Source: Soonwooa buanensis (lineage in GTDB: Bacteria > Bacteroidota > Bacteroidia > Flavobacteriales > Weeksellaceae). From it: 64,000 nt of DNA. The translations under genes and the position numbers were made by a program. Where the stretch lies: contig NZ_FUYZ01000002.1 in assembly GCF_900167905.1 (NCBI RefSeq), positions 186,001 to 250,000 of the forward strand. The letters run 5' to 3'. This document shows, in pieces, positions 1-64,000 of this stretch; position 1 is the stretch's first letter, and every line of letters begins with the position of its first letter. Below the pieces are notes generated by a model. That model did not search any database. It saw only the letters and a list, made by a program, of their open reading frames with translations, and had not been told where the DNA came from.

Positions 1-165
1 GTTGTTGGGAAAGTGGATGTTGATAATAATCAAAATATATCAATGGAATATGGCATCAGAAATATTCCAACACTATTAATTTTCAAGAACGGAGAAGTGG
101 TTGATAAGTTAGTTGGTGTTAGCCCGAAAGAGCTAATTGCTGAGAAACTTTCAGCACACATGTAA
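1..165 (+). CDS. Thioredoxin, C-terminal part (partial)
   Basis: The window opens inside this gene; 54 residues and the stop are visible. The fragment contains the VDVDNN segment after the active-site helix, the cis-proline signature RNIPTLLIFKNGE and a final helix ending at TAA, all typical of the thioredoxin fold. The CxxC active site lies upstream of the window and cannot be checked, so the fragment could belong to a thioredoxin-like protein rather than housekeeping thioredoxin. A hairpin terminator follows 20 bases after the stop, so this is the last gene of its transcript. It lies outside the integrated element, on the left chromosomal side. Confidence 0.85.
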   Translation, partial: VVGKVDVDNNQNISMEYGIRNIPTLLIFKNGEVVDKLVGVSPKELIAEKLSAHM

Positions 166-185
166 AAAAAATAATACTGAAAATG

Positions 186-217
186 AACGCTTTCCTAATA
201 GGAGAGCGTTTTTTTTG
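186..217 (+). terminator. Rho-independent terminator after thioredoxin
   Basis: A stem of AACGCT...AGCGTT with further pairing toward a small AT loop is followed by a run of eight T. It sits just after the thioredoxin stop and before the tRNA-Asp promoter, so it insulates the two units. Confidence 0.85.
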
Positions 218-224
218 TAAAAAA

Positions 225-256
225 TTTGTAGGATTAAAATATTGTCGTATTTTTGC
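225..256 (+). promoter_or_regulatory. Bacteroidota sigma-A promoter of tRNA-Asp
   Basis: TTTG at 225-228, exactly 19 bases, then TATTTTTGC at 248-256. This matches the established Bacteroidota -33/-7 consensus (TTTG-N19-TAnnTTTG) perfectly. It reads toward the tRNA-Asp 40 bases downstream. Before the element integrated it presumably transcribed all three tandem tRNA-Asp genes. Confidence 0.85.
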
Positions 257-295
257 AACCACAATAATCAAGGCAATTATGCTGAGGTTGGTTGA

Positions 296-369
296 GATCC
301 GGTAGTTCAGCTGGTTAGAATGCCGCCCTGTCACGGCGGAGGTCGCGGGTTCGAGTCCCGTCCGGATCG
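296..369 (+). tRNA. tRNA-Asp (GTC), copy 1, integration target
   Basis: A full cloverleaf can be folded: acceptor GATCCGG pairs with CCGGATC, the anticodon loop CTGTCAC gives anticodon GTC between stems CCGCC and GGCGG, and the T arm GCGGG-TTCGAGT-CCCGT follows. The discriminator is G and CCA is not encoded. The gene is identical to the copies at 41520 and 41627. Its 3' end forms the left attachment site of the element, which restores the complete tRNA. Confidence 0.97.
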
Positions 370-372
370 CAA
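354..372. repeat. attL core (19-bp direct repeat)
   Basis: AGTCCCGTCCGGATCGCAA covers the end of the T arm, the acceptor 3' strand and three bases past it. The identical sequence recurs at 41473-41491. Integration into tRNA 3' ends by tyrosine recombinases is well established; assignment as attL is an inference from this repeat and the adjacent integrase. Confidence 0.9.
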
Positions 373-470
373 TTACAAATACAAAGTAATATAATATGCT
401 GTAAAATAGATGTTTTACAGCATATTTTGTTTTGTGGGTTATCCAAAGAATGTCATAATATCGCAAGATG

Positions 471-520
471 TTAGTGACCTATTCAGTGACTTAAATTACA
501 TTGACAAAAAGGTCACTGAA
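471..520. repeat. Left arm-type repeats of the element
   Basis: The 24 bases at 471-494 contain AGTGACCT and AGTGACTT separated by four bases. They match 22 of 24 bases of 41395-41418 near the right end. An inverted partial copy, GGTCACTGAA, lies at 511-520. Repeats just inside both ends beside an integrase gene are what arm-binding sites of a tyrosine recombinase look like; they could also be operator sites for the integrase promoter. Confidence 0.6.
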
Positions 521-618
521 AACTTAGGAGAAAGCTTGTTCAAAGGCTTTTTCAAAATTTGAATATCTTGTGGTAAGATCGAAATAGTAATAGTTTCAAT
601 TCTTAAAGACACCACGAT

Positions 619-1863
619 ATGAACAAGACTTTTAATCTTCTCTTCTATGTGAAGAAAGCCAAAGTTAACACAGTTGGTAAAGCACCAATCTATGTTCGCA
701 TGACATTGGATGGACAAATATCAGAGCTTAGCACCAAACGCACTATTTCACCTCAAAAATGGAATTCTACAGCACAACGAGCATCTGGTTCATCGGAGGA
801 AATTAAAGCTCTTAATTTCTACCTTAAATCGTTTGAACAAAAGATTTACGATGCATATCATTGTTTATTGCGAGAGAAAAACCTCATCACTTCACAAGAT
901 TTGAAAAATCATTTGCTTGGCGTTAAGGAACGAAGCAGAATGTTGGTGTCAATCTTCGAAGATCACAACAATCGAATGGCGCAGCTTCTTGACAAAGAAT
1001 TCTCAAAAGGAACCCTTCAACGTTACAAAACTTGTTTGTCACACCTTAAAGATTTCCTTAATTTAAAATTTCATGTTAATGATATTGCAATCACTAAAAT
1101 TGATTTAGCATTTATTAATGATTTCGAATTTTATCTAAGAACAAAACCAATTAAACCTTGCGCCAATAATTCTGCAGTAAAGTACATCAAGAACTTTGGA
1201 AAGATTATTCGGATATGCTTGGTGAATAGATGGCTTAGTTTTGACCCTTTTATGGGATATAGTTCTAAATTATCCGAAGTTAATCGTGGTTTTTTAGATG
1301 AAGCAGAATTACTATGTTTGGAAAATAAAGAATTCTCAATCGAACGAATTGAACAAGTTCGAGATATCTTTGTTTTTAGTTGTTATACGGGGCTTGCATT
1401 TATAGATGTATGGAACTTAACTACTGATAATATTGGGATAGGTCTGGATGCAAATAAATGGATTTTTACTTCACGTCAAAAAACAAAAATAGCGTCTCAT
1501 ATTCCTCTTTTACCTAAGGCAGAGGCTATTATCCAAAAGTATCAGAACCACCCTCGTTGTGTTTCAAAGAGAAAGTTATTGCCTTTGTTAAGTAATCAGA
1601 AGATGAATGCCTATCTCAAAGAAATTGCAGATCTCTGTGGGATTTCTAAAGAATTGACGTTCCATATCGCTCGTCACACGTTTGCCACAACTGTTACTTT
1701 AGCCAATGGTGTTTCTATCGAAAGTGTTAGCAAGATGCTTGGGCATAAGAGCATAAAAACGACACAGCATTACGCTAAAATTCTTGATAAAAAAGTAGGT
1801 GAAGACATGTTAGCGCTTCAAGTGTTGTTACAAACGAAAAACGATGACGCAAAAATAGGATAA
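619..1863 (+). CDS. Tyrosine recombinase (element integrase)
   Basis: A 414-residue site-specific recombinase with the layout of Bacteroidota integrases: an N-terminal arm-binding domain (about 1-90), a SAM-like core-binding domain (about 105-205) and a catalytic domain (about 220-400). Visible catalytic residues are H349 and R352 in HIARHTF, H376 in LGHKSIKTT and the nucleophile Y385 in QHYAKI. The position of the first arginine is alanine (CYTGLAF, A260); loss of this arginine is known in IntDOT of CTnDOT. The gene points inward from the tRNA-Asp junction and probably mediates integration and excision there. A C-terminal fragment of a close relative lies at 12830-13162. The gene is complete, with no stop or frameshift. 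Confidence 0.93.
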   Translation: MNKTFNLLFYVKKAKVNTVGKAPIYVRMTLDGQISELSTKRTISPQKWNSTAQRASGSSEEIKALNFYLKSFEQKIYDAYHCLLREKNLITSQDLKNHLLGVKERSRMLVSIFEDHNNRMAQLLDKEFSKGTLQRYKTCLSHLKDFLNLKFHVNDIAITKIDLAFINDFEFYLRTKPIKPCANNSAVKYIKNFGKIIRICLVNRWLSFDPFMGYSSKLSEVNRGFLDEAELLCLENKEFSIERIEQVRDIFVFSCYTGLAFIDVWNLTTDNIGIGLDANKWIFTSRQKTKIASHIPLLPKAEAIIQKYQNHPRCVSKRKLLPLLSNQKMNAYLKEIADLCGISKELTFHIARHTFATTVTLANGVSIESVSKMLGHKSIKTTQHYAKILDKKVGEDMLALQVLLQTKNDDAKIG

Positions 1864-2379
1864 AACCACGGAAATATAAAGATTTTTATCTTTGAAGATT
1901 GTTAATTTTAGAATCTACTAATGGTTATGAACATTAATACTTGTTTAAAAGAGGAAAATGAAAATTTCCGAATGTTTAAAAGGAGAAATACAAAGATTGT
2001 AATTTAACACATTTGAAAATTATGATTTTACAAAAGTGAGATTTTAAGATGACTTTAAGATTTTTATATTTGTAGCCAAAGTAATTTTATAGGCATATAA
2101 ATTGCAGGTCAAGTTCACACCATATTTTCTAAAAAACGTCTAATAATTATGATCAACTATCTTTGGACTAATATAGATAGCTTGTGAAAAAGTAATATTC
2201 AAGTGTGGCCTCAATTGGAACAAATGTTCAATTTAAAACCGAGCGAAGCCGATGCTTTTTCAGATTGTATAAATTAAAGAAAAAAACAATATGAAAAGCA
2301 GCGGCGGATAAATATTACAAATCTTTCTCTTAAATATATAATCCCGCATTTTGCCAATACCAAGTTAGCTGCATGCTTA
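1864..2379. other. Gene-free stretch after the integrase
   Basis: About 500 AT-rich bases without a convincing gene. A short open stretch at about 2207-2277 reads VWPQLEQMFNLKP and then stops; it may be the tail of a lost gene, but it has no start and no recognisable family. No RNA gene or terminator hairpin was recognised. Confidence 0.5.
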
Positions 2380-2981
2380 TTATTTTTTTAACATAAGCAT
2401 TAATACTCTTGGAATTGAGGTTTCATTATCAAAGTATTCATTTATATCAAGTAATTTCAAGTTATTCTTCTTAGCTAAATTTGTATATTCAGAAATATGA
2501 TGAATAAATGATGAAACTTCTTGTTCACCATTTTTTTTGATCCACTATATTGCTTGAATGGGTGAAATTCACCGATATAAATAATTCCATCTGATTTTAG
2601 GTAATCATTCATTAATTGAAAAATTCTTTCAATGTTTTCAATGTGTTCTTAAACTAAACTAAAAACAATTAAATTAAATATTTTTTCGGTGAAATTCCAT
2701 TCTTGATTTATATCGAGGTTCAAAAATTTTACCTTCTTGTTGTCAATTTTCTGGTTTGCTATTTGTAACATTTCATCAGATAAGTCAATAACGAGAATAT
2801 TTTCTCCCTTATTTATAAGCCATTCCGTATTTTTCCCACTTCCACAACCAATTTCTAAAAAGTTTTTAAAATTTATATTATTTAAATTTTCTCTTAAAAC
2901 TTTGGTTTCTAAATCTCTAGTTTTATTTAAATTATCGTCATATTGATTTGCCCAATATTTATACGCCTCTTCTGCATGCAT
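2380..2981 (-). pseudogene. Class I SAM-dependent methyltransferase, broken
   Basis: The first 110 residues carry motif I (FLEIGCGSGKNTEWL), the acidic end of strand 2 (ILVIDLSDEML) and the post-motif region of a class I methyltransferase. A TAA at 2649-2651 ends the frame after FSLV, where relatives usually continue with LEHIE. In the same frame beyond the stop, EHIENIERIFQLMNDYLKSD can be read. A second lesion follows in a run of eight A (minus strand, near 2531-2538): one more A would restore the frame to the natural end, which reads IPRVLMLMLKK and stops at 2380. Two independent lesions make this a pseudogene. The original substrate cannot be told. Confidence 0.8.
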
Positions 2982-3094
2982 ATTTGTTCACAATATATCT
3001 ACTAGTATTGTGAAAAGCTTGCAGATAACTAAAAATTAGCACAACTTTAATTATTTAACCATTTTGAAAATCTTACACTTAATAGGGTGTTGAT

Positions 3095-3910
3095 TTAATA
3101 AGTCTGCAATACCGACGTAGTCAAAGTCGTTTGTGCCATATCATTGGAAAGACTTATTTGATCCATAGCTTTACCTATACCTAATTTTGTTGATGGAACA
3201 GATGTTAAATTAAGGTTACGATTAGCGCATGCCGCTCTTACTGTATAGATTCCTGGTGAAAGTTCGTCTAAAGTAACATTAAGATTGTATACCTTGTACG
3301 CGCCAGATGGACCTCTTACTACATCATTTCTTACAGCTTTAAGCTGTTCGAGACCTCCGTCTTTGGAGACGAAGATACCACAGGCAAAGCTAGCTGAAGA
3401 TGTTGTATTAGCAGTTATTTGTACCACGGTTTGCAAAGATAATATTGCCTTAGATTTATTATCTGATTTAGTAACGGTGAAAACATCTTTAGCATTTTTT
3501 ATCCATGCCCAGTTTTTTTTGGTAGAATCATTATTAGGATTTGGTGCTGTAAAGCTTTCATTTAAGACATACTGGGCTGCAAGATTGTTTTTATCAAATT
3601 CAACTCCTTCAGTGTCTTTGACAGTATTTAAATAAAATAAAGATAAACTCCCTGTTCCTTTAGCTATTTGTACTGTTTTCCACGAGTCGGTCAATATCTG
3701 GTTAGGTAATACGGTTTTTACTTTGTAAAGTTGTCCCATCGAACCTGAGTTTCCTTTGATAAGATCCGTTCCCTCGACTCGCAATTCTTTGCGTATATTA
3801 AGATCTCCATTAACATCAAGCATTTTTTGAGGAGATGTTGTATTAATCCCTACTTGCGCTTTTAATGCTATATTTATAAAAATTCCTAATATGTACAGTT
3901 TATTTTTCAT
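3095..3910 (-). CDS. Exported protein of tandem triplet, third member
   Basis: A 271-residue protein with a signal peptide ending at ALKAQ, then the module VGINTTSPQKMLDVNGD and RKELRVEGTD that is shared with its two upstream neighbours. The middle is variable. The C-terminal half carries FACGIFVSKDG and IYTVRAACANR, matching CGIF and AC motifs in the other two, so one conserved cysteine pair may form a disulfide. The VGI-T-P-LD-NGD module is common near the N-terminus of Bacteroidota surface and tail-fibre-like proteins. It is the last gene of the operon, one base after its neighbour. No type IX sorting domain is visible. Function unknown. Confidence 0.8.
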   Translation of the reverse strand: MKNKLYILGIFINIALKAQVGINTTSPQKMLDVNGDLNIRKELRVEGTDLIKGNSGSMGQLYKVKTVLPNQILTDSWKTVQIAKGTGSLSLFYLNTVKDTEGVEFDKNNLAAQYVLNESFTAPNPNNDSTKKNWAWIKNAKDVFTVTKSDNKSKAILSLQTVVQITANTTSSASFACGIFVSKDGGLEQLKAVRNDVVRGPSGAYKVYNLNVTLDELSPGIYTVRAACANRNLNLTSVPSTKLGIGKAMDQISLSNDMAQTTLTTSVLQTY

Positions 3911-3911
3911 A

Positions 3912-4796
3912 TTATGGGGTTATTATGGGACTGAAATTTTGAGGTATTTCATATACGTCAACTTTTAAGGAAGATTGAGTCATGAAGTTATTCATGTTTG
4001 TTACTCCAGATGCCGCTGGACTACCAATTCCAATTGTTCCCGACTGGTTAATAAAATTTAGTCTAGCACAAGCTACCTTTACGGTATGTGTACCTGTAGA
4101 GAGATTGTCTACAGCTCCTATCTGAGTATGGGTTACAAATCCTGAAGCATTAGAATTTGTAACGCCATTTATACGAAGACTTTTTAAAATATCATCTACA
4201 AAAATTCCACAAGCATATTTAGTCGTCGCTGTGGCACTACTACCTCCAGTATTCTGAACAACTGTCTCGAATAAAAAGTAAGTTGTGCTAGTAGTGCTAT
4301 TAACAGTAAATTGTTTACGAAGACCACTGATCTCCTTATAACGATTTACACTATTGGTAAGAGTTGTAAAATTAGCGGTAGGAACTAAGTCTGTGCTTGC
4401 GATTGCTCCACTCACATCAGCATTACTTGCCGCGAAACTTATACCTTGGCCCGTAGTTCCACTTCCATTTGAGTTTGTTCCTACCGTGAAATCTCGAAAA
4501 GAATCATTAAAAATCAAGTAGTATTTATTTACCTCATAATCTGGCACTCTTAGCGTTTTCCATACTGGAGATAAACCTGGGCCTTGCGAAACTAGTATCT
4601 GCCCATCCTTCCCGGGACTAGGATTACCGCTCGCATCTGCTGTATACAATTTTTTGCGTATACTTACGTCCCCGTTAACATCTAATACAGATTGTGGAGA
4701 TCGTGTTCCAATTCCTATTTTTCCCGTTTGAGCATAATTGGTAAAGATGCAGGCAATAAAAAATAAAAAGCCAGCAATTTTCTTTTTTTTAATCAT
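3912..4796 (-). CDS. Exported protein of tandem triplet, second member
   Basis: A 294-residue paralogue of its neighbours. It has a lysine-rich start and signal peptide (to TNYAQ), then GKIGIGTRSPQSVLDVNGD, RKKLYTADAS and a GQILVSQG segment shared with the first member. The C-terminal half has YACGIFVDDIL and HTVKVACARLN and ends with a strand resembling SLKVDVYEI. The middle is rich in Ser, Thr and Asn and probably beta-stranded. It lies two bases after the upstream gene and one base before the downstream gene, so the three are almost certainly one transcript. Function is unknown; a surface adhesin or fibre subunit is a guess. Confidence 0.8.
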   Translation of the reverse strand: MIKKKKIAGFLFFIACIFTNYAQTGKIGIGTRSPQSVLDVNGDVSIRKKLYTADASGNPSPGKDGQILVSQGPGLSPVWKTLRVPDYEVNKYYLIFNDSFRDFTVGTNSNGSGTTGQGISFAASNADVSGAIASTDLVPTANFTTLTNSVNRYKEISGLRKQFTVNSTTSTTYFLFETVVQNTGGSSATATTKYACGIFVDDILKSLRINGVTNSNASGFVTHTQIGAVDNLSTGTHTVKVACARLNFINQSGTIGIGSPAASGVTNMNNFMTQSSLKVDVYEIPQNFSPIITP

Positions 4797-4798
4797 TG

Positions 4799-5614
4799 TT
4801 AATTACTATAGATTACTAATTCGGCGACATCTACTTTTAAAATAGATCTTAACAAAAAAGCATTCGATTGATTATTTGCATTAGAAATATTTACTCCAAT
4901 ACTCATCGAATTATTACTATTACTTGTATATACTTTTCGGCACGCTACATCTATGGTATAATTTCCGACAGGTATATTTATCTCATTGTAATTCAGTGTG
5001 TAAATTCCTTGCATGGGAGTGCTGTTATCTATTGTTATTAGACCATCCGGGCGTAATGCTGCTAATACATTGTTTTTGAAAATACCACAGATATATCTAG
5101 TGGATTGTCCTGCTCCAGACGATGATGTATTTTGTATTTCAGCTCCTGTTTGCAATTGGTAAGTAATATTGTTGTTTGCATTTTTGATCTCAAGATTAAA
5201 TGATAATCCTGCAATTTTATTCCATGATGCAGATAAGGTTTCACCCACCACACTTGTTTCAGGGGACAATACTGAGCTCGAGAAATTTGCTGCAGCAATT
5301 CCTGCTTGATCTGATTTTAAATAGGTGTTGACAAGCCTGTATTGTTTATCTTCCATAAAAGGTACAGAAACACCTTTCCAAGCAGGAGAAAAATTGTTGC
5401 CTTGTGAAACAAGTACCTGTCCCACGAGACCAGGGTCTCCATTTGTTGTATCCGTACCTCCAACTTTTAATTCTTTACGAACGAACAAATCACCATTAAT
5501 GTCCAATGTTGACAATGGTTTAGGAGTACCTATCCCAACTTGTGCATTTAAACCAGTAGATAATTGCAAAAAAATAATAATAGAAAAATTTTTTCTGTTT
5601 AAAAAAAATCGCAT
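4799..5614 (-). CDS. Exported protein of tandem triplet, first member
   Basis: A 271-residue paralogue that begins the operon. The signal peptide ends near GLNAQ and is followed by VGIGTPKPLSTLDINGD and VRKELKVGGTD. GQVLVSQGNNFSPAWK matches the same place in the second member. The C-terminal half has YICGIFKNNVL, YTIDVACRKVY and ILKVDVAEL. The start at 5614 is chosen because it gives an intact signal peptide. Upstream is 285 bases of AT-rich DNA with a possible -7 box, then an insertion sequence. Three diverged copies in a row suggest expansion within the operon, with different binding partners or a heteromeric assembly. Confidence 0.8.
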   Translation of the reverse strand: MRFFLNRKNFSIIIFLQLSTGLNAQVGIGTPKPLSTLDINGDLFVRKELKVGGTDTTNGDPGLVGQVLVSQGNNFSPAWKGVSVPFMEDKQYRLVNTYLKSDQAGIAAANFSSSVLSPETSVVGETLSASWNKIAGLSFNLEIKNANNNITYQLQTGAEIQNTSSSGAGQSTRYICGIFKNNVLAALRPDGLITIDNSTPMQGIYTLNYNEINIPVGNYTIDVACRKVYTSNSNNSMSIGVNISNANNQSNAFLLRSILKVDVAELVIYSN

Positions 5615-5778
5615 TTTTTATTTTATAATAAATTAAATATTTGTTTTTTGAAGTATTTAAAAGCTTTTTGAATGAAAAAAAAACTTTAAAGTCTCGCCAC
5701 ATTAAAATCTTTATTTCATATTCTTGCAATAAACATTGTAGAGAATAAAATTCGAAATATATAAAGATGTTTTATAAT

Positions 5779-5787
5779 GCAAATATA
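5779..5787 (-). promoter_or_regulatory. Possible -7 box for the exported triplet
   Basis: On the minus strand this reads TATATTTGC, matching TAnnTTTG. No good TTTG lies at the right distance upstream, and the box is 165 bases from the first start codon, so the assignment is weak. Confidence 0.35.
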
Positions 5788-5890
5788 ACAATATTTATTA
5801 ATTTATATGTTAATATTAATTATTACAAATTTTAAGATATAAATACAGCCCTATAAAAATTAAATTTATTTTTTTAAAGTAATTAGTTAA

Positions 5891-5899
5891 TTTATCCTT
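5891..5899. repeat. Target-site duplication of the IS, left copy
   Basis: TTTATCCTT here directly abuts the left inverted repeat; the second copy is at 6878-6886, abutting the right inverted repeat. Confidence 0.85.
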
Positions 5900-6877
5900 A
5901 CCCGTTGTGCATTATGAATTAAGAAATGAAAAGTTGTTCATTTGATTGAAAATCAGTAAATTGGATTAGCTATAAAGCATTTGCAATGAACAACTTAACT
6001 GCAAATTACGAAAGAATTTTGGAAATTCTTCGAAAAATATCTTCAGAAACACTTTTATCCTATCAAAGACGGGCGCCGAAGCTGAGTGATTTACAGTTGA
6101 TAAGCCTTTCTTTGACTGCCGAGTATATGGGAATAGATAGTCAAAATCACCTTTTCCGAAATATTCCCAGTTCACTAAAAAGCAAAATAGAGCGAAGTGT
6201 GTATAATCGTCGAAAACATAGACTATCGGGAAAAACTAATAATTTACGTCTACAATTAGTTCGAGTATTTAACGAGTTTGAAACTTACTTCATCATTGAT
6301 AGCATGCCCTTGAAAGTTTGTAAACTTTCCAGAAGTAATAGCTCAAAAATATGTAAAGAATCAGAATATTGTTATCCAAACAGAGGTTTTTGTGCATCTC
6401 AACAAATGACTTTCTATGGTTATAAACTTCATGCGGTTTGCTCTATAGTAGGCGTTTTTCGAAGTATAGACATAAGTCTATCTTCTGTACATGACATCCA
6501 TTATTTAAAAGATATTAAAGATCAATTATCTGATTGCACTTTACTAGGAGATAAGGGATATTTGTCGTCCAATATTCAAATTAACTTATTTAATTATGCA
6601 AATATAAAATTAGAAACACCTAAAAGAATTAATCAAAACGACTATCAACCCCAATTCTACCTTTTCAAAAAGCAACGAAAAAGAATCGAGACGTTATTTT
6701 CGCAATTGTGCGACCAATTTATGTAATACGCAATTATGCTAAAACATTCGAAAGCTTTAAAAAGAGGTTATTGGCTAAAATAACAGCTTTGACAGTTATT
6801 CAGTACATCAACAAAATCTACTTCAATCGAAATATAAATAATTTGAAAATTAATATTATTTAAAATGCACAACGGGT
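5900..6877 (+). mobile_element. IS982-family insertion sequence (978 bp)
   Basis: The terminal inverted repeats are perfect over 14 bases: ACCCGTTGTGCATT at 5900-5913 and its reverse complement at 6864-6877. The ACCC end, the ~1-kb length and the transposase fit the IS982 family. TTTATCCTT occurs directly on both sides (5891-5899 and 6878-6886), a 9-bp target duplication. The intact ends and duplication point to a fairly recent insertion, but the transposase is frameshifted, so this copy would need a transposase in trans. Confidence 0.92.
5986..6863 (+). pseudogene. IS982 transposase with C-terminal frameshift
   Basis: The frame from ATG 5986 gives 246 residues with the DDE catalytic triad visible as D105 (FIIDSMPLK), D189 (LLGDKGYLS) and E235 (RIETLFSQL). 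It stops at 6724-6726 right after CDQFM. Shifting by one base gives IRNYAKTFESFKKRLLAKIT and continues to a natural stop at 6861-6863, just inside the right inverted repeat, as expected for a full-length family member. One base is missing near 6722-6727. The truncated protein lacks only the C-terminal ~45 residues, so residual activity cannot be excluded. Programmed frameshifting is not usual in this family. Confidence 0.85.
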
Positions 6878-6886
6878 TTTATCCTT
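6878..6886. repeat. Target-site duplication of the IS, right copy
   Basis: TTTATCCTT, identical to 5891-5899. Together they show that the IS inserted as a unit and has not recombined since. Confidence 0.85.
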
Positions 6887-8166
6887 ATGTTAATTTGCAC
6901 TTTTTTTGATTTGTTATCTAAAAATGTAAAAAGTGTATTTTAGCAATGTTGTTACAAAGAATAGTATAAAACAATTAATCATACTAATAAAAAAAAACAT
7001 TTTGGGTAATTATTTTGGAGTATACACTTATTATTATATAAAGTTACATTGTTAGTAATTAGCAAGTGCTACTAATCCTAATTTTATAGATAGATATCAT
7101 CTTTACTAAGGAAATCAATTTTCTTTTTCCAAATTATAAATTATTAGCTATGATGTTTTGCAAAGTCTTTTTAGAAACTTATCCAGCTTTTATTTGAGAT
7201 ATCATGCCTTGTGTATATTTGATTAGAAATATGCTGCCGATATTTTTGGAAAAAGTTTAAAGTTTATTCGTTTTCTACAGGGTATATATATGTAAAAAAA
7301 ATGAGACGGTGTTAGCTCTGCTTAATTTTGTTTCATTATAAAGCTCGATACAAAAAGAACTAATTGTTTTATAACGGTCGATCCCAAAGAGGGAGAGATG
7401 CACGTTAAAAATTTCTAATTAATAATTGTAATACGGAAGAGATAAAAAATGTTAAGTTTTTTTTTGGTGAACTTACAGAAAGTGAAGTGATTTTTTGAAA
7501 ACCACAATTTTAACAAAATAGAGAAACAAGGGAAGAAATTTTTCTGACGGCTATATTTATATTTAATTTATGCAAATTAATATAAATTAATCGTGAAAAT
7601 TTTAATTTGCTATAAAAGTATATAATGAAATTTTAATAAAATAGGATGAAAAATTAAACACAAATTATTAATAACGAAAACACTGCGGATAACAAATAAG
7701 TAAACTATTTCTCTATTTGAAAATAAATATTTTTTTCAAGATATATATGAAAATAAAAATACTCCTTACTGCTATAGATGTAAATTCCTTTTAAAACCTA
7801 CACATTTAAAAATTATTTGAGAGACGTAATTATGGATTTAAAAAGTTTTTATTCGACGGTTATTAAATATGTTTTAGTAATGTGGATAATCATTAAATAT
7901 AAGTTATTATAATAATGTAAGTAAATTATATACATTTAGTTTATATTAAATTTAAAAAAAATTGAACTAAACAAAAATTACTCTCTACATGTGAATGATT
8001 CTACTTTTTGAGAGAGTTTAAAAAAGATTAAAGATCTTTAATTTGATATCAAATTTTCTTAAATTCGGAATAGTTAATAACAGCCTTTAATGATCGGAAA
8101 AATGAAGCTTTGGATTTTAAAGAAAAGCTAGAGTTTAAAAAAGATTTTAACGGACATTCCGAGCAA
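6887..8166. other. 1.3-kb AT-rich stretch without a gene
   Basis: No open frame longer than about 30 codons with a family signature was found. An ATG at 7832 opens only 26 codons. At about 8080-8160 an open plus-strand stretch reads FNDRKNEALDFKEKLEF and runs into the end of the TPR gene on the other strand; it has no start and may be a relic. No hairpin terminator or tRNA-like fold was seen. The stretch probably represents decayed cargo. Confidence 0.5.
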
Positions 8167-9303
8167 TTATTCAACTTTTTCAATTATGGTGAGATTTTCA
8201 ATAATTCTTTTTCTACGGTAATTATTTTTTCTCAAATTAAGTATTTTTTTAATTAAAAATCCCACTAAAAAGATTGTCAGAATAATAGTAAGCCAGTTGT
8301 AGAGATTAAACTGTTTTTTTATTTTTTCGGCAATTGCTTTTTGATCTAGATCTTGTGCATTTGCATACCTATTGAATGATTTTAGTTCATCATTCTCTAA
8401 TATTTTCAGAATCTGCGCGTATTTTTGGTTATAGTATTGAAATTGTTGAATATTGTTGATGGCTAAATTAGTATTGGCTAACAAATTATATATTTCACTA
8501 TTCAGAACCAAATCGCTAAAAGGTTCAGCTCGTTTCTCAGCTAAATAAAGTGCTTTCAAAGCTTCTGAATGTTGATTGGTAAGAAAAAAAACTTCACCTT
8601 CACCTTTCAAGTTATATGCTATCAAAATAGCATCATCGTACTTTTGAGCATAATTTTTTGCTTCCGCAAAATAGGTCAACGCTTGTTGCAATTGTGATAA
8701 ATCTAAGTAGCAACTAGCCATATTGTGGTATGCGATACTTAAGTTGGCTGCATTTTTTTTATCCAAGGGTAGCTTTTTAAAATTTTCTACCGCCATTTTT
8801 AGTTTTTGTAATGCCAAATTGGAATTCGCTTGATTGCGATAAATAATTCCTCGAGTATTGTTGATAAAGGCAGTATTGTAAAAAAAAAGCGGGATTTTAT
8901 CGGATAATTTATCTGTTGTTACTTGAGCTTCATCCAAAATTTTAAGAGCTTCTTCATACAATTCCATCTGTTGATATTGCACCGCAATCGAATTTAGAAT
9001 TTTTAATTTTGTAGAGGTAAGATTGGTTTTTGCAATAAGGTTTTTTGCCTTTAGATTATAAAAAAACGAGCTGTCGTTATTTTTTTTTGCTATGTAGGCA
9101 TTAGAAATAATCATGTAAAGATCAGCCATATCATCTACTTTTTTTTCCGTTGTAAGTAGTTTTGAAGCTATTGCAATAGCTTCATCTGGTTGTTCATAGA
9201 TCAACGAATTTGCTTTGTTTTTAGACAAATCTGCTTTTTTTTGAGCTGCAAAAAATGCAGTTCCAAGATATATGAACAAAAATAAAAATAGTGGTTTTTT
9301 CAT
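8167..9303 (-). CDS. TPR protein with C-terminal membrane segment
   Basis: A 378-residue exported protein: signal peptide (to FFAAQ), about eight helical TPR-type repeats (for example NLSIAYHNMASCYLDLSQL and LIAYNLKGEGEVFFLTNQ), one transmembrane helix (WLTIILTIFLVGFLI, about 340-355) and a short basic tail. It overlaps the upstream AraC-type gene by one base (TGATG), so translation is coupled. The periplasmic TPR plus membrane layout matches that neighbour, but the cytoplasmic DNA-binding domain is absent. It may act as a partner or modulator of the neighbour, or be a truncated duplicate. Confidence 0.8.
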   Translation of the reverse strand: MKKPLFLFLFIYLGTAFFAAQKKADLSKNKANSLIYEQPDEAIAIASKLLTTEKKVDDMADLYMIISNAYIAKKNNDSSFFYNLKAKNLIAKTNLTSTKLKILNSIAVQYQQMELYEEALKILDEAQVTTDKLSDKIPLFFYNTAFINNTRGIIYRNQANSNLALQKLKMAVENFKKLPLDKKNAANLSIAYHNMASCYLDLSQLQQALTYFAEAKNYAQKYDDAILIAYNLKGEGEVFFLTNQHSEALKALYLAEKRAEPFSDLVLNSEIYNLLANTNLAINNIQQFQYYNQKYAQILKILENDELKSFNRYANAQDLDQKAIAEKIKKQFNLYNWLTIILTIFLVGFLIKKILNLRKNNYRRKRIIENLTIIEKVE

Positions 9304-10817
9304 CAGGTTGAACTTTTTATATTCTGGATAAATTCGAAGGGAGAAAATCCCGTAACGGATTTAAAAACTTTTGTAAAAACACTATGTGAAGTAAAACCAC
9401 AAATTTCTGCGATATAACTAATTTTGTATTGATGATAGCTTTTATCTGCAGAGAGCAATTGAATTGCATAGGTAATTCTAAGCTCATTAATATACGAATT
9501 GAAATTTCTGTCTTTATACTTATTAATTATTTCCGAGAGGTACTTTGTATTTGTACCGAGTTGCGCGGATAAAGTTGCCAAAGACATATTGTTATCGAGA
9601 AATTTCTTGGACTCTTCGAATAGATTAAGATTATCCAAAATTTCCTTTTCTTTTTCTTTAGGAATAAAAAGGGTCTTTTTCGATAAGTCTTTTTCCTTAA
9701 TTTCTGCATTTTTTTGATTGTATAAAACAACAATTGAACGTAAGAATTTAATTTGTTTTGCCAAAGCTTTTGCCTTCTGGATCTCTTTTATGTAAAAAAT
9801 ACCAGCAATACATATAAGCAGAAGCGAAATACTAATTGTAAGTACATATTGAGATTTCTTTTTTTGTGCGAGTCTGATGTTTTTTTCTACACCAAAGTTG
9901 GTATTCAATTCGATTAATTGTCTTCGTGCTTCCTTTATGTTTTCATCTAACAATTTGGAACTTTCTGTATATTTTTTCTTGTAAAAATCATATTGATTAT
10001 TGTTGTTTACTACCAAATAATTTTTCATTAAATCGCCGTATATGTTTTTCTTTAGAGGTTCGAAAGAGATGTTTTCAATGGGCGTAATGGCAAGTTGCAA
10101 AAATTGGATTGCTTGATTGTACTGTTGTTGTTTAAATAACAAATTTCCCTGTAATTGATAGGTTGCAGAACGAATATAAGAAGCATGTGGTAGATTTTCT
10201 AAACTTTTCAAAAGCGATTTTGTTAAAAATAAAGCTTCTTTATCTTGCTTTGTCTCCGAAAGAATAACGGCAGAAAGTAATTGGTTTTCTTTACTGATGA
10301 TGTCGGAAGATTTTTTTGCATATTCTGAACTAAGAAGTAAGCTTTTCTGTGCATTTTTCCATTGATGTAAAGCGATAAAATTTTTAGCTTCCAATTGATA
10401 AACGGCAGCATAGAAAACGTTTTTATCGGAATTTTTACTTGCGGTTTTTGAAGAGAGAAGCGGAGAAATGATAAAAGATGTTTGATTATAAAAGCCGAGT
10501 TGATAAAATTCTCGTGCGATCATAAAGGTTTGCAGCAAGGCTGGATCAGCGTTTTTAGCATCTGTTTTTTCGAAAGTGACGCGCACAGATTCCACATAAT
10601 TCCCTTTTAGGAAGTTGGCTTTTGCTAAAATATTTTTTATCGCAAGATGGTTTTCAGTATTTCGAATTTCTTTTGCTGCTTGTATAGCTACGTCTGGATT
10701 TTCGTACAATTTGATAAAACTATTTTCCAATCGCATTTCAAAATCGGTACTGCTTTGAGCCGAAATAAAATGTATTCCTAAAAACATCACGAAAAGAAAT
10801 TGAAAAAATAGCAGCAT
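9303..10817 (-). CDS. Membrane TPR regulator with AraC-type HTH
   Basis: A 504-residue protein with a signal peptide or anchor (1-20), periplasmic TPR-like repeats (about 25-310), a transmembrane helix (YVLTISISLLLICIAGIFYI, about 325-345) and a C-terminal AraC-type helix-turn-helix pair (about 395-500; LATLSAQLGTNTKYLSEII and IAEICGFTSHSVFTKVFK). This membrane TPR-HTH design is common in flavobacteria, where a periplasmic signal may act on a tethered DNA-binding domain. It is transcribed with the TPR gene below it. Its promoter lies directly before the ATG, suggesting a leaderless mRNA. Likely targets are the neighbouring GLUG gene or itself (inference). Confidence 0.85.
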   Translation of the reverse strand: MLLFFQFLFVMFLGIHFISAQSSTDFEMRLENSFIKLYENPDVAIQAAKEIRNTENHLAIKNILAKANFLKGNYVESVRVTFEKTDAKNADPALLQTFMIAREFYQLGFYNQTSFIISPLLSSKTASKNSDKNVFYAAVYQLEAKNFIALHQWKNAQKSLLLSSEYAKKSSDIISKENQLLSAVILSETKQDKEALFLTKSLLKSLENLPHASYIRSATYQLQGNLLFKQQQYNQAIQFLQLAITPIENISFEPLKKNIYGDLMKNYLVVNNNNQYDFYKKKYTESSKLLDENIKEARRQLIELNTNFGVEKNIRLAQKKKSQYVLTISISLLLICIAGIFYIKEIQKAKALAKQIKFLRSIVVLYNQKNAEIKEKDLSKKTLFIPKEKEKEILDNLNLFEESKKFLDNNMSLATLSAQLGTNTKYLSEIINKYKDRNFNSYINELRITYAIQLLSADKSYHQYKISYIAEICGFTSHSVFTKVFKSVTGFSPFEFIQNIKSST

Positions 10818-10821
10818 CTGA

Positions 10822-10851
10822 CAAAAATACAGATTTTAGTACCGAAATCAA
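10822..10851 (-). promoter_or_regulatory. Promoter giving a probable leaderless mRNA
   Basis: On the minus strand TTG (10849-10851), exactly 19 bases, then TATTTTTG (10829-10822), a full Bacteroidota promoter. The ATG of the TPR-AraC gene begins at 10817, five bases past the -7 box, about where transcription should start. Confidence 0.7.
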
Positions 10852-10911
10852 TTCTTATTTTAAAAAGAAGAATAAGTAAATCAAGTATTTTATTGTTGAG
10901 GTATTTTCGAG

Positions 10912-10944
10912 CAAAAAACGCCGCCCAATGAAGAACGACGTTTC
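10912..10944 (-). terminator. Terminator of the GLUG/T9SS gene
   Basis: Read on the minus strand: AACGTCG, a 12-base loop, then CGGCGTTTTTTG. The stem is followed by a T-run, 20 bases beyond the GLUG gene stop. It separates that gene from the TPR operon. Confidence 0.8.
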
Positions 10945-10962
10945 AGTTTAATAAAAAAGAGA

Positions 10963-12426
10963 TTACTTTTTGATAAATTTTATTGATTTGCTTCCTTTTT
11001 CCGAATTTATATTTATTATATAATTTCCTTTTGATAACGAAGAAATATTTACTTCTTTTTGTGATCCTGCACTAATTCCTTTTTTAGAAATTTTGCCACT
11101 CATCTCATAAATTTCGTAAGACACTTTACCTTCTGGTGTGATTATTTTCAGATAAGAATCTGCATTTGTAGGTGCTACCACTACATCAATTACATTTGAT
11201 TTTTCCGTATTCGCTACAGACAAAAGAGGTTGTGAATTTAGATAAGGATAGCCGTTATTAATATTCGGATTGATGGACCATGCTCCGGTGGCAGAACCTC
11301 CATTCATCGTATTTTTGAAGGTCTCTGTTTTCATATCAGCTGTTGAATGACCAGTAATGTCAAGCGTTATTGGTTCGCCCTGAAATCCACCAACAGCCTC
11401 CAAAGGTGCATTTGTAGCATCAAAATGAGCGTTTGCAATAGTGAGATTTCCTACTTTTCCTAAAAATCCACCTGCGTCAGTGACTACAGTAACTGTTCCT
11501 GTAGAATACACATTTTTAAAATCGCCCGTAGTTTGCGCCCATCCGTAAAATCCACCTACAGTGTCTGAAGTTGCAGTAACATTAGAACGGCTGTAAGAAT
11601 CTTGTATTTTATTTACCGTTGGCGGGCCGAAAGCAAAAGTTACAAACCCAGAAAACCCACCAACAATGTATTGCCCTTCAACCGTACCTTCGCAATACGA
11701 ATTTTTGATCAAGGAATTGCTCCAAGAAGTACCAGCAAATCCGCCTACTTGATTTACGCCGACTACGCTTCCTTTTGCAGAGCAGTTGTCGATTTCTGAT
11801 CCTGTAAGAACACCACCCGTAAATCCACCAATGTTGTAAGAAGTGAATACCAAATCCACGTTTTTTACATGGCAATTGGTTGCTTTACTATTAATTGCCA
11901 TGTTTGCGATAAAGCCACCAGATGTATCTTTACCATAAATTTTAGAACCATCTAGCGTAAGATCTTTTACGGTTGCAGTTACGAACTGACCAAATAATCC
12001 TAGCCAATCTCCATTAGCTCTGTTAATTTGGAGGTTGCTAATGGTTTTGTGATTACCATCGAAATTTCCAGAAAACGGATTATCGTTGTTGTATCCAATG
12101 GGATCCCAAAGATGTGCTTTGATATCTATGTTTTGCATCAATTTGAATGTTTTTCCAACCATTTTGTTGCCTGCTTTGGTTAATTTTGCCAAACCTGCCA
12201 ATTGTTCTGGAGTAGAAATTTCAAAATTTGTATCCGTTGCATTGTACCAACTTACATCTGCATTATCGCTCCAGTTTGTTGTTGGGAATTCTGCTAGGAA
12301 GGCAGGTTTTTCTACTGGTTTGACTATAGCTCCTTTTGGTAATTCGTTAGGAGCTTTTCCTTCTTGAGCATTAAAAACTCCGACCGTGATGACGGAGATC
12401 ATCAACATAGTAATTCTTTTTTTCAT
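10963..12426 (-). CDS. Secreted GLUG-repeat protein with T9SS sorting tail
   Basis: A 487-residue protein with a signal peptide (to VFNAQ), then a region typical of GLUG proteins (FEISTPEQLAGLAKL, about 70-85) and glycine-rich GLUG-like repeats between about 140 and 360 (for example IGGFTGGVLTG, VGGFAGTSWSN, VGGFYGWAQTT). The last 75 residues (YEIYEMSGKISKKG ... SKGNYIININSEKGSKSIKF) form a type A C-terminal sorting domain, so the protein should leave the cell by type IX secretion. GLUG repeats occur in adhesins and proteases; no catalytic motif is visible, so adhesion is the better guess. It lies upstream of, and in the same direction as, the TPR-AraC operon. Confidence 0.85.
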   Translation of the reverse strand: MKKRITMLMISVITVGVFNAQEGKAPNELPKGAIVKPVEKPAFLAEFPTTNWSDNADVSWYNATDTNFEISTPEQLAGLAKLTKAGNKMVGKTFKLMQNIDIKAHLWDPIGYNNDNPFSGNFDGNHKTISNLQINRANGDWLGLFGQFVTATVKDLTLDGSKIYGKDTSGGFIANMAINSKATNCHVKNVDLVFTSYNIGGFTGGVLTGSEIDNCSAKGSVVGVNQVGGFAGTSWSNSLIKNSYCEGTVEGQYIVGGFSGFVTFAFGPPTVNKIQDSYSRSNVTATSDTVGGFYGWAQTTGDFKNVYSTGTVTVVTDAGGFLGKVGNLTIANAHFDATNAPLEAVGGFQGEPITLDITGHSTADMKTETFKNTMNGGSATGAWSINPNINNGYPYLNSQPLLSVANTEKSNVIDVVVAPTNADSYLKIITPEGKVSYEIYEMSGKISKKGISAGSQKEVNISSLSKGNYIININSEKGSKSIKFIKK

Positions 12427-12829
12427 AAAATTATTTATAATTGTTCATAGGCAATATTACTGCTTATAAACAGTTTAGGGTCGAATAAAAACGTAGAACA
12501 ATTGTGAATTTCATGAAAATGACAATTGTTTTCGATACAACATCGGTAAAAAATGCAATTTGAAGAATCTTTGTATATACATCAACTTTTAACATTAGTG
12601 ATTTTAGTTTTTCGAGATAATTATTTCGAAATCTTGAACCTGAAGAAAATAATGGATTATAGCTGAATGAAATAATTCTAAAATTCAGCTATTTTTAGAA
12701 TTGGAAACAAAAAATGGAAACTTTAAGTATTGACCTACTAAAAATGTAGATTTTTCAAATTACGAATTAGTATGTTGAAATTTTATTTTTTTGTTTTTCC
12801 TGACTACTATTTCAAATGTTGATTTAATT
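12427..12829. other. Gene-free stretch before the integrase fragment
   Basis: About 400 AT-rich bases hold the upstream region of the GLUG gene and the broken edge of the integrase fragment. The reading frame that contains the fragment can be extended back to 12791, but those residues do not resemble an integrase. No promoter with both boxes was recognised. Confidence 0.5.
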
Positions 12830-13162
12830 ATGGGAAAATATAAAAACCATCTTGTCACAATTAATTCTAAAAAACGGCAGCCAGTCTATACCAATAAAAA
12901 AGTAAACGAATATCTAAAAACGATTGCGGAAAATTGCGAAATCACTAAAAAACTAACTTTTCATGTTGCGAGGCATAGCTTTGCCACAACAGGCACTTTA
13001 GCTAACGGCGTTTCTATCGAAAGTGTTAGCAAGATGCTGGGACACAAAAACATAAAAACCACTCAACATTACGCCAAGATTCTTGATAAAAAAGTAGGCG
13101 ACGATATGTTGGCGCTTCACGCCTTGCTTCAAAAAAAAGAAGATCAGAAAAAGCAAGCCTAG
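12830..13162 (+). pseudogene. Tyrosine recombinase, C-terminal fragment
   Basis: About 110 residues correspond to the end of the catalytic domain of an integrase closely related to that at 619-1863. HVARHSFAT supplies the HxxR, LGHKNIKTTQHYAKI the second His and the Tyr, and SIESVSKMLGHK is shared word for word. The arm-binding and core-binding domains and the first half of the catalytic domain are missing, so it cannot be a working recombinase. It marks an older, partly deleted element or a duplicated end. Its stop directly abuts the stop of the convergent PLD gene with no spacer. Confidence 0.85.
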
Positions 13163-14020
13163 CTAAGACAAGCTTTTTCTATTGTCATAGCAATATTGTT
13201 TGAAAGACAAAAGCTGTAATACAAAATTTACGGCGCAATCAATTACCTCAACTTTTTCATTAACCATGAGATTGTCAAAATGACTAGTTGATAGTTTTTT
13301 CTTCATATTAGCGCTAATAGAGTTTTGCTCCAATTCAAATGTAGTAGTATGTTTAAATGCTTTGGTTTCAACTAAAAAGCGATTAAAATTATGGTGTTCT
13401 AATCCAGAAATAATACCGTAGATATAGAACATGTTTCTTACTTTATCAATATTGAAAAAGAATTGATTTCCCGCATTTAAAGCAAAAGAACCACCATCCC
13501 ATCGACAAGTAACATTTAGTTGTAACTCCTGTTGCAGTATGTTGATAAGTACGCTGGTAAATTTTTCCTTAGATAAGTACAACTCATCATCTGTAGGTAA
13601 TTGTTTTTCAACATTTGGAGTAAGGTAAGATTTTACGAAAGATTTTAGCTCGTTTAGCTCGTCGATGCTATCATATATAGCCCCAAACTCAATACTGCTC
13701 AGATTAGAACTCAGTAATAGATTCATGGATGTTACCAAACCTCTGTTTTCATTGAAGTAAACCTTCGCATGTAGATTTTTGACCAAAAGGGGCTTTATAC
13801 CAAGCGCTTCTAATTGCTCCCAACTTTTAAAGTTGTCACTTTCCAAGCGAGCATAAGCCTTTATTTTTACACCTCTATTTTTCGCTTTCACAAGCTCAGA
13901 TTTTAGAACTTCCCATTTACCAATCTCCCAGTAAGGACTTACTAAAATTAAATACTCTCTTGATTGATGAATAATCTGTATGATTTCGCTGCTAATTTGA
14001 TAAGGTGGTATAACTTTCAT
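13163..14020 (-). CDS. PLD-like (HKD superfamily) protein
   Basis: A 285-residue cytoplasmic protein. The first half has the fold of a phospholipase D-like domain: an opening strand YLILVSPYW, then VKIKAYARLES and a single HKD-like motif, LHAKVYFNE (H84, K86, with E91 in place of the usual Asp), followed by TSMNLLLSSN. One HKD motif per chain usually means a dimeric enzyme; many such proteins are nucleases. The second half (about 140-285) has no recognised domain. It overlaps a small secreted peptide gene upstream by four bases, so they are co-translated. A nuclease role is inferred; the Asp-to-Glu change may alter activity. Confidence 0.7.
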   Translation of the reverse strand: MKVIPPYQISSEIIQIIHQSREYLILVSPYWEIGKWEVLKSELVKAKNRGVKIKAYARLESDNFKSWEQLEALGIKPLLVKNLHAKVYFNENRGLVTSMNLLLSSNLSSIEFGAIYDSIDELNELKSFVKSYLTPNVEKQLPTDDELYLSKEKFTSVLINILQQELQLNVTCRWDGGSFALNAGNQFFFNIDKVRNMFYIYGIISGLEHHNFNRFLVETKAFKHTTTFELEQNSISANMKKKLSTSHFDNLMVNEKVEVIDCAVNFVLQLLSFKQYCYDNRKSLS

Positions 14021-14190
14021 GGTGGATTAACACAAGAGCTTGATATACTATCGCGTTGGACAATATTTGATCTATTGAATGATTTTACTAGGGGCATTTC
14101 TTCCTCTGTTTCAACCATTTCTGATGTTCGACAAGAGTAACAAACGAAACCAATTACACTTAAGCTAAAAAATGAGATAATTTTTTTCAT
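14017..14190 (-). CDS. Small exported or lipoprotein-like peptide
   Basis: A 57-residue frame from ATG (14188-14190) to TGA (14017-14019). The start MKKIISFFSLSVIGFVCYSC is a good signal sequence ending in a cysteine that could be lipidated, though the lipobox (CYSC) is not ideal. The mature part is acidic, then neutral, and ends SSSCVNPP. Its stop overlaps the ATG of the PLD-like gene (ATGA), a strong sign that it is translated. Small lipoproteins of this style are frequent in Chryseobacterium-like genomes. Function unknown. Confidence 0.6.
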   Translation of the reverse strand: MKKIISFFSLSVIGFVCYSCRTSEMVETEEEMPLVKSFNRSNIVQRDSISSSCVNPP

Positions 14191-14468
14191 AATCTTAAAA
14201 ATTTTAAAAATTATCCCGACGTCAGGTTTTATTATTCTTTCAGAATTCTTGAGCTAAAAGTATTTTAGGAATACTATCAAAAGCAAATACTTATTGTTTC
14301 AGATTATGAAATGATGCATTGTTTCATGAATCAGAGCATCACAGAAATATATGTAATACTCTCATTTCGTTTGATTTAATCTCATTTTTAATGAGTTGTT
14401 AATTTTCTAAATGTGTTTTGATAATATTTAGCTAAATTTGATTGTATTGCTAGCATTGTTTTTATCTT

Positions 14469-16172
14469 ATGGTTAAGCTTTATTCAATATTTTTCGTTTT
14501 TGTTTCAATTTTCAGTTATTCTCAGCTGAAAGGACTAGCTTTTTATGAAAATTTGGAGAATAAACTGAATAACTTTCAAAAGAATGATGAGAAAGCTTTT
14601 GTATACATAAGCCCTTACCTCAATAGAGCAAAAAAAGAGAACAACTTAACGAAAATGGCTACAGGCTACAGAAATGCGTTGTTTTTTGTAGCGGCTCCTC
14701 AAAATAAATTGAGGTATGCGGATAGCACTATATATACAGCTTTGAAAACCAACGATCCAGATTTAATTGCTATCGCTTATTTAGGGAAAGGGATTGTCTA
14801 TTACTCTACTTTTAGGAATTACAAAGCTGCTTTGAAAGAGTATCAGACAGCAAATCAGTATCTTAAAAATTCAAAAGATGAATACTTAAAGCATAAAGTT
14901 CTTTATCAGCTGGGTGTTATAAAAAGCTATCTAGGATATAATACCGATGCAATCGAAAATTTTAACAGATGCGCATCATATTTTAAACAGCAGATCGAGA
15001 ATGATTTTAATCCCAACGCGTTGTTCAATAATAAAAAAGGTTATCTAAATAGTTTACACCAACTTGCGATCTGTTATGCAAGTCTTGAGAGAAAAACTAA
15101 GGTCGACAGTATTATTAATATTGGTTTGTTTGTAACGCATCAACAAAATGATTTTTTACTAGAAAGAGCTTATTTTAAAAAATGTAAAGGTATTCTCGAG
15201 TTTCAGAATGAAAACTTCACGACCGCTCAAATGGATTTAGGAGAAGCGATGAAAGAAATTTCTAAAGTGGATGACTTTGCTTGGTTGTCCGTGATATATT
15301 TTTATATGGGAAAGAATCAACTGATTCAAAAAAATGAGAAAAAGGCTATCAGTTACTTTAAAAAAGTTGATTCAATATATCAAGAAAGAAATTTCATTTT
15401 ACCCGAGTTGGTTCAAAATTATAGGTTCTTAATAGATTATTTTAAAAATAACAATGATAAAGCGGAGCAGATACATTATTTGGAAGAATTGATTAAGGTT
15501 GATCAAAGAATAAATAAAGATTTCCATTTCTTGTCTTTAAAGGTTAACAAAGATTTTGATCGAAAGAGTCTTATTGACGAAAAAAATAAGCTCGAAAACA
15601 AATCGAAATTTAATCAATATGTAGGTGTCACATTTATTATTTTGTTTGTAATACTGCTATCTCTTTATATTAGACATATCAGAAATCAAAAAGATATTCA
15701 GCGCGCTTATGATGAGCTTCAAGTGAAACTTTTAAATTTTGAACAAGATACTAGTTTGAATAACCAACCTACGAAAAGCACCAAAAATGTAAGGTCATCT
15801 ATTTCGCCAGATTTATTGAAAGAAATACTCTTGAAATTAGACAATTTCGAAGCAAATAATGAGTATTTGCATAAAAATCTAACGCTTGCTAAGCTAGCTG
15901 TTAAGTTTAAAACAAATCATCATTACCTCTCAACAATTATTAATGAACAGAAAGGGAAAAATTTCAATCAATATATCTCGGAACTTCGTATAAATTATAT
16001 CACGCAACAACTATATTCTAACAAAAAATTTCTAAGCTATTCGACACAAGCTTTGGCAGATACATGTGGGATGGGATCGAGAAATAGCTTTACATCTTAT
16101 TTTTATGAATATAATGGAATTAAAATTGTCGATTTTGTTCGTAAAAGAAAAGAAGAATTGGGTATAAAATAA
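14469..16172 (+). CDS. Membrane TPR regulator with AraC-type HTH
   Basis: A 567-residue protein with a signal peptide (FVFVSIFSYSQ), TPR-like helical repeats (about 90-340), a coiled charged stretch, a transmembrane helix (YVGVTFIILFVILLSLYI, about 382-400) and a C-terminal AraC-type HTH (about 465-565; LAKLAVKFKTNHHYLSTII and LADTCGMGSRNSFTSYFYEY). It has the same layout as the protein at 9303-10817 but little close identity, so it is a paralogous class rather than a recent duplicate. RteC follows 46 bases downstream on the same strand. A -7-like TAAATTTG lies at 14433-14440. It may sense a periplasmic signal and control element genes (inference). Confidence 0.85.
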   Translation: MVKLYSIFFVFVSIFSYSQLKGLAFYENLENKLNNFQKNDEKAFVYISPYLNRAKKENNLTKMATGYRNALFFVAAPQNKLRYADSTIYTALKTNDPDLIAIAYLGKGIVYYSTFRNYKAALKEYQTANQYLKNSKDEYLKHKVLYQLGVIKSYLGYNTDAIENFNRCASYFKQQIENDFNPNALFNNKKGYLNSLHQLAICYASLERKTKVDSIINIGLFVTHQQNDFLLERAYFKKCKGILEFQNENFTTAQMDLGEAMKEISKVDDFAWLSVIYFYMGKNQLIQKNEKKAISYFKKVDSIYQERNFILPELVQNYRFLIDYFKNNNDKAEQIHYLEELIKVDQRINKDFHFLSLKVNKDFDRKSLIDEKNKLENKSKFNQYVGVTFIILFVILLSLYIRHIRNQKDIQRAYDELQVKLLNFEQDTSLNNQPTKSTKNVRSSISPDLLKEILLKLDNFEANNEYLHKNLTLAKLAVKFKTNHHYLSTIINEQKGKNFNQYISELRINYITQQLYSNKKFLSYSTQALADTCGMGSRNSFTSYFYEYNGIKIVDFVRKRKEELGIK

Positions 16173-16218
16173 AATGCATTTTCAATTTCCATTGCAGTAA
16201 ATTTTGATACATCTAACT

Positions 16219-17058
16219 ATGGAAGCAAAAATATTTTTTAGAAAAGTAGAAAACTTAATCTACACATTAAATCGTGATTTAGACCTTAATTCGGAAGGCA
16301 AGAAAGATACCATTGCAAAAGCTGAATATGCGTTAGTAATTATTGATGCTTGTATTTTGAAGTTGAAAGAACTATTGTCTACCTATGATTTTACTTGCAT
16401 TGCGGATGAAATTGCTTTTTTTAAAGATTTAAAACCAAAAGTTATATCTCAATTTATATACTATTCTCAAACTTTACAAATTGAGAGTTCAAAGCCTAAA
16501 GGTGGGCATAAGACATTGTTGAAATATTATTCAAATGAGTTATTAAAACTGAGATATTTTTATAATGAGCATAAAGAGTTTTACAATTATTACCGTAGAA
16601 AAGCAACTTATCTTGATACCAAGTATTTTTTACGCAACAATTTTGATTTAAAAATGAGACTTTCTAGCCATCACTACAATTTTGATCAAAATTTCACGAC
16701 ACCTTATGACAATATATTGGCAACAATCATAGCTAATGATTTATTAGAGCTTGATCTCCACATCGCAATCACAAAGGCGGGTAAATTTGATGTCTTTGAA
16801 AATAAATCATCATTGTCGTGGACAGGCAGCAAATCGAGTTTGGTAGAATTAGTCTTCGCCCTACATCATTCTAAATGCATTAATTCAGGCAATATTGAGT
16901 TGGTCGAACTCATGTCTGCTTTTAGCCAACTTTTTAATATTAACGTGGGGAATTTTTATAAAACGATCACCGAAATTAAAAATCGTAAGACTGGCCGAAA
17001 TAAATTTTTGCAGAATTTAAATGATAGTTTGAATCAATTATTTCTTGACGATATGTAA
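16219..17058 (+). CDS. rteC: RteC-family regulator
   Basis: A 279-residue protein recognised as RteC by its overall pattern: N-terminal helical half (EAKIFFRKVENLIYTLNRDL), the central FYNYYRRKATYLDTKYFLRN and the C-terminal segment LSWTGSKSSLVELVFALHHS with the winged-helix-like end FNINVGNFYKTITEIKNRKT. In CTnDOT, RteC activates excision genes in response to RteA/RteB. Here no RteA/RteB pair is visible and the upstream gene is a TPR-AraC regulator instead. The ATG at 16219 is preferred over an upstream TTG at 16204. An HTH protein follows 376 bases downstream, as in many Bacteroidota elements. Confidence 0.85.
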   Translation: MEAKIFFRKVENLIYTLNRDLDLNSEGKKDTIAKAEYALVIIDACILKLKELLSTYDFTCIADEIAFFKDLKPKVISQFIYYSQTLQIESSKPKGGHKTLLKYYSNELLKLRYFYNEHKEFYNYYRRKATYLDTKYFLRNNFDLKMRLSSHHYNFDQNFTTPYDNILATIIANDLLELDLHIAITKAGKFDVFENKSSLSWTGSKSSLVELVFALHHSKCINSGNIELVELMSAFSQLFNINVGNFYKTITEIKNRKTGRNKFLQNLNDSLNQLFLDDM

Positions 17059-17198
17059 TTTATTCAATTCTAGCGAATTTTCCTTCTTTTCTTGATTTTA
17101 GTATTATCCATTTTTACAGGAGTATTTTGTGGTTTATACAAATGTGGCTTTAGTTTTCGATTTTTACATAGCTTGATATCAGTTTGTTATAGAAAATC

Positions 17199-17225
17199 TT
17201 TCGGTAGTACGAAAAACTACCGAAA
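17199..17225. promoter_or_regulatory. Perfect 10-bp inverted repeat upstream of the HTH gene
   Basis: TTTCGGTAGT, loop ACGAAAA, ACTACCGAAA. It lies 140 bases after RteC and 209 bases before the HTH gene. Its symmetry would suit a dimeric DNA-binding protein; no T-run follows on either strand. Confidence 0.5.
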
Positions 17226-17362
17226 AGTATTCGATTGGATTTCTAAACTTTGAAAACACAAAATCACCACAAAATCCAACAATATGAACAACTCCTTACT
17301 ACCAACAACCAACCCTATTTCTCGAATCGTAAATTTCATATCTCAAATCGTAAATTTTAACT

Positions 17363-17400
17363 CGTCATTTCGAGTGGGCATCGCCGTATCGAGAAATCAT
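17363..17400. repeat. Dispersed CGTCATTTCGAGTG repeat, copy 1
   Basis: This 38-base unit matches 19063-19100 at 35 of 38 positions. The pattern CGTCA-TTCGAGTG ... GTA-CGAGAA also recurs, more loosely, at 58492-58550 and 60603-60645. The two close copies bracket the HTH and replication-type genes. Confidence 0.75.
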
Positions 17401-17434
17401 AACTTGTAATTAACAACACATAACTATATTACCC

Positions 17435-17692
17435 ATGTCTGTATCAATCATCACCAAAGAAGATCTTCAAGAATTCAAAACCGAATTATTGGAAGACATC
17501 AGAAATCTATTCCAATTCCGCAGCACAGAGCAGAAGCTTTGGCTCAAGTCATCGGAAGTCAAAGAATTGTTAAATATCTCAGCAGGAACATTACAAACCT
17601 TACGAATCAATGGAACATTAACTTACTCAAAAGTGGGCGGTACGCTCTATTACAACTACAAAGACATCGAAAAACTATTAAATAAAACCTAA
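17435..17692 (+). CDS. Helix-turn-helix protein (excisionase/HTH_17 type)
   Basis: An 85-residue protein. The first 30 residues form an acidic helix (TKEDLQEFKTELLEDIRNLF). Residues 35-85 form a winged helix-turn-helix of the MerR/excisionase kind: LWLKSSEVKELLNISAGTLQ, then LRINGTLTYSKVGGTLYYN and a last helix. Small proteins of this kind sit between rteC and replication genes in many Bacteroidota mobile elements and may act as a recombination directionality factor or local regulator. Which of the two roles applies cannot be decided from the sequence. Confidence 0.8.
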   Translation: MSVSIITKEDLQEFKTELLEDIRNLFQFRSTEQKLWLKSSEVKELLNISAGTLQTLRINGTLTYSKVGGTLYYNYKDIEKLLNKT

Positions 17693-18054
17693 AACCAACC
17701 TTAAAAAATAACAAACATAGAAAACTAGACTAAAAGGAAAAAGGGCATTTATGTTTTAAACGTTAAGAAAATTCTTGTAGAGAACGTTAAGAAATTTCTC
17801 TTGTTTGAGCAAAGCGAGTTTTAGAAATTTTAGTGAAAGAAAAGAATTTTTAGTTTAAAATATACAGCCTTGATTTTTTGTAACTTTTGCATCAAGGCAA
17901 ATCGACCAAGGAGATTCGCTGATTCCATAAAAGACAAATAAAAAATATAGAAGCAAAAGTTAATAGGCAAGGTTTTATTTTTTGGTTCTCTTGTTTCAAG
18001 AAACCTAACGAAGTTCGACATAGTCACGAAAGAACATTTCATAAACCTAAAAAA
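17693..18054. other. Gene-free stretch before the replication-type gene
   Basis: A minus-strand open frame of 80 codons (17830-18072) exists but is cysteine- and phenylalanine-rich, lacks any recognisable feature and runs over the start of the next gene; it is treated as chance. Imperfect direct repeats of GTTAAGAAA-TTCT type occur at 17762-17800. Confidence 0.45.
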
Positions 18055-18990
18055 ATGAATTACATCAGCCACCTCACAGCTTTTTTTGAGCGAGCATCAA
18101 TGGATACTCGGCTCAATACCACTCATATCAGCATGTATATGTCCTTATTTCAATTCTGGAATTTCAACCGATTCAAAAATCCAATTAGCATTTCTCGAAG
18201 CGAAATAATGAAAGTCAGCAAAATCAGCGCAATTGCAACCTACCACAAATGCATTAAAGAATTAAATGCTTTCGGTTATATCATCTATGAACCAAGTTAT
18301 AATCCTTTTAAAGGTAGTTTGGTTAAAATGCTGGATTTTGAAAAAGGCAAAGTCGCGCAATCACCGCAGCAGGCTATTCACCAGTCAAGTTCTGAACAAG
18401 CATTGAATCAAGCCTCACCAAAAAATAAACATGTTGAAGACAGCTTGCAGTCAGGTATTGAACAAGCATTAGTACCATATATAAACAATAACAAACATAT
18501 TAAACCAAATAAAACATTATTTGTAGACACCCAAACATTTTTTTTAAATATTGAAAAATTAAAAAAAGTAAATTTTCAAAAAAGAAAAGTTGCGCCAAAA
18601 GAAAAAAGTACAAATTCAGAATCAAGAACTTCTATCATTCCAAATGCACCTGTCATTCCGAGCACAATTGTTATTCCGAGCGAAGCGAGGAATCTCCAAA
18701 CCCCTCAATTCAAAATCCCACACATCTCGGAAGTTAAATTATACTTCGAAGAAAAAGACGCACCAATCGAAGAAGGCGAAAAATTCTATAACCACTATGA
18801 AAGCAACGGTTGGCTGGTAGGAGGGAAGTCTAAAATGAAAAACTGGCAAGCAGCCGCTCGTAATTGGCTTTTAAATTCCAAAAAATTCAATAATAGGCAA
18901 AATTTACCATTAACTGATAACCACCAACTACCAACTAAAACCAACCACCTCAGTGCCTCCATCAAAAAATCCTATCAAGATCCATTGTAA
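18055..18990 (+). CDS. Replication-type winged-helix protein of the element
   Basis: A 311-residue protein. Residues about 1-105 look like a winged-helix domain of plasmid and phage replication proteins (ISMYMSLFQFWNFNRFKNPI, ISRSEIMKVSKISAIATYHK, IKELNAFGYIIYEPSYNPFK). The middle is a low-complexity linker. The end (about 225-285; EVKLYFEEKDAPIEEGEKFY, WLVGGKSKMKNWQAAARNWL) resembles the C-terminal module of DnaD-like or primosomal proteins that contact DNA and a helicase loader. A DnaC-like ATPase follows. The linker contains VIPSEARNL, the translation of a dispersed DNA repeat (18651-18697), so a repeat has inserted into the gene without breaking it. Assignment is by architecture and context. 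Confidence 0.65.
   Translation: MNYISHLTAFFERASMDTRLNTTHISMYMSLFQFWNFNRFKNPISISRSEIMKVSKISAIATYHKCIKELNAFGYIIYEPSYNPFKGSLVKMLDFEKGKVAQSPQQAIHQSSSEQALNQASPKNKHVEDSLQSGIEQALVPYINNNKHIKPNKTLFVDTQTFFLNIEKLKKVNFQKRKVAPKEKSTNSESRTSIIPNAPVIPSTIVIPSEARNLQTPQFKIPHISEVKLYFEEKDAPIEEGEKFYNHYESNGWLVGGKSKMKNWQAAARNWLLNSKKFNNRQNLPLTDNHQLPTKTNHLSASIKKSYQDPL
18651..18697. repeat. Dispersed TCATTCCGAGCGAAGCGAGG repeat inside a gene
   Basis: TGTCATTCCGAGCACAATTG is followed by TTATTCCGAGCGAAGCGAGG and AATCT. Copies of this repeat family are scattered in many Bacteroidota genomes, normally between genes. Here it is read in frame as VIPSTIVIPSEARNL within the linker of the replication-type protein. Confidence 0.75.
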
Positions 18991-19062
18991 AGATTCGATC
19001 TTAAAGATTGTTGACTAATCGAAAATCCTACATCATTAATCGTACATCGTAAATCCTACAAC

Positions 19063-19100
19063 CGTCATTTCGAGTAGGCATCGCCGTAGCGAGAAACCAT
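19063..19100. repeat. Dispersed CGTCATTTCGAGTA repeat, copy 2
   Basis: It differs from 17363-17400 at three of 38 positions and is in the same orientation. It lies in the 172-base spacer before the ATPase gene. Confidence 0.75.
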
Positions 19101-19162
19101 AAATCGACGTTTGCACATCGTACATCACTCAATTCCTAACTCCTAATTCATCACTATTTAAC

Positions 19163-19804
19163 ATGCATCTCCCCACAAAAGAAATCCAAATGCGCTATGA
19201 CTACTGCAAAATAGTTCCTTGGTTTTTAAAGAAAGCAAGTCTATTTCTAGGAAAAGAATATGTAGTTACCGAAGAAGAAAAACCCATTATATTCGCAATG
19301 ATTGCTTATATGCTAAATGATGATTTAGTCGCAAAAGAAATGAACTTTAATCTTAATAAGGGTATTCTACTTTCGGGTCCAATAGGCTGTGGTAAAACAA
19401 GCTTATTTAAAATTCTAAGACATTGCAAATTTCCAAAAGCAAAATATAATATACCATCGACAAGAACTATTGTATCAGAATTTATGCGCGAAGGCTATCC
19501 AATTTTAGAAAAATACACGAATGGTATATTGATTGGAGATTTATCAAAGCCAAAGATTTACTGTTTTGATGATCTGGGCATAGAAACCTCATCAAAATTC
19601 TATGGCAACGATTGTAATGTCATGGCAGAAATACTCTTATCGCGTTATGATCTATTTGTTGAGAAAAATTTATTAACCCATCTAACTACCAATTTAACAG
19701 CTTCCGAGATTGAACACCAATACGGCAACCGTTTACGCTCCCGCATGCGCGAAATGTTTAACCTGTTTGGCTACGAAACTTTTACAGTAGATAAGCGAGC
19801 TTAA
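19163..19804 (+). CDS. DnaC-like P-loop ATPase
   Basis: A 213-residue AAA+ protein with Walker A GPIGCGKTS (K78), Walker B IYCFDDLGIE, a sensor-like TTNLTASE and an arginine-rich C-terminus (RLRSRMREMFN). This is the pattern of helicase loaders (DnaC) and IstB-like ATPases. Following a DnaD-like protein, it probably loads the host replicative helicase on the element origin during replication or transfer (inference). It ends 117 bases before a bidirectional terminator shared with the convergent ferritin gene. It is the last gene of the visible mobility module. Confidence 0.85.
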   Translation: MHLPTKEIQMRYDYCKIVPWFLKKASLFLGKEYVVTEEEKPIIFAMIAYMLNDDLVAKEMNFNLNKGILLSGPIGCGKTSLFKILRHCKFPKAKYNIPSTRTIVSEFMREGYPILEKYTNGILIGDLSKPKIYCFDDLGIETSSKFYGNDCNVMAEILLSRYDLFVEKNLLTHLTTNLTASEIEHQYGNRLRSRMREMFNLFGYETFTVDKRA

Positions 19805-19921
19805 TATAAGACACATTTCGCATTGTAATAATAAATATGTATAATATCTAAAATAGGTCCATACTCGAACAGTACAAATTAAACATTTTTTCAAACAACT
19901 TTGAAGTAAAGACCATATATA

Positions 19922-19960
19922 AAAAAAATCCATATATAATCTGTGTATATGGATTTTTTT
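19922..19960. terminator. Bidirectional terminator between ATPase and ferritin
   Basis: A 15-bp stem, AAAAAAATCCATATA with TATATGGATTTTTTT, encloses a 9-base loop. T-runs exist on both strands, so it can end both convergent transcripts. Confidence 0.85.
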
Positions 19961-19971
19961 TATTCAGTAAT

Positions 19972-20523
19972 TTAAGGATTCTCCGCTGTAGCATTTCGTG
20001 CTAATTCAGCTTCATCTGGCATACTGCCCAAGGTTTTGTCCAAATTGAAAAGAGATTCGTCACTGGCTTGATCGCCTCCTGCGATTTTCAGTTTGTCGAT
20101 TAAATCCATGGCAAGCGTTTCTTCTTCTATTTGTTCTTTCACAAACCACTGTAGGAAGTTCCATGTAGCCCAATCTTTTTCTTCGAAAGCCATATCAACT
20201 AAAGCATAAATTTTCTCTGTATTATCTACTTCGTGTTTAAAAACTAAATTAAAACAGTCGGTTAAATTTTTGGGATCTTTCCCAGGAGCGGGAAGCGATT
20301 CAATTTTTGGTTTTCCGCCACGATTCAGGATGTATTGCATAAATTTTATAGCATGATTGCGCTCTTCCTGAGCATGTCTAAATAAAAAATTTGAAATTCC
20401 TTCATAACCTTCATCGCTAGCCCAAATCCCATAAGAAAGATAAACATGTGATTGTAAATCTTCAACGTTCATTTGTGCACTAAGGGCTTTTTCTAATTGT
20501 GCAGATAATCTTTTAGTATTCAT
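19972..20523 (-). CDS. Ferritin (FtnA-like)
   Basis: A 183-residue non-heme ferritin that stores iron as ferric mineral in a 24-subunit shell. The four-helix bundle and diiron ligands are visible: E in LSAQMNVEDLQSHVYLSYG, the EExxH of HAQEERNHAIKFMQYI, and the later glutamates of KEQIEEETLAMDLIDKL. The length fits the bacterial ferritin family. It is transcribed alone, divergent from the phytochrome gene. A -7-like TATTTTTG lies 22 bases before the start (20545-20552, minus strand). With the two catalase-type proteins and the heme oxygenase it forms an iron and peroxide management group. Confidence 0.92.
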   Translation of the reverse strand: MNTKRLSAQLEKALSAQMNVEDLQSHVYLSYGIWASDEGYEGISNFLFRHAQEERNHAIKFMQYILNRGGKPKIESLPAPGKDPKNLTDCFNLVFKHEVDNTEKIYALVDMAFEEKDWATWNFLQWFVKEQIEEETLAMDLIDKLKIAGGDQASDESLFNLDKTLGSMPDEAELARNATAENP

Positions 20524-20667
20524 AATTTTTTCTTAATAGTGAAACAAAAATAATTCCAAAAAAAATAAGTGTATAAGTTTGTTAATATTAATCATCAAAA
20601 CTTCATATTCTCCTTTTAAATCACTATATATGCAAATGGAGATGAAATTTTATTCTCCACAATACAA

Positions 20668-22866
20668 ATGAAGATTTACAATCAGTGTTCTGATGAACCG
20701 ATAAAAATTCCTGGAAAAATTCAAAACTTTAGTCTACTAATCGGTCTAGATGAAAATTTTTGCATACAATTTTATAGCCAAAATGTTCTCGATTTATTCC
20801 AAATTGATACAATTTCCTTAGGTTCTCCAATCCAAAATTATGAGGCAATTGTTGAATTTTTAGTAAATGCTGATGTATACAAAAAGTGTATGGCGAAAGA
20901 TACTTCTGTAAGCTCACAACTTAGCCTTATTAATATACTAGAATCACAATACTACCTCACTATCAAGTTCCATGCACCTTATTATTTCTTAGAATTGGAA
21001 AAATCCTATAATGTGGATTACTCTACTGAAATGCAATTTATCGATTTTGAAAGTTATTCTCAGTTATCTGAAGAGTCACTCGTTTGGAATAAACTTGCAA
21101 AAGATATTTGCGAATACATCGATTATGACCGCGTAATGATTTACCAATTTCTAGAAGATGGTTCAGGTAAAGTAGTTGCTGAAAGTGTAAAGAATAATAT
21201 GGAAGGTTTTCTCAACCTTCATTATCCCGAAGATGATATTCCGAAACAAGCAAGAGAATTATACTTAACGAAAACTAGAAGAATTTTTAGTGATGTAGAT
21301 GCAGAGACAATTCCCATAATTTCTAACATCGAAAATTTGGATTTAAGTAATGCCGATGCGCGCGCAATGTCTCCTATTCATGGGCAATATTTAAGAAATG
21401 CAGGCGTAAAATCTAGTTTTTCCACTTCTATTATTGTCAACGGAAAATTGTGGGGTTTGGTAACGTGTCAAAATACACTGTCAAAACATGTTGATCTTCG
21501 AAATCGAATCAAGGCAGAAATTGTTACCAAATGGGCAGCAAAAGTGTACAGCAACATTTTGTCTGCGGAAATCGTTAATTTTAGTATAGAGATTGATCAA
21601 AAAATTTCTGAACTTAAAGAAAGATTGTCCATGTCATCGGTGCTTACAGAAGGAATTATTGAAAATCTAAATAATTTCGCGCAACTGGCCGATGCTGATG
21701 GAATCGCTTTCGTAATTGGCGACGAAGTTTTTGCTTACGGAAATACACCGCCCAAATCTTTAGCCTTAAAAATTGTTGAACACTACAAAACCAATGTACA
21801 GAATAATGACAAGGTAATTTACGACGAAAGTTTTGCGAAAAGTTACCCTGAAATGATGCAAGGAGATACGTCTTTTGCTGGTTTAGCGATAGCGCAAATT
21901 AATAAAGAATTGCAAAAACATATTATCTGGTTCAGAAAAGAATTTAAAGAAACGATACATTGGGCAGGAAATCCCCAGAAACATTACGATATTATCCTGA
22001 AAGATGGCCAGCAAGAAATGGAAATTTCGCCGCGAAAATCATTTAAAGTATTTATCGAAGAGAGCAAAGGAAAATCCAAAATATGGACAGAGAAATACCG
22101 AACCACCATTACCAAACTTCTTACACTGATTTTTGAAATTTCTTATGATCATTATACTAAAATTAAGCAGCTAAATGATGATTTAGTAGCTCTTAACGAG
22201 GAGCTAGACAGCTTTTCCTACACCATTTCACACGATTTAGGAACACCCTTAACCGTTATGAAGCTAAATCTTCAAATGTTAGGAAGAAAATTATTAGATG
22301 GTGGTACCAAAGAAAATGCTCAAAAAATCGATAATGTCCTTGAGCAGATTAATAATATGGAAAACCTAATGCGAGATGTCCTAAATTTGAGCCGTGCCAA
22401 ATCTGTTGAATTAGGTCTAGTGAATGTAAAAATGAAACCTCTGATAGATCGTATTGTTGACGAAACCCAAATTGTGTACGGTAATAAAAATACTAGCATA
22501 CAAATAAAAAATTGCATAGATATTACTGCCGACCAAACATTTGCTTACCAAGTTTTTCTAAATTTAATCAGCAATGCGATAAAATATTCTTCCAAAGAGG
22601 ATTTTCCAATTATTAAAATTGATTCCGAAACGAATGATGATTATGTGATTTATAAAATTTCAGATAATGGAATTGGAATTCCTGAAACAGAAAAAAGCCA
22701 AATGTTCAAAATTTTTAAAAGGATGGACAATGCAAAATCATTTTATGGAAACGGTGTTGGACTGAATATTGTTTACCGAATTATGGAGCGTTTGCAAGGG
22801 AAAATAGATTACGAAAACCACTACGATTCCAAGGGCGTAACCTTCACAATTCAATTTAAAAAATAA
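20668..22866 (+). CDS. Bacteriophytochrome histidine kinase
   Basis: A 732-residue red/far-red light sensor kinase. C7 in the N-terminal extension is placed for biliverdin attachment, PAS-like residues 15-120, GAF domain about 140-300 with YPEDDIPKQARELY and SPIHGQYLRNAGVKSSFS, PHY domain about 320-500, then HisKA with H522 in YTISHDLGTPLTV and an HATPase domain (LISNAIKYSS, DNGIGIPE, GVGLNIVYRI). The usual chromophore-pocket Asp of the PxSDIP motif is kept (EDDIP). No response regulator gene is adjacent, so the partner is elsewhere. The heme oxygenase gene two bases downstream makes its chromophore. Confidence 0.95.
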   Translation: MKIYNQCSDEPIKIPGKIQNFSLLIGLDENFCIQFYSQNVLDLFQIDTISLGSPIQNYEAIVEFLVNADVYKKCMAKDTSVSSQLSLINILESQYYLTIKFHAPYYFLELEKSYNVDYSTEMQFIDFESYSQLSEESLVWNKLAKDICEYIDYDRVMIYQFLEDGSGKVVAESVKNNMEGFLNLHYPEDDIPKQARELYLTKTRRIFSDVDAETIPIISNIENLDLSNADARAMSPIHGQYLRNAGVKSSFSTSIIVNGKLWGLVTCQNTLSKHVDLRNRIKAEIVTKWAAKVYSNILSAEIVNFSIEIDQKISELKERLSMSSVLTEGIIENLNNFAQLADADGIAFVIGDEVFAYGNTPPKSLALKIVEHYKTNVQNNDKVIYDESFAKSYPEMMQGDTSFAGLAIAQINKELQKHIIWFRKEFKETIHWAGNPQKHYDIILKDGQQEMEISPRKSFKVFIEESKGKSKIWTEKYRTTITKLLTLIFEISYDHYTKIKQLNDDLVALNEELDSFSYTISHDLGTPLTVMKLNLQMLGRKLLDGGTKENAQKIDNVLEQINNMENLMRDVLNLSRAKSVELGLVNVKMKPLIDRIVDETQIVYGNKNTSIQIKNCIDITADQTFAYQVFLNLISNAIKYSSKEDFPIIKIDSETNDDYVIYKISDNGIGIPETEKSQMFKIFKRMDNAKSFYGNGVGLNIVYRIMERLQGKIDYENHYDSKGVTFTIQFKK

Positions 22867-22868
22867 AA

Positions 22869-23423
22869 ATGCTCGCAGAATATTTAAAACAAAATACAAG
22901 ACACCAACACGATCTTTTGGAGGAAAAATTCAATTCTAAAAAGATTTTTGAGAAATCCTATTTACTGGAAGATTACAAACGTTTAATAGCACTGAATTAT
23001 CAGTTTTTATTGAATTATGAAGAGAAAATTAATGATGCAATTTCTGACAAGTTTAAGGCGAAAATCAGACAAAATCTTCGTTCAAAACTTCCGTTGATAA
23101 AGAAAGATGCAGAACTTCTAGGAATTGATTTAAAAACAAATTTGGAGTTAGAAAAAATAAATTCTGAAGCCCAAGCTATCGGAATGTTGTATGTTATTGA
23201 AGGTGCATCTTTGGGCGGAAATGTCATCAAAAAAAATCTGGAAAAAAATCCGAATTTTGAAGGAATTGATTTCCATTATTTCGGGATGTACAACCAAGCT
23301 ATTTCCGAATTTTGGAAAGAATTTATCCTTGCCTTAAACACCTATTTTCCTGAAGAAAAATATCCTGAAGTTTTAAAAGGCGCTGAAAGAGCCTACGCAG
23401 AACTGATCAATTACAAAATCTAA
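22869..23423 (+). CDS. Biliverdin-producing heme oxygenase
   Basis: A 184-residue soluble heme oxygenase that opens heme to biliverdin, iron and CO. The N-terminal TRHQHDLLEEKF holds the likely axial ligand H14, and the distal helix appears as GMLYVIEGASLGGNVI. The length fits bacterial BphO/HmuO proteins. It starts two bases after the phytochrome stop, so both are made together and the product is the chromophore of that sensor. It ends in a four-base convergent overlap with pdeM. The released iron may go to the neighbouring ferritin (inference). Confidence 0.93.
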   Translation: MLAEYLKQNTRHQHDLLEEKFNSKKIFEKSYLLEDYKRLIALNYQFLLNYEEKINDAISDKFKAKIRQNLRSKLPLIKKDAELLGIDLKTNLELEKINSEAQAIGMLYVIEGASLGGNVIKKNLEKNPNFEGIDFHYFGMYNQAISEFWKEFILALNTYFPEEKYPEVLKGAERAYAELINYKI

Positions 23424-24067
23424 ATTTCATAAATCCCTTCTTCTGTAAAAAAATAATAGCGAGAATTTTTTGGGTGATTTTTTGTGTCCAAACCCGTGAA
23501 CGAACTAAAAGCTGGTAAAATTAACTGAGAATTGGTAACAACAAAACTTGGAAATTTCACAAACCTTCCGACAGAAGTTTTCATCCGAATTCCAGGGTGA
23601 ATGTGACCCAAGATAGTAAATTTTTCTTCCGATTCAACTTCTTCATGGGAGAAAATAAAATGAGCTTCGGCATGATATTCACAAATTTCCGTAACGCCAA
23701 TTTCATATAATTTATCTTTTGAAATTCGGTCGTGATTGCCTTTCACTAAAATAATTTTTAACTCTGGAAACTGGCATTTCCATTCAGAAAATAAATTGAA
23801 TTCCGAATTTTTTCCTGCATGAACAAAATCACCGACAATAATCAGTTTCTGAGGTTCAAAATGCTTGACTAAATCCGACAAACGTTGCAAGTCCTTCTCA
23901 ATAATTTCGGATGGTAAAGCGATGCCATTTTTTCTGAAATGAGCGGTTTTGCCCAAATGCAAATCCGATAAAATTAAGCTTTTTGCTTCCTTCCAAAACA
24001 ACGCTCGTTGGTTGGTTAATACAAAAGTATGTTGCTGTATGACAATCGTTTTCTCCGCTAAAATCAT
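23420..24067 (-). CDS. pdeM: Ligase-associated metallophosphoesterase PdeM
   Basis: A 215-residue calcineurin-type phosphoesterase with SDLHLGKTAHFR (the D-x-H metal site), VGDFVHAGKNSE, KGNHDRIS and the late ILGHIHPGIR. This protein belongs to the conserved four-gene repair cluster with a ligase, an Lhr-like helicase and an MBL exonuclease, where the homologue studied in Pseudomonas is a DNA endonuclease/phosphodiesterase. It overlaps the helicase stop by four bases (ATGA), so it is co-translated and last in the operon. Confidence 0.9.
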   Translation of the reverse strand: MILAEKTIVIQQHTFVLTNQRALFWKEAKSLILSDLHLGKTAHFRKNGIALPSEIIEKDLQRLSDLVKHFEPQKLIIVGDFVHAGKNSEFNLFSEWKCQFPELKIILVKGNHDRISKDKLYEIGVTEICEYHAEAHFIFSHEEVESEEKFTILGHIHPGIRMKTSVGRFVKFPSFVVTNSQLILPAFSSFTGLDTKNHPKNSRYYFFTEEGIYEI

Positions 24068-26526
24068 TTTCGCTTGGTTTTTTTCTTCAAATTTGCCTCT
24101 TGCATTTTTCTAATTCTCGTACCCAAATCTTCACTGGTAAGCGATTGGCGCAAACTGTCCACTTTTATCGGAAAACTCAGTGGTGTAAACTGATCCGAAT
24201 CCACATAGATGATTTTACTTTTACTAATCCTTTCAAAAGCCGCTGTCAATCGTTGTTCTTCTAATTGTTGATTAAAAACTTCGGTATAGGCTTGTCGCAG
24301 CAACACATTTTGCGGGTCATAATCTTCCAAAACCGAAAAAATAATGCCCGATGAAGCCTGCAAAGATTTGTTATTAACTTGTCTTCCAGGCATCGTTTGC
24401 ACCACCATTCCTGAAATTACGGCGATATCTCTAAATTTTCGGCGCGCCATTTCAGTCGCATTAACGCTGGCTACCACATCTTGCATTAAGTTGTCTTTCG
24501 ATAAAATGTGGTATAATTCTGCTTCTTTCAATTTAATTTCTTTATCCGAAAAAAGTTCGAAACCATAATCGTTCATCGCCATAGAAAAACTAATCGGATA
24601 TAATTTCGAAATCCGAAATGCCAATAACGCAGCCATCACTTCATGCACCAAACGCCCTTCAAATGGATAAAAAAACAAATGATAACCTTCTCTTGTTTTA
24701 ATGCGTTCCACCAAAAATTCATCTTCTTTGGGAATGTGCGAATTTTCATTTTGATTGATTAATAAAGGATGTAAAAATCGCAGTTCCTTTTCTCGAGCGT
24801 TTGGCGAAAGCGATTCGGCTAATTTTTTCCTTAAAAAGAAACTTAAATTGGAGGACAAAGGCAATCTTCCACCTAGCCAACTGGGCGTAATGGCTTTTCC
24901 ACTCGAAGATTTTACGTAGACCGTCATGTCTTTTAGCATCTTGTACTCTAACACGCGTCCTGCTAAAACAAATTTGTCGCCTTTATGCAATTTGGATATA
25001 AAATATTCTTCGATCATGCCGATATAACCGCCTGACAAAAATTTTACTCTCAACATCGAATCGCTGACTATGGCACCAATGTTCATACGGTGAAGCATGC
25101 CGATTTTTCGTTTTTCAACAACTAATTTTCCATCTTCTTGTTTCACCACTTTATGAAATTCTTCGTAGTTCTTACCCGTTTTTCCGCCTTGGGTGATGAA
25201 GAAAATACACCATTGCCATTCCTCGTCCGTTATTTCAGAAAAAGCATAGGTGTTTTTAATAATTGGATAAATTTCATCAGGATAAAACCCGCCGCCCAAA
25301 GCCAAAGTTACCAGAAATTGCACCAAAACATCATACGCCAAAACAAAAGGTTCTCTTTTTTCAATCACCTTATTTTTAACGGCTTCTTTTAAAGCTGAAG
25401 CTTCAATCAGTTCCAAGGAATGCGTGGGTACAAAATAGATGTTGGAGGTTTCAAACGGCGAATGTCCGCTTCGTCCTGCACGCTGCATAAAGCGCGCAAC
25501 GCCTTTGCTGGAGCCAATTTGGATGACTGTATCTACAGGTTTAAAATCGACACCCAAATCCAAAGACGATGTGGAAACAACCGCTTTTAATAATCCCGAA
25601 CTCAAATTCTCTTCTACCCATTGACGCAAATTCGCATCGATAGAACTGTGATGCAACGCAATTTGTCCCGCAAAATCGGGATGAGCCTCCAACAAAAGCT
25701 GATACCACATTTCGCTCTGACTTCGCGTATTCGTAAAGATTAATGTTGACTTACTTTTTAAAATGATAGGAACGACTTCCTGAACTAACTTTCCGCCCAA
25801 ATGTCCTGCCCAAGGCAAAATCTCTACTTCTGGAGGATACACGGAAAGAATTTCTATTTTTTTTTGCTCTTTCGCGACAACTTTTGTTCTTTTTTTAGCA
25901 TCGGGAATTAAAACCTCTAAAGCTTCATCCAAATTTCCGATGGTGGCAGTAATTCCCCAAATTTTTACTTTTGGTTGTTGAAATTTCAGTACCGCCAAAG
26001 CCAACTCTGTCATAACACCACGTTTGGTGCTCAACAATTCATGCCATTCATCCACAACAACAGATTGCAGATTTTTGAAGAATCTTTCGTGGTTTTTCTG
26101 AGCCAAAAGAAGGTGCAAACTTTCGGGCGTTACCAAAAGTACATCGGGCATATTTTTGGTTTGTCGGGTCTTCTGTTTTGCATCCGTATCGCCGTTGCGC
26201 ACTTCTACCACCCAATCCAAGCCAATTTCGTCAATCGCTTCTTGCATGGCTCTCGCCAAATCTTTTGCCAGCGACCGAAGTGGTGTGATCCAAAGGAGTT
26301 TTAAGCCATTTCCGAATTTTTCGGGATGATTAAAAAAATCGATGACAACCGCTAAAAATAGGGAATAGGTTTTCCCAAATCCTGTTGGCGCAACAACCAT
26401 CCCAGAATATCCGCTACCAAAGCGTTGCCAAGCTTCCTTCTGAAAAGAAAAAGCCGACATACCTTTGGCTTCCATCCAATTTTTGATGAGTTGATAGCCT
26501 TCGGATTGTTCAAATTTTTCGGTCAT
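24064..26526 (-). CDS. Ligase-associated DEXH-box helicase (Lhr-core type)
   Basis: An 820-residue superfamily 2 helicase: Walker A APTGFGKTYS (about 40-50), motif Ia TPLRSLAKDL, motif II DEWH, motif III TATIGN, then motif IV-VI including STSSLDLGVDF and QRAGRSGHSP. A winged-helix and Lhr-specific C-terminal region follows. The homologous Lhr-Core protein is an ssDNA-stimulated ATPase that moves 3' to 5' and unwinds duplexes. The gene overlaps both the ligase upstream and pdeM downstream by four bases, so the three are tightly coupled. The length is usual for the family. Confidence 0.92.
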   Translation of the reverse strand: MTEKFEQSEGYQLIKNWMEAKGMSAFSFQKEAWQRFGSGYSGMVVAPTGFGKTYSLFLAVVIDFFNHPEKFGNGLKLLWITPLRSLAKDLARAMQEAIDEIGLDWVVEVRNGDTDAKQKTRQTKNMPDVLLVTPESLHLLLAQKNHERFFKNLQSVVVDEWHELLSTKRGVMTELALAVLKFQQPKVKIWGITATIGNLDEALEVLIPDAKKRTKVVAKEQKKIEILSVYPPEVEILPWAGHLGGKLVQEVVPIILKSKSTLIFTNTRSQSEMWYQLLLEAHPDFAGQIALHHSSIDANLRQWVEENLSSGLLKAVVSTSSLDLGVDFKPVDTVIQIGSSKGVARFMQRAGRSGHSPFETSNIYFVPTHSLELIEASALKEAVKNKVIEKREPFVLAYDVLVQFLVTLALGGGFYPDEIYPIIKNTYAFSEITDEEWQWCIFFITQGGKTGKNYEEFHKVVKQEDGKLVVEKRKIGMLHRMNIGAIVSDSMLRVKFLSGGYIGMIEEYFISKLHKGDKFVLAGRVLEYKMLKDMTVYVKSSSGKAITPSWLGGRLPLSSNLSFFLRKKLAESLSPNAREKELRFLHPLLINQNENSHIPKEDEFLVERIKTREGYHLFFYPFEGRLVHEVMAALLAFRISKLYPISFSMAMNDYGFELFSDKEIKLKEAELYHILSKDNLMQDVVASVNATEMARRKFRDIAVISGMVVQTMPGRQVNNKSLQASSGIIFSVLEDYDPQNVLLRQAYTEVFNQQLEEQRLTAAFERISKSKIIYVDSDQFTPLSFPIKVDSLRQSLTSEDLGTRIRKMQEANLKKKTKRK

Positions 26527-28103
26527 TTGATTAATTTTTTAATATCTTCAATATCGTCTATTTCATCCACTTTTTTATCCCGTCGCCAACGTAAAATTCT
26601 TGGAAAACGCAATGCCACACCCGATTTATGTCGGCTGCTAAAGCCGATTCCTTCAAAAGCCAACTCAAAAACCAATTGGGGTTTCACCGTTCGTACAGGA
26701 CCAAATTTTTCAACGACGTTTTTAGAAATAAATTTGCTAACCTCCTGAATTTCTTTATCCGTCAATCCAGAATAGGCTTTGGCGATAGTGACTAATTGAT
26801 CATCTTTTTTCACAGCAAAAGTGTAATCGGTGTAATAGCCGCTTCGTCGTCCGCTACCTTTTTGAGCGTAAATTAAAACAGCATCAATTGTTAAAGCATC
26901 GAGTTTCCATTTCCACCAGTCGCCCTTTTTGCGGCCGGTATGATAAGGTGAATGCGCATTTTTTAACATCAAACCTTCGCTGTTAATTTCTCTTGCGTTT
27001 TCTCGAATCGCAGGAAGTTGCCTCCAATCTTCAAAAACAATTTTTTCCGAAATTTGAATTCTTTCTGACGAATTATCCTCCAAAACTTCTTCTAACTTAA
27101 GACGTCTTTCCGCCATAGTTTTTTCTCGGAAATCTTCGTATTCATATTCTAAAACGTCGTACGCAAATACAACAATGGGAATTTCTTCCAACATTTTCTT
27201 CGTTAAATTTTTACGATTCAAGCGTTTTTGAAGTTCCGTAAAATTCAAAACTTGACCGTCTTTATATACTAATATTTCGCCATCTAAAACAAAATTGCCT
27301 TTCCATTGCAAAAGTTCATCTCGAATTTCGGGAAATTGATCCGTCACCAATTCTTCACCTCTGGACCAAATAAAAACTTCGCCATCGCGCTTGATAAGTT
27401 GTCCGCGAATGCCGTCCCACTTATATTCTACCAACCAATCTTCGGTTTCGCCCAAGTCTTCGATAGCCTTTTCCAATGCATAAGCCAAACAAAATGGATA
27501 AGGTTTGGACAAATGGGTTGCGGTATATTCTCCTTTAATTAGTTTTTCAAAATCGACTTCTTCTATCGTCCAAGTCCCCATAATGCTGTGCGTAACGGCA
27601 TTTGGGTCTAAATTATAATATTTTGCAAGCGTATTGATTAAAGTTTTACTGGAAACACCAATTCTGAAACTTCCGCCCAAAAGTTTATTGAAAATAAACC
27701 GCTCCACATAATCCAAACCGCTCCAAGCTTCGAGAACAAAATCTTTCTTCTCAGTTTCGGTTTTATCTTTGAGATTGATGATGTTCTGCATCCATTCGGA
27801 CAAAGAATAGTCAATCGTTTTGCTTGGTGGTGGTAAAATCAGGGAAATGGTTTCTCCTAAATCGCCCACGCTGGAATAACTTTCTACAAACAGCCATTCT
27901 GGTATTTGCGCAACTTCCATTGCCCATGTTTTCATTAAGGTGGAATTGACATTTCGCTTGGGTTTTCTACCAGTAAACAAAGCCAAAAACCACATCTTAT
28001 CCTGCGAAGACGCCACTTTCAGAAACTCGATAATCGCCTCTTGTTTCAAAGAAGTTTTGTTGGTGCTATCAAGTGCATTGATTAATGTGGCGAAATCTTT
28101 CAT
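26523..28103 (-). CDS. ATP-dependent DNA ligase
   Basis: A 526-residue ligase. The N-terminal helical domain (1-200) is followed by the adenylation domain with motif I EYKWDGIRGQL (nucleophile K228), motif III FVLDGEILVY, motif IV SEGLMLKN and motif V WWKWK, and an OB fold that ends with FSSRHKSGVALRFPRILRWR. It seals nicks after repair in the ligase-associated pathway. It is a stand-alone ligase with no LigD polymerase or Ku in the window. It follows the exonuclease gene by 42 bases and overlaps the helicase start by four, so it is in the middle of the repair operon. Confidence 0.93.
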   Translation of the reverse strand: MKDFATLINALDSTNKTSLKQEAIIEFLKVASSQDKMWFLALFTGRKPKRNVNSTLMKTWAMEVAQIPEWLFVESYSSVGDLGETISLILPPPSKTIDYSLSEWMQNIINLKDKTETEKKDFVLEAWSGLDYVERFIFNKLLGGSFRIGVSSKTLINTLAKYYNLDPNAVTHSIMGTWTIEEVDFEKLIKGEYTATHLSKPYPFCLAYALEKAIEDLGETEDWLVEYKWDGIRGQLIKRDGEVFIWSRGEELVTDQFPEIRDELLQWKGNFVLDGEILVYKDGQVLNFTELQKRLNRKNLTKKMLEEIPIVVFAYDVLEYEYEDFREKTMAERRLKLEEVLEDNSSERIQISEKIVFEDWRQLPAIRENAREINSEGLMLKNAHSPYHTGRKKGDWWKWKLDALTIDAVLIYAQKGSGRRSGYYTDYTFAVKKDDQLVTIAKAYSGLTDKEIQEVSKFISKNVVEKFGPVRTVKPQLVFELAFEGIGFSSRHKSGVALRFPRILRWRRDKKVDEIDDIEDIKKLIK

Positions 28104-28145
28104 TTATATTTTTACTTAAAAACTTACTTTGTAATCATTGCTTTT

Positions 28146-29156
28146 TTAAATTGATTCATCGATTTCCGTTTTTTCTTCATCATCGCCGTATTCGGTTTTT
28201 ACTTCTTCGGATTGTATTCCGATTTCATTTAAATATTTAGAGAAAACAGCGGTCTGACCGTGAGTTACGTACACTTTTTCAGCTTCAGTCGCTTTTATTG
28301 CTGTTAATAAGCCTTGCCAATCGGCGTGATCGCTAATCGCAAAACCTGCATCGGCACTGCGCCATCTTCGAGCACCCCGAATTTGCATCCACCCTGAACA
28401 AATAGCGTACGCCATATTCGGGATTTTTTTCATTGCTGGATTGTCGACCAATGCGGGCGGTAACAGAATTATTTTTCCATCCAAATGTTTTTTATCGTCA
28501 CGTAAATCAATGGTTGTGTAATCTGGAAGTTTTACACCCACACTTTCATAAGCTTCATTGAGTTTCGCGATAGAATAATGAACATTTAGCTCACCCAAAT
28601 CTTCCAAAGCTTTCATAATTCGCTGAGATTTCCCTAATGAATAACCGATGAATACGGATGTTTTACCATTTTTACGGTTTTGCTCTACCCAGTTTTTCAT
28701 TTGATTTTCTTGTTCCTCAACATAAAGCCAATTGTAAATAGGAAGTCCGAAAGTACTTTCAGTAACAAATTCATTGCATTTTACAGCTTCAAAAGGCGTT
28801 GAAAGTCCATCATCTTGAATTTTATAATCGCCAGAAATTACGGAGACATAGCCTTTGTATTCCATCCTAATTTGCGCAGAACCAATAATATGTCCTGCCG
28901 GATGCAAAGAAACTTTTACGCCGTTAATGTTTATCACTTCACCATAGGCTACACTTTCACATTCTATATTTCGACCAATTCGTGAATACAAAATAGGTTT
29001 TGTAAAATGATGACACAGATATTTCTTCATGCCACTTCTCGCATGATCGGCGTGACCATGCGTGATGACTGCTAAATCCACACGTCGCCAAGGATCGATA
29101 TAAAATTTCCCTGGAACACAATAGATGCCTTTGGATGTGAATTTTAGCAGCTTCAA
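28146..29156 (-). CDS. Ligase-associated MBL-fold DNA exonuclease
   Basis: A 336-residue metallo-beta-lactamase-fold nuclease with the metal-binding signature THGHADHARSG near residue 33, HPAGHIIGSAQI about residue 85, SGDYK near residue 110 and FAISDHADWQGL and VYTHGQT near the C-terminus, i.e. beta-CASP-type organisation. It is the exonuclease of the four-gene ligase cluster; the family is known to digest DNA from the 5' end. It comes before the ligase in the same direction and one base after the SDR gene stop, so the repair operon may begin further upstream, with the stress genes. Confidence 0.92.
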   Translation of the reverse strand: MKLLKFTSKGIYCVPGKFYIDPWRRVDLAVITHGHADHARSGMKKYLCHHFTKPILYSRIGRNIECESVAYGEVININGVKVSLHPAGHIIGSAQIRMEYKGYVSVISGDYKIQDDGLSTPFEAVKCNEFVTESTFGLPIYNWLYVEEQENQMKNWVEQNRKNGKTSVFIGYSLGKSQRIMKALEDLGELNVHYSIAKLNEAYESVGVKLPDYTTIDLRDDKKHLDGKIILLPPALVDNPAMKKIPNMAYAICSGWMQIRGARRWRSADAGFAISDHADWQGLLTAIKATEAEKVYVTHGQTAVFSKYLNEIGIQSEEVKTEYGDDEEKTEIDESI

Positions 29157-29157
29157 C

Positions 29158-30159
29158 CTAATCGAGTTTTTTTGAATTGTTTTTCAAATGTTTGGCCACT
29201 AAAAATCCTGCGCCAATGGCGAGCGCGGTTCCCAAGATTGTTTTGGTTGCTTTAGACGGTTTTGGAAGTGCCGATTCGCCATACACTCGGTGTGGATTGT
29301 CTGACGGTTCTAATACATTGCCTTCATCATCTTTTCCTTTTTTTAATGTCATCATTAGCCTTAATGCACCTGTTGCCAAATTGGTGAAAGTTTCTGGAAA
29401 AGCACCATGAGCAAGCTTTAGCATAAAAGAAGTAGCGTCTGGAAAAGTGTCGTTTTTAGGTTTGCCCACCAAATTATAAATTACTTGAGCGGTATCTCGC
29501 GGATTTGCTGCAAATGGAGGAATTTTAAAATCTAAACCCGAAAATTTTGCCGAATGCATATTCCCTGTAGATTGTTGAACTTGCGGATAAATATTGCAAA
29601 TATGAATTTGTGGATACACGCTGTACTCGCTCTGCAAACCACTCATCATGCCTTTAATACCTGTTTTTGTTGCCGAATATACCGAACTGAACGGAGCAGG
29701 CATATAGCCTCCAATAGATACATTATTAATTAAAACGCCTTGATTTTGTTCTTTAAAAACGGGCAAAACGTAATAAGCGCCATGCATATAACCCATTAAA
29801 TTGGTTTTGATAACTTGCTCGTTAATGTCCATTGGGATTTCCTCGAATTTTCCGCTTGCCATAACACCTGCATTGTTCACCCAAACATCGATTCTACCAA
29901 ATTCTTTCAATGCAAATTCTACCAAATCTTTCACGTCATTGGCGTTCGAAACATCGGTGGTTTTGTATACGGCTTTTCCACCTAAAGCATTGCACTCTGC
30001 AACCGCTTTCTCCAAACCTTCTTTTCCTCTTGCTGCTAAGACTATTTGGTAGCCATTTTCTGCAAACAATTGCGCCGTTGCCAATCCAACACCACTTGAA
30101 GCACCTGTAATAACCGCTGTTTTTGTAACTAAACTTGTAATTGTGTCTATAGAATCCAT
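29158..30159 (-). CDS. Short-chain dehydrogenase with C-terminal anchor
   Basis: A 333-residue classical SDR: nucleotide-binding TGASSGVG (18-25), NNAG (about 98-101), catalytic YSATK (about 165) and a family-specific middle region. The last 30 residues (GTALAIGAGFLVAKHL) form a membrane helix, unlike most soluble SDRs. The substrate is unknown. The ATG at 30157-30159 is preferred; a longer frame to 30270 overlaps the catalase-like gene and adds a non-SDR extension. The stop lies one base from the exonuclease start, and the upstream gene ends four bases before this start, so it is inside one long minus-strand operon. Confidence 0.88.
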   Translation of the reverse strand: MDSIDTITSLVTKTAVITGASSGVGLATAQLFAENGYQIVLAARGKEGLEKAVAECNALGGKAVYKTTDVSNANDVKDLVEFALKEFGRIDVWVNNAGVMASGKFEEIPMDINEQVIKTNLMGYMHGAYYVLPVFKEQNQGVLINNVSIGGYMPAPFSSVYSATKTGIKGMMSGLQSEYSVYPQIHICNIYPQVQQSTGNMHSAKFSGLDFKIPPFAANPRDTAQVIYNLVGKPKNDTFPDATSFMLKLAHGAFPETFTNLATGALRLMMTLKKGKDDEGNVLEPSDNPHRVYGESALPKPSKATKTILGTALAIGAGFLVAKHLKNNSKKLD

Positions 30160-30163
30160 AATA

Positions 30164-31153
30164 TTATATTTTTTCGTTGCTATGATTGCAAGTTTCGATG
30201 GACCGCTCGTATACTTTTTTTCTAATTTGTTGAATTTTTCCAACGGGTTGCAACTCTTTTTTACTATCAAAAGGATTGAATGAGAGCTGTTCTAATTCCA
30301 AATTTGTTTCTTCTAAAACTTCTTTACATTCAATAATACCAAAGTCCAAAAAGTCGGTTTTTCGCCAATCTTTGGTTAAATTACTAATCGGTTGATATTT
30401 CTCCTCGTAAGCAATTTGATATAAAATTTTATACTTCAAATCATTTTTTGAAATGTAAGATTTCACATCTTCCAAAACTGAAATTCCTGTTGAAAATTCG
30501 GGGTCGAATTGCAGCGGAATTGCTTTTATTTTAATGATTTTGTTACCTAAACGATATGCACCAACAGAATAATAACTTCTTGCTAGAATGAAATACTTGA
30601 AACTTTTAATCCAATTTCTAATGGCAGAAACGAAAGACCAATTCATTGTTTCGAAGGCCATTGGTACACCAGAAATTAAAATTTTAAATGCCTGAAATGG
30701 TTTTGTAACAATGGAACCCGCAAAAAAACGGTTAATTGCCATAAAAACTTTCAGAAAAACACTGACAGATTTTGTCATAAATAACGGAAAATTCACCAGT
30801 GGATAATTTGCAATCGTGGAAGAATCATCATCAATTTTTAAAGCAAAACCAAACAAAGGAAGTTGTCGATCAGACTTTGAAATTTTCAAATTGGCGTGTG
30901 ATAATCGCACCAGAGCATTGTACTCATTTTCAGGAAAAAATTCTTTTAGATTTTCATCTTTTGAGGGAATAAATCGTCCTTTCAAATAAGAATACGATTT
31001 TGCGTGTGCATCTCTGGTAGAATATTTTACCGTGCTTATTTTTCCAGATTTATTTACAAATTTCGAAACTGTGGTCAAAGTTTGTTCCAACAAATCATTT
31101 TCACGAGGTGTTAATGAATCAAATTTTGGATGATGTGCTATGGGAAGCTTCAT
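30164..31153 (-). CDS. Catalase-like heme protein
   Basis: A 329-residue protein of the catalase superfamily, shorter than true catalases. Visible features are YSTRDAHAKSYSYLKGRF near the N-terminus, in the place of the distal His region, LVRLSHANLKISKSDRQLPL, LVNFPLFMTKSV and the C-terminal FNPFDSKKELQPVGKIQQIR, close to the catalase helix PVGR-N-R. A proximal Tyr is not certain. Such proteins may be peroxidases or lipid hydroperoxide enzymes rather than H2O2 catalases. It overlaps the PNPOx-like gene stop-to-start by one base (TAATG), so it is co-translated with it. Confidence 0.75.
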   Translation of the reverse strand: MKLPIAHHPKFDSLTPRENDLLEQTLTTVSKFVNKSGKISTVKYSTRDAHAKSYSYLKGRFIPSKDENLKEFFPENEYNALVRLSHANLKISKSDRQLPLFGFALKIDDDSSTIANYPLVNFPLFMTKSVSVFLKVFMAINRFFAGSIVTKPFQAFKILISGVPMAFETMNWSFVSAIRNWIKSFKYFILARSYYSVGAYRLGNKIIKIKAIPLQFDPEFSTGISVLEDVKSYISKNDLKYKILYQIAYEEKYQPISNLTKDWRKTDFLDFGIIECKEVLEETNLELEQLSFNPFDSKKELQPVGKIQQIRKKVYERSIETCNHSNEKI

Positions 31154-31668
31154 TAAATCTTAAGTTCGCCTTCTATTCCTCCGTCTTCAATTGGACTTCC
31201 CGTAACGGCAGCAAAAAGCATTTTCGACATGGCAATAAATTTATTGTCTTTGGTTTCGTAATAATAGCCATCATTAGGCGAAACTTTTATTAAACTGATA
31301 TTGGGGTCATCTTTACCATCGAACCAAGCATTAGCAAAATTTGACCAATATTTTTCGATTAAGCTTTTGTCTTGCGAAGCACTGGCTTTTCCCTTAATAA
31401 AGATGTATTCGTATTTAGAATTATTCATAAAATACAGTTCTACATTAGGATTGGCTTCGATTTCATCATTTTTTAGTGAACGAACGTCGCTCAAAAACCA
31501 TAAATTGCCCGTCTCATCCACTTCTTGCAGAGCCATGGGTCTGCTCGTGGTATTGCCGCCAATATTGGTGGTAAAAAAGCAAGTTCGGGCAGTTTCAGCA
31601 ATAGCTTTAATTTTTTCGATGGCGGCATTCCCGCTCAAATTTTCTGTCGGTGATTGTGCATTTCCCAT
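31153..31668 (-). CDS. PNPOx-fold general stress protein
   Basis: A 171-residue split-barrel flavin-binding protein similar to general stress protein 26 and pyridoxamine-phosphate-oxidase-like proteins. Features are ARTCFFTTNIGGNTTSRPM, LWFLSDVRSLKNDEIEANPN and YIFIKGKASASQDKSLIEKY. The family binds FMN or F420 and its cellular reactions are mostly unknown. It is co-transcribed with the catalase-like protein, SDR and repair genes on the minus strand. The 80-residue gene upstream ends 12 bases before its start. Confidence 0.88.
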   Translation of the reverse strand: MGNAQSPTENLSGNAAIEKIKAIAETARTCFFTTNIGGNTTSRPMALQEVDETGNLWFLSDVRSLKNDEIEANPNVELYFMNNSKYEYIFIKGKASASQDKSLIEKYWSNFANAWFDGKDDPNISLIKVSPNDGYYYETKDNKFIAMSKMLFAAVTGSPIEDGGIEGELKI

Positions 31669-31680
31669 AATTTGGTGATT

Positions 31681-31923
31681 TTATATTTTATTAATTGGTA
31701 TTTCGGGACTGTGAGGAAAGCAATTTCTTTCTTCATTAATATGAAAAGTGAAATTGGTACATACAATGACATCGTTACTATCAAAATGTTTTACAATACC
31801 ATCTTTTTCCATGGCGACCACCCAGCAGGAGTTTTGATGCATGCCATAATCGATAATAAATATAGTGTGACCACGTCCCAAAGGCGTATCTACAAGTATA
31901 GTTGGACTTAGTTGTAAAATCAT
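31681..31923 (-). CDS. Small conserved-looking protein, function unknown
   Basis: An 80-residue soluble protein without signal peptide or membrane helix: ILVDTPLGRGHTIFIIDYGM, then WVVAMEKDGIVKHFDSNDV and a conserved-looking end. The pattern of a PLG-G motif followed by strands suggests a small beta barrel. It is judged real because it fills the space between katE and the PNPOx-like gene in the operon direction with tight spacing (42 and 12 bases). It is similar in style to small proteins found next to catalases in other Bacteroidota, which is a memory-based impression only. Confidence 0.6.
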   Translation of the reverse strand: MILQLSPTILVDTPLGRGHTIFIIDYGMHQNSCWVVAMEKDGIVKHFDSNDVIVCTNFTFHINEERNCFPHSPEIPINKI

Positions 31924-31965
31924 TTTGTGTATTTTATGGATTTATATTGTTTTGTGCAGTCTATA

Positions 31966-34089
31966 TTATGAAGGCACTTTTCTTTGTTCTTCACGCTCCC
32001 AAATGCGATGCAGTTTCATAGTGTTAATAAAAGATTCTACCCAATTGGATTCTTTACTTTCCAGTTTAACCCCTTTGTCAACCTCTACAAAAGATCTATC
32101 CAATAAGCTTTCCGCTTCCTTAGCAAAAGCTAATACTTTACAATGTCTATAGGCATCGTTGATAAATTCATAGTAATCAGCATTCTTTTTTAGCGCGTCT
32201 ACCGATTTGCCTCCTGGCGTAAAAACAGCGTCATAACAAACTGATGGATCGGTAAGATAAGTGTGTTCGATATTTTCGGTATAGCCTTCTTGATAAGTGA
32301 GAGGACCCACTTTAGACGAAATTAAAACGGCTTCGGCACCTTCTTTTTCTAAAGCTTTTTTAAATTCATCAACACTCGCTTTGGAAACGCCGTTATCCAC
32401 CAAAAAGGCAACCTTTCTGGTTTTAATCGTTCCTTCTCCTGCTTTTACCTTCATGCTAAGTGCGTCGGAAGAGCTGATCTCATTTTTCTTTACTTTTAAT
32501 GGGTAGTTCGGATGATTTTGTCTAGCAAATTTTAAAGTTAATTCATCCAATTCCTTTGGAGGTGTGATATTGAGATTGTCACCCACTTTTTTTGCTAAAT
32601 CTGCATCAATTTGATTTAAAATAGCAACCTGACGTTCTCTGATTTTAGGATCGTTTACTTTGCTAAGTTCAAAACTTAATGCATTAATAATGTGCTGTTT
32701 TTCTGCCTCGCTTTGAGAATTAAAAAATAATGTAGCTTGGCTAAAATGGTCAGCAAACGAATCGGAACGCGCTCGCACTTTTTTGCCATCCACTTGTTGC
32801 TCGTGCGACTGGAATCCTTCTTCACCCTTCAACATGGCATGATAAGGGCATCCCGATGCTTTACTGTTGGGGAAATAGCTAACGCCACCTTTCAAAATAT
32901 CAATTCTTCCTGTTCCATCTTTTTGGTTGTTATGTTTTTGATTAACAGGCCTGTTAATTGGGATTTCATGAAAATTAGCGCCGCCCAATCGATAATTTTG
33001 AGTATCCATATAGGAGAAAACTCTTCCTTGTAACAAAGGATCGTCGGTTAAATCAATACCAGGGATAATTCTTCCAGGGTCGAAAGCGACTTGTTCTGTT
33101 TCAGCGAAGAAATTTTCAGGATTGCGGTTCAGAGTCATCGTTCCGATGATTTTTACTGGAACCAATTCTTCTGGAACCAATTTGGTGGCATCTAAAATAT
33201 CAAAAGAATATTTGAACTCATCTTCCTCAGGAATCAACTGTACGCCCAAATCCCATTGTGGATAGTTGCCCGCTTCAATAGCTTCGTACAAATCTTGACG
33301 GTGAAAATCTGAATTAAATCCAGACAACTTTTGAGCTTCGTTCCAAGCCACGGAATGTACTCCTAATTTTGGTTTCCAATGGAATTTCACAAAGGTGGCT
33401 TTACCATCTTTATTCACTAATTTGAAGGTATGCACCCCAAAACCTTCCATCATACGCAAACTTCGCGGAATGGCTCTATCAGACATCGCCCACATGATCA
33501 TGTGTGCAGATTCGGGCATTAAGGAAATGAAATCCCAAAACGTATCGTGCGCCGAAGCGGCTTGCGGATACTCTTTATCAGGTTCAGGCTTTACAGAATG
33601 AATTAAATCTGGAAAATTCATCGCATCCTGAATAAAAAAAACAGGAATATTATTGCCTACCAAATCATAATTCCCGTCTTCTGTATAAAATTTAACCGAA
33701 AAACCACGCACATCTCTAGCCAAATCAGTCGAACCTTTAAAGCCCGCAACTGTAGAAAAACGTGTAAACAGCGGCGTTGTGGTTCCTTTCTGCAAAAATT
33801 TCGCACACGTATATTCGGAAATATCTTCATGGATTTCTAAAATGCCGTGCGCACCGCTACCTCGGGCATGTACGACACGCTCCGGAATTCTTTCACGGTC
33901 AAAATGCGCTAACTTGTCAAAATAAATGTGATCTTGCTGAAGAGAAGGGCCGCGATCTCCAACTTTCAAAGTGTTGTTGTTATCATAAATCGGGACACCA
34001 TCATTGGTTGTCAATTTTTGATTAGAATTTTCCACCGTTGCCTGCTTCATTTGGTGGAATTTTGCATCGGATTGTTTGTTTTTGTTCAT
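31966..34089 (-). CDS. katE: Catalase HPII (large-subunit, KatE)
   Basis: A 707-residue monofunctional heme catalase that disproportionates hydrogen peroxide. The distal His is H74 in ERVVHARGSGAHG, the NADPH/heme pocket PVFFIQDAMNFPDLIHSVKP follows, and the proximal Tyr lies in RVFSYMDTQNYRLG. Residues about 565-690 form the extra DJ-1/PfpI-like domain of large-subunit catalases (KVAFLVDNGVSKASVDEFKK, DAVFTPGGKSVDAL). It heads the minus-strand stress operon, with a 307-base divergent intergenic region before the radical SAM gene. Confidence 0.95.
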   Translation of the reverse strand: MNKNKQSDAKFHQMKQATVENSNQKLTTNDGVPIYDNNNTLKVGDRGPSLQQDHIYFDKLAHFDRERIPERVVHARGSGAHGILEIHEDISEYTCAKFLQKGTTTPLFTRFSTVAGFKGSTDLARDVRGFSVKFYTEDGNYDLVGNNIPVFFIQDAMNFPDLIHSVKPEPDKEYPQAASAHDTFWDFISLMPESAHMIMWAMSDRAIPRSLRMMEGFGVHTFKLVNKDGKATFVKFHWKPKLGVHSVAWNEAQKLSGFNSDFHRQDLYEAIEAGNYPQWDLGVQLIPEEDEFKYSFDILDATKLVPEELVPVKIIGTMTLNRNPENFFAETEQVAFDPGRIIPGIDLTDDPLLQGRVFSYMDTQNYRLGGANFHEIPINRPVNQKHNNQKDGTGRIDILKGGVSYFPNSKASGCPYHAMLKGEEGFQSHEQQVDGKKVRARSDSFADHFSQATLFFNSQSEAEKQHIINALSFELSKVNDPKIRERQVAILNQIDADLAKKVGDNLNITPPKELDELTLKFARQNHPNYPLKVKKNEISSSDALSMKVKAGEGTIKTRKVAFLVDNGVSKASVDEFKKALEKEGAEAVLISSKVGPLTYQEGYTENIEHTYLTDPSVCYDAVFTPGGKSVDALKKNADYYEFINDAYRHCKVLAFAKEAESLLDRSFVEVDKGVKLESKESNWVESFINTMKLHRIWEREEQRKVPS

Positions 34090-34396
34090 AAAATATTTTT
34101 TTGGATTAGGTGCAATATTTTTTTTCTTTTTAAAGTTAAATTCTAAAAAAAGTAAAGCCTACATCAAATCCTTTAAAAATGATGTATAAAAGTGTGGAAA
34201 TTTCTTAACAAAAGTAGTGCCACAAAAGTTATCATTTTTTTAAATAAAAATATTATTTAGTAAAATTATCTCAACAAAATTTAAAAATCATTCACAAATT
34301 TTTAAATTACCATGTGGCAATTTTGATACGAATTGTATCAAAAATTGTTTTTCAACTTGATATACATTTTGTATTTTTAAAAATTAGAATTGCGGA
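34090..34396. promoter_or_regulatory. Divergent control region of katE and the radical SAM gene
   Basis: About 300 very AT-rich bases between divergent start codons. A stretch at 34325-34350 holds the near-palindrome TTGATACGAATTGTATCAA, a good candidate operator for a dimeric regulator. Clear paired -33/-7 boxes were not found on either strand. Confidence 0.55.
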
Positions 34397-35653
34397 ATGG
34401 ATAGAATTCAGGAAAAATTAATGATCTTGGCTGATGCTGCGAAGTATGATGTAAGTTGCAGTTCAAGCGGTAGTAAAAGGAAAAATACGGGCGGTATTGG
34501 CGATGCGTCATCTTCAGGAATTTGCCACACGTATACCGAGGACGGAAGATGCGTTTCTTTGCTCAAAATCTTACTCACCAACCATTGTATTTACGATTGC
34601 TCCTTTTGTGTAAGCAGAAAAAGTAACGATGTTAAAAGGGCAGCATTTACGGTTGATGAAGTGGTAGAATTAACCATGAATTTTTATCGCAGAAATTATA
34701 TTGAAGGTCTTTTTTTAAGTTCTGGAATTTTCAAAAATGCTGATTTTACGATGGAACGCCTGATGCGTATTGTTAAAAAACTTCGTACAGAAGAACGCTA
34801 TAACGGTTACATTCACCTGAAAACCATTCCTGGAGCTAGTGAAGAATTGATTAAAGAAGCGGGTTTATACGTTGATAGGATGAGCATTAATCTGGAAATG
34901 CCTACCGAAAAAGGACTGAAAATGGTGGCTCCCGAAAAAGATCATGACAGCGTAAGAAAACCTTTGGCTTTTGTTCAAAATCAAATTAGTGAGTTAAAAG
35001 CGCAATCCAAATTAATAAAATCTAAACCTCTATTTGTTCCAGCAGGTCAAAGTACGCAAATGGTAATCGGGGCAACGCCCGAAAACGACTTCGAAATTAT
35101 GAGCGTTGCCAACGAGTTTTATCAGAATTACAAATTGAAAAGAGTCTATTATAGCGGCTATATTCCCATTAATAACGAAAATGCTTTGCTCCCTCAGATT
35201 GGCTCGCAACCACCATTAATTCGAGAAAATAGATTGTATCAAACAGATTGGCTTTTGCGTTTTTATGATTTTAAATTAGATGAAATTCTGAATCCGTTAT
35301 TCAGCAATTTGGACATGGATATAGATCCGAAATTGGGTTGGGCACTGCGGAATCCGCATTTTTTTCCAATTGATGTTAACAAGGCGAGTTATCAAGAAAT
35401 TATTAGAATTCCTGGAATTGGTCGACAATCAGCAATGAAAATTGTAAAGAGTAGAAAATTTGGAAAACTGCACGAATATCAAGTCAGGAAAATGGGGATA
35501 AGTTTTAACAGAGCACAGTATTTTATGACTTGCGCCGATACTGTAACACGTTTGGGGGAATTAGCACCTTTAAAAGTAAAATCTTTAATTACAAGTACTT
35601 CCCAAAGCAAATATAAATCTACAATTCCTAGTAATCAGCTCAGTTTATTTTAA
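34397..35653 (+). CDS. Putative DNA modification/repair radical SAM protein
   Basis: A 418-residue radical SAM enzyme with the cluster motif CIYDCSFC (C64, C68, C71), an N-terminal cysteine-rich section (C21, C43, C52), the SAM-binding half barrel and a C-terminal helix-hairpin-helix (IPGIGRQSAMKIVKSRKFGK, about 335-355) typical of DNA-contacting proteins. The family (TIGR03916 style) is normally encoded with a DUF4130/TIGR03915 protein, which here lies two genes on. The reaction is unknown; a DNA repair or modification role is proposed for the pair from co-occurrence. Confidence 0.9.
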   Translation: MDRIQEKLMILADAAKYDVSCSSSGSKRKNTGGIGDASSSGICHTYTEDGRCVSLLKILLTNHCIYDCSFCVSRKSNDVKRAAFTVDEVVELTMNFYRRNYIEGLFLSSGIFKNADFTMERLMRIVKKLRTEERYNGYIHLKTIPGASEELIKEAGLYVDRMSINLEMPTEKGLKMVAPEKDHDSVRKPLAFVQNQISELKAQSKLIKSKPLFVPAGQSTQMVIGATPENDFEIMSVANEFYQNYKLKRVYYSGYIPINNENALLPQIGSQPPLIRENRLYQTDWLLRFYDFKLDEILNPLFSNLDMDIDPKLGWALRNPHFFPIDVNKASYQEIIRIPGIGRQSAMKIVKSRKFGKLHEYQVRKMGISFNRAQYFMTCADTVTRLGELAPLKVKSLITSTSQSKYKSTIPSNQLSLF

Positions 35654-35660
35654 ATAACCA

Positions 35661-35689
35661 AAAAGGATGAACGATAACGTCATCCTTTT
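35661..35689. terminator. Bidirectional terminator after the radical SAM gene
   Basis: AAAAGGATGA, a 9-base loop and TCATCCTTTT form a 10-bp stem with T-runs on both sides. It can end both the radical SAM transcript and the small minus-strand gene that follows. Confidence 0.85.
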
Positions 35690-35711
35690 CCTACATTATT
35701 GGGAAAAATAA

Positions 35712-35888
35712 CTATTTCTTATTTCCTCCCATAAATTTAGAAATAAGCCAAATGACTAATGCAACACCTCCAAAAATAAGGATAAAAGCCCACCACATTC
35801 CAGCCTTAAAAATGGTATTCACAGCTTCGCAACTCGTCAGTAAAGAAATGCCTAAAATGGCAAAAAAGCCTAGTGTAAATTTTTTCAT
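35712..35888 (-). CDS. Small lipoprotein with one membrane helix
   Basis: A 58-residue frame: signal part MKKFTLGFFAILGISLLTSC with a lipobox-like LLTSC, then EAVNTIFKAGMWW and a strongly hydrophobic helix (WAFILIFGGVALVIWLI) and a basic tail. It is flanked by a terminator downstream and a divergent promoter region upstream. Tiny proteins with this GMWW-plus-helix pattern recur in flavobacteria. The dual lipid anchor and helix imply an inner-membrane location. Function unknown. Confidence 0.65.
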   Translation of the reverse strand: MKKFTLGFFAILGISLLTSCEAVNTIFKAGMWWAFILIFGGVALVIWLISKFMGGNKK

Positions 35889-36014
35889 ACTAAATTGATT
35901 TATAATTATGATGTATTCAAGAAGTCTGCCATTAATCAGACGATGCTAAAATTTTTAATTTTTTAAGAGAGTGAATTTTGGCGGGAAAATTGTTGTGCTT
36001 TAACAAAAATTAAA

Positions 36015-36563
36015 ATGAAAAATAAAAGTTTAAAAAAAGTAATGTTCGCCGTTGCTGGCGTTGGTGTTATTGCTGGGTTATTGGCTTGCTCGGGAAAAAA
36101 AGCAATGAGCAATAATTTGCAGGTGGTTCAAAATTTTGATGCCGACAAATATTTGGGAACCTGGTATGAGGTGGCACGTTTTGATTTTAAATTTGAAAAA
36201 GATTTAAAAAACGTGACCGCAAATTATTCCAAACGCGAGGATGGCAAAATTAAAGTGGTTAATAAAGGCTTCAATTTTGTAAAAAATAAATGGGAAGAAG
36301 CCACAGGAAAGGCCAAATTTGTAGGTTCTGAAAATGAAGCAGCATTGAAAGTCTCATTTTTCGGACCTTTTTATTCTGAATATAACGTCGTAATGATGGA
36401 ACCCGATTATCAGACAGCCCTCATTTTTGGTGAAAGCACCGATTATATGTGGATGCTTTCTAGAACAAAATCAATTCCTGAAGCAACCAAACAGAGGTAC
36501 ATAGAATTTGCTCAAAAGCACGGCTACGACACTTCAAAATTGGTATGGACGCAGCAAGATTAA
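36015..36563 (+). CDS. Lipocalin (Blc-type lipoprotein)
   Basis: A 182-residue outer-membrane-type lipocalin with a lipoprotein signal (AGLLACSGKK, Cys about 25), the first lipocalin signature DKYLGTWYEVARFDFKFE, the VTANYSKREDGKIKVVNKGF strands and the later signature YNVVMMEPDYQTALIFGES. Bacterial lipocalins bind fatty acids or lysophospholipids and are usually stress-induced. It lies between the radical SAM gene and its normal DUF4130 partner, three bases before the latter, an unusual insertion that links lipid stress to the repair pair. Confidence 0.92.
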   Translation: MKNKSLKKVMFAVAGVGVIAGLLACSGKKAMSNNLQVVQNFDADKYLGTWYEVARFDFKFEKDLKNVTANYSKREDGKIKVVNKGFNFVKNKWEEATGKAKFVGSENEAALKVSFFGPFYSEYNVVMMEPDYQTALIFGESTDYMWMLSRTKSIPEATKQRYIEFAQKHGYDTSKLVWTQQD

Positions 36564-36566
36564 ATA

Positions 36567-37331
36567 ATGATTTATAGTTTTGATGGAAGTTACCAAGGTT
36601 TTCTAACCGCCTTATTCGAAAGTTTTGAACGCAAACATTTCGAGGTGAGCTTAGTGGTACAAGATGATTTTTTTGCGCCGCTCTTTGAGGAAGTTTTTGA
36701 TGTAGTTACGGATTTCCAAAAAGCCCAACGTGTACAAAAAGGTTTACACAAAGTATGTTCACCAAAACACAAAACAGATATTTTTAAAGTCTTCTTGTCT
36801 GAAAAACCCGAAGCTTGGAAGGCTTTAATATATATCGTTCAGAAACAATTTTTAGGAAAAAAAGATATTTTAGATAATTATGGGGATGCACAGATATTGC
36901 TGTTTCACAAAACGTTAACCAGCGTCGATCGGGAGCGCCACCGCATGAAAGCTTTTGTTCGGTTTCAAAAGAGTGAAGATGGTATGTTTTATTGTATGAT
37001 CGAGCCTGATTTCAATGTTTTACCTCTAATTTCAGATTTTTTTAGAAAGCGATATGCAGATCAAAAATGGCTTATTTATGACGTAAAACGAAAATACGGC
37101 GTTCTATATGATCAGCAAACACTCTCGGAAGTGTATTTAACACCCCATCAACAAAACGCATTAACAAATTCCGAAAACATCATAAGCTTTGATGAAACGG
37201 AAGAAAAATATCAAACCTTGTGGCAACAGTATTTCAAAAGCACCAATATTGAAGCCCGAAAAAACATGAAACTCCACCTGCAACACGTTCCAAGGCGGTA
37301 TTGGAAGTATTTGGTGGAGAAACAAATGTGA
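36567..37331 (+). CDS. DUF4130/TIGR03915 DNA metabolism protein
   Basis: A 254-residue protein with the family start YSFDGSYQGFLTALFESFER and the middle DRERHRMKAFVRFQKSEDGM, FYCMIEPDFNVLPLISDFFR, and the end VPRRYWKYLVEKQM. The second half resembles the uracil-DNA glycosylase-like DUF4130 domain. It normally forms a two-gene unit with the radical SAM protein at 34397; here a lipocalin gene separates them, but all three are on the plus strand. It is the last recognised gene before a repeat-rich gene-poor stretch. Confidence 0.88.
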   Translation: MIYSFDGSYQGFLTALFESFERKHFEVSLVVQDDFFAPLFEEVFDVVTDFQKAQRVQKGLHKVCSPKHKTDIFKVFLSEKPEAWKALIYIVQKQFLGKKDILDNYGDAQILLFHKTLTSVDRERHRMKAFVRFQKSEDGMFYCMIEPDFNVLPLISDFFRKRYADQKWLIYDVKRKYGVLYDQQTLSEVYLTPHQQNALTNSENIISFDETEEKYQTLWQQYFKSTNIEARKNMKLHLQHVPRRYWKYLVEKQM

Positions 37332-38300
37332 TTAATTTGACACTTTATACTTTGAAAAAATGAATTGATAATTTTTGATTGTTCTAAAAAAAATAAATGC
37401 TCTTTAATTTGCATTAGTTTATATTAATATCTTGCGTCTGCTAGAAAAATATAAAATAATATTTCTTCACTTGCCTCAGCAAATAACATAACAAACATTA
37501 TAGTCAGCAGCCAACGCTACGGAGATTGCTTCCACCTGCCTGTTCTGAGTCTGTCGAAGGGCTACAGCAACTACCATCATATTGTGCCTATAATGTGGGG
37601 TTATGTTAAATGCTTCCCTAGTAACGGGCATAGCCCTTTTGCGCCTAGGCTTTGCCAACGCTTTTCTCCCAACCCACCCATTTTATAGGATGCACAAAAA
37701 AGATGCAGATAGAGTAGTCTTTTGCCAATCGTTACAGTCGCTTCTTGCGAGAAACTATTTTATAGATAATAAAAAAATAGTTCACGCAATCAGCCACTGT
37801 GCCTGTGCTGAGCCTGCCGAAGTACTCACGCGCATAGCAGTATTCATTCATTCCTATAGGAGCTTATGCCAACGCTTTGTTTCAATCCCAATTCAAAAAT
37901 ACGCTAGTTTCATAGGCAAATAGTTTCAGTGTATTTTTTCATCGGCCTTTACAATATCCAACAAAGCTCCTTCCGTCAATTAGTCATACAGCTATCTTTT
38001 CCAACGCTCATCATATTTAGTTCTTGTATCTAGATGCTCGGTTCTTGAATCTTTTCTCAAGCATCTTTTTTGTGCGAGCTTATCTACCCATTTTTACCAG
38101 AGATTCCCAAAGCTAAATCCAAGCTTCTCCAGTTCCTTCACAATAGGTATATGCAAGCATATCCCTACCAATACGTCACCGCATGCAGGAGTATATCGCC
38201 AAAGCAAATTTCAACTGCCATATACACCTGCCTTTTCCATTGCTCACCGTTCTTTGCCAAGCATCTTCCCACACCTTTTAATTATCGTTTACCCTAGAAT
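37332..38300. other. Repeat-rich region without a credible gene
   Basis: About 1 kb with higher GC than the surroundings. Open frames (for example 37603-37923, 106 codons) are compositionally odd, rich in Cys, His and Ala, and carry translated dispersed repeats (CACAEPAEV), so they are treated as chance. Two copies of the GAGCCTGCCGAAG-type repeat occur (37543-37560 as TCTGAGTCTGTCGAAGGG and 37808-37825 as GCTGAGCCTGCCGAAGTA). A 125-base palindrome lies at 37484-37608. The stretch looks like an accumulation point of dispersed repeats. Confidence 0.6.
37484..37608. repeat. 125-bp attC-like imperfect palindrome
   Basis: Left arm TAACATAAC-AAA-CATTATAG (37484-37503) pairs perfectly with right arm CTATAATG-TGGG-GTTATGTTA (37588-37608), leaving unequal 3- and 4-base spacers in the arms and an 84-base centre. 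Two box pairs with an asymmetric spacer and a long variable centre recall integron attC sites. The outer box GTTATGT fits GTTRRRY except at one position. No integron integrase is in the window. Confidence 0.6.
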
Positions 38301-38376
38301 ATTAGTTTTTTTAGCATAATCATAAGAAGAAATGGAAGCCGAACTTCGGCCAAAAAATAAAAAAAGAAAAAAAGAT

Positions 38377-38507
38377 AGGGGGCTTCCTAATCCAGCCGCT
38401 ATATTGTGTAAAGGTCAAGCCCTACGGGTTTTTGCAAAAAGATTTTTGCATCTAAAATATATGCAAAAACTTTTAGCAAAAAACCTTGACACAATGCCAC
38501 GCCCCCT
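38377..38507. repeat. Nested palindrome before the DUF6943 gene
   Basis: Four pairs of arms are nested: AGGGGGC (38377-38383) with GCCCCCT (38501-38507), ATTGTGT (38403-38409) with ACACAAT (38489-38495), TTTTGC (38430-38435) with GCAAAA (38476-38481), and TTTTTGCAT (38443-38451) with ATGCAAAAA (38461-38469) around a 9-base loop. The order and spacing allow one long folded structure of about 130 bases. It could be an origin for strand processing (oriT, single-strand origin) or a structured RNA leader. Confidence 0.7.
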
Positions 38508-38604
38508 TACAAGAGGGCTTTCTTTTTTTCTTTTTTTTTCGGTTTTTTTCTTCGTTTTCTTTTGAAAAATTTTCGGCGCAGCATAAAATTTTAAATCTCA
38601 AGCC

Positions 38605-39030
38605 ATGACAAATTTTAAAGTACGTACGTACAATTCTGAAAAAGAAACGCCCGAAAATGCTCTATTTATCCTTTCAAGAGGACACAACGCAGGAAAACCA
38701 TTGTTTGAACCTTGCCCCAACTGTTTTATCCTGTATTGCAACGACCAAGAAGAACGCGAAAACCTGTACTGGACATTTTTTACACTTTGGAAAAATGGCT
38801 TTTTTCATCCTTATTTATGCGGAAGTGTGATTGAAATGCTTCGTTTGTTTGAACTTAAGAAAATTATACAAAATTTCATCATTCCTAGTCTTAAGAAGAT
38901 GGAGCAGAACGCCAAAATCCTTTTCGACATCAAAGCCGTTTATCAGTTAGAACAAAAGTTTACTGAGCAACTCAAGCAGCTTTCCGAACTTCGTTCTGTT
39001 CTAGTGCGAAAGTATTATTTTCAAATCTAA
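38605..39030 (+). CDS. DUF6943-like protein of mobile elements
   Basis: A 141-residue soluble protein beginning TNFKVRTYNSEKETPENALF, then FILSRGHNAGKPLFEPCPNC and FILYCNDQEERENLYWTFFT, LWKNGFFHPYLCGSVIEMLR. This pattern is recognised as the DUF6943 family, frequent in Bacteroidota conjugative elements. Two cysteines (CPNC) could bind metal. The C-terminal third is a charged coiled helix. A long nested palindrome lies about 100 bases upstream and a clear terminator follows, so it is a single-gene unit. Function unknown. Confidence 0.7.
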   Translation: MTNFKVRTYNSEKETPENALFILSRGHNAGKPLFEPCPNCFILYCNDQEERENLYWTFFTLWKNGFFHPYLCGSVIEMLRLFELKKIIQNFIIPSLKKMEQNAKILFDIKAVYQLEQKFTEQLKQLSELRSVLVRKYYFQI

Positions 39031-39064
39031 TAAGATTTAAGAATTCAGTATTTAAAACAAAATA

Positions 39065-39095
39065 TAGCCTCTCAAAATTCTGAGAGGCTATTTTG
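39065..39095 (+). terminator. Terminator after the DUF6943 gene
   Basis: TAGCCTCTCA, loop AAATTC, TGAGAGGCTA, then TTTTG. A 10-bp perfect stem 35 bases after the stop codon. The pairing also allows use by the converging operon on the other strand. Confidence 0.85.
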
Positions 39096-39114
39096 TTCTT
39101 AGTCACCACAACTT

Positions 39115-39300
39115 TTAGAACTTGTTTTTTAATAATTTAATAAGAAATTTTAGTAATAATGTCATCAAAAAACTGGAAGCACCTCCTAATCCTGCGAGTA
39201 AAATGGTTTTGATCAGGTCTTCGGTTTGTATATTGACAAATATCGTTAGTAGAGTACCAAATGCTGTACTTAGTTTAGTCGAATTATCTAAATAATTCAT
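39115..39300 (-). CDS. Small membrane protein of the DUF5675 operon
   Basis: A 61-residue protein with two hydrophobic helices (LSTAFGTLLTIFVNI, about 10-24, and IKTILLAGLGGASSFLMTLL, about 30-49) and a basic C-terminus (KFLIKLLKNKF). Size and topology resemble small phage holins. It is the last gene of a four-gene minus-strand operon, 31 bases after the 70-residue gene. The holin comparison rests on topology only. Confidence 0.65.
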   Translation of the reverse strand: MNYLDNSTKLSTAFGTLLTIFVNIQTEDLIKTILLAGLGGASSFLMTLLLKFLIKLLKNKF

Positions 39301-39331
39301 CGATAGTTGATGTTAATTCTAGGAACGAATT

Positions 39332-39544
39332 TTAATCATCCCTATAAACTGCTGTTTGACTGATCGCGGATGCGATTCCTCCAGCAACCGCAATATATCC
39401 AGCTATTGTTATTACAATTGCTGGCAGCGAAACGGGAGCTGTCGCAATAACACTTCCTACAGCTGTAAGCACTAAACCTAAATTTCTTATTGTTTTAAAG
39501 AATTTTGGAGTAGGCTCCTGCATTCTTTCCATTACTTTTTTCAT
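39332..39544 (-). CDS. Small membrane protein of the DUF5675 operon
   Basis: A 70-residue protein with a basic N-terminus (KKVMERMQEPTPKFFKTIRN), followed by two glycine- and alanine-rich membrane helices (LGLVLTAVGSVIATAPVSL and IVITIAGYIAVAGGIASAI). Its ATG overlaps the DUF5675 stop by four bases (ATGA), so the two are translated together. Helices of this kind occur in holin-like and pore-forming peptides. No other function can be read from it. Confidence 0.7.
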   Translation of the reverse strand: MKKVMERMQEPTPKFFKTIRNLGLVLTAVGSVIATAPVSLPAIVITIAGYIAVAGGIASAISQTAVYRDD

Positions 39545-39945
39545 GTCGTTGATTTTTTAATTGTTAGATTAATTACAAAGCCTTTTTCTAGATATGGAAA
39601 AAGTATATTTTTCAATCGCTCAAAGGCAATCCGTGAACGGATTCCTTTTCCTTCTCCAGTCAGCTCCGAAACTGGAGCAATGCAACCATTTAATTCCTTC
39701 AAAGCATTATTGGCAGGATGAAAGAGAATTAAATCTCTGTTTTTTACATTCCGTACTTCTAAATGCCATTTGAATTTTGGACTAAAACGCTTTTTAACTC
39801 GATACAAACCTTCTGGAATACATGAAATTCTTCTTTGGTTATTTTTCCAAGCTAATTCAATCGTCTTGCAGATCTCTTTGTCCTCAAAGTATAAAGTCCC
39901 ATTAGTGCCTGATACATGATATTGACGTTCTAAAACTAATTTCAT
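39541..39945 (-). CDS. DUF5675 family protein
   Basis: A 134-residue protein (start ATG 39943-39945 preferred over a TTG at 39961, because it begins MKLVLERQYHVSGTNG as the family does). Typical segments are TIELAWKNNQRRISCIPEGL, YRVKKRFSPKFKWHLEVRNV and FHPANNALKELNGCIAP. The last holds H76 and C88 in an H...GCI arrangement that recalls the L,D-transpeptidase HG...HGC site, an inference that would make it a cell-wall enzyme. No signal peptide is seen. It is followed with overlap by two small membrane proteins, as a lytic or export module would be. Confidence 0.8.
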   Translation of the reverse strand: MKLVLERQYHVSGTNGTLYFEDKEICKTIELAWKNNQRRISCIPEGLYRVKKRFSPKFKWHLEVRNVKNRDLILFHPANNALKELNGCIAPVSELTGEGKGIRSRIAFERLKNILFPYLEKGFVINLTIKKSTT

Positions 39946-39955
39946 AATTAGAGCA

Positions 39956-40708
39956 TTAAACAACTACATCAATGATCTTTAAAGCATTAAAAGCTCCGTT
40001 TTTTAACGAATATTTTTCACCATTCACTTCTTGAAAGAACTCAATGCCTAAAGCTAAAAATAGAGGGTGTGTCGACAATTCGGGTAGCACAAGAGGAATG
40101 TCAATTGCAGCAGTTAAGGTATTGTCCCAAGGTAAAATGATACTTTCTCCAATGGGAGCAACATAAACTTCCGCTTCGAAATCAATATCCATTGCAGCTG
40201 CAGTCAATTTAAAATGAGTTGTACCCCCAGGAGCGGCAATCATTTTCGCTGGAACGAACGGATCAAAATTTACACCTGCTTCACCTGTAGGTCGATCCAA
40301 TGTTTTATTCCACGGAGCATAAACAGTGTTTCCTAATTTTCCATTAGCATTGAAATCGAAATTCATAAGAAGTTCCGCTTCACCATCAATAACATTTCTG
40401 AGTCCTCTAGGATTAACAGCATCTAGTTTGATAACTTCGACCATCTTTTTTGTCAAACGACTTACCATTCGACTATCATTGATGTTCTGAAGTAATTGAC
40501 GTATAGAATTTCGTAGAACTTTTCCAGCTTTACCTGCACGCCCAAACTCTGCATTGTTTTCTCGCGTTCTTTGGAAAGCGGGATCATTGCGGATTCTTTC
40601 AGCAGATACGCCTCCTTTTTCTCGGGCTAAATAGCCTTCCTTAGACTTGTAAAAAGTGATGCCTCCAATAGTACCATCCAGTTTTACAATACTTTTTTGT
40701 CTTGCCAT
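39956..40708 (-). CDS. Unknown 250-residue protein, first gene of the DUF5675 operon
   Basis: A 250-residue protein. The N-terminal third is basic and well patterned (ARQKSIVKLDGTIGGITFYK, EGYLAREKGGVSAERIRNDP, FQRTRENNAEFGRAGKAGKV), with positively charged helices up to about residue 95. The rest is rich in beta strands and hydrophobic residues (MIAAPGGTTHFKLTAAAMDI, ESIILPWDNTLTAAIDIPLV). It has no signal peptide. Similar proteins occur in multiple copies near DUF5675 genes in flavobacteria, as far as can be recalled. A DNA- or wall-binding base with a C-terminal effector-like part is possible; function unknown. Confidence 0.75.
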   Translation of the reverse strand: MARQKSIVKLDGTIGGITFYKSKEGYLAREKGGVSAERIRNDPAFQRTRENNAEFGRAGKAGKVLRNSIRQLLQNINDSRMVSRLTKKMVEVIKLDAVNPRGLRNVIDGEAELLMNFDFNANGKLGNTVYAPWNKTLDRPTGEAGVNFDPFVPAKMIAAPGGTTHFKLTAAAMDIDFEAEVYVAPIGESIILPWDNTLTAAIDIPLVLPELSTHPLFLALGIEFFQEVNGEKYSLKNGAFNALKIIDVVV

Positions 40709-41038
40709 TGTAATAAGATTTAAGATTAATACGCATTTAATTACACTTCAATCTTAGGCTGTTGCAACATGATTTAGATTGATTTGAAGACAAATGTTGC
40801 ATTATATAAAGTAAATTCAAAGAGAGCGCTATACCGTATGTCCTAATGTGAATACTTTGTCCATAACAATATCAAATGATCACTCCCAAAAAGACATAAC
40901 TTGCATGTAGTTAAGTTATAAGTACGTCTAATCCCATTTAAGTTTAACCTATGAAATCGCCACGACCAAAATTATTGTACAAACAAACACCTAAGTAGAG
41001 TGTGATAACATATGGTACTAAAAAATAAGCATCTACAT
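40709..41038. other. Divergent intergenic region
   Basis: About 330 bases between the DUF5675 operon and the small DNA-binding gene. A short inverted repeat, ATAACTT with AAGTTAT, lies at about 40904-40921. No gene or paired promoter boxes were recognised. Confidence 0.5.
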
Positions 41039-41242
41039 ATGAAAAAGGATCTGACTAGAATATGCATATATGCTAAAGACATCCAGCGGATAACAGGGAA
41101 GAGTTACCGACAAAGTACACGGCTAGTCCATAAAATAAAAGCAGAACTGAACAAACAACCCAGTGAATATCTAACTATTGAAGAGTTTTGCGCTTATACT
41201 GGCATTAAGTATGAGCAATTAGCACACCTTATTATTGGATAG
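41039..41242 (+). CDS. Small DNA-binding protein at the element end
   Basis: A 67-residue protein starting at the ATG 41039 (an upstream ATG at 41012 adds nine residues that do not look conserved). It has two helix-turn-helix-like halves: IYAKDIQRITGKSYRQSTRL VHKIK and YLTIEEFCAYTGIKYEQLAH. The pattern of a kinked first helix and basic recognition helix is that of small regulators or directionality factors found near the ends of Bacteroidota elements. The gene ends 87 bases before the outward promoter at 41329. Confidence 0.7.
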   Translation: MKKDLTRICIYAKDIQRITGKSYRQSTRLVHKIKAELNKQPSEYLTIEEFCAYTGIKYEQLAHLIIG

Positions 41243-41328
41243 CCTCGATATATTAATAATGAAATACAAATATTTTGTTATGATACTGTGTGAGTTATAT
41301 AAACCTATTCAAAAAATAAAGTAGTAAA

Positions 41329-41360
41329 TTTGCAGATTGTTAAGAAATCTTTATCTTTGC
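41329..41360 (+). promoter_or_regulatory. Outward promoter at the right end of the element
   Basis: TTTG (41329-41332), exactly 19 bases, TATCTTTGC (41352-41360): a full consensus. A second -7-like TAAATTTGC overlaps at 41325-41333. It lies inside the element and reads rightward across attR into the two tRNA-Asp genes at 41520 and 41627, which have been cut off from the chromosomal promoter at 225-256. Confidence 0.75.
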
Positions 41361-41394
41361 ATCAATAAAAAATGACATTCTTTATATCAATTTG

Positions 41395-41418
41395 TTAATG
41401 ACCTATTCAGTGACCTAA
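41395..41418. repeat. Right arm-type repeat of the element
   Basis: Matches 22 of 24 bases of 471-494 (AGTGACCT-type unit twice, four bases apart). It lies 55 bases inside attR, while the left copy lies about 99 bases inside attL, on the same strand. Confidence 0.6.
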
Positions 41419-41472
41419 CAATTGAAGGAACAGTATAAAGCCTATGGATAGGATGTTTGTCAAAAAAGTACA

Positions 41473-41491
41473 AGTCCCGTCCGGATCGCAA
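41473..41491. repeat. attR core (19-bp direct repeat)
   Basis: AGTCCCGTCCGGATCGCAA, identical to 354-372, is a truncated tRNA-Asp 3' end. The sequence after it (AAAAGTTTTCAGTTACTTTT) matches the spacer between the next two tRNA genes, showing that this is the original chromosomal side. Confidence 0.9.
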
Positions 41492-41519
41492 AAAGTTTTC
41501 AGTTACTTTTCAAAAAACT

Positions 41520-41593
41520 GATCCGGTAGTTCAGCTGGTTAGAATGCCGCCCTGTCACGGCGGAGGTCGCGGGTTCGAGTCCCGTCCGGATCG
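41520..41593 (+). tRNA. tRNA-Asp (GTC), copy 2
   Basis: Identical in all 74 bases to copy 1, with anticodon GTC and no encoded CCA. It begins 28 bases after the attR core; the short AT spacer is nearly the same as that before copy 3, a mark of tandem duplication. Confidence 0.97.
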
Positions 41594-41626
41594 CAAAAAG
41601 TTTTATCAATTACTTTTCAAAAAATT

Positions 41627-41700
41627 GATCCGGTAGTTCAGCTGGTTAGAATGCCGCCCTGTCACGGCGGAGGTCGCGGGTTCGAGTCCCGTCCGGATCG
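41627..41700 (+). tRNA. tRNA-Asp (GTC), copy 3
   Basis: Identical to the other two copies. It is the last of the tandem set and is followed directly by a strong terminator. Confidence 0.97.
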
Positions 41701-41701
41701 C

Positions 41702-41733
41702 AAAAAAGCTTTCAGATTTCTGAAAGCTTTTTT
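41702..41733. terminator. Terminator after the tRNA-Asp genes
   Basis: AAAAAAGCTTTCAG, a 4-base loop and CTGAAAGCTTTTTT form a 14-bp stem. It ends the tRNA transcript and can also serve the converging lipoprotein gene. Confidence 0.9.
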
Positions 41734-41761
41734 CGTTTTATATTTAAAGATAGTTCTATTA

Positions 41762-43444
41762 CTATTCTTTCTTAGATTTGGGAATATTTAGCTCAAACGG
41801 AACTTTTTCTTCTACTCGTTTGTCTTTGTCTTTTTTGTATCGAACTATAATATAAGCAGGTTTCTTCACATATTGTAACAACGAATTTTCACTCGCATAA
41901 TCGTAGTTTTCTATTCTTACAGTAGATAAAGCATGTTTTTTGTCTTCTTTGGTAAATGCATAGATCGCAGAAACATCTTCTAGACTTGGTTCGTTTTTAA
42001 GAATGGTTAATGTCACGCCATCTGGAGCAATACTCAAACCTTTTGGTAGTCGATTAATTGGATATTCTTTATCATAATAATTAGTGATTCCGAAATCGAT
42101 GTCTCCAATTATTTTGGTCGGTTTCATAGCTTTTGGAGAAAATCGGACCGCTCGTAAGTTTCCAGAGCTATTAGAATTTCCTATATCGAAATAATCGTTT
42201 TCAGTAAATATATCATCAATTGCTACAGTGTCTTTTTTATCCCCAATTAATTTAACATGTTCAAAAGTCATGTTAGTGTTTTTGTTATTGTAACCGTATG
42301 GAACAGATGTGTATAAAATAAAATCTTCAGATTCATTTAATTTTACGGGAACTGTAAGATAATTAGTTTTTAAAGCTTTTTGAATGGATTCTCTTTCAAT
42401 ATTTGCTAAAGGAAGGAATTCAGTTTCATCTGTAATTGCTTTTGTAGGTTTGGCTTCTGGCTTCACGTTACCCAAATCGATTTCTACCACTTTCCCTTTT
42501 TGTGATCTTAAAAAGAACTCAACTTTGTTAATTTTTCCATTCGCTTGTAGATTGACGATATAAAGTGGATGGAATTTGTGTAATGGATCTTTATCCAATT
42601 CTTTATATTTTGCTTTTATATCCATGTATTCGGAAAGAAGTTCAGGATAAGGCATGTCATGATTTCGATACCACAAATAATGTCTAAAATCATTAATCCT
42701 GCCTTCGCTTGCTAGGGTTTTTCCATTTTCGTCAATCAGACTCATTTCTAGTCTTGCAAAGCTTGCACGAGTGAGACTATCTTTTGTTTCAACGGAAGTA
42801 TAATTTGGTCTTTCTATACTTTCGCGATGGAATAAATAATCACCGTAACCAGGCTCTTTCGGTAAAACATATTCTTCCTTTTTGGAAGACGTATCTTTTC
42901 TTTCAAAAACATCATAGGTGTAATCATAACTCTGTCTCACTGCTTTGTTTTCGACTAATAATGTTGCGCTATCATTTGTCATATTTAAAAGGCTTACCTC
43001 AACAGAATCTTTTAATATCGATTTTCCAATGTCTTTTGCACTTAATGAAAATTTATAATAGGTTTCTGGAACAAAAACAGAAAGCTTAGTATGTATGCTG
43101 CCGTCCTTTTGAGGCGTTAAAACATATTGATAAGGAAATTGTAGTTCGTAACCAATATCGGTCTCTATATGATCGTCTTCAGTATATATTTTAAAATTCT
43201 TGACTACTGTTGCTTTAAAATTTTCAATATTAAATGCACTATCTTTATAGATGACAGGTTCAGTGTTTAGGTTGTACAAATCGAGATTTTTGTAAAAGCC
43301 TGTGTTGTGATAACGGTCTTCGAGTTTTGCATAATCTAAGAAGAGTTGCTGCCGCTCATCCAGTCCTTGCTTACAAGCTGTTATCAACAATGCTGAAAAT
43401 ATTAAGATGATATTAAAGCACCGTAAATTGTTCATTTTTTTCAT
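41762..43444 (-). CDS. Large lipoprotein of unknown function
   Basis: A 560-residue protein with a lipoprotein signal (IILIFSALLITACKQG, Cys about 24). The mature part alternates beta-rich sections without a recognised domain: DLYNLNTEPVIYKDSAFN, ATVVKNFKIYTEDDHIETDI, a DUF-like middle with FRHYLWYRNHDMPYPELL, and a C-terminal immunoglobulin-like look (IIVRYKKDKDKRVEEKVPFE). The start could also be the ATG three codons on. It is transcribed toward the tRNA terminator and is separated from the M13 peptidase by a terminator, so it forms its own unit. Confidence 0.8.
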   Translation of the reverse strand: MKKMNNLRCFNIILIFSALLITACKQGLDERQQLFLDYAKLEDRYHNTGFYKNLDLYNLNTEPVIYKDSAFNIENFKATVVKNFKIYTEDDHIETDIGYELQFPYQYVLTPQKDGSIHTKLSVFVPETYYKFSLSAKDIGKSILKDSVEVSLLNMTNDSATLLVENKAVRQSYDYTYDVFERKDTSSKKEEYVLPKEPGYGDYLFHRESIERPNYTSVETKDSLTRASFARLEMSLIDENGKTLASEGRINDFRHYLWYRNHDMPYPELLSEYMDIKAKYKELDKDPLHKFHPLYIVNLQANGKINKVEFFLRSQKGKVVEIDLGNVKPEAKPTKAITDETEFLPLANIERESIQKALKTNYLTVPVKLNESEDFILYTSVPYGYNNKNTNMTFEHVKLIGDKKDTVAIDDIFTENDYFDIGNSNSSGNLRAVRFSPKAMKPTKIIGDIDFGITNYYDKEYPINRLPKGLSIAPDGVTLTILKNEPSLEDVSAIYAFTKEDKKHALSTVRIENYDYASENSLLQYVKKPAYIIVRYKKDKDKRVEEKVPFELNIPKSKKE

Positions 43445-43558
43445 TTTATAGATTGTTTTTTATAAATTTAAAATAAATAATCTATTAATAACAAGAAAAT
43501 AATAGCTTATATCAAGTCTATGCAAAGACTATTTTTGACCACATTAATTCAAAAAATA

Positions 43559-43586
43559 AAAGGCTATCCAAAATCGGATAGCCTTT
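43559..43586 (-). terminator. Terminator of the M13 peptidase gene
   Basis: GGCTATCC (43562-43569) pairs with GGATAGCC (43576-43583), extended by AAA/TTT; on the minus strand a T-run follows. It lies 16 bases beyond the stop. Confidence 0.85.
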
Positions 43587-43601
43587 GTTGTAAGTTTTCT
43601 A

Positions 43602-45674
43602 TTACCAGATTTTAATTCTGTCTTCTGGCTTTTTGTAAAGTTTATCACCTTCTTTGATGTCGAAAGCTTTGAAGAATGCATCAACATTAACTAAAGGTCC
43701 AACCGCGCGGTACATTCCCGGTGAATGCGGATCGGTTTTTACCTGATTTGTCAAGAATTTTTCTGTTGCCTTAGTTCTCCAAACGGTTGCCCAGCTCAAG
43801 AAGAATCTTTGATCTTGCGTATAACCACTTATTAAGCCTGGATTTCCTTTATCTTTAAGATACATTTGTAAAGCGTCATAAGCTACCGCAACACCTCCTA
43901 AATCGCCGATATTTTCCCCCATTGTGAAAGTTCCGTTAACTTTTGTTCCTGGTACTGGTTCGTAGCTAGAGTATTGCTCGCCTAATTTTTTAGTAGCTGC
44001 TTCGAAGTTTTTACGATCGTCATCTGTCCACCAATTATTTAGATTTCCATCACCATCAAATTTGGAACCGCTGTCATCAAAACCGTGTCCGATTTCGTGA
44101 CCGATAACCGCTCCAATTCCACCAAAATTAACTGCAGGATCTGCTTTAAAGTTAAAGAAAGGCGGCTGAAGAATTCCCGCAGGGAAAACGATTTCGTTGT
44201 TAGATGGACTGTAATAAGCGTTAACCGTTTGTGGTGTCATGCCCCATTTTGTTTTGTCAACTGCTTTGCCAACTTTTTCTAAATTTTTAGAATAACGCCA
44301 AGCCGAAACATTTTTTAAATTTTCATAAAGAGAAATCTTGTTAGGACCTTCGATATTTAGTTTAGAATAATCTTCCCATTTGTCTGGATATGCCACTTTA
44401 ACAGTGAATTTAGATAATTTTTCTAAAGCTTTTTGTTTGGTTGTTGCAGACATCCATTCTAGCTCAGAAATATGTTTTTGGTAGCTTTTTACAAGATAAC
44501 CAATCAACTCTTCCATTTGTGTTTTTGCTTCTTCTGGAAAGTATTTTTCAACATACAACTTTCCGAAAGCTTCTCCCAAAACCCCATTGATCATTTGCAG
44601 ACCACGCTTGTTAAGCGCACGTTGCTCTTCTTGACCTTGTAGATATTTGCTATAGAAATCGAAATTCAGTTTGTCCATGTTTTGATTCAGAACACCTGCG
44701 TTGCCAGAAAGCAATCTCACCTTCATATAATCTTTTAGTAAAGGCAGATTTTTCTCATTAATAAAACTATCCAACTTCTCATAATAAGCCAATTCTCCAA
44801 TGATAACGCGGTCTGTGTTAACACCAACATTTTTTAAATATTGCGGTAAATTAACGTTCTTAACCATTGCTGATAATTCGGCAGTTGTCTTTGGGTTATA
44901 ACGCTTGTTAGCATCGCGACCTTGTTCTAAAGTTAAATAAGTTTTAGCCAAAGATTTTTCGAGGTCAACGATATTTTTTGCAACTTCAGAACTGTTTTTA
45001 TTTCCTAAAACATTTAATAAAGCAGTAATATGTTTTTGATATTCTGCTAAAGTTTTTGCGTTGGCTTCGTTTTCTTTTTGATAATAATCTTTTCCTAAAC
45101 CAAGATCTGCAGCGCCAAGATAAATGGCGTTGTTTTTAGAATCTTTAAGGTCTGGACCAACGCGCCAATCGTATAAAGGATTGTCGCCATATTTGGTCGC
45201 TTGATCAAGATATGATTGCAAATCTTTAAGATTTTTGATGGCATCAATTTTCTTAAAATCTGCTTGTATAGGCTTGAGACCGTCAGCGTCTCTTTTCTTT
45301 AAATCCATATAAGATGCGTAAAGATCTTGGATTTTTTTACCTTCGGTACCAGCCGTGAATTTGTCTGTTAAAATATGATTGAGAATGTCTAACGATGCTT
45401 CGTCTGTTTTCTCACGAAGTTCGTTAAAAGAACCCCAACTAGCTTTATCCGCAGGTATTTTGGCAGTTTTTACCCAGTTACCATTAACGTAACTGAAAAA
45501 ATCATCTTGAGGTCTTACAGATTTGTCCATCATCGACAAGTCGATGCCTGCTTCTTGATATTGTTTTGTACTATTAGAAACGGGAGTTTTTGCAGCTCCG
45601 TTTGTTTGCGCTACTGCATGATTACTAACTAGCAATCCGCAAAATGCGATTACACCAATCGTTACTTTCTTCAT
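43602..45674 (-). CDS. M13-family zinc metallopeptidase (PepO-like)
   Basis: A 690-residue exported endopeptidase of the neprilysin family. A signal peptide (to HAVAQ) is followed by the N-terminal half typical of PepO (DLSMMDKSVRPQDDFFSYVN, GNWVKTAKIPADKASWGSFN) and the catalytic half with NAYYSPSNNEIVFPAGILQP, the zinc motif HEIGH in GAVIGHEIGHGFDD, the third ligand in GENIGDLGGVAVAY, and the substrate-side end SPGMYRAVGPLVNVDAFFKA. It should cleave short peptides in the periplasm or outside the cell. The length is usual for the family. It is transcribed alone. Confidence 0.95.
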   Translation of the reverse strand: MKKVTIGVIAFCGLLVSNHAVAQTNGAAKTPVSNSTKQYQEAGIDLSMMDKSVRPQDDFFSYVNGNWVKTAKIPADKASWGSFNELREKTDEASLDILNHILTDKFTAGTEGKKIQDLYASYMDLKKRDADGLKPIQADFKKIDAIKNLKDLQSYLDQATKYGDNPLYDWRVGPDLKDSKNNAIYLGAADLGLGKDYYQKENEANAKTLAEYQKHITALLNVLGNKNSSEVAKNIVDLEKSLAKTYLTLEQGRDANKRYNPKTTAELSAMVKNVNLPQYLKNVGVNTDRVIIGELAYYEKLDSFINEKNLPLLKDYMKVRLLSGNAGVLNQNMDKLNFDFYSKYLQGQEEQRALNKRGLQMINGVLGEAFGKLYVEKYFPEEAKTQMEELIGYLVKSYQKHISELEWMSATTKQKALEKLSKFTVKVAYPDKWEDYSKLNIEGPNKISLYENLKNVSAWRYSKNLEKVGKAVDKTKWGMTPQTVNAYYSPSNNEIVFPAGILQPPFFNFKADPAVNFGGIGAVIGHEIGHGFDDSGSKFDGDGNLNNWWTDDDRKNFEAATKKLGEQYSSYEPVPGTKVNGTFTMGENIGDLGGVAVAYDALQMYLKDKGNPGLISGYTQDQRFFLSWATVWRTKATEKFLTNQVKTDPHSPGMYRAVGPLVNVDAFFKAFDIKEGDKLYKKPEDRIKIW

Positions 45675-45740
45675 TTTTTGAAATTAATAGCATTAAAGAT
45701 AAGTATTTATTTTTGGACAGACTTCGATTTTAAACATAAA

Positions 45741-45768
45741 AAAACCTCACTGTTGCTAGTGAGGTTTT
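45741..45768 (-). terminator. Terminator of the SurA-like operon
   Basis: AAAACCTCACT, loop GTTGCT, AGTGAGGTTTT; on the minus strand the stem is followed by T-rich sequence, 16 bases after the stop of the SurA-like gene. Confidence 0.85.
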
Positions 45769-45784
45769 ATATTTTTAATAAAAA

Positions 45785-47137
45785 TTACTTCTTTTTAGTA
45801 AGCGCATCTTTTATTTTGCAATCGTTGTATTTATCATCAATTGAAATAAAAATATTTGGGATTTTAGATTTCACCCATTTGTCAACAATTTCGCCTTTCT
45901 TTTTGTTAAGAGCATAGTCTTTAACTCTTTCGTAATCTGTGTTAAGGTCTAATGTATGTGCGTCGATAATGTCATTTACACTTACGATAGATACTGCTTG
46001 TTTTCTATTAACAGTTTCTTCGAAAGGCTCCGTAATATCGTCTTTGTTAAGACCTGCAATTTGATAAGAAATGGTTGGGTCTAGGTGAAGTTTTTCGATT
46101 TTGTCACCACCATCTTGAGATTGCATAACACCTGCGTTAAATTTAGTTGACTTATCGTCAGAATACTTGTAGGCTGCATCTTTGAAAGTTATTTTCTTAT
46201 CCAAAATCTGCTGACGAATATCTTCCAACTGTTTTTTAGTAGCTGCAATTTCTTCTTTGGTTGGTGTTGCTTTTAACAAAATATGTCTCGCATCGTATTT
46301 GTTACCAGTTCTTTTAATCAATTGAATTAAATGGAAACCAAACTCTGATTCTACAGGATCTGACAGTTCGCCATCTTGTAGGTTAAGCGCAGCCGCTTCG
46401 AAAGGCTTTACCATTTGCCCTTTGTTAATGGCTTTGTAAAGTCCGCCGTTAGAAGCTGAGCCTTCATCTTCGGAGTAGATTCTTGCTTGCGTTTCGAAAG
46501 ACTCACCAGCTTCGATATCTTTTTTAATTTTGTTAAGTTTATCAATTAACTCTTGCTTGTGAGCTTCCGTTAACTTCGGGAAAATACTGATTTTACCCAA
46601 TACAACTTCGTCCTTAACTTGCGGTAATTGAAATTTGAATTGGTTGAAAAAATCCGTCACTTCGTTAGGTGTAACGTCTGTTTTGTCAGTAATTCTCGCA
46701 TATTTTTGTTGTCCGTAATATTGGTCAGAGTCAATTTTTTCGATGGCGTTACGCATCTCATATCCTGTACGGAATTTGTACATGCCCAACATTGTCTTTT
46801 CATCTGGGAACTGAGACAAGATTTGGTTGTACTTTTGTAGTGCCATATCTTTGATCTGCGCCGAACGATTTTCGATAACAGTATCTCTTTTTGCCTCGTA
46901 GATAACGATTTTGTTATTAACGATGCTTGATAAAAACTCACACTTATCTGCAACTTTAGTCCCTTGTTGTTGTGCGTAGTTGGCTTGTTCTTCGATGTCG
47001 GATTCTAATACAATTTCGTCACCGATAACCGCAGCAATACCATCTAAGAACTGTCCAGGCTTTATTTGAGCATTAATTTTGGTGCTGAAAAGAACCAAGG
47101 CTAACAAAATAAAAACCGCTTTAAAATTATTTAACAT
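45785..47137 (-). CDS. SurA-like periplasmic peptidyl-prolyl isomerase
   Basis: A 450-residue chaperone with signal peptide (to KINAQ), the SurA N-domain (DGIAAVIGDEIVLESDIEEQ) and two parvulin domains: about 170-270 (VKDEVVLGKISIFPKLTEAH, YSEDEGSASNGGLYKAINKG, FEAAALNLQDGELSDPVESE) and about 280-375 (DARHILLKATPTKEEIAATK). It escorts outer-membrane proteins through the periplasm. The ATG at 47137 is chosen over one nine codons earlier, because the -7 box of its promoter (47161-47169) would lie too close to the earlier start. It is the last gene of the cluster with a second PPIase. Confidence 0.92.
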   Translation of the reverse strand: MLNNFKAVFILLALVLFSTKINAQIKPGQFLDGIAAVIGDEIVLESDIEEQANYAQQQGTKVADKCEFLSSIVNNKIVIYEAKRDTVIENRSAQIKDMALQKYNQILSQFPDEKTMLGMYKFRTGYEMRNAIEKIDSDQYYGQQKYARITDKTDVTPNEVTDFFNQFKFQLPQVKDEVVLGKISIFPKLTEAHKQELIDKLNKIKKDIEAGESFETQARIYSEDEGSASNGGLYKAINKGQMVKPFEAAALNLQDGELSDPVESEFGFHLIQLIKRTGNKYDARHILLKATPTKEEIAATKKQLEDIRQQILDKKITFKDAAYKYSDDKSTKFNAGVMQSQDGGDKIEKLHLDPTISYQIAGLNKDDITEPFEETVNRKQAVSIVSVNDIIDAHTLDLNTDYERVKDYALNKKKGEIVDKWVKSKIPNIFISIDDKYNDCKIKDALTKKK

Positions 47138-47160
47138 TATTTTTTGTGTAAAATTTGTTT

Positions 47161-47193
47161 GCAAAAATAGTATTATAAATGGATTGTAGTCAA
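47161..47193 (-). promoter_or_regulatory. Promoter of the SurA-like gene
   Basis: On the minus strand TTG (47193-47191), 21 bases, then TATTTTTGC (47169-47161). The spacer is slightly longer than the ideal 19. It lies 24 bases before the chosen ATG and supports that start. Confidence 0.6.
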
Positions 47194-47206
47194 TCTTTTA
47201 TTATAA

Positions 47207-49036
47207 TTATTTCTTAAAAGTCTTCTTTAAATCTTCAACAAAACCAGGTTGAATCTCCACTTTAACTTTCTTTTTTTGATTGGCAAGTGTCTCTTGCAAC
47301 ATAGCTTCTGTCATCGCATCTTTCACCGTGTCTTGCGCTTCTTCGAAGGTCATTGTTTCTTCTGGTAAAAGTTCATCCACTGCAACAATAACTTCGCGGT
47401 CTTTAACTTTAGTCTGATGAATTCCTTGTTCGTAAGGTACTTTATATTCTGTGAAAACTTCCGCTGTAGCAGGTACTTTTCCTTCTTCGAAGCTTACTAA
47501 GATTTTGTTCTTATCACTAAGTTTTTTATCATATTTAGCTTTAAGAGCTTCCCACTTTTTAGTATCGGACATTTCTTTTTTAACTTCCGAAACTAGCTTA
47601 GAATCCGAAATAATCGCTACACGACTTTTAGCACTTTTTTCCCATTTGTATTGGTCTTTATGGCTTTCGTAGTAAGCTTTTTGTTTTGCAACATCTTTGT
47701 TGATTTCAGCTTTTAGATAATCATCAAAAATCCATTGCGAATATAAGTTTTGACGAAGATCATCAAGTTCTTTTTTTATCTCAGGACGTTCTGTAAACTC
47801 TTCTGCAAAAGCGCTGTACACAGAATTGTCGATGTGATAATCGATTAATGCTGACCATTCTTTAGGCGTTATTTTATCAAGATCTTTGTAATTTTTCTCA
47901 ATAAAATTCTTTAGGTCAGAGTATTTTTCTGTTTTAGTTTTGTATTGGAAAAGTGGCGCCGACTGGTTTTTAAAAGCTTTGAAATCTGCATAACTTTTCT
48001 TAATGGTGGCAAGATCTGCATATTCTTTATAGTTGGGTGCCACCATAATGCTTTTTAGGACTTCGTCAGTCACCTGATTGGCGTACGTACTGTTTTTAAC
48101 TTCACGTATAAAAAACTCTTTATTGTCAGCCGTTAATTGATAAGGTTCAATATTATAAATGTTGAAAATAAAATATTTGTTATCAATTTTAACAGGTTCT
48201 GTTGTGTAGTAACCTTTTGTTTTCCCTTTGAACTGAGCATAAACTTCGTCCGGAAGAATAGGGGAGCCAAATACAAGTCCACCCGCTTTTCTTTCGTGGT
48301 CGGTAGAACCTAATTCTTTAGTAACATCTTCGAATTTTTTACCCGATTTTAAAGCTGAATATATTTTAGCTTTAGATTCATCGGTGTTAAAATCGTTTGG
48401 ATAAGAAATAGTCCCAAAAGTAATATAACCAAGACTTGGTCTTTTGTCCAAAACTTTAGCAAAAACAACACTTCCGTTTGCGCTGAAAAGCTTTGTATAA
48501 CTACCAACTGGTGTTTTTTCGATTTCGCCGAAAAGTTCGTTGTCAAGCGTACCAGCTTTTACAAAAGTCGCAGGAACTGGATTTTTAACATAAGTCAAAA
48601 TCGCGTCTTCCATTTTGGTTGTACCCGCCTTTACGTCTTTATAAATTTGATCGTAATTGTTGGTGTCGCCTTCTTCTTTAATAACGTTGAAAACCAAAAT
48701 TCGATATTCGTTTTGGTTTGCTTTAACATAGTTAGCAACGATTGGATCTAGAATAGCACTTGGGATCAATTTGGTCTCTTTAAGATCACGAACGCGCATC
48801 CCAACAGCATTACGGAAAGATGTAATTGTATCCGCTTTTTTCTCTTTTGCTAATTGTTGCAAAAGCATGAATTCTACTGTTGAGTTGATGGTTGCATCAA
48901 CGCCAGTGTTTTCTAATCCGTATTTATACTTTTCTTTAAAATCTTTAAGTGTGATACTTTGGTCGCCAACAACAAGGCTTTGACCAAATACAGCATGTGT
49001 TGCCAATGCTGCTAATACAAAAAGGCTCTTCTTCAT
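47207..49036 (-). CDS. PpiC/SurA-type peptidyl-prolyl isomerase
   Basis: A 609-residue periplasmic protein with signal peptide (to AVFGQ). It has an N-terminal SurA-like region (SLVVGDQSITLKDFKEKYKY), a central parvulin-like domain about 125-300 (YRILVFNVIKEEGDTNNYDQ, GLVFGSPILPDEVYAQFKGK) and a C-terminal domain rich in KQKAYYESHKDQYKWEKSAK-type helical repeats that may bind unfolded chains. It acts in outer-membrane protein quality control. It is 69 bases upstream of the SurA-like gene, on the same strand. The long C-terminal part is larger than in proteobacterial SurA. Confidence 0.85.
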   Translation of the reverse strand: MKKSLFVLAALATHAVFGQSLVVGDQSITLKDFKEKYKYGLENTGVDATINSTVEFMLLQQLAKEKKADTITSFRNAVGMRVRDLKETKLIPSAILDPIVANYVKANQNEYRILVFNVIKEEGDTNNYDQIYKDVKAGTTKMEDAILTYVKNPVPATFVKAGTLDNELFGEIEKTPVGSYTKLFSANGSVVFAKVLDKRPSLGYITFGTISYPNDFNTDESKAKIYSALKSGKKFEDVTKELGSTDHERKAGGLVFGSPILPDEVYAQFKGKTKGYYTTEPVKIDNKYFIFNIYNIEPYQLTADNKEFFIREVKNSTYANQVTDEVLKSIMVAPNYKEYADLATIKKSYADFKAFKNQSAPLFQYKTKTEKYSDLKNFIEKNYKDLDKITPKEWSALIDYHIDNSVYSAFAEEFTERPEIKKELDDLRQNLYSQWIFDDYLKAEINKDVAKQKAYYESHKDQYKWEKSAKSRVAIISDSKLVSEVKKEMSDTKKWEALKAKYDKKLSDKNKILVSFEEGKVPATAEVFTEYKVPYEQGIHQTKVKDREVIVAVDELLPEETMTFEEAQDTVKDAMTEAMLQETLANQKKKVKVEIQPGFVEDLKKTFKK

Positions 49037-49072
49037 TATTAAATATTGTTTTGATGTTCGAAAACAATCATT

Positions 49073-49993
49073 CTACATTGTCAATTCAAAAGTTGTTAAC
49101 TCACGGAATTGGTTGATACGACCTTTCAATTCTTCTTTAGTAACATCTTCTAGACGTACAGTTCCGAATTTTTCTACCGTGAAAGATGCCATTGCACTTC
49201 CTACGATAAGGGCGTTTTTAAGATTATCAAAACTGAAATCTCCAGTTTTTGTTATGTAAGCTGCAAGTCCACCTGCGAAAGTGTCACCAGCACCTGTTGG
49301 ATCAAATACTTCTTCTAATGGTAAAGCAGGAATTGCAAATATTTTCCCTTCGTGGAACAATAATGCACCGTGCTCACCTTTTTTAATAATCACGAATTTT
49401 GGACCTAAAGCATGGATTTTTTGAGCTGCTTTTACTAAAGAATATTCACCAGAAAGTTGTCTAGCTTCTTCGTCGTTAATTGTGATAACGTCCGTTTTAG
49501 CGATAACTTCCATCAAAAGATCCCAAGTAAGATCCATCCAGAAATTCATGGTGTCAAGGATAACCATTTTTGGTCTTTGACTCATTCTTTCCAAAACTGC
49601 TAATTGTACAGCAGGATGAAGATTTCCTAACATTAAAACATCAGCGTCAGCAAAACTTGCAGGAATTTTTGGATCAAAATTTTCTAAAACATTAAGCTCT
49701 GTCACCAACGTATCACGAGAGTTAAGATCGTTATGGTATTTTCCACTCCAGAAGAAAGTTTTCCCTTCCTTAATGATTTCTACACCATCGATATTGATGT
49801 TTTTTGACGTTAACATATCCAAATAGCCTTGCGGAAAGTCGCCACCAATTACAGAAACCAATCCAACTTCTGCCTCCAAAGCTGAAGCTGCAAGTCCAAT
49901 GTAAGTTGCTGCTCCTCCTAGGATTTTGTCTGTTTTTCCGAATGGTGTTTCGATGGCATCAAATGCTACTGTTCCTACTGCTAGTAATTTCAT
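49073..49993 (-). CDS. PfkB-family carbohydrate/nucleoside kinase
   Basis: A 306-residue kinase: N-terminal GGAATYIGLAASALEAEVGL, glycine-rich region and the C-terminal catalytic signature DPTGAGDTFAGGLAAYITKT, with the catalytic Asp in GAGD. Similar flavobacterial proteins are annotated as sugar kinases, adenosine kinases or IcfA-type; the substrate cannot be decided. The gene lies 29 bases after gldD and 36 before the PPIase, so it is the middle gene of an operon headed by gldD. The cell location is cytoplasmic. Confidence 0.9.
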   Translation of the reverse strand: MKLLAVGTVAFDAIETPFGKTDKILGGAATYIGLAASALEAEVGLVSVIGGDFPQGYLDMLTSKNINIDGVEIIKEGKTFFWSGKYHNDLNSRDTLVTELNVLENFDPKIPASFADADVLMLGNLHPAVQLAVLERMSQRPKMVILDTMNFWMDLTWDLLMEVIAKTDVITINDEEARQLSGEYSLVKAAQKIHALGPKFVIIKKGEHGALLFHEGKIFAIPALPLEEVFDPTGAGDTFAGGLAAYITKTGDFSFDNLKNALIVGSAMASFTVEKFGTVRLEDVTKEELKGRINQFRELTTFELTM

Positions 49994-50022
49994 ATCTATA
50001 GGTCTTTATTTTAAGTTAAATT

Positions 50023-50580
50023 TTATTTTTTCCACTCGAATGTGTCAATCAAATGGAGCATATCTTTTTTAATATAATCTACCGCTGGTGCCAAAGAATC
50101 TGGCTTTGGGCGGGTGTTGAAATATAAATTTCCTGTTAAAAAATGCTTCGTGCTATCCGTTACATAAAACTGAATGTTAGAGGCTGTCTGTCCTTGCAAT
50201 TCGTAAAAATTACCATAGACTTTCTTTTCTGGATAAGCGAAACTTTTGGTGTCGATTGCCGTAGCTTTTATCGTATGCTCATACACCATTCTTTCTGCTT
50301 CCTTTAGATGAGTTTGGAAGTCGCTGGTTATCGGAAGATAAGTAATGAAGATTTTTGCCTTCATCCCTTTGTAGTTGATGTTGTACCAACAAGGTTTTTT
50401 AGCATCTTGTATCACCGCAAAATCCGAATAATCAAATTGAAATGGACATGCACTATTAAAGGTCTGATAGCGAGGTTTGGGATATTCTAACCTCAAATCG
50501 CCGCTTGGCTTGGGCATAACCTCTTTTCCACAAGAAGCGAGCGTTGCCAAAACAGTAAGTCCTAATAGCTTTTTTAACAT
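50023..50580 (-). CDS. gldD: Gliding motility lipoprotein GldD
   Basis: A 185-residue lipoprotein (lipobox LASCGKE, Cys 17) with the GldD segments PKPSGDLRLEYPKPRYQTF, CPFQFDYSDFAVIQDAKKPC, WYNINYKGMKAKIFITYLPI and LTGNLYFNTRPKPDSLAPAV. GldD is needed for gliding and chitin use in Flavobacterium johnsoniae and is linked to the type IX machinery; GldD also occurs in non-gliding relatives. It heads the operon that continues into the PfkB kinase. Its ATG begins five bases past the -7 box, so the mRNA is probably leaderless. Confidence 0.93.
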   Translation of the reverse strand: MLKKLLGLTVLATLASCGKEVMPKPSGDLRLEYPKPRYQTFNSACPFQFDYSDFAVIQDAKKPCWYNINYKGMKAKIFITYLPITSDFQTHLKEAERMVYEHTIKATAIDTKSFAYPEKKVYGNFYELQGQTASNIQFYVTDSTKHFLTGNLYFNTRPKPDSLAPAVDYIKKDMLHLIDTFEWKK

Positions 50581-50583
50581 CTG

Positions 50584-50592
50584 GCAAAAATA
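50584..50592 (-). promoter_or_regulatory. -7 box directly before the gldD start
   Basis: TATTTTTGC on the minus strand; the gldD ATG starts at 50580. No TTG lies at the ideal -33 position. The same arrangement (box, four bases, ATG) is seen at 10822, so both transcripts may start on the ATG. Confidence 0.6.
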
Positions 50593-50755
50593 GTGATTAG
50601 ATTTTAGATACTATACATTATAAAATATAAAAAATTCTTAATTGTTCGACTTTTAGTTGGTATTAAATCAAATTCTGGAAAATAAGGATAAATACGAGCT
50701 TTGATAAGTGCTTGATAATTTGTTGTTTAAACTTAAATAAAATTTTAAAAATACT

Positions 50756-50787
50756 ATTGTGGGATTAATAAAAATTACTAATTTTGC
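50756..50787 (+). promoter_or_regulatory. Promoter of rplS
   Basis: TTG (50757-50759), exactly 19 bases, TAATTTTGC (50779-50787). It is a full consensus promoter, 71 bases before the rplS ATG, so the leader is moderately long and could carry autoregulation. Confidence 0.8.
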
Positions 50788-50857
50788 AATCTGTTAACCA
50801 ACCTCTGACGATAGACGTGAAAGTTGCTTGACTTTGAATTATTTTATTTTATAAATA

Positions 50858-51214
50858 ATGGATTTAATTAAGTACGTACAAGAGAAGTACATTGACAAAA
50901 AAGATTTCCCAAGTTTCAAAGCTGGTGATACTATCACTGTTTATTACGAAATTAAGGAAGGTCAAAAAACAAGAACTCAGTTCTTCAAAGGTGTTGTTAT
51001 CCAATTGAGAGGAACTGGTGCTACTAAAACATTTACTATCAGAAAAATGAGTGGAGATGTTGGTGTAGAAAGAGTTTTCCCAATCAACATGCCTGCACTT
51101 CAAAAAATTGAAGTTAACAGAGAAGGTAGAGTTAGAAGAGCTAGAATCTACTACTTCCGTAATCTTAGAGGTAAAAAAGCAAGAATTAAAGATAAGTCTT
51201 TCGGAGGTAAATAA
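50858..51214 (+). CDS. rplS: Ribosomal protein L19
   Basis: A 118-residue large-subunit ribosomal protein located near the 30S interface. The family blocks are clear: FKAGDTITVYYEIKEGQKTR, QFFKGVVIQLRGTGATKTFT, RKMSGDVGVERVFPINMP and RVRRARIYYFRNLRGKKARI. The length is usual for Bacteroidota. It is a single-gene unit here, with its own consensus promoter and terminator, rather than part of the trmD operon seen in other phyla. It is divergent from gldD. Confidence 0.97.
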   Translation: MDLIKYVQEKYIDKKDFPSFKAGDTITVYYEIKEGQKTRTQFFKGVVIQLRGTGATKTFTIRKMSGDVGVERVFPINMPALQKIEVNREGRVRRARIYYFRNLRGKKARIKDKSFGGK

Positions 51215-51236
51215 TCCGCAGATTATATCTAACAAT

Positions 51237-51266
51237 AAAAGCCACGTCGCAAGATGTGGCTTTTTT
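51237..51266 (+). terminator. Terminator of rplS
   Basis: AAAAGCCAC, a loop of ten, GTGGCTTTTTT: a stem followed by a T-run 22 bases after the rplS stop. Confidence 0.85.
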
Positions 51267-51283
51267 GTTTTTAAATTTTAGTT

Positions 51284-51370
51284 ATGAATTATGAATTATG
51301 AATTATGAATTATGAATTATGAATTATGAATTATGAATTATTTTTGTCTAAGGTCTAAGGTCTAAGGTCT
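51284..51370. repeat. Two adjacent heptanucleotide tandem repeats
   Basis: ATGAATT is repeated eight times without error (51284-51339). Six bases on, GTCTAAGGTCTAAGGTCTAA and onward gives TAAGGTC three times (51349-51369). Both units are seven bases long. The array lies between the rplS terminator and the terminator of the TonB receptor, so it is not in a coding region. Confidence 0.95.
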
Positions 51371-51387
51371 CCAGTTTTAATCATAAA

Positions 51388-51411
51388 AAAAACTGCCCGA
51401 AAGCAGTTTTT
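51388..51411. terminator. Terminator of the TonB receptor gene
   Basis: AAAAACTGC, loop CCGAAA, GCAGTTTTT. The stem lies 25 bases beyond the receptor stop (minus strand) with T-runs on both sides. Confidence 0.85.
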
Positions 51412-51435
51412 AATTTAATATAAAGTCCGTAAATA

Positions 51436-54018
51436 TTACATTGGACTTTGATCGTCACCACCATCGTAGTTGCTGTTGATGTCTTTTTTCTTTTTAGGTT
51501 GCTCAACTTTTTCACCTTGTTTGAAACGGTAAGTCAACGACAAGCTAAACTGTCTTGGTTGCCATTGCATTTCCATATCTCTTACGAAATCCTCCGTATT
51601 GGTGTAGTTTTTCATTCTTCTTGTATTGAAAATATCTCGAATGTTGAAGGCTAAAGTACCATTACCTTTCCAAAGCGTTTGTGTTGCACCAAAGTCAACG
51701 CCATACATCGCTTTACGATTGTTCATAGCCGTTTTTTCGGCACCTCTATAGAACGATTGTACTTGGAAACTGAACGTTTTGGTCGGTCTGAATGTCGTGT
51801 TTAATCTTAATCTATAAGAGAAACCATCACCTGAAAAGTCCATGTACTTTCCGTTAAGTGTCATGTTACCTGTGTTATTGTAACCATACAAATCTGCTGA
51901 TAACATCATCTTCCACCATGAGAACGGATCGTAAGTTCCGTTAAGGTCTAGACCATATTGTGTTTCTGTACCAACGTTGAAAGGCATTGTGTTGATCGCA
52001 CCTTTGTCATCTAAATATTGGAAACGGTTAACTTCATCCTCAGATTTTTTATAATACAAAGTGGGGTTAATCGTGAATTTCTTTTTAGTAATCGCATAAC
52101 CTAGCTCGAAAGAGTTTTCGTAAGTTGGGTTAAGATTTGGGTTACCACGGAAGTAGTTTCTGTCATCATCAAACGACATGAACGGAATCATCGTAAAGGC
52201 TCTTGGTCTTTGGATTCTTCTAGAATAATTTAATAAAACCTGATTGCCTTTTGCGATATCATAACTTAAGAAAACACTTGGGAATAACTTCGTGTAATCT
52301 TTTTTAACCTCAGGATTTTGAATCGGCGCACCAGTTGCTAAATCATGACTTAAAAAGTTGATGTCGATTTTTGAAGTTTCACTTCTTAAACCTAATTGAT
52401 AACCAAATTTTTCACCAATTTTACTCTTGAACTGTGCGTAAATTCCTAAAATATTTTCAGAGTAAATGGTATTGCTCGTGAAGTCGTATCTTGTGTAATA
52501 AGCGCCGCCATCATCACTTTGATTAACAAAATAATCGTAAGTGTTTTTGTTGTAATCATAACGGGCACCTGCTTCTAACTTCGAGTGATCCCCAATCGGA
52601 AGTTCGTAATCTAGCTTACCGATGAAGGTGTCAGATTTAGAATCTGTATCTACATTATTGATGGAGTTGCCAGTTGTTTGTAGAATTTGATTTTTAAAAG
52701 TGTTTTGTACAATTTGGTTTGTCCCGTCACTTTTGTTGGTTTGGTAACTAGCCGAAGCTGTTAATAATTGTCCGTTATCATCAAGTTTCTGATCAATTCC
52801 GAAATCTAACTGCGTTGCAAAATTTTTGTTATTTCCGAAGCTATTACGATTTCTTAAGAAGTTGTCAAAGTTAGCTGCTGATGAATAAGTTTTTTCAGCG
52901 TACGTATTTAATGTATTACTATCATTATTAAAACTTCTAATCATTCCAGAAAGGTTAATCGTCGTCTTATCTGATAAATCATGTACAACACCAGCTGTTA
53001 AATTGTAGTTGTCGCCCTCTCTTTTGGTTTCACCATCTTGGTTAGAAATTTGTGTGAAAGGGTTTTTAGTATAATCCCATGTTGAAGGATTATCTTTTCT
53101 AGTCATGTAATTCTTACTAGAACTTTCATTTTTTTGATAACCACCGCCACCATTAACGTACCAAGTCCAGTTGCCTTTTCTCCAGTTAAGGTTAGCATTA
53201 AGATTGGTTCTCGGCAAATAGCCTAATGTACCAGTTACAGTACCATTGAAGCCCATTTTTTTATCCTTTTTAAGAATGATATTCAAGATACCTGCAGTTC
53301 CCGAAGCTTCAAATTTTGAAGATGGGTTGGTGATCACTTCAATTTTCTCAATTTGATCGGCAGGGATAGATTGCAAAGCGTTGGCGCCATCATCAATTCC
53401 TAAAAGAGAAGAAGGTTTACCATTAATTAAAAACTTAACGTTAGAGTTTCCTCTCATCGACACCGTTCCGTCTGTATCTACAGAAACTGAAGGCACGTTA
53501 GATAACACATCTTGCAAGTTTCCTCCTTTGCTAACGATATCTTGCGACGGATCGTAAGTCTTTTTATCAAGCTCAACTTTGTAAGCTTTTGGCGCAGCAG
53601 CAGTAATAACAACACCTTGTATTTGCGTTGTTTTATCAAGATTTGCAACTTCATTTCCTTGGATTACAAAAGCAGGAATCGCACCTGATTTAGCAATCTG
53701 AATTGTCTGTGTTTTAGTTTTAAAATCAATAGCTTCAATCGTTACGTCGTAACTTCCAGCTGCTAATTCGATTTTAAAATTACCATTTACATCCGCCAAA
53801 GCAGCATCGCTTAGTTGCGCTGTTTGTTTGTTTTTGAATGTTAACGAGGCGTAGCCAATTCCGCTTTTCGCATTGTCTTGAACATTACCCGTGACAGAAA
53901 ATTTTTGTTGCGTTGCGCTTGGTTGCTGTTGTGCAAATGCCATAGAGGCTGCTCCAAGGACAAACACAAGTCCTAAAGTTCTTCTCTGAATAATGTTTCT
54001 GATTTCTGTTTTTATCAT
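51436..54018 (-). CDS. TonB-dependent outer-membrane receptor
   Basis: An 860-residue receptor. Signal peptide (to MAFAQ), a carboxypeptidase-regulatory-like domain (about 35-125; FSVTGNVQDNAKSGIGYASL), a plug with GNLQDVLSNVPSVSVDTDGT, NVKFLINGKPSSLLG and ASGTAGILNIILKK, and a large beta barrel of the outer-membrane beta-barrel family 3 type. The C-terminus is rich in aspartate and lysine (DINSNYDGGDDQSPM) rather than the typical aromatic final strand, but the barrel strand FSLSLTYRFKQGE precedes it. The substrate is unknown; no SusD or TonB gene is adjacent. The mRNA ends at the hairpin by the heptamer repeats. Confidence 0.88.
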   Translation of the reverse strand: MIKTEIRNIIQRRTLGLVFVLGAASMAFAQQQPSATQQKFSVTGNVQDNAKSGIGYASLTFKNKQTAQLSDAALADVNGNFKIELAAGSYDVTIEAIDFKTKTQTIQIAKSGAIPAFVIQGNEVANLDKTTQIQGVVITAAAPKAYKVELDKKTYDPSQDIVSKGGNLQDVLSNVPSVSVDTDGTVSMRGNSNVKFLINGKPSSLLGIDDGANALQSIPADQIEKIEVITNPSSKFEASGTAGILNIILKKDKKMGFNGTVTGTLGYLPRTNLNANLNWRKGNWTWYVNGGGGYQKNESSSKNYMTRKDNPSTWDYTKNPFTQISNQDGETKREGDNYNLTAGVVHDLSDKTTINLSGMIRSFNNDSNTLNTYAEKTYSSAANFDNFLRNRNSFGNNKNFATQLDFGIDQKLDDNGQLLTASASYQTNKSDGTNQIVQNTFKNQILQTTGNSINNVDTDSKSDTFIGKLDYELPIGDHSKLEAGARYDYNKNTYDYFVNQSDDGGAYYTRYDFTSNTIYSENILGIYAQFKSKIGEKFGYQLGLRSETSKIDINFLSHDLATGAPIQNPEVKKDYTKLFPSVFLSYDIAKGNQVLLNYSRRIQRPRAFTMIPFMSFDDDRNYFRGNPNLNPTYENSFELGYAITKKKFTINPTLYYKKSEDEVNRFQYLDDKGAINTMPFNVGTETQYGLDLNGTYDPFSWWKMMLSADLYGYNNTGNMTLNGKYMDFSGDGFSYRLRLNTTFRPTKTFSFQVQSFYRGAEKTAMNNRKAMYGVDFGATQTLWKGNGTLAFNIRDIFNTRRMKNYTNTEDFVRDMEMQWQPRQFSLSLTYRFKQGEKVEQPKKKKDINSNYDGGDDQSPM

Positions 54019-54058
54019 AATTTCTTTTTTTCTGAATCAAATTTTGACTCAAGAAGGA

Positions 54059-55090
54059 TTATTTTATCTGTTTTGCATTTAGCCAATCTTGGTAAGCTTT
54101 TGCATTTTTAGCGTGCTCTACATCATTATCTGTGAATTTGTGAAACCCAAACTTCGCTGGATCCGCACACATATAGATGTAATTATTTTGTTCTGCGTTA
54201 AGAACCGCATCCAAAGAGTTTTTGTCAACAATACAAATTGGCCCTGGCGGAATTCCCGCATTGGCGTATGTGTTGTAAGGCGATGGCGCTTTTAGATCTT
54301 TATAATAGATGCGTTTTATCTGTTTTGTAAAATTGCTCGCTTTGTTAATCGCGTAGATTACGGTTGGATCACTTTGCAATTTCATGCCTTTTTTGTAACG
54401 GTTAAGATAAAGTCCAGCAATTGTTTTTTGCTCATCTTTTTTACCGCCAGATTCTTTATAAACGATAGAAGCTAAAGCATAAATTTGGTCTCTTGACAAT
54501 CCCGATTGTTTTTCTTTTGCAACACGTTCGGCATTCCAAAATTCGTTGTAATCTGTATTAAATTTGTCAAAAAACTCTTTAGGCGTCACTGTCCAAAAGA
54601 ATTGATAAGTGTCATTAAAAAAGAATTTCTTAAGATCTTCAGCATTGTTAAAACCTTTCTCAATAGCGATGGCATTAAGGTCTTTTGCAAAACGCACAGA
54701 ATCTAATTCAGTTTTTCTGCTAACGCGACCAATCATTTGATACACGTCATCAAAATCTTTAATTCTAAAATTATTTGGTGTCTGGTTGCCAGCTTTAATC
54801 ATGTTAACAAGATCCGAGTTGTTGGTGCCAGATTTTATTTCGTAGCGACCAGCCTTGATGTTTTCTGCTAAAGCTTTGTCATTAGCAACCGCTTCAAAGC
54901 TTTCAACATTTGATAAATACGGACGAATAGAATCCATCACTTGCTTCATCGGCGCATTATGTGGGATTAAAACAAAACCTTCTTTAGCAACGTTGTTTCC
55001 GTAATTTTTGGAATAAAATCTAAACCCAAAATAAGCACCAATTGCAAGAATTGCGATGATAATGATTGCTACTATTTTTTTCATATACAA
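54059..55090 (-). CDS. mltG: Endolytic transglycosylase MltG
   Basis: A 343-residue inner-membrane enzyme that cuts nascent glycan and sets strand length. An N-terminal anchor (IVAIIIIAILAIGAYFGF, about 5-22) leads to LysM-like and YceG domains; the catalytic stretch is YALASIVYKESGGKKDEQKT with the conserved Glu of KES, followed by LYLNRYKKGMKLQSDPTVIY and PSPYNTYANAGIPPGPICIV. The start may be the ATG two codons later (MKKIVAII). It begins one base after the dapF stop, so the two are co-transcribed. It is separated from the TonB gene by 40 bases. Confidence 0.93.
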   Translation of the reverse strand: MYMKKIVAIIIIAILAIGAYFGFRFYSKNYGNNVAKEGFVLIPHNAPMKQVMDSIRPYLSNVESFEAVANDKALAENIKAGRYEIKSGTNNSDLVNMIKAGNQTPNNFRIKDFDDVYQMIGRVSRKTELDSVRFAKDLNAIAIEKGFNNAEDLKKFFFNDTYQFFWTVTPKEFFDKFNTDYNEFWNAERVAKEKQSGLSRDQIYALASIVYKESGGKKDEQKTIAGLYLNRYKKGMKLQSDPTVIYAINKASNFTKQIKRIYYKDLKAPSPYNTYANAGIPPGPICIVDKNSLDAVLNAEQNNYIYMCADPAKFGFHKFTDNDVEHAKNAKAYQDWLNAKQIK

Positions 55091-55091
55091 T

Positions 55092-55859
55092 TTAGATTTC
55101 TATTGTTCCTATAAAAACTTGTTTTGCTGGACCTTCTAACCAAATATTTTTGAAAGTACCATTTTCTTCTTCGGCATAAATTTTCAAATTGCCACCAAGC
55201 ACTTTAACAGGCACAGAGGTTAGATGTTTCTTTTTCATAAAAGTTAAAGCCGCTGCTGTAACACCTGTTCCACAACTGAAAGTTTCGTCTTCAACACCAC
55301 GTTCGTAAGTTCTTACAAAGAGCTTGTTTTCAGGTAGTTCTGTCACAAAATTAACATTGATACCTTCTTTGTGATAAGTCTCATTATTTCTGATTTTGTT
55401 ACCATTGTGATAAACATCATAGTTTTCAACATCGTCAACATATTTAATGTAATGCGGCGAGCCAGTGTTTAACACAAAATCCTCTTCGTCAGCAAAGATT
55501 TTTTCGACATCAATCATTTTTAGTTTGACAACACCGTTTTTTATTTCCGCTTCGTGCATGCCGTCGATGGCGTCAAATTTTGTTTTATCTTCAAAAATAT
55601 CCAAGAAATGCGCGAATGCCACGATGCATCTTCCGCCGTTACCGCACATGGTGCTTTCGTTACCGTCAGAATTGTAATACACCATTTTGAAGTCGTATTG
55701 CTCATCATTTTCTAACAAAATAAGTCCGTCGCCACCGATCCCAAAACGTCTGTCACAGAGTTGTTTTACCAGTTTTGTATTTTCTTTTGGGAAACTCAGG
55801 TTACGGTTGTCTATCATGACAAAATCGTTTCCGGTTCCTTGATATTTATAAAATTTCAT
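55092..55859 (-). CDS. dapF: Diaminopimelate epimerase
   Basis: A 255-residue cytoplasmic enzyme that interconverts LL- and meso-diaminopimelate for lysine and peptidoglycan. The two catalytic cysteines are C72 in STMCGNGGRCI and C196 in ETFSCGTGVT. N-terminal GTGNDFVMIDNR and FGIGGDGLILLE are family marks. It is followed one base later by mltG, another peptidoglycan gene. A -7-like TAATTTTG lies 33 bases before the start. Confidence 0.96.
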   Translation of the reverse strand: MKFYKYQGTGNDFVMIDNRNLSFPKENTKLVKQLCDRRFGIGGDGLILLENDEQYDFKMVYYNSDGNESTMCGNGGRCIVAFAHFLDIFEDKTKFDAIDGMHEAEIKNGVVKLKMIDVEKIFADEEDFVLNTGSPHYIKYVDDVENYDVYHNGNKIRNNETYHKEGINVNFVTELPENKLFVRTYERGVEDETFSCGTGVTAAALTFMKKKHLTSVPVKVLGGNLKIYAEEENGTFKNIWLEGPAKQVFIGTIEI

Positions 55860-56168
55860 AAGTCGTTTATTAGTGATTTTAAAAAAGCCTACAAAATTAA
55901 TGAAATTCGTGTCGATTTGGTGTTAAAGAAATGCTAATTAAATCATCGAAAAGTCCCATTCGAATTTATTATTGAGAATTGTGAAATTTTTGATTTAAAA
56001 TAATTTATTTCGCACAGTTTTATTTTGTGTAATATATTGATTATTAAATAGTTGTTAATTTTAAAGCTTCTTATATTAAAATAGTATTAAAATTCATTTT
56101 CAAAAATAATTTTCATGATTGTTTCAAAGTTTTATTTAGAAATGAAAACTAAATTTGTTTATTAATTA
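55860..56168. other. AT-rich divergent region
   Basis: About 300 bases between dapF and the PAP2 gene. It holds the -7-like box TAATTTTG for dapF (55892-55899, minus strand). No other paired promoter, hairpin or gene was found. Confidence 0.5.
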
Positions 56169-56918
56169 ATGCCTCCGATGATAAGAAGAATTAAGATTTT
56201 AATACTGATTTTTTGTTGTATTAATCTTGCTTTTGCACAACAAGTTGATAGTTTGGATTTTGCTAAAGAAACGAGCTTATTACCAAGTGATAGACAAGGT
56301 TTTAAAATCAAAAAACTATATGTGCCAGTTGGTTTGATGCTTGCTGGCGTTGCTTTTGGTAGTAAAAGTTTAGAATCGCTCAATAGTGAAATTGTTGAAG
56401 AACGGAATGAACATTTATTAAATTTCACCTCACACTTGGATGATTTTTTACAATTTTCGCCGATTGTTACAGCTTATGCTTTGGATGCTTTCGGTGTTAA
56501 ATCTAAAACCGATTTGGGTAACCGAACAGCAATTCTTTTAAAAGGAGAAGTTCTCACTTTAGGTTCTGTTTTCGTGATGAAAAGCCTTATACACGAGAAT
56601 CGACCTGACAGTTCTAATAGTCAATCTTTTCCGTCAGGCCATACAGCGCAAGCTTTCGCAGCAGCAACTTTTTTAAGCGAAGAGTACAAAGGTCGTTTTC
56701 CGTGGATGCCTTATGCAGCTTACGGTGTTGCAAGTACAGTTGGCGTTTTTAGAATGGTGAATAACAAACATTATATCTCGGATGTTTTGTTTGGTGCAGG
56801 ATTGGGGATTTTATCCATGAAAGTGGCTTATTGGACGCATCAATACAAATGGAACAAAAAAGAACGCCACGAGCAAGCTTATCAACAATATATTAAAAAC
56901 GAAAAAGTTATTTATTAA
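56169..56918 (+). CDS. PAP2-family membrane phosphatase
   Basis: A 249-residue membrane phosphatase with a signal (to AFAQQ) and several helices. The three-part PAP2 signature is visible: KSLIHENRPDS, FPSGHTAQAFAA and a final NKHYISDVLFGAG in which the catalytic His lies. Such enzymes remove phosphate from lipid phosphates such as phosphatidic acid or undecaprenyl diphosphate. ATG 56169 was kept; the ATG three codons later is also possible. The gene stands alone, 115 bases before the sigma factor gene. Confidence 0.88.
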   Translation: MPPMIRRIKILILIFCCINLAFAQQVDSLDFAKETSLLPSDRQGFKIKKLYVPVGLMLAGVAFGSKSLESLNSEIVEERNEHLLNFTSHLDDFLQFSPIVTAYALDAFGVKSKTDLGNRTAILLKGEVLTLGSVFVMKSLIHENRPDSSNSQSFPSGHTAQAFAAATFLSEEYKGRFPWMPYAAYGVASTVGVFRMVNNKHYISDVLFGAGLGILSMKVAYWTHQYKWNKKERHEQAYQQYIKNEKVIY

Positions 56919-57014
56919 ATTAAGCTAAATTCTGATTCCAAAACTCAATTAAAAACGTCGAATCATTGTCTCAATCTATCAATACGATATCATTTTTTTA
57001 GTAGTATTAATTCG

Positions 57015-57023
57015 TATCTTTGC
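57015..57023 (+). promoter_or_regulatory. -7 box of the sigma factor gene
   Basis: TATCTTTGC, 11 bases before the ATG at 57034. No TTG lies exactly at the -33 position; only a T-run is there. Confidence 0.6.
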
Positions 57024-57033
57024 TTATCTCTAA

Positions 57034-57594
57034 ATGAAAAAAGAAGCATTAATAGAATTAGTAAAGAAAGCCAAAGATAAAGATCAAAAAGCGCAAACGC
57101 ATTTGATTAATCTTTTTTGGGTGGATGTTTTTTCTTTCGTGATGAAGAAAGTTCAGGACGAAAATGATGCCGACGAAATTACCGTTCACGTTTTTTCGAA
57201 AGTCTTGTCAAAGTTGGATATGTACGATCCTAATTTTCAGTTTAAGACTTGGATTTTGACCATTGCTCAAAATACGGTTATTGATTTTTGGAGAAAGAAA
57301 AGCCGCGAAAATACGGATGCCAGCGATTCTTTGGATGAGGTTAAAAATCACTTTGCAAAATCGCCAGAAGAGCTTTTGATTTCGGAGGAAGAAAATGACG
57401 AGATTCTAAAAATTGTTGCCTCGATGGATGCCAATTATCAAGATATTATTAGACTTCGATTTTTTGAGGAGAAAAGTATTAAAGAGATAGCTGAAGAGCT
57501 TAACCTATCAGTTGCCAATACCAAAGTGCGCATTATGCGAGCAAAAAAAGTCTTGGCAGAATTATTAAAAAGTAACGAGTTGTATAATGAGTAA
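57034..57594 (+). CDS. ECF-type RNA polymerase sigma factor
   Basis: A 186-residue sigma factor with region 2 (ADEITVHVFSKVLSKLDMYD, FQFKTWILTIAQNTVIDFWR) and region 4 (MDANYQDIIRLRFFEEKSIK, EIAEELNLSVANTKVRIMRA). It directs RNA polymerase to a small regulon. No anti-sigma gene follows; instead the lipA start lies eight bases inside its end. The link to lipoate synthesis is positional only. Confidence 0.92.
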   Translation: MKKEALIELVKKAKDKDQKAQTHLINLFWVDVFSFVMKKVQDENDADEITVHVFSKVLSKLDMYDPNFQFKTWILTIAQNTVIDFWRKKSRENTDASDSLDEVKNHFAKSPEELLISEEENDEILKIVASMDANYQDIIRLRFFEEKSIKEIAEELNLSVANTKVRIMRAKKVLAELLKSNELYNE

Positions 57595-58459
57595 CGAAGT
57601 ATTAACGACAGATACCACAACACAAAAACCTAAATGGATTCGCGTAAAATTACCAACTGGTAAAAATTATCGCGAACTAAGAAACTTGGTTGATAAATAT
57701 AAATTGAATACCATTTGTCAAAGTGGAAGTTGTCCAAATATGGGCGAATGTTGGGGCGAAGGGACAGCGACTTTTATGATTTTAGGAAATATCTGTACAC
57801 GTTCTTGTGGTTTTTGCGGTGTTAAAACAGGGAAACCTTTGGATGTTAACTGGGACGAACCTGAGAAAGTTGCGCGTTCTATCAAATTGATGAAGATTAA
57901 ACATGCGGTTTTGACGTCTGTTGATCGCGATGATCTTAAAGATATGGGATCGATTCTTTGGGGCGAAACGGTGAATGCTGTTCGTCGTATTTCTCCCGGA
58001 ACTACTATGGAAACTTTGATTCCGGATTTTCAAGGGATTACAAAACATTTGGACAGATTGGTGGAGGTTGCGCCAGAAGTTATTTCTCACAATATGGAAA
58101 CGGTGAAACGTCTAACCCGTGAAGTGCGTATCCAAGCGAAATACGAAAGAAGTTTGGATGTTTTGCGTTATCTGAAAGAAGCTGGACAACGCCGCACCAA
58201 AACTGGTGTGATGCTTGGTCTTGGCGAAACTAAGAATGAAGTTTTCCAAACCATTGAAGACATCAGAAACGCTAATGTTGATGTGATTACTTTGGGACAA
58301 TATCTGCAACCTACTAAAAAGCATTTACCAGTAAAAAGATTTATCACGCCAGAAGAGTTTGATGAGTTTGGTGCTTTTGCAAAAGAATTAGGTTTCCGTC
58401 ATGTAGAAAGTTCGCCGCTAGTACGTAGTTCTTACCACGCTGAAAAGCACATTCACTAG
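57587..58459 (+). CDS. lipA: Lipoyl synthase LipA
   Basis: A 290-residue radical SAM enzyme that inserts two sulfurs into octanoyl groups on E2 and H proteins. Both clusters can be read: auxiliary C44, C49, C55 (CQSGSCPNMGEC) and radical SAM C70, C74, C77 (CTRSCGFC). Further marks are TSVDRDDLKDMGSILWGETV, MLGLGETKNEVF and SSPLVRSSYHAEKHI. The start ATG lies inside the end of the sigma factor gene (57587-57594 overlap), so lipA probably depends on the same transcript. Confidence 0.97.
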   Translation: MSNEVLTTDTTTQKPKWIRVKLPTGKNYRELRNLVDKYKLNTICQSGSCPNMGECWGEGTATFMILGNICTRSCGFCGVKTGKPLDVNWDEPEKVARSIKLMKIKHAVLTSVDRDDLKDMGSILWGETVNAVRRISPGTTMETLIPDFQGITKHLDRLVEVAPEVISHNMETVKRLTREVRIQAKYERSLDVLRYLKEAGQRRTKTGVMLGLGETKNEVFQTIEDIRNANVDVITLGQYLQPTKKHLPVKRFITPEEFDEFGAFAKELGFRHVESSPLVRSSYHAEKHIH

Positions 58460-58491
58460 GTTTCACTTGTAATGCATTTTGAAATAAAATT

Positions 58492-58550
58492 CGTCAGTTC
58501 GAGTGATTTTTCGAAATTAAATGTAGAAAAATTGTAGCGAGAACAGGATT
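58492..58550. repeat. Dispersed CGTCAGTTCGAGTG repeat
   Basis: CGTCAGTTCGAGTGATTTTT ... GTAGCGAGAACAGGATT has the same frame as the copies at 17363 and 19063 but is more diverged. It lies in the spacer after lipA. Confidence 0.65.
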
Positions 58551-58610
58551 TTATCTTCAAAAACTTTTTCTCGATATAGAAATTATAGGCTTCAAATTTT
58601 AAACATATTA

Positions 58611-58637
58611 AAACACTCATCTCGAGTGTTTTTTTTA
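58611..58637 (+). terminator. Terminator of the sigma-lipA transcript
   Basis: AAAACACTC, a short loop and GAGTGTTTTTTTT. The stem lies about 150 bases after the lipA stop and 24 before the next gene start. Confidence 0.75.
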
Positions 58638-58660
58638 TTTTAGTAAGACAAAGTTTAAGG

Positions 58661-60484
58661 ATGAAAAAATATATTTTGCTTGTTGCTGTTTTGCAGTTTT
58701 CTGTTGTCAAATCTCAGATTGTTGATGCAAAGTTTTTTAATAAAGAGATTAAAAACTCTAGTATTCGTCAAGCAAAAGCGGATACCATCGTTAAGTCACC
58801 ATTTTTAATTTCGTCAATAAAAGTTTATACTTCGGAGAAAACGAGTTATGTTTCAAACCTAGTTAAGAAAATTCAAAACAAAAATTTTCATCCAATTTTA
58901 TTACTTAAATATCAACCTGACGGCAAAATATTTTTTAATGAAACTTACTATAATGGCACTATTTATCAATCCAGTTTTTATTACGAAACTAATGGGAATT
59001 TAATTCTTAAAACCAATAAGATGAGCAGTAATCCATCGATAGATTATTCTTGGCTTCGTTATGACAAAAAGAACTATTTAGATTACGAATTAACTTATGA
59101 AATTAAAGATGAAAATAAGCTTCAATTCCAACGTTTGATGAAGTATAAAAAAGAAATTCAACCAGATTCTCTTAAAGTTGATTTAATGAATTACAGCAGC
59201 GATTCTTTGCTTTCGACGGTGGATACCTATACTTTTTTTAAAGATAAATATATCGTTGATATGCCTGTTCGATATGCTCGAAAGTCTTACTACCGCGCTT
59301 TTGGTGATCAATATCTTCCTTATCAAATTGACGGTTATTATGTGGAAGGACGAACTGCTAATTTCAGTTATAATGACAAAGGTTTTCCGCTTTGGGAAAA
59401 TTGGGTTAATGACAAAGGTTTAGAAAATAGAACAGAATACATCTATAATGCCGATTTTACAGAGCGTATCACACAACAATACCACATGTTGGGAACAGAA
59501 AAGTCGACCAAATTTGTGAATAAATTTAATAAAAAAGGCGATCCAGTTTTTAAGCAAACTATCGAATATACAGGAAATCCACTTGATATTTATACTTGGG
59601 ATTATGTTTATGATGAAAAAGGAAATTGGATTGAATCTAAAAAATACTGGCAAGAAGTTGAAAAAGGAATCCCCAAAAAGAATAAACTTGTCGAACATAT
59701 TATTAGAGAAATTAAATATTACAATTCTCCTTCCGAATTTTCTCCCGAAAAATCACCAACTTTTGATGAACGTGCGACCAAGTATTTAACGAGTGTTCCA
59801 ACTTATGCAGAGAAGATTGAAAAAGAAAACAAAGAGCGTGACGAAGCTGTAAAAGCGGGAAATTATGCATTGGAAATTCCAGATGAGAAACATGATAAAA
59901 TTGAAGATTTTACACCAAAATATTGGACGCTAAAAGAGATTGCTTATGGAAATCTGAATGAAGATGAGCAAGATGAAGCGGTTGCCGTCTACGAAACTCC
60001 TTCTAGTGATGGCGATGGCGATGGTCAACAGGTTTTAGCAATTTATAAAAAAGACAACGGAAAATGGAAATTGTGGCATCAGAATTTTTCCGCGATTATG
60101 TCCTCTGATAGTGGCGGAATGATGGGTAATCCGTTTGATGGAATCTCTATTAAAAATAAAGCCATCGTTGTGCAGCACTTTGGGGGAAGTCGAGATAAAT
60201 GGTCTTACACGCATCGTTATCGTTTTCAGAATGGCGATTGGTATTTGATTGGGGCTTTGGTTGGTTTTGGTGCGCCACAAGATTATTTTGGAAAGTTCGA
60301 TTACAACCTTTCGACAGGAGACATTGTTGCGTCTTATAAATCTGAACTTAGTTCTGATGAAAAATTGAACGCTTCAAAATCTTGGTCGCGAACTCTAAAA
60401 AAGAAAATTCCGTTACCGAAAATGGATGACTTTTATCCTGGTGGAACGGAAACCATAGTTAATGGACGAACTTTTTATTGGTAG
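58661..60484 (+). CDS. Large exported protein of unknown function
   Basis: A 607-residue protein with signal peptide (to SVVKSQ). The N-terminal and central parts hold WNDKG/YDEKG-type beta repeats (FSYNDKGFPLWENWVNDKGL, YTWDYVYDEKGNWIESKKYW), as in RHS/YD-like or MORN-like proteins. The C-terminal ~200 residues (LKEIAYGNLNEDEQDEAVAV, QQVLAIYKKDNGKWKLWHQN, VVQHFGGSRDKWSYTHRYRF, YLIGALVGF) form a domain resembling integrin-like FG-GAP sheets with a DxxxDGDGDGQ calcium-like loop. It lacks a sorting domain. A GC-rich terminator hairpin lies eight bases after its stop. Function unknown. Confidence 0.8.
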   Translation: MKKYILLVAVLQFSVVKSQIVDAKFFNKEIKNSSIRQAKADTIVKSPFLISSIKVYTSEKTSYVSNLVKKIQNKNFHPILLLKYQPDGKIFFNETYYNGTIYQSSFYYETNGNLILKTNKMSSNPSIDYSWLRYDKKNYLDYELTYEIKDENKLQFQRLMKYKKEIQPDSLKVDLMNYSSDSLLSTVDTYTFFKDKYIVDMPVRYARKSYYRAFGDQYLPYQIDGYYVEGRTANFSYNDKGFPLWENWVNDKGLENRTEYIYNADFTERITQQYHMLGTEKSTKFVNKFNKKGDPVFKQTIEYTGNPLDIYTWDYVYDEKGNWIESKKYWQEVEKGIPKKNKLVEHIIREIKYYNSPSEFSPEKSPTFDERATKYLTSVPTYAEKIEKENKERDEAVKAGNYALEIPDEKHDKIEDFTPKYWTLKEIAYGNLNEDEQDEAVAVYETPSSDGDGDGQQVLAIYKKDNGKWKLWHQNFSAIMSSDSGGMMGNPFDGISIKNKAIVVQHFGGSRDKWSYTHRYRFQNGDWYLIGALVGFGAPQDYFGKFDYNLSTGDIVASYKSELSSDEKLNASKSWSRTLKKKIPLPKMDDFYPGGTETIVNGRTFYW

Positions 60485-60492
60485 GATTTGGG

Positions 60493-60540
60493 AGTTCCAG
60501 CGGCGGCGCATCGAAGATGCGCCGCCGCTGGAACTTTTTC
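60493..60540 (+). terminator. Long GC-rich terminator hairpin
   Basis: A perfect 20-bp stem (AGTTCCAGCGGCGGCGCATC and its complement, 60493-60512 and 60516-60535) with a three-base GAA loop, then TTTTTC. In this low-GC genome a 20-bp stem of about 70% GC is exceptional; it may be a dispersed palindrome that has been used as a terminator. Confidence 0.9.
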
Positions 60541-60602
60541 ACTTGGAATTTAAAAATTAATCAAACTAGGTTCAGGTTAAACTACTTTTTATTATATGAG
60601 GC

Positions 60603-60645
60603 GTCGCTTCGAGTGAAATTCTGAAAGAATTTTATATCGAGAAGT
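60603..60645. repeat. Diverged TTCGAGTG/ATCGAGAAG repeat
   Basis: GTCGCTTCGAGTGAAATTCT ... TATATCGAGAAGTTC shares the outer boxes of the CGTCA-TTCGAGTG family with the copies at 17363, 19063 and 58492. Confidence 0.5.
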
Positions 60646-60661
60646 TCTGCGGATAAGAAAA

Positions 60662-61225
60662 TCAACCTCTCGATAACGCCAAAATACAATCTTCGCGAAT
60701 TTTCCAAATTTCGTCAATAGAATAGGGGATTTCGGGATGTTGGTCGAGCCAATCTTCCAAGAAGTTTTGGTGATATTTAACTTTAAAATCTGTGATTTGC
60801 TCAGGCTGAATTTCGATTTCTTTTAAAAGTTGAGATTCAAAATTTTCTTTGCGCCAAGTTCGACTTGTAAAGTCAAGAATTTGATGATTCCATTTTAGAT
60901 AATTATGCGCTTCGGGAATGTAATCGAGTTGATGTTGCTCCAAGACTTCTTTAATTTGTGGCGCATTGTCGGCATTCATTTTAAAAATTCCTAAAATTAA
61001 TTGAAAGTCGAATTTTTGATTTTCGTCCGCCAAACGTTTTAACAAAGCATGTTTGGTGCTACAAGTTCCAAAATTATCATTAAGAACTGCAAGCATATTA
61101 TTTTTGTCAAGATTCCTTTTATAATCCATGTTTTGAACAAAATGTGCAGCTTCTAGAAAAGTCGTTTTTCCAGTATTAAGAAAGCTTTCGGAAATTATTT
61201 TGTCCGATTGGATGTCAAAATTCAT
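60662..61225 (-). CDS. Conserved-looking protein with transglutaminase-like triad
   Basis: A 187-residue soluble protein: FLEAAHFVQNMDYKRNLDKN, then NFGTCSTKHALLKRLADENQ with a candidate Cys, and IPEAHNYLKWNHQILDFTSR, where a His followed by Asp about ten residues on fits the second and third members of a Cys-His-Asp triad as in transglutaminase-like hydrolases. The final section is helical. It is alone between the large exported protein and pyrG. The triad call is an inference by motif only. Confidence 0.65.
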   Translation of the reverse strand: MNFDIQSDKIISESFLNTGKTTFLEAAHFVQNMDYKRNLDKNNMLAVLNDNFGTCSTKHALLKRLADENQKFDFQLILGIFKMNADNAPQIKEVLEQHQLDYIPEAHNYLKWNHQILDFTSRTWRKENFESQLLKEIEIQPEQITDFKVKYHQNFLEDWLDQHPEIPYSIDEIWKIREDCILALSRG

Positions 61226-61483
61226 CTTTTAAAATTTGTCGCTAAAGTAAGACATTACAAAGAGTCTGTTTAAATTTTATTGCTAAAATTTTCATAGCTA
61301 TTTTGATATGAATTTTTTGATTCATATTTAAAGATTTAGCGGGCTAAATCAAAAATGTGAAATGAAAAATTAGCTTAAAAGAGCATCAAAATTTAGCAAA
61401 GACAGTTTAGCAGTAAGACTAAAAAACTTCGTTAAAATTTTTAAACTGACTCTAAAATTATTAAATATTTAAGAAGTCTAAAA

Positions 61484-61515
61484 TTGCTTTTCTAGTCCGT
61501 ATGCTTTAACTTTGC
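61484..61515 (+). promoter_or_regulatory. Promoter of pyrG
   Basis: TTG (61484-61486), 20 bases, TAACTTTGC (61507-61515). The -7 box overlaps an upstream TTG codon, which helps to exclude that codon as the pyrG start; the leader is at most about ten bases. Confidence 0.75.
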
Positions 61516-61529
61516 ACAAACCTAATCTA

Positions 61530-63143
61530 ATGAGTAAAAAAGAAACGAAGTACATCTTTGTAACAGGCGGTGTTACTTCTTCACTGGGTAAAGGAATTGT
61601 CTCTGCTTCTTTGGGACTTTTGTTGAAATCACGAGGTTTTAGCGTTACTATCCAAAAACTTGATCCTTACATTAATATAGATCCCGGAACACTTAATCCG
61701 TATGAGCATGGCGAATGTTATGTCACAGAAGATGGTGCTGAAACCGATCTTGACCTTGGTCACTACGAGCGTTTTCTTGATAGCCAAACAAGTCAAAACA
61801 ATTCTGTAACAACTGGAAAAATCTATCAAACGGTTATCGAAAAAGAACGTCGTGGCGAATTTCTAGGCAAAACGGTACAAGTTATTCCGCACATCACTAA
61901 CGAAATTAAGCGTCGTGTTAAAATTTTAGCAAAGAAAAATTACGACATCATCATCACCGAAATTGGTGGAACTGTTGGAGATATCGAGTCTTTGCCGTAC
62001 ATCGAAAGTGTAAGACAATTGCAATGGGAATTGGGCAAAAATAATTCGATGGTGATTCATTTAACACTGTTGCCATATTTGGCTGCAAGTGGTGAGTTAA
62101 AAACAAAACCGTCGCAGCACTCGGTTCGTCAATTGATGGAAAGCGGTATCCAAGCGGATGTTTTGGTATGTCGTACAGAGCACAAAATCCCGAAAGACTT
62201 GCGTGCAAAGTTGGCGCAATTCTGTAATGTTGCTTTAGAAAACGTGATCGAATGTAAAGATATGGACACGATTTATGAAGTGCCAGTTGATTTACAAAAG
62301 CAAAATTTCGATGAGGTTGTTCTTAAAGAATTAAACCTTCCTTATAATAAAGAAGCCGATCTTAAAGATTGGAAAACTTTCCTTAAAAAATACAAAAACC
62401 CGAAACGTAGCGTTAATATCGCTTTGGTTGGGAAGTATGTATCGCTTCAAGATTCTTACAAATCGATTGCAGAAGCTTTTATCCACGCAGGTGCAGATTT
62501 GGAAACCGATGTTAATGTGAAATGGGTTTACAGTGGCGATTTGACGGAAGATAATTTACAAGAAACGTTTAAGGATATCGATGGTATGTTAATTGCTCCA
62601 GGTTTTGGTGATCGCGGTATCGAGGGGAAAATCTTAGCAGCAGAATACGCACGTGTTAACAATATTCCGACTTTAGGAATTTGTTTGGGAATGCAAATTA
62701 TGACTGTTGAATTTGCTCGTAACGTTCTTGGACACGTAAAAGCTAACAGTACCGAATTTGATACAGCGACAGTTGATCCAGTTATTTCGATTATGGAAGA
62801 ACAGAAAAATGTTGTTGACAAAGGTGGAACAATGCGTCTTGGCGCTTGGAAATGTGCTTTGAAACCGAATTCTAAATTAGCGGAAATCTACGGTGTTAAA
62901 ACAATTTCGGAAAGACATAGACATCGTTACGAATTCAATTCTGATTATAAAAAAGAATTCGAGGATAAAGACATGATGATTTCTGGTCAAAATCCTGAAA
63001 CGGGACTTGCCGAAACCATCGAGTTAAAAGAGCATCCTTTCTATGTTGGTGTTCAATATCATCCAGAATATAAGTCGACGGTCGCAACACCGCATCCTTT
63101 GTTCAAAGCTTTGATAACAGCAGCTAGCAAGAAAAAGAAATAA
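61530..63143 (+). CDS. pyrG: CTP synthase
   Basis: A 537-residue enzyme that aminates UTP to CTP using glutamine. The amidoligase half starts YIFVTGGVTSSLGKGIVSAS (P-loop-like) and includes PYINIDPGTLNPYEHGECYV and ITEIGGTVGDIESLPYIESV. The glutaminase half has APGFGDRGIEGKI, the nucleophile Cys in LGICLGMQIM, and the His/Glu of VQYHPEYKST. The start is ATG 61530, because a TTG at 61512 would fall within the promoter. A terminator and yidC follow on the same strand. Confidence 0.98.
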   Translation: MSKKETKYIFVTGGVTSSLGKGIVSASLGLLLKSRGFSVTIQKLDPYINIDPGTLNPYEHGECYVTEDGAETDLDLGHYERFLDSQTSQNNSVTTGKIYQTVIEKERRGEFLGKTVQVIPHITNEIKRRVKILAKKNYDIIITEIGGTVGDIESLPYIESVRQLQWELGKNNSMVIHLTLLPYLAASGELKTKPSQHSVRQLMESGIQADVLVCRTEHKIPKDLRAKLAQFCNVALENVIECKDMDTIYEVPVDLQKQNFDEVVLKELNLPYNKEADLKDWKTFLKKYKNPKRSVNIALVGKYVSLQDSYKSIAEAFIHAGADLETDVNVKWVYSGDLTEDNLQETFKDIDGMLIAPGFGDRGIEGKILAAEYARVNNIPTLGICLGMQIMTVEFARNVLGHVKANSTEFDTATVDPVISIMEEQKNVVDKGGTMRLGAWKCALKPNSKLAEIYGVKTISERHRHRYEFNSDYKKEFEDKDMMISGQNPETGLAETIELKEHPFYVGVQYHPEYKSTVATPHPLFKALITAASKKKK

Positions 63144-63149
63144 AATTAA

Positions 63150-63180
63150 TGAATGACCTAAAGTATTTTTTTAGGTCATT
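63150..63180 (+). terminator. Terminator of pyrG
   Basis: GAATGACCTAAA, a short T-rich loop and TTTAGGTCATTC form a stem seven bases after the pyrG stop; the trailing T-run is short (GTCTT), so termination may be partial. Confidence 0.65.
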
Positions 63181-63322
63181 CGTCTTATTATCAGGATGAT
63201 AAAGATTAGTCAGCTAAAAGTAGTTATCTGAAAAATAAATCTTATTTTTGTCCTCTTAAAATTTAATTAAAAAGAATTAGAAATTTTCGGATTTCGAATT
63301 CAGAATTTTCAAATTATTACGA

Positions 63323-64000
63323 ATGCAACAGAACAACGGACTGGACAAAAATCAGTTAATTAGCTTCGGTGTACTATCTCTACTTTTGATAGGTTTTATG
63401 CTCTATTTCCAAAATAGACAAGCCTCAACAGAACAAGAGAATATCGCTAATCAAGCTAAAAAAACTGAGCAAACAACGGCGGCTAAAGCTAATGCTGCAA
63501 CCGAGCTTAACGCAAATGTTACGCCCAACGCGATACAAAAAGTTAATCTTAAAAATGATGAGCTTAGCTTAGAGTTTTCTAGCCTTGGTGGACAAGTGTC
63601 TTCTGTGAGACTTAACCAGTACAACGCTTACGACGGTAAAAATAAAAACAAACCTCTTTACCTTTTCAGTAACAAAAATGCTGAATATGGTTTTGAGTTT
63701 AAAGATAAAGCTGGCAAAATCGTTAACACAAAAGATTTGGTGTTTACACCAAGTGTTGCTGGAAATACGGTGACGTTGACAAGCCAACTTAGTGGTGCGA
63801 CCATCCAATTTATCTATACATTAAGTCCAAAATATACTTTAGATTTTAAAGTAAGAACACAAGGTTTAGCAAATTTAACTTCGGATAAAAATGCAACTTT
63901 CAAATGGAATTACAACGTTAGAGAATCTGAAAAAGGTCGTGCACAAGAGCAAACGCATACCGAATTTACTTATGCTTTTGACAATTATAAAGCTTACGAT
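63323..64000 (+). CDS. yidC: Membrane protein insertase YidC (partial, 5' part)
   Basis: The first 226 residues are visible and the gene runs off the window. An N-terminal helix (ISFGVLSLLLIGFMLYF, about 13-29) is followed by an Ala/Thr-rich linker and the periplasmic beta domain (ELSLEFSSLGGQVSSVRLNQ, YTLSPKYTLDFKVRTQGLAN). This matches the long Bacteroidota form of YidC, which inserts and folds inner-membrane proteins with or without SecYEG. A -7-like TATTTTTG lies at 63243-63250. It follows pyrG by 179 bases, as in many flavobacteria. Confidence 0.95.
   Translation, partial: MQQNNGLDKNQLISFGVLSLLLIGFMLYFQNRQASTEQENIANQAKKTEQTTAAKANAATELNANVTPNAIQKVNLKNDELSLEFSSLGGQVSSVRLNQYNAYDGKNKNKPLYLFSNKNAEYGFEFKDKAGKIVNTKDLVFTPSVAGNTVTLTSQLSGATIQFIYTLSPKYTLDFKVRTQGLANLTSDKNATFKWNYNVRESEKGRAQEQTHTEFTYAFDNYKAYD

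Follow-up and report, generated by a model that had tools for sequence, protein, structure and literature searches.

Folded DNA sites at the ends of mobile elements are a known kind of structure, and several described systems can be compared with the locus presented here. In the attP(+) region of CTXphi, attP1 and attP2 are inverted dif-like sites lying about 90 bases apart (PMC3089051), and the Bacteroidetes microvirus proviruses (BMV) have been proposed as users of dif-like sites that carry no recombinase of their own (PMC3091885). Integron attC sites, intrinsic bidirectional terminators, and HsdS subunits together with the single-TRD Esub1 each share features with some part of our locus. 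For the particular hairpin that we describe, and for its link to a gene encoding a DUF6943 protein, we found no description, and a literature search for DUF6943 found no paper.

The window, by which we mean the whole 64 kb stretch of DNA that was analysed, contains a region of about 1.1 kb with no recognised gene that holds at least four covarying hairpins (A, B, C, and D), of which hairpin D is the last. Conservation at the nucleotide level begins at about 37470/37473, and the flanks beyond that point vary between loci. The original prediction concerned hairpin D; the palindrome stands, but it is one member of an array. The features are as follows.

37473 to 38560, no strand assigned: hairpin-array region without a recognised gene, running from where the conserved unit begins on the left up to the pyrimidine tract
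37484 to 37503, minus strand: dif-like site 1 (inverted), CTATAA-TGTTTG-TTATGTTA, found with a pattern derived from the host dif
37485 to 37610, no strand assigned: hairpin A, in which the two dif-like sites pair together in a layout like that of CTXphi attP(+)
37587 to 37611, plus strand: dif-like site 2, CCTATAA-TGTGGGG-TTATGTTAAAT, both arms identical to those of the host dif
38144 to 38167, no strand assigned: hairpin B, a variable stem between the conserved linkers AGTTCCTTCA and GTCACCGC, with compensatory replacement
38185 to 38231, no strand assigned: hairpin C, GCAGG-A-GTATAT ... ATATAC-A-CCTGC, with compensatory replacement
38352 to 38373, no strand assigned: purine (A-rich) tract, an outer arm complementary to 38519-38548 and kept in homologues
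38377 to 38507, no strand assigned: hairpin D, a nested forked palindrome (arm pairs, fold, covariation)
38378 to 38383 and 38501 to 38506: arm pair 1 of hairpin D (outermost), GGGGGC and GCCCCC
38403 to 38409 and 38489 to 38495: arm pair 2, ATTGTGT and ACACAAT
38411 to 38415 and 38483 to 38487: arm pair 3, AAGGT and ACCTT
Inside these: arm pair 4, the long inner arm, TTTTTGCAAAAAGATTTTTGCA and TGCAAAAACTTTTAGCAAAAA
38419 to 38429, no strand assigned: side mini-hairpin GCCC-TAC-GGGT on the 5' arm of hairpin D (on the 3' arm in class 3)
38519 to 38548, no strand assigned: pyrimidine tract, an outer arm complementary to 38352-38373 that contains the CTTTCTTT-type tract
38605 to 39030, plus strand: DUF6943 protein, 141 aa, with an HsdS-TRD-like prediction (PF22105, 1.9e-46)
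39064 to 39091, called as a terminator on both strands: compact inverted repeat between DUF6943 and the convergent h61
39115 to 40708, minus strand: neighbouring convergent module of h61, h70 (small hydrophobic), a DUF5675 protein and p250 (250 aa)
41012 to 41242, plus strand: p76, a small HTH/Xis-like protein with weak excisionase-type matches only, its position kept in many loci

The four nested arm pairs noted ahead of the DUF6943 gene are all present within 38377-38507, in the correct order and with their positions right. The palindrome forms the central part of a conserved hairpin whose 5' arm is broken by a small side hairpin, which makes the structure forked instead of a simple stem. 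Outside these limits, the A-rich and pyrimidine tracts frame the structure. Its predicted fold has an energy of −44.9 kcal/mol, compared with −30.3 ± 3.7 kcal/mol for dinucleotide shuffles (z = −3.9; 0 of 200 shuffles folded as well), and in this minimum-energy fold the GGGGGC/GCCCCC pair is left unpaired despite its complementarity. The pairing is also kept among relatives: 98.6% of 1029 cells pair in 21 class-2 homologues, in which 12 pairs have changed on both sides (57 cells). When partners are slid by 1-3 columns as a control, the double-changed pairs drop to 1-3. Hairpins B and C behave similarly, in that their stem sequences are swapped between homologues with pairing retained.

Hairpin A heads the array and is the part that compares with CTXphi attP(+). 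Its two inverted dif-like sites are 64-108 bases apart (about 90 in CTXphi), have unequal centres, and form a forked stem, and the CCTATAA and TTATGTTAAAT arms of site 2 match those of the host dif exactly. Each site is the only match to its pattern in the window, with 0 mismatches; 0.07 matches were expected for site 1, which has a 6-nt centre, and 0.03 for site 2, which has a 7-nt centre. A dif pattern with full arms and a 6-nt centre has no match in the window, the centre at the right arm being 7 nt. Among distinct cells of the stem, 172 of 176 are Watson-Crick and 0 are G-U, and compensatory changes keep the stem. The sequence CCTATAATTTATATTATGTTAAAT is the expected host dif, a putative XerCD site, and occurs at ≤1 mismatch in 271 of 296 family genomes and 0 times in a reversed control, with one copy per genome among the matches listed. 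In contrast to CTXphi, Xer integration at chromosomal dif was not seen for these elements: the listed positions of dif and DUF6943 are >100 kb apart in the five genomes G032, G079, G163, G169, and G238, and no element lies near dif in the genomes for which both positions are listed. A further difference is that none of the genes examined was recognisable as filamentous-phage, and hairpin D has no dif-like motif. The likeness to BMV extends to the phylum, the dif-like sites, and the lack of an own recombinase, but the surroundings of the hairpins examined yielded no recognisable microvirus gene.

The AlphaFold model of the DUF6943 protein has a pLDDT of 87, and its structure matches are moderate (Foldseek best E 0.011; VIA Z 7-8 over 128-134 residues), the top ones all being type I S subunits, Esub1, or related enzymes; the sequence match to Methylase_S is weak (E 0.022). 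The model suggests a stand-alone half-HsdS, with one TRD and a long helix, and hence a protein that would recognise DNA. This predicted architecture is what it has in common with HsdS and the single-TRD Esub1; it differs from HsdS in being a single short domain with no HsdM partner seen nearby and with only the weak sequence match. The phage and plasmid collections contained no match to DUF6943, and 26 viral-collection contigs (L148-L173) encode distant relatives. The h61/h70/DUF5675/p250 module is a conserved neighbour of DUF6943 in most family loci. The p250 family (window 39956-40708) occurs in 193 of the 296 family genomes and is widespread without DUF6943; in many genomes of one genus the first ~130 residues alone match, and the C-terminal part seems to have been exchanged. 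We rejected p250 as a capsid protein after structure searches gave no clear fold, and as a requirement for the hairpin because it is far more widespread than the hairpin is. No match to p250 was found in phages, and comparing the window module with PHROGs turned up neither a capsid nor a Rep protein.

DUF6943 was searched for in 296 genomes of the same family (Weeksellaceae), 44 of which contain it (39 above the cut-off), with at most 4 matches per genome. The same forked hairpin lies upstream of the gene in nearly all of the approximately 40 Weeksellaceae loci that we read, and in a second genome collection the close relatives come from Chryseobacterium, Kaistella, Cloacibacterium, Epilithonimonas, and related Weeksellaceae. 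Records of Mesonia, Polaribacter, Tenacibaculum, Winogradskyella, Brumimicrobium, and Chitinophagaceae contain more distant DUF6943 genes. Outside the Weeksellaceae, a CTTTCTTT tract lies 68-116 bases upstream of DUF6943 at most loci, and similar nested hairpins are present upstream of the gene in those distant loci whose sequence was read; the hairpins of marine Flavobacteriaceae have folding z-scores of only about −2 to −3. Related hairpins precede DUF6943 in other Flavobacteriia and the wider Bacteroidota, a phylum-wide link. The tie between palindrome and gene, which had been part of the original prediction, is not exclusive: the hairpin is conserved upstream of the gene, but a covariance model of hairpin D matches in 71 of the 296 family genomes, and many copies, including some at island ends, occur without DUF6943. 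At L100, L104, L105, and L108, such copies lie beside p250 modules. Five loci (L073, L074, L075, L070, and L071) have a divergent DUF6943 without the hairpin, downstream of a small gene that looks SymE-like by eye. In L096, L099, and L102, p250 modules that lack DUF6943 have a different nested hairpin, e.g., AAATGAAGATTTCTTC ... GAAGAAATCTTCATTT, at a distance of about 250-370 bases from h61; it may represent a further class of such sites.

From the covariance-model matches, 20 stretches were fetched and 10 annotated by ORF lists. In most annotated loci, the last cargo gene is co-oriented and about 60-470 bases separate it from the hairpin after it, and several copies adjoin islands with phage-defence genes; the cargo that we identified includes a TOTE-system primase-helicase, a PDC-M62A/B pair, and a KAP/PifA-like NTPase. 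Several related copies share a conserved downstream segment that stops close to a CCTCACTCTCCGC-type sequence, 411-477 bases from the start of the hairpin; this sequence is a candidate attR by its likeness to tRNA 3' ends. No tRNA-flanked attL was found in the fetched stretches, and in an empty-site search of one other genome in the genus, the element was absent at that gene, where divergence blurs the exact ends. Tandem tRNA-Asp genes adjoin the unit in the window (41520-41594 and 41627-41701), and the homologous loci L042, L054, and L062 have an extra tRNA-Asp 3'-end fragment (GTCCCGTCCGGATCGCA) on the same side, an att-like trace.

This position 3' of cargo genes, together with conserved asymmetries and a proposed folding as a single strand, recalls integron attC sites. 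Hairpin D, however, lacks GTTRRRY/RYYYAAC cores, hairpin A on inspection has no consistent core, and true attC-like arrays sit separately nearby. Such attC-like repeats with GTTRRRY-like ends occur at L037:9537-9748, L038:9935-11992, L051:9848-10793, and L040:1005-2776. The cassette-array-like repeats at L084:3710-4792 lead to a tyrosine-recombinase-like ORF beside an ssb-like gene (both by eye), an arrangement that resembles a sedentary chromosomal integron within the Weeksellaceae. Two 9 kb copies, L037 and L038 (G032:C1, about 445000-454000 and 532356-541421), are identical over 9065 bases, contain a CBASS-type defence operon (by eye) and the hairpin-DUF6943 unit, and diverge where cassette-like repeats begin; the identity reflects either a recent duplication or an assembly effect.

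The way in which the pairs change bears on whether hairpin D is maintained as DNA or as RNA. Departures from the commonest pair comprise 90 double changes, 5 G-U, and 13 A-C in class 2 (32 sequences) and 24 double changes, 16 G-U, and 12 A-C in class 1 (17 sequences), which together give 21 G-U versus 25 A-C, whereas family-matched RNase P RNA treated alike gave 266 double changes, 114 G-U, and 7 A-C. The contrast in G-U to A-C between hairpins and RNase P RNA has p about 2e-11 by Fisher's test, the cells not being independent of one another. Class 3, with only 7 related sequences, has 11 G-U versus 5 A-C and is not decisive. An RNA would give wobble on one strand only, and here neither strand is favoured, as would be expected for DNA-like pairing; a symmetric folding count for a bottom-strand RNA reading of the A-C excess was too noisy. 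In the seven class 3 loci, moreover, the polarity of the hairpin is reversed: its side hairpin sits on the 3' arm, although the flanks keep their order. The scarcity of G-U, its match by A-C, and the occurrence of the side hairpin on either arm according to class favour pairing in DNA over RNA, and from these substitution patterns the pairing looks to be maintained in DNA. If the hairpin were a structured regulatory RNA or a 5' leader of DUF6943, as the original prediction had also allowed, this would suit its strong RNA fold and its constant position, with about 70-115 bases from tract to start. The G-U intermediates that mark compensatory pairing in a structured RNA are few in classes 1 and 2 and balanced by A-C, however, and the copies without DUF6943, the reversed polarity of class 3, and the lack of any Rfam match to 38377-38507 up to E = 10 also speak against it, so that we consider an RNA function very unlikely. 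A fold without function has to be weighed against the same data. Template-switch repair of quasi-palindromes perfects palindromes and yields compensatory changes without wobble intermediates, so the balance of G-U and A-C could stem in part from this process with no selection, which weakens the reading of the hairpin as functional DNA. Such repair would be expected to erase asymmetries, but the asymmetric side hairpin, unequal bulges, and linker sequences are kept across families, and this conservation disfavours a purely neutral origin to the point that we regard it as highly improbable.

Two further explanations give the hairpin a function. A bidirectional terminator or insulator at the island edge would stop transcription both ways between cargo and chromosome, its strong hairpin being preceded by an A tract and followed by a T-rich one as in intrinsic bidirectional terminators; that order is present here, a terminator-like site is called at 38504-38517, and the location right after the last, co-oriented cargo gene in most annotated loci fits such an element. 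We nevertheless think it unlikely, since a hairpin of about 150 nt with a forked shape and conserved single-stranded bases is more than termination requires, the two tracts lie at a distance from the strong stem and are paired together, the hairpin is also directly upstream of DUF6943, and the locus already has another, compact bidirectional terminator at 39064-39091. A terminator also acts as RNA, in which G-U should be tolerated, and wobble is low here. The hairpin could alternatively be an oriT or single-strand origin on which a helper relaxase or a replication protein acts in trans, which would fit the mobile context, the DNA-level hairpins, and the lack of a recognised relaxase in the annotated stretches (ORF lists read). 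Against this, no nic-like conserved motif or nick site was identified in the hairpin, and class 3 has its polarity reversed within an unchanged flanking order; an origin in this strict sense seems distinctly unlikely. The broader class to which it belongs, that of sites for transfer or single-strand processes acting as DNA, is nonetheless reasonable for a conserved palindrome that is tied to DUF6943 and lies in a mobile context with no relaxase recognised in the stretches read.

We favour, at a probability of roughly 45%, the reading that hairpin D is a forked DNA hairpin working in cis in the life cycle of integrative genomic islands. The low-wobble conservation of pairing, the repeated occurrence at island ends, the inverted dif-like sites at the head of the array, and the link with DUF6943 together point to a cis-acting folded-DNA mobility site, probably one that controls the movement of defence-gene islands. 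The hairpin would act as a folded single strand or an extruded cruciform, perhaps bound by DUF6943, and might be used at stages of replication, excision, or transfer in which the island DNA is a single strand. At hairpin A, the dif-like half-sites could anneal on single-stranded element DNA to form a XerC/XerD substrate, as in CTX phage attP(+). A more ambitious extension, which we hold to be doubtful, is that this is a new Bacteroidota mobility system in which a stand-alone HsdS-type DUF6943 recognises the forked hairpin and so allows defence islands to replicate, transfer, or exchange their cargo, with a folded Xer site in some classes and with DUF6943-less islands using the hairpin in trans.

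The comparison of G-U with A-C against a family RNase P RNA control is a cheap means of separating DNA hairpins from RNA hairpins in genome scans. Many defence islands have no obvious transfer apparatus, and if hairpin D is what we propose, it would provide a handle on how islands move between Bacteroidota and a testable role for DUF6943.
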